A stretch of 6,817 bases of DNA from Actinomycetota bacterium. Lineage in GTDB: Bacteria > Actinomycetota > Acidimicrobiia > Acidimicrobiales > CADCTF01. This document shows positions 1-6,817 of the stretch, piece after piece; within the stretch, counting starts at the first letter, position 1, and every line of letters starts with the position of its first letter. The translations under genes and the position numbers were made by a program. The DNA lies in the NCBI GenBank assembly GCA_019348305.1, contig JAHWJQ010000112.1:1-6817 (forward strand), in the 5' to 3' direction. Below the pieces are notes generated by a model. The model made no database searches. It was not told the DNA's origin and saw only the letters and a program-made list of their open reading frames with translations.

Positions 1-2
1 TG

Positions 3-398
3 ATGACGGGTTTCCAGAAGTTCGTGGAGATGCCGATCACCGGACGCGAGGACAGCTATGCGCCGGCGAAGTAGGGTCAAAAGCTTCTGCCAGTGAACCC
101 GAGCAGTGACGAGGGGCTCAAGCGGTTGAACTACGCGTTGCACTTCTCGCTCGGTGCCATGTGGGGTGCGGCCTACGGTGTCGCTGCTTATGCTGGCCTA
201 CGCGGTGTGCGGGCCGTGGCCACCACATTCGCGGTCATCTACACAAATGATCTCCTCACGCCCACTGCACTCGGCCTCACCAATCCGTTGAAGTGGTCGC
301 GCCAGGATCTCGTGGTTGACGTCGTCGACAAGTTCGTACAGGTGATGGCCACGGGTGCGGTCTTCGATCGCGTTCTGGGACCAGCCGCCACTTCGTAG
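3..398 (+). pseudogene. Small multi-helix membrane protein, 3' part, interrupted by in-frame TAG
   Basis: One reading frame runs from the left edge to the TAG at 396-398, broken only by an amber codon at 72-74. The piece before it contains VEMPITGRED-S-Y-APAK; the piece after it continues with GQKLLPVNPSSDEG and membrane-like segments (HFSLGAMWGAAYG, then a helix ending in ATGAVFD). The two pieces belong together because the intact gene at 3056-3556 aligns on both sides of the stop: its DMAVRGRP-SS-VPADTAGK pairs with EMPITGRE-DS-APAK*GQK, and its ALGVSDPRTW...ATATAFD pairs without gaps with ALGLTNPLKW...ATGAVFD. A GTG at 93 could restart translation but has no clear ribosome binding site and would lose the first conserved segment. 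The true start lies outside the window. Function is unknown. It is either a pseudogene or an intact gene with a base-calling error. Confidence 0.6.
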
Positions 399-407
399 CG
401 GGGTTGA

Positions 408-851
408 GCGGCCTCGATAAAGGGGCCCGCCATCGGCCGCGCCGCCGACCGCCACGGCCGGCAGCACCTGCTCCCCGTCGGCCTCGCCGTGGGTGCCGTC
501 GGCGCGGCGGCGCTGATTCCCCACGTCGGTGTCGTCCCCGCTGCGCTGGCCGTTCTCGTCGTCTCCCTCGGCTACGACCTCACCCAACCGCTGCTCGCCG
601 GCATGGTCACCGCCATCGGCGGGCCGCAGCGCAGCGGTCAAGTCATGGGTCTGAACGTGTTCATCTTGTTCACCGGCTTCGGCCTCGGCGTCTTCCTCTT
701 TGGAGAAGCGCTCACCCTAGGATTCTCGGCGGCGCTCGGGATCTTCACCACCTGCGAAGCAGCGCTCGCCCTGATCGGCCTGTGGTTGTTCCGGGACGAG
801 CGAGCGCAGTCCCCGCCGACGCCCCAGCGGGTGCACACGGATGCGGTGTAG
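408..851 (+). pseudogene. MFS transporter remnant, C-terminal third only
   Basis: The open frame begins just after a TGA at 405-407 and reads straight into IKGPAIGRAADRHGR, which matches the conserved MFS loop motif (G-x-x-x-D-R-x-G-R) between helices 8 and 9. Four hydrophobic segments follow, containing GLAVGAVGAAALIPHV, VLVVSLGYDLTQPLL, VFILFTGFGLGVFLF and FTTCEAALALIGLWLF, then a polar tail. About 147 codons remain, whereas the family usually has about 400 residues and 12 helices, so the first eight helices are missing. The break falls within about 10 bases of the stop of the preceding gene, which suggests a deletion joined the two. A GTG at 489 could initiate a 120-residue piece, but that would drop the loop motif, and transport activity is not expected. 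The end overlaps the start of the hydrolase gene by 11 bases. Confidence 0.7.
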
Positions 852-1890
852 ACCCGTGGTCGGGCTCCGTGGCAGCGCCGAGCGCTCCCCGTCGCCCTCG
901 AAGGCGACGCAGAACGACCCTGTGCAGCGCCGCGCTGGCCGCCTCGGCCACGCCGCGGCGTTGGTGGCCGGCGCGGTCATCTGCTGGCTCCTGCGAGTGC
1001 TTCGGATGCGGGCCCGCCTCGACTGGGCACAGCCCGGTGGTCGCTCGCACCTCGGCACACTCCACGCCCGCGTGGTAGGCGGTGGCGAGGACACCGTTGT
1101 GCTCGTCCACGGGCTGTCGGCTTCGAACCTGTACTGGGGCGAGCGGTACAACGCACTGGGCGACGATGCGCTGCTGGTGGTGCCGGACCTCCTCGGCTTC
1201 GGAGCCTCGCCCCGGCCCGACGTCGACTACGGCCCCGACGACCACGCCGATGCCCTTGCCGCCACTCTCACCGAGCTCGGCGTCAACCGACCGGCGCTGC
1301 TCGTGGCCCACTCGACCGGTTGCCTCGTCGCGCTCCGCCTCGCCGCCCGCCATCCGCGTCTGGTGGCTGGCGTCGTCGGCTTCGGCCCACCGCTGTACCG
1401 GGACCGCCAAATCGCTCGTCAGCGGATGGCCAGCCTGGGACTGCTGGCGCGCCTGTTCGCCACCGACACGCGGTTGTCCCGGCGGCTCTGCGCCTGGGTG
1501 TGCTGCACCCAGCCGGAGGCCGCCGCCCGTGTGGCGCAAGTCGTTCGTGCCGATCTGCCCGCCCCGATTGCCCGCGATGGCGTTCGATACTCGTGGGCGT
1601 CGTACCACGGCACCCTGCGGAGGGTCGTCCTGGCCTCTGACGCGCCTGCTTGGCTCCCCGCCATCACCGTGCCGGTCCACCTCGTCGTCGGCGCCGACGA
1701 CCGCGTCGCAGACATCGCGTTCCTGCACGAGCTGGCCCGGGAGCATTCGTGCCTATCGGTCTCCGTGTGGCCCGGCACGGATCACGACGAACCTCTCGTC
1801 AACCCCGGCCGCTGCCTCGAGGAGGTGCGGTCCTTCCGCAATCGGACCACCCAAGGAGCAAGGATTGCCGTCGCAACGGACCACCAGTGA
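841..1890 (+). CDS. Alpha/beta hydrolase, probably membrane-anchored
   Basis: A 349-residue alpha/beta-hydrolase-fold protein. Visible landmarks are the oxyanion-hole strand VVLVHGL (His90-Gly91), DLLGFGASPRP, the nucleophile elbow AHSTG (Ser158), the acid strand VVGADDRVAD (Asp286 or Asp287) and the catalytic histidine in GTDHDEP (His315). The triad is therefore complete. A hydrophobic stretch at about residues 38-56 (AAALVAGAVICWLL) preceded by arginines could be an uncleaved N-terminal anchor. The substrate cannot be read from the sequence; ester, lactone or haloalkane substrates are all possible in this fold. The ATG at 841 overlaps the end of the MFS remnant and has no strong Shine-Dalgarno, so the first roughly 35 residues are uncertain. 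The 3' end overlaps the next gene by 26 bases, which implies co-transcription and probably translational coupling. Confidence 0.85.
   Translation: MRCRPVVGLRGSAERSPSPSKATQNDPVQRRAGRLGHAAALVAGAVICWLLRVLRMRARLDWAQPGGRSHLGTLHARVVGGGEDTVVLVHGLSASNLYWGERYNALGDDALLVVPDLLGFGASPRPDVDYGPDDHADALAATLTELGVNRPALLVAHSTGCLVALRLAARHPRLVAGVVGFGPPLYRDRQIARQRMASLGLLARLFATDTRLSRRLCAWVCCTQPEAAARVAQVVRADLPAPIARDGVRYSWASYHGTLRRVVLASDAPAWLPAITVPVHLVVGADDRVADIAFLHELAREHSCLSVSVWPGTDHDEPLVNPGRCLEEVRSFRNRTTQGARIAVATDHQ
1853..1858 (+). promoter_or_regulatory. Shine-Dalgarno that sets a TTG start
   Basis: AAGGAG lies six bases upstream of the TTG at 1865, inside the 3' end of the hydrolase gene. The alternative GTG at 1892 has no such site upstream, so the TTG is preferred as the start of the SnoaL-like gene. 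Confidence 0.6.
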
Positions 1891-2242
1891 TGTGCTTCAC
1901 GACCACCTCCGCCAGTCCACCCACGGCACCATCGAAGACGACCTCGCCCGCAACTACGCCGACGACGTCGTCCTGCTGTGCGAGAAAGGCGTCTTCGAGG
2001 GCCACGACGGCGTTCGCACCGTGGCCGAGACCCTGCGGAGCGAGCTTCCTCAGGCATCGTTCCACTACCGCACCACCCTCGTCGCCAGGGACGTCGGCTT
2101 CCTCGAGTGGAGCGCCGAGTCGCCGGCCGGAAGGATCGACGACGGCGCCGACTCCTACGTGATCCGGGACGGCCGGATCGTCGCCCAGACCATCCACTAC
2201 ACCATTGTTCGGCGGGGCGGTCAGGCTGGTGGCCTACGCTGA
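1865..2242 (+). CDS. SnoaL-like / NTF2-fold protein
   Basis: A 125-residue protein of the size and pattern of SnoaL/NTF2-like (cystatin-like cone) proteins. It has an N-terminal helix ending in DLARNYADDVVLL, then G-V-FEGHDGVR, a long helix TVAETLRSELP, and the paired strands FHYRTTLVARDVGFLEWSAES, SYVIRDGRIV and QTIHYTIV that form the curved sheet and pocket. Members of this fold act as small isomerases, hydrolases, cyclases or binding domains, and the sequence does not say which applies here. I place the start at TTG 1865 because of the ideally spaced AAGGAG upstream; GTG 1892, just after the hydrolase stop, would give a protein nine residues shorter. It overlaps the hydrolase by 26 bases, so the two products are probably made together and may act in one pathway. 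Confidence 0.75.
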   Translation: MPSQRTTSDVLHDHLRQSTHGTIEDDLARNYADDVVLLCEKGVFEGHDGVRTVAETLRSELPQASFHYRTTLVARDVGFLEWSAESPAGRIDDGADSYVIRDGRIVAQTIHYTIVRRGGQAGGLR

Positions 2243-2254
2243 GCGCTACGGGCA

Positions 2255-2279
2255 CCTGCCTGGATCCCGGCCAGGCGGC
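2255..2279 (+). terminator. Hairpin after the hydrolase/SnoaL pair
   Basis: CTGCCTGG (2256-2263) pairs with CCAGGCGG (2271-2278) around a seven-base loop ATCCCGG. This is an eight-base-pair stem with one T-G wobble. It starts 13 bases after the SnoaL-like stop. No T-tract follows, so it is a possible terminator or mRNA-stabilising hairpin rather than a classical intrinsic terminator. Confidence 0.35.
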
Positions 2280-2395
2280 CTCCGTACCACGATGACCGTC
2301 GCACTTGGCCTCGTGTGCCGAGGACGGCGCGCTCGTCGCTGTCATCGCAGTCGGTACTCACGGATGGTGAATCCAGAAATTTCTGCTCCTTCGTC

Positions 2396-2427
2396 TTGAC
2401 CTGCCACTGGACTGGAACGTCGATACT
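2396..2427 (+). promoter_or_regulatory. MerR-family-type promoter/operator upstream of the copper-storage gene
   Basis: TTGACC (2396-2401) and GATACT (2422-2427) are separated by 20 bases, longer than the usual 17. In between and overlapping the -35 is an imperfect dyad: GACCTGCCA (2398-2406), six bases, TGGAACGTC (2413-2421), matching at seven of nine arm positions. A long spacer with the operator between the -35 and -10 is the signature of promoters activated by MerR-family metal sensors such as CueR and ZntR, which untwist the spacer. Transcription would begin near 2434, leaving a leader of about 68 bases before the ATG at 2502. A copper-responsive CueR-like sensor is the natural guess given the downstream gene, but none is encoded in the window. 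Confidence 0.55.
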
Positions 2428-2501
2428 GGAGCGACGCCGGTCCTCCGTGGCTAGGCGCCAAAGTCACTGCACTGCCCCCGACAAGGAAAGAGGAACCAGC
2501 G

Positions 2502-2849
2502 ATGGCAACCACCCTCGTCCCCGAGCGGACCAAGGACTGCATCGACGCCTGCAACGACTGCGTGGCGAAATGTGAAGCCTGCGCCAACCAGTGCATCAGC
2601 AACGCCGACCAGGCCATGGTCGAGTGCATCAAGCTCTGCCTCGACTGCGCCGATCTGTGCGCCGCCTGCGTCCCGCTCCTCGCCCGCGAGTCGCGCTACT
2701 ACGCCGAGCTCTGCCGCGTGTGCGCCGACGCCTGCGATGCTTGTGCGTCGGAGTGCGAGAAGTTCGACGACGACTACATGCGCCAGTGCGCGGAGGCGTG
2801 CCGGCGGGTTGCCAACTCCTGTCGTCAGCTGGCGGGCGCCGCCGGTTAA
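2502..2849 (+). CDS. Four-helix-bundle copper-storage protein (Csp3-like, DUF326 type)
   Basis: A 115-residue protein with 19 cysteines (13, 17, 20, 24, 27, 31, 42, 46, 49, 53, 56, 71, 74, 78, 81, 85, 96, 100, 107) arranged at 3-4 residue intervals, so that they line one face of each of four helices. This is the pattern of the Csp copper-storage proteins, in which cysteines inside a four-helix bundle hold many Cu(I) ions. There is no signal peptide, so it belongs with the cytosolic Csp3 type, whose known members carry about 18-19 Cys. Such proteins are often mislabelled as ferredoxins because of their cysteines. There are no histidines at all. AAAGAGGA at 2487-2494 is a well-placed ribosome binding site for ATG 2502. 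The MerR-type promoter just upstream suggests induction by metal. Expected role: storing or buffering Cu(I) in the cytosol. Confidence 0.88.
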   Translation: MATTLVPERTKDCIDACNDCVAKCEACANQCISNADQAMVECIKLCLDCADLCAACVPLLARESRYYAELCRVCADACDACASECEKFDDDYMRQCAEACRRVANSCRQLAGAAG

Positions 2850-3040
2850 GTCGCCGGAGGACACCAAGGAGGTGGGGCTGGCGCTGGCCGGTGAAGCCGT
2901 TATCGCCTGCCCGAACTTCGGCAGCGGCCGCAAGCTCCGCTCGACGTGATCGCCACAGCGGACACCCTGGAACGAGCGCGTCTGCATCGGCGGGCGCGCT
3001 GGCTGGATCCGAAGCCAACCGTCTGCTTGTCCCTTGCCAG

Positions 3041-3047
3041 AAGGAGG
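3041..3047 (+). promoter_or_regulatory. Strong Shine-Dalgarno for the membrane-protein pair
   Basis: AAGGAGG lies eight bases before the ATG at 3056 and fixes that start. The longer open frame further upstream overlaps the copper-storage gene and is not coding. No clear promoter was seen in the 206 bases between the copper-storage stop and this gene, so read-through from the MerR-type promoter is plausible. Confidence 0.55.
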
Positions 3048-3055
3048 CACTCCTC

Positions 3056-3556
3056 ATGGCCAGCTTGCTTCGAGGAGTGGCGGCGGGAGCCATCGGCACC
3101 GCCGTACTCAACACGCTGACGTACCTGGACATGGCGGTGCGCGGCCGGCCATCGAGCAGCGTTCCCGCCGACACCGCAGGCAAGATGGCCGATCTCGCCG
3201 ACATCCCGCTCGCCGCCGAAGGCGGCGACAGTGACAAGGCCTCGGCCCGCCGGGAAGCCATCGGCGCATTGCTCGGCTACGCCGCCGGGTTCGGCGTGGG
3301 CGGGGTCTACGGCCTCCTACGCCCGGGCCCGCTGCGTGGCATCCCTCGGTCGGTAGCCGGCGTTGGACTCGCCGCTGCAGCAACGGTGAGCACCGTGGCG
3401 CCGTACGCCGCCCTCGGTGTGTCGGATCCTCGGACCTGGCCGGCAAAGAGCTGGGCTGCCGACATCATCCCCCACCTGTGTTACGGGTGGGCAACAGCGA
3501 CGGCATTCGACGCCCTGCACCAGCCGGAGGGCACTCGATCCGGAAGGAACCGGTGA
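3056..3556 (+). CDS. Four-helix membrane protein of unknown function
   Basis: A 166-residue membrane protein. Predicted helices are near residues 5-24 (GVAAGAIGTAVLNTLTYL), 68-88 (IGALLGYAAGFGVGGVYGLL), 98-120 and 133-152. The segment between helices 1 and 2 is polar and carries DMAVRGRPSS (25-34), a conserved-looking motif also present in the broken gene at the left edge. The C-terminal helix follows ALGVSDPRTW and ends in ATATAFD, again shared with that gene. I do not recognise a named family with certainty; the layout resembles uncharacterised actinobacterial DUF proteins. It is 206 bases downstream of the copper-storage gene and overlaps the next gene by one base (TGATG at 3554-3558), so the two membrane proteins are surely co-translated. 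A role in metal or envelope stress is suggested by context only. Confidence 0.75.
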   Translation: MASLLRGVAAGAIGTAVLNTLTYLDMAVRGRPSSSVPADTAGKMADLADIPLAAEGGDSDKASARREAIGALLGYAAGFGVGGVYGLLRPGPLRGIPRSVAGVGLAAAATVSTVAPYAALGVSDPRTWPAKSWAADIIPHLCYGWATATAFDALHQPEGTRSGRNR

Positions 3557-4092
3557 TGGTCGAGTTCCACCTCGTGGCGGCGTTGGTCGCCGGGTTGGCA
3601 GCGACCGTCGTCATGACCGTGATGATGAACGCCGCCAAGGCCGCCGGGATGACGAACATGCCGCCCATGCCCCTTGTCATGGGATCGATGATGTCGGGAA
3701 ACCGAAGGACGGCCACCGGCATCGGGCCGATGATGCACTTCGTCGTTATGGGCACCGTGATCTTCGGCCTCGGCTACACGGTGTTGTTCACCGTGTTCGA
3801 CAACGATGCCTGGTGGCTCGGCATGGTCATCGGGCTCGTGCACGGGCTCGTCGTCGGCGCCATGGCCATGCCGATGATGCCGTCGGTGCACCCGCGCATG
3901 GAGCGGGACGCGACCAGTCGCGGTTTGTCGGGTGGCGCGACGGTCACCGAGCGAGCCGGCGAGGTACGCGTTGCGGCTCCCGGGATGCTCGGCAGTCGGT
4001 GGGGACAGATGACACCGATCGGCATCTTGATGGGCCATGCCATCTACGGGGTGGTCCTGGCACTGGTCTATGGATGGGTGGCCGGAGGATGA
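3556..4092 (+). CDS. Methionine-rich four-helix membrane protein
   Basis: A 178-residue membrane protein with 22 methionines (12%), no cysteines and five histidines (5, 61, 96, 112, 161). Predicted helices lie near residues 5-24, 58-82, 87-108 and 155-176. Met clusters sit at helix ends and in loops: MTNMPPMPLVMGSMM (32-46), GPMMH (57-61), GAMAMPMMP (101-109) followed by VHPRM (111-115). Such Met/His clusters are typical Cu(I) or Ag(I) ligands in exported copper proteins, so a metal-binding or metal-moving role is an attractive inference, although Met is also simply hydrophobic. GGAAGGAA at 3542-3549 is the ribosome binding site, and the ATG overlaps the stop of the preceding gene. I do not recognise the family. 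The region at about residues 116-150 is polar and probably forms one long loop. Confidence 0.78.
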   Translation: MVEFHLVAALVAGLAATVVMTVMMNAAKAAGMTNMPPMPLVMGSMMSGNRRTATGIGPMMHFVVMGTVIFGLGYTVLFTVFDNDAWWLGMVIGLVHGLVVGAMAMPMMPSVHPRMERDATSRGLSGGATVTERAGEVRVAAPGMLGSRWGQMTPIGILMGHAIYGVVLALVYGWVAGG

Positions 4093-4415
4093 GACGGTGC
4101 CTACGTTGTTTCGGAACAGATGGGAAGTCAACAGGGTCCCCTACCGGGGGCGAGCAGCGCGGGGCAACCTGCTTGCTCGGGCCCGTAATCCACCAGTCAA
4201 CCGGCGCTTGAGGTGCGACAGCTGCACGGGACGACGTCGAGGCAGCGCCGGCGCCGGGGGTTACGAATACCAGCACTGCGGCGGCGGCTAGCAACACGAC
4301 GGCGGGTACGTCAGGCGCCAGGTAGCCGAACCAAATGTTCCGTCGCGCTCGCCTCGTTTCCGCCCGAGCCGGCTACTTGTTCAGAATCCACCCCTGAGGG
4401 ACCGGGGATGTCCAT

Positions 4416-4463
4416 CCTCGGTCTTAGGTGCCCGACAGTGTGGCTCGTGAGCTAGGTCCGAGG
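4416..4463. repeat. 12-bp imperfect inverted repeat upstream of the thioredoxin gene
   Basis: CCTCGGTCTTAG (4416-4427) pairs with CTAGGTCCGAGG (4452-4463) at 10 of 12 positions around a 24-base loop. The heptamer GGTCTTA also occurs as a direct repeat at 4420-4426 and 4462-4468. There is no T-tract after it. It may stop upstream transcription or bind a regulator. Confidence 0.4.
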
Positions 4464-4474
4464 TCTTACCACCC

Positions 4475-4489
4475 AGCCGGCAACCGGCT
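4475..4489. repeat. Perfect 6-bp hairpin abutting the -35 box
   Basis: AGCCGG (4475-4480), loop CAA, CCGGCT (4484-4489). The right arm ends on the first T of the TTGACC -35 box, so this palindrome could be a second operator or a small terminator for upstream transcripts. Confidence 0.35.
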
Positions 4490-4520
4490 TGACCTTAGAG
4501 CCAACTCAAGAGTTTACCGT
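4489..4520 (+). promoter_or_regulatory. Second MerR-type promoter, driving the thioredoxin gene
   Basis: TTGACC (4489-4494), 20 bases, TACCGT (4515-4520). The spacer carries an imperfect dyad, ACCTTAGAG (4492-4500), CCAA, CTCAAGAGT (4505-4513), with six of nine arm positions matching. The dyad centre is 13.5 bases from the first T of the -35, exactly as in the promoter at 2396, although the arm sequences differ. The expected transcription start falls at about 4527, the A of the start codon, so the mRNA would be leaderless. The -10 is weak, as expected for an activator-dependent promoter. Confidence 0.5.
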
Positions 4521-4526
4521 CGCCCC

Positions 4527-5405
4527 ATGGGCAACGTCGTACCGACGGCCGCCGTCGATGGGGCCTGCTCGTGCGGGTGCAGCAGCGCCTGGCTCCTGAC
4601 CAAGGCGCTCGAGCCCTGTGGGTGCGGATGCCGCTGTTGTCGCAAACAGCCTCGCTGCAAGACCGACGAGGTTGCCGCGCTACGAGCGGTCGAGGCCGCC
4701 ATCGATGAGCGCCTCGGGCAACTGGGCGCGCTCGACCCGCCCCGTGCGCCTGGCCAACCTCTCGCCCCGCCAGGACGTCGCCCCCGAATCCAGCTGTGGC
4801 CGGCAATCGTGGGCATGGCCGCAATCGTGGGCCTGGCCGCTCTGATCCCCTTGCTCATCCTGCTGGCGCTGGCCGTGACGCCGCCGGCCCGAGGGTTGCA
4901 CTCACCCGCTCCGGGATCTCCCGGCCCGGACTTCGCCCTACCTCGGCTGGGAGCCGCAGGCCAATACGGCACCGCCGAGCTGCAGGGCAACCTCGTGGTC
5001 GTGACGTTTTGGAGCTCGTGGTGTGAGCCCTGCGTGGAGGAGGCGCGCCAGTTGGAGGAAATCTGGCAGCGTCACCGCCACGACGGCCTGGTGGTGCTCG
5101 GAGTGAACGTGAGCGACACCGAGGCGGACGCCCTCGCCTTCCTCCACCGCCATGGCATCAGCTACCCCAATGTGCGGGATTGGGGGATGGTCACCGCTGG
5201 GTTCGGAGCGACGGGGATGCCCGAGACCCACTTCTTCAACGAGAACTGGGAGCTGCACGCAGCAAATCGCGGCTTCGAGCTTTGGGTGGACGTGCGGAGC
5301 GGGATGCTGGTCAGACAGCCCGGAGTGCCCTCCATGCTCGAACGCTCGCTCCAAGGCCTCTTTGCCACCCGCTTTGATGAAGAACCGAAGCCAGGGTTGG
5401 CGTAA
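4527..5405 (+). CDS. Cys-rich N-terminus fused to membrane-anchored TlpA/ResA-like thioredoxin
   Basis: A 292-residue protein in three parts. Residues 14-44 hold nine cysteines in CSCGC and CGCGCRCC-type clusters, followed by a helix (about 47-66, VAALRAVEAAIDERLGQL). A single membrane helix spans about 89-118 (WPAIVGMAAIVGLAALIPLL), preceded by RRPR, which favours N-terminus inside. From about 130 a thioredoxin-fold domain of the TlpA/ResA/CcmG type follows: PDFALPRL, VVVTFWSSWCEPC with the redox pair Cys166/Cys169, VVLGVNVSD, and the cis-proline in GMPETHFF (Pro232). The catalytic domain should lie outside the membrane and the Cys cluster in the cytosol, an unusual pairing. The start ATG 4527 has no Shine-Dalgarno, but it coincides with the predicted transcript start of a MerR-type promoter; the frame is open back to 4428, across that promoter. 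Likely a thiol-disulfide reductase linked to metal or cytochrome maturation. Confidence 0.82.
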   Translation: MGNVVPTAAVDGACSCGCSSAWLLTKALEPCGCGCRCCRKQPRCKTDEVAALRAVEAAIDERLGQLGALDPPRAPGQPLAPPGRRPRIQLWPAIVGMAAIVGLAALIPLLILLALAVTPPARGLHSPAPGSPGPDFALPRLGAAGQYGTAELQGNLVVVTFWSSWCEPCVEEARQLEEIWQRHRHDGLVVLGVNVSDTEADALAFLHRHGISYPNVRDWGMVTAGFGATGMPETHFFNENWELHAANRGFELWVDVRSGMLVRQPGVPSMLERSLQGLFATRFDEEPKPGLA

Positions 5406-5478
5406 CTGCCCTCAGCCGGGTCTGCTCTTGTCGATCCTCGAAACGACCACGGGAACTTCCACCCCTGTCTGGCCTTCC

Positions 5479-5507
5479 TTGATCCCGGAGCGGCCTGCGG
5501 CTATACC
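5479..5507 (+). promoter_or_regulatory. Sigma70-like promoter candidate upstream of the padR-like gene
   Basis: TTGATC (5479-5484), 17 bases, TATACC (5502-5507): four of six matches in each box with ideal spacing. It lies about 100 bases before the ATG at 5613. Nothing else was recognised in the 5406-5612 gap. Confidence 0.4.
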
Positions 5508-5612
5508 CGTCGGTAGGTGTTGGTCTCCTGTAGTGAACGCGCAGCTTCCGGCGGCCACCCCGAGCTGACGTTGGCGCGCCGGGCCACAGACGACGACACA
5601 AGGAGTGCGGTC

Positions 5613-5660
5613 ATGGGGTGTGGGTCACGTCATCCCAGCGTGTCGGCTGTGCTGCGGTGA
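5613..5660 (+). CDS. Possible 15-codon leader peptide overlapping the padR-like start
   Basis: ATG at 5613 has a good AAGGAG (5600-5605, seven bases away) and reads MGCGSRHPSVSAVLR before TGA at 5658-5660. That stop overlaps the GTG at 5657 (GTGA) from which the padR-like frame can begin, so the short frame may couple translation into it. Alternatively the ATG is the true padR start and a further frameshift lies just downstream; the second half of the padR-like gene is in this same frame. Confidence 0.3.
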   Translation: MGCGSRHPSVSAVLR

Positions 5661-6017
5661 GCCCACCAGCCGCGGGCGCCGAGCACCAGGGAGTCCCCTC
5701 AGGCGGGATCCTGCGGCCGGCCATGCTGTTGTTGTTACGGGACCAGGAAAGCCACGGCTATGAACTCCTCAAGCGCTTGGCGGAGCTCGACTTAGAGGCG
5801 CCGGCGACCACCGGAGCGGCTGTACCGTTCGCTTCGCACCATGGCCGACGAAGGCCTCGTCACTTCCTACTGGAGCACTCCGGATCGGGGGCCGGCACGG
5901 AGGGTGTACGCCATCACCGAGGAGGGGGAGCAGCATCTCGAGCAGTGGATGCCCGCGCTGGCCAGGCTCGGACAGACGCTGCGAGGGATGCTGAACCGCT
6001 ATCGGCGCGCCGGCTGA
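5657..6017 (+). pseudogene. PadR-family transcriptional regulator with a one-base frameshift
   Basis: The first half reads GGILRPAMLLLLRDQESHGYELLKRLAEL, the typical first helices of the PadR winged-helix domain (L-L-x-x-x-x-x-HGYEL). From about 5820 the continuation is in another frame: LYRSLRTMADEGLVTSYW, then PDRGPARRVYAITEEGEQHL, which are the recognition helix and wing of PadR, then a C-terminal helix ending in TGA 6015-6017. Removing one G at 5818-5819 (GCGGCTG to GCGCTG) joins the halves as ATTGALYRSLRT and gives an uninterrupted 119-residue protein, a normal size for small PadR proteins. The length of 361 bases is also one more than a whole number of codons. Either the gene is inactivated or the read has an indel. 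GTG 5657 is the preferred start but uncertain. PadR proteins usually repress neighbouring transporter or detoxification genes; its target here is unknown. Confidence 0.75.
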
Positions 6018-6315
6018 CACCGCTGCGGGCGGGCGTAGCGATCGAGGACCATCAGATTCGCCCCAAGTGTCGACTCGGGTCGAGGAATCTGACGAGACCT
6101 ACCGCTGTGGAAACCGCGGTGCGGCCGTGGGGCTGACCGTCGTCACGCTCGTGCTCGCGGGGGCGGCAAGGGCTGGATGGAAGTCACCGGGCGCATGACG
6201 GCGAAGCATGACGGAATCGGCGGGGTAGCGACACCCCGGGGCGCGGCGACGCCACGGACTGGTATGAGCCCATATTCGAGGCACCGAAATCGTGAGAACC
6301 GAGCAGTAAGCAGGT
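6018..6315. other. Region between padR remnant and transposase, no supported gene
   Basis: Holds a nested inverted repeat (6052-6092), a nine-base direct repeat GCATGACGG (6193-6201 and 6206-6214), and a small GGGGT/ACCCC hairpin near 6220-6235. A 43-codon plus-strand frame from GTG 6067 has one hydrophobic stretch ([16 protein letters not shown]) but no ribosome binding site and starts inside the hairpin. The right part is also the non-conserved tail of the transposase frame. Confidence 0.4.
6052..6092. repeat. Nested inverted repeat after the padR remnant
   Basis: TCAGATTC (6052-6059) pairs perfectly with GAATCTGA (6085-6092). Inside it TCGAC (6070-6074) pairs perfectly with GTCGA (6079-6083) around TCGG. 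Unpaired bases are asymmetric: ten on the left, one on the right. It starts 34 bases after the padR stop and has no T-tract, so it could be a terminator-like structure or a protein-binding or recombination site. Confidence 0.45.
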
Positions 6316-6817
6316 CCGAGTGTGCCATGTCACCCCACAGCGCAGAAGGAGCCGGAGCCGATAGTTGTCGAAGTTGCGGAATCCATGGCCGATTCTGCGG
6401 ACCTTCTCGATGAGCAGGTTCACGGCCTCGGTGGGTCCGTTCGACAGCCCGGTGGTGTGGTAGGCGAGCACCTCGTGCTCCCAGGCGGAGACGGTCTTGG
6501 CCAGGCGAGTGACTTCGGGGACCTGCACCTCGGCGCACCACTCGTAGAACGCCACCAGTGCCCGCCGGGCAGCGAGCACGTCGTCGGCGGCGTACACGGC
6601 CCGAAGGAGCTCCTTGGCCGTCCATGCGGCGCCGACCTCGTCGAAGCGGTCGCCCGCAGCCAGGCCGGCGGCGATTCGGACTCGGCCTCGTTCGCCCAGG
6701 CGCTCGGCGCCGACCAGCAGCAGGCGGCGGATGCCATAGAGCGGATCGCCCTTGCGCCCCCGGTGGCCGAGCACCTCTTGTTGCACCCGGCGCCGCACGT
6801 CGTCCACGGCGGCGTTG
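6184..6817 (-). mobile_element. ISL3-family transposase, C-terminal fragment running off the window
   Basis: Reading leftward from the right edge, the frame encodes [27 protein letters not shown], then [12 protein letters not shown], a helix with [18 protein letters not shown], and the hallmark [21 protein letters not shown] followed by [19 protein letters not shown]. This is the C-terminal part of ISL3-type (IS204/IS1001/IS1096/IS1165) DDE transposases, and the Glu in GPTEAVN is the expected third catalytic residue. The two catalytic Asp residues and the start lie beyond the window. The conserved sequence ends at W-H-T-R (about 6316); the 43 residues after it are unlike the short basic tail usual in the family and probably come from flanking DNA, so the 3' end of the element may be truncated or joined to something else. 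Confidence 0.8.

What the first reader, a model, noticed from the sequence alone, without database searches (positions are those of the whole stretch)
2396..5405. Candidate copper/thiol module: Csp3-like store, Met-rich membrane protein and Cys-rich thioredoxin under MerR-type promoters
Seen: a 19-Cys, His-free cytosolic Csp; a paired membrane operon whose second member has 22 Met and no Cys; and a Cys-rich/thioredoxin membrane fusion, all on one strand and flanked by two promoters with MerR geometry. Known: Csp proteins store Cu(I), MerR-family sensors such as CueR activate copper genes through long-spacer promoters, and TlpA/ResA/CcmG proteins reduce thiols, some of them for copper or haem centres. 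Inference: the set stores, passes and redox-manages copper across the membrane. I am not aware of this exact combination being described.
Basis: partly seen in the sequence, partly recalled or inferred. Interest (0 to 1): 0.75.

Follow-up and report, generated by a model that had tools for sequence, protein, structure and literature searches.

The report
Metal-stress gene set with thiol-reductase fusion
A stretch of DNA from an uncultured bacterium, probably an actinobacterium, carries a copper-storage protein, a methionine-rich membrane protein and an unusual membrane thiol reductase whose cysteine-rich tail is found elsewhere as a small protein made together with a metal-type regulator, which suggests a combined metal and thiol-damage defence.

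Summary
The genes are real and largely as described. The Csp has a Csp3 fold (model matches BsCsp3) but lacks the classical His motif. The 22-Met protein belongs to a Met/His-conserved clade near DUF6789. The last gene fuses a Cys-rich domain, one membrane helix and a ResA/TlpA-type thioredoxin domain (CEPC).

New here: the Cys-rich domain ("Cys8": CxCGC…CxCGCxCC plus helix) has four full-length stand-alone relatives in a 66-genome class, all directly downstream of a merR gene; one such operon follows a CopC-CopD gene. The G412 operator finds its best window match at the TlpA promoter, 4489 (25 of 34; at most 23 in 1000 shuffles).

The Met-rich protein lies within 2 kb of a thiol-redox gene in 6 of 9 genomes (0.22 expected; three of four families chosen afterwards).

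Not supported: conservation of the gene order (0 of 51 fetched memB loci hold a csp) and a copper-only reading; the Cys8-linked MerRs resemble divalent-metal sensors.

Best reading: two MerR-controlled units, a Cu(I) store and a Cys8-tailed envelope thiol reductase, beside an unexplained Met-rich membrane protein. No metal binding or regulation was tested.

The parts
2396..2427 (+). MerR-family-type promoter before csp: TTGACC-N20-GATACT, half-sites ACCTGCCA and TGGAACGT (CueR/HmrR-like halves, but 6 bases between them and a 20-bp spacer)
   Evidence: CueR/HmrR signals from PMC1526738 (passages)
2502..2849 (+). Csp3-type cytosolic copper-storage protein, 19 Cys, no His
3056..3556 (+). memA: small, moderately hydrophobic protein, family unknown (DUF6789 model only at 10.7 bits, under its 27.1 cut-off)
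   Evidence: no profile similarity to memB
3556..4092 (+). memB: Met-rich (22 Met), Cys-free membrane protein of a Met/His-conserved clade of DUF6789; start overlaps memA stop
4489..4526 (+). MerR-type promoter/operator with -10 TACCGT 6 nt before the ATG (predicted leaderless transcript)
4527..5405 (+). Cys8-TlpA fusion protein, 292 aa
4566..4730 (+). Cys8 domain (residues 14-68): CSCGC-x12-CGCGCRCC then a helix; predicted cytosolic
4821..4877 (+). single transmembrane helix (residues 99-117), 3 K/R in the 15 residues before and 1 in the 15 after
4911..5276 (+). ResA/TlpA-type thioredoxin domain (about residues 129-250), active site CEPC at residues 166-169

Best explanation
A thiophilic-metal and thiol-stress gene set made of two separately controlled units. 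Unit 1 (promoter 2396, genes csp-memA-memB, each with a Shine-Dalgarno-like stretch by eye): a MerR-family regulator encoded elsewhere, perhaps of the copper-sensing kind, would switch on a cytosolic Cu(I) store; memB would act in the membrane through its conserved Met and His residues. Unit 2 (promoter 4489, leaderless): a MerR-family regulator of the kind found in merR-Cys8 operons would switch on a protein whose cytosolic Cys8 tail binds the incoming metal and whose outer thioredoxin domain re-reduces envelope thiols that the metal has oxidised or bridged. Shown by computation: gene identities, Csp3 fold, Met/His conservation, Cys8 homology and its merR linkage in four of four full-length cases, operator match, statistical link of memB with thiol-redox genes. 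Inferred: which metal, membrane topology, the direction of electron or metal flow, that csp-memA-memB are one transcript, and that the two units work together.
For: Csp: best solved relative BsCsp3 5fig, 67.8 bits; AlphaFold model pLDDT 93.8, Foldseek best match Cu(I)-BsCsp3 6wkt, TM 0.86/0.93. In other genomes of the phylum, csp was seen (gene names by eye) beside CopA-like ATPase or CsoR-like genes in 4 of the 30 csp loci read (L047, L054, L060, L073). Cys8: four full-length stand-alone relatives and one short variant in 4 of 66 class genomes; all four full-length genes overlap or lie about 25 bp behind a merR gene. The G412 operon follows a CopC-CopD protein (PF04234 64.1 bits, PF05425 33.1 bits). 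Operator: the G412 merR-Cys8 promoter has its best match in the whole window at 4489 (25 of 34; none of 1000 dinucleotide shuffles exceeds 23), the G290 one at 4490 (22); G237 shares TTGAC-N20-TACCNT-N6-ATG. memB: of 9 genomes with strong memB, 6 have an AhpC-TSA, DsbD, glutaredoxin or DSBA gene within 2 kb, 0.22 expected, P = 1.5e-8; AhpC-TSA alone, the family of the window's own neighbour, 3 of 9, 0.11 expected, P = 1.6e-4.
Against: No csp in any of 51 fetched memB loci; the order csp-memA-memB-TlpA was found nowhere. Csp and memB co-occur in 7 of 396 genomes (2.8 expected, P = 0.015) but without excess inside the class (P = 0.48). memA relatives show no constant neighbours in the loci read. 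Two of the four merR-Cys8 operators do not single out 4489: G411's best match in the window is elsewhere (20, at 3835) and G237's ties 4489 with 2396 (20 each). The ideal palindrome CCTTGGAGTNNACTCCAAGG is matched only 13 of 18 at 4489 (none within 3 mismatches). The short Cys8 variant L118 shows no merR beside it. The window holds no merR gene. Three of the four thiol families in the memB test were picked after I had seen them beside memB. memB has no useful match in PDB or BFVD, so its role rests on conservation and neighbours alone.
Confidence: 0.5

Rival explanations
1. A copper-only module: store (Csp), membrane passage (memB) and redox handling (TlpA) of Cu(I) under CueR-like control.
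For: Csp3 identity; CueR/HmrR-like half-sites before csp (2 mismatches to ACCTTCC-N8-GGAAGGT; published signals in PMC1526738); Met- and His-rich memB; one Cys8 operon beside CopC-CopD and a BlaI/CopY-type repressor.
Against: The csp site has 6 central bases and a 20-bp spacer, whereas CueR/HmrR promoters are reported with 19 bp; matches within 3 mismatches occur in 35 of 200 shuffles. The operator family of 4489 resembles the ZntR type (ACTCTGGAGTCGACTCCAGAGT in a 20-bp spacer). The three Cys8-linked MerR proteins scored give MerR(Hg) 92-93, ZntR 84-89, CueR 72-77 bits, all below cut-offs. No conserved csp-memB linkage.
Confidence: 0.22
2. A chance juxtaposition in a rearranged region: an ordinary csp gene, a DUF6789-type pair and a TlpA gene with no common role.
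For: Order not conserved; the window also carries a truncated MFS remnant, a PadR-type gene split between two frames and an ISL3 transposase fragment, which suggests a disturbed region.
Against: Two MerR-type promoters in front of two Cys-rich proteins on one strand; memB linked to thiol-redox genes in other genomes.
Confidence: 0.23
3. A general oxidative/thiol-stress set in which the MerR regulator senses thiol damage rather than metal, the Cys8 tail being a redox switch for the thioredoxin domain.
For: memB neighbours include redoxin, DSBA, glutaredoxin, DoxX and FAD disulfide-reductase genes.
Against: Cys8 stands next to metal-type merR in four of four full-length cases and next to CopC-CopD in one; CxC-rich spacing is usual in metal-binding proteins (recalled).
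Confidence: 0.15

Closest known systems
Csp3 cytosolic copper-storage proteins (BsCsp3, SlCsp3, MtCsp3)
   Same: Four-helix bundle, no export signal seen, 19 Cys (as BsCsp3), fold match TM 0.86/0.93
   Different: All three loop His of classical Csp3s are replaced (CEKFDDDYMRQC against CGKHDHDHCQAC) and the Cys after them is Met; Cys in place of the gate Asp of BsCsp3, which is however common (84 of 120 relatives); wholly His-free proteins are 2 of 120 relatives
ResA/TlpA/DsbE-type membrane-anchored thiol-disulfide oxidoreductases
   Same: N-terminal anchor, AhpC-TSA/Redoxin fold, CxxC site CEPC (also the ResA site, recalled); ResA 2f9s 47.2 bits
   Different: A Cys8 domain of about 55 residues is fused before the membrane helix; of 12 relatives listed only the protein's own cluster covers it
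MerR-family metal-resistance operons (merR, cadR, zntR, cueR)
   Same: Palindrome inside a 19-20 bp promoter spacer; in the Cys8 operons the regulator is adjacent
   Different: The target is a small eight-Cys protein or, in the window, its fusion to a thiol reductase; no transporter and no regulator in the window
Bacterial metallothioneins (SmtA, MymT types)
   Same: Small, Cys-dense, CxC motifs, metal-type regulation (comparison recalled)
   Different: No Pfam or NCBIfam family reaches its cut-off for two stand-alone Cys8 proteins; a conserved helix follows the Cys clusters
DUF6789 (PF20587)
   Same: memB scores 27.8 bits against a 27.1 cut-off; His 61, 96, 112, 161 kept in 96-99% of 82 sequences
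   Different: 75 of 82 aligned proteins have 14-24 Met, the 7 others, mostly the most distant, 4-10; the one paper found for the name is about nematode receptors (search listing)

Membership tests
Csp3 (cytosolic copper-storage protein) | Four-helix bundle fold | tested here: met
   pLDDT 93.8, best match 6wkt TM 0.86/0.93
Csp3 (cytosolic copper-storage protein) | Many Cys along the helices, no export signal | tested here: met
   19 Cys; 17 align to Cys of BsCsp3, two (46, 56) are gained and two BsCsp3 Cys are lost; no N-terminal hydrophobic segment
Csp3, classical subgroup | Three-His motif in the alpha3-loop-alpha4 region (defined in PMC10155185, passages) | tested here: not met
   His-free; loop KFDDDYM
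Csp3 (cytosolic copper-storage protein) | Binds Cu(I) | not testable with these tools
   no experiment
MerR-family-regulated promoter | 19-20 bp spacer with palindrome between -35 and -10 (PMC1526738, passages) | tested here: met
   geometry at both sites; dyads imperfect (7 of 9 and 6 of 9)
MerR-family-regulated promoter | Cognate regulator present | tested here: inconclusive
   none in the window; no genome is held for it
CueR/HmrR site (csp promoter) | ACCTTCCC-(5)-TGGAAGGT or ACCTTCCAG-(3)-CTGGAAGG in a 19-bp spacer | tested here: not met
   half-sites 2 mismatches off over 14 positions, but 6 central bases and a 20-bp spacer
ResA/TlpA thiol-disulfide oxidoreductase | Membrane anchor, Trx fold, CxxC | tested here: met
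   CEPC 166-169
ResA/TlpA thiol-disulfide oxidoreductase | NCBIfam cut-off of ResA, DsbE or TlpA | tested here: not met
   57.3 against 170, 56.3 against 123.15, 29.3 against 230
DUF6789 (PF20587) | Gathering score | tested here: met
   memB 27.8 against 27.1; memA 10.7, not met
Known metallothionein families | Profile match above cut-off | tested here: not met
   no metallothionein profile listed for the fusion or for two stand-alone Cys8 proteins (the other two were not scanned)

The most novel reading that the evidence does not exclude
Cys8 is an unrecognised family of small metal-binding proteins made from merR-Cys8 operons in one actinobacterial class (probably Nitriliruptoria), and in the window's organism it has been fused to an outward-facing thiol reductase, giving a one-protein device that spans the membrane: metal captured by the inner Cys8 tail on one side, thiol repair on the other, possibly with electrons or metal passed to the Met/His-rich memB protein.
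Probability: 0.3. Interest if true: 0.72.

Novelty: new variant of a known kind. Interest (0 to 1): 0.55.

Why it matters
It gives three concrete, testable handles: a compact eight-Cys protein family tied to merR regulators for which no Pfam or NCBIfam model reached its cut-off; a fusion that joins possible metal capture and envelope thiol repair in one polypeptide; and a Met/His-rich membrane protein clade of unknown function that recurs next to thiol-redox genes. The His-free Csp is also a natural test of the published question of how far the His motif matters for Cu(I) entry and release (PMC10155185, passages).

Tried and rejected
Conserved csp-memA-memB-TlpA neighbourhood: a csp profile run over all 124 sequences held finds csp in the window, in the 30 loci fetched for it and in one stretch around one of them (L117), and in none of the 51 loci that hold a memB-type gene. 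memA and memB as paralogues: hhalign probability 0.8%, rejected. Cys at the Csp gate position as a mark of a new subgroup: rejected, 84 of 120 relatives have it. Fold search for memB: three hits, none below E 1.8 in PDB, none in BFVD. Rfam: nothing up to E 0.1. Cys8 in plasmid records: none. Own-genome search for the regulator: impossible. A second G237 hit with the Cys8 query (E 5.3e-4) was fetched (L122) but shows no Cys8 match. Literature: the searches listed no paper whose title or abstract start describes this combination or merR-Cys8 operons; of papers I saw only passages of PMC10155185, PMC5171941 and PMC1526738.

The memB-thiol statistics: PF02683, PF00462 and PF01323 were added after I had seen such genes near memB; PF00578 was chosen because the window's own neighbour is of that family. 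Distances were read from the tables. A CcdA-like gene near memB in L034 and a piece of one in L035 were named by eye; Pfam gave them no match. Small control: of the places listed for these nine genomes (only six of the nine were in those searches), 0 of 5 csp places and 0 of 2 memA places have a hit within 2 kb.
Full report
Setting. No genome is held for the window. Besides the set, it carries an alpha/beta hydrolase and a SnoaL-like protein upstream and an ISL3 transposase fragment at its end. One memB relative lies in a record titled Actinobacteria bacterium QS_8_72_14.

Csp. The 115-residue protein has 19 Cys and no His. Its best solved relative is BsCsp3 and its model superposes on Cu(I)-BsCsp3. 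[quoted passage not shown] Here all three positions are changed and the following Cys is Met; of the best 120 relatives listed, 2 are wholly His-free. The protein is a Csp3 by fold and Cys content but not a classical one.

Membrane pair. memB has 22 Met. In an alignment of memB and 81 of the 101 relatives found, Met 20, 24, 35, 45 and 115 are kept in 91-99% and Met 65, 105, 107 and 108 in 85-89%; His 61, 112 and 161 in 99% and His 96 in 96%. Of the 82, 75 carry 14-24 Met and 7, mostly the most distant, 4-10, so Met-richness marks a clade. The model is confident (pLDDT 94.7) but has no useful match in PDB or BFVD. memA relatives occur in 45 of 396 genomes (E up to 1e-4) with no constant neighbour in the loci read; memA is not detectably related to memB and its hydropathy peaks at 1.44, under the 1.6 threshold.

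Neighbours of memB. Strong memB relatives (E up to 1e-45) occur in 9 of 66 class genomes. In these nine I counted AhpC-TSA (79 matches), DsbD (19), glutaredoxin (23) and DSBA (27) genome-wide (148 in about 30.4 Mb). Within 2 kb of memB: G270 redoxin (about 80 bp, same strand), G363 glutaredoxin (about 50 bp, same strand), G001 DSBA (about 580 bp), G206 TlpA-like redoxin (about 1.2 kb, divergent), G411 redoxin (about 1.5 kb), G141 DSBA (about 1.6 kb). G290, G420 and G412 have none of these; in G412 memB lies at a contig end. Six of 9 compares with 0.22 expected (P = 1.5e-8); AhpC-TSA alone with 3 of 9 against 0.11 (P = 1.6e-4). Three of the four families were picked after seeing them, so the second figure is the fairer one. 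Csp is not part of this link: none of 51 fetched memB loci holds one.

TlpA fusion. Residues 14-44 carry nine Cys, a helix follows, then a basic stretch, one hydrophobic helix (99-117) and a redoxin domain with CEPC. By the positive-inside rule the Cys-rich part is cytosolic and the redoxin domain outside. The search of 5.8 billion proteins listed 12, of which only its own cluster covers the Cys-rich part; stand-alone small proteins were outside that search's length limits. The Cys-rich part alone gave matches up to E 0.01 in 21 of 396 genomes, of which only G237 and G290 are clear (E 4.9e-13 and 6.9e-11; the rest 4.9e-4 or weaker). An alignment of the three (A5) found four full-length stand-alone proteins in G237, G290, G412 and G411 and a fifth, short variant in G290, in 66 class genomes. 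All four full-length genes directly follow a merR gene. The three MerR proteins scored (G237, G412, G411) give 92-93 bits for mercury MerR, 84-89 for ZntR and 72-77 for CueR, all below the curated cut-offs. All four share CPCGH; in the G412 protein its second Cys aligns with a Cys of Bacillus MerR, CadR and Tn501 MerR. That CueR has Ser there is recalled. The G412 operon lies just after a CopC-CopD protein and near a BlaI/CopY-type repressor. The G411 one lies near a MerA/lipoamide-dehydrogenase-like flavoprotein, a DF-family (seleno)protein-like gene (69.5 bits, cut-off 70) and a second merR.

Operators. G412: TTGACCTTGGAGTCCACTCCAAGGTTTATGCTCG. Window 4489: TTGACCTTAGAGCCAACTCAAGAGTTTACCGTCG. 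They agree at 25 of 34 positions, the best place in the window on either strand; 1000 dinucleotide shuffles reach at most 23. The G290 operator also has its best place there (22 at 4490); the G237 one ties 4489 with 2396 (20 each); the G411 one prefers another place (20 at 3835). The -10 TACCGT stands 6 nt before the ATG, as TACCTT does before the G237 merR ATG, which fits a leaderless transcript. The G412 sequence resembles the ZntR signal ACTCTGGAGTCGACTCCAGAGT in a 20-bp spacer (PMC1526738, passages). The csp site has CueR/HmrR-like halves but 6 central bases and a 20-bp spacer, against 19 bp reported for CueR and HmrR.

Mechanism. I think most likely (0.5) that metal entry activates the two promoters through MerR-family regulators encoded elsewhere; Csp fills with Cu(I); the Cys8 tail captures thiophilic metal at the inner membrane face; the outer thioredoxin domain repairs oxidised or metal-bridged envelope thiols; memB supplies a Met/His site in the membrane. 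The metal, the capture step, the repair step and memB's role are inference. The copper-only version is less likely (0.22), because the Cys8-linked regulators and the operator look like the divalent-metal type.

Novelty. The parts are variants of known kinds. What no library searched named is the Cys8 family, its merR linkage and its fusion to a thiol reductase.

Noticed in passing
L032:235-690 (-), L077:10219-10677 (-), L078:9229-9951 (+): Three redoxin- or deiodinase-like genes near memB in other genomes have an in-frame TGA at the likely active-site position (HAG-TGA-LIC twice, SFT-TGA-PYC) and look like selenoproteins; many AhpC-TSA hits in these genomes carry one TGA.
   Followed up: partly
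L034:7516-9366 (+) and L077:8214-10019 (+): memB is directly followed by a DUF3179 gene in two genomes (G206, by Pfam; G411, by eye), with a DoxX gene upstream in L077 (Pfam) and, by eye, in L034.
   Followed up: partly
L121:6128-6421 (+): The G237 Cys8 protein carries a second, shorter Cys cluster after the helix, as if partly duplicated.
   Followed up: no
L118:4181-4423 (+): A short Cys8 variant (CSCGCC plus helix) beside hydrogenase-like genes, without a merR gene next to it.
   Followed up: no
window 5700-6020 (+): A PadR-type regulator (named by eye) whose parts lie in two reading frames, so it looks broken or mis-sequenced.
   Followed up: no
window 420-851 (+): A truncated major-facilitator transporter remnant (MFS_1 20.8 bits for 489-848, below the cut-off).
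   Followed up: no
window 6184-6807 (-): ISL3-family transposase cut by the window end (DDE_Tnp_ISL3 105.8 bits).
   Followed up: no
window 93-398 (+): A short ORF weakly similar to the C-terminal part of memA (28 bits in a pairwise comparison), possibly part of a related gene.
   Followed up: partly
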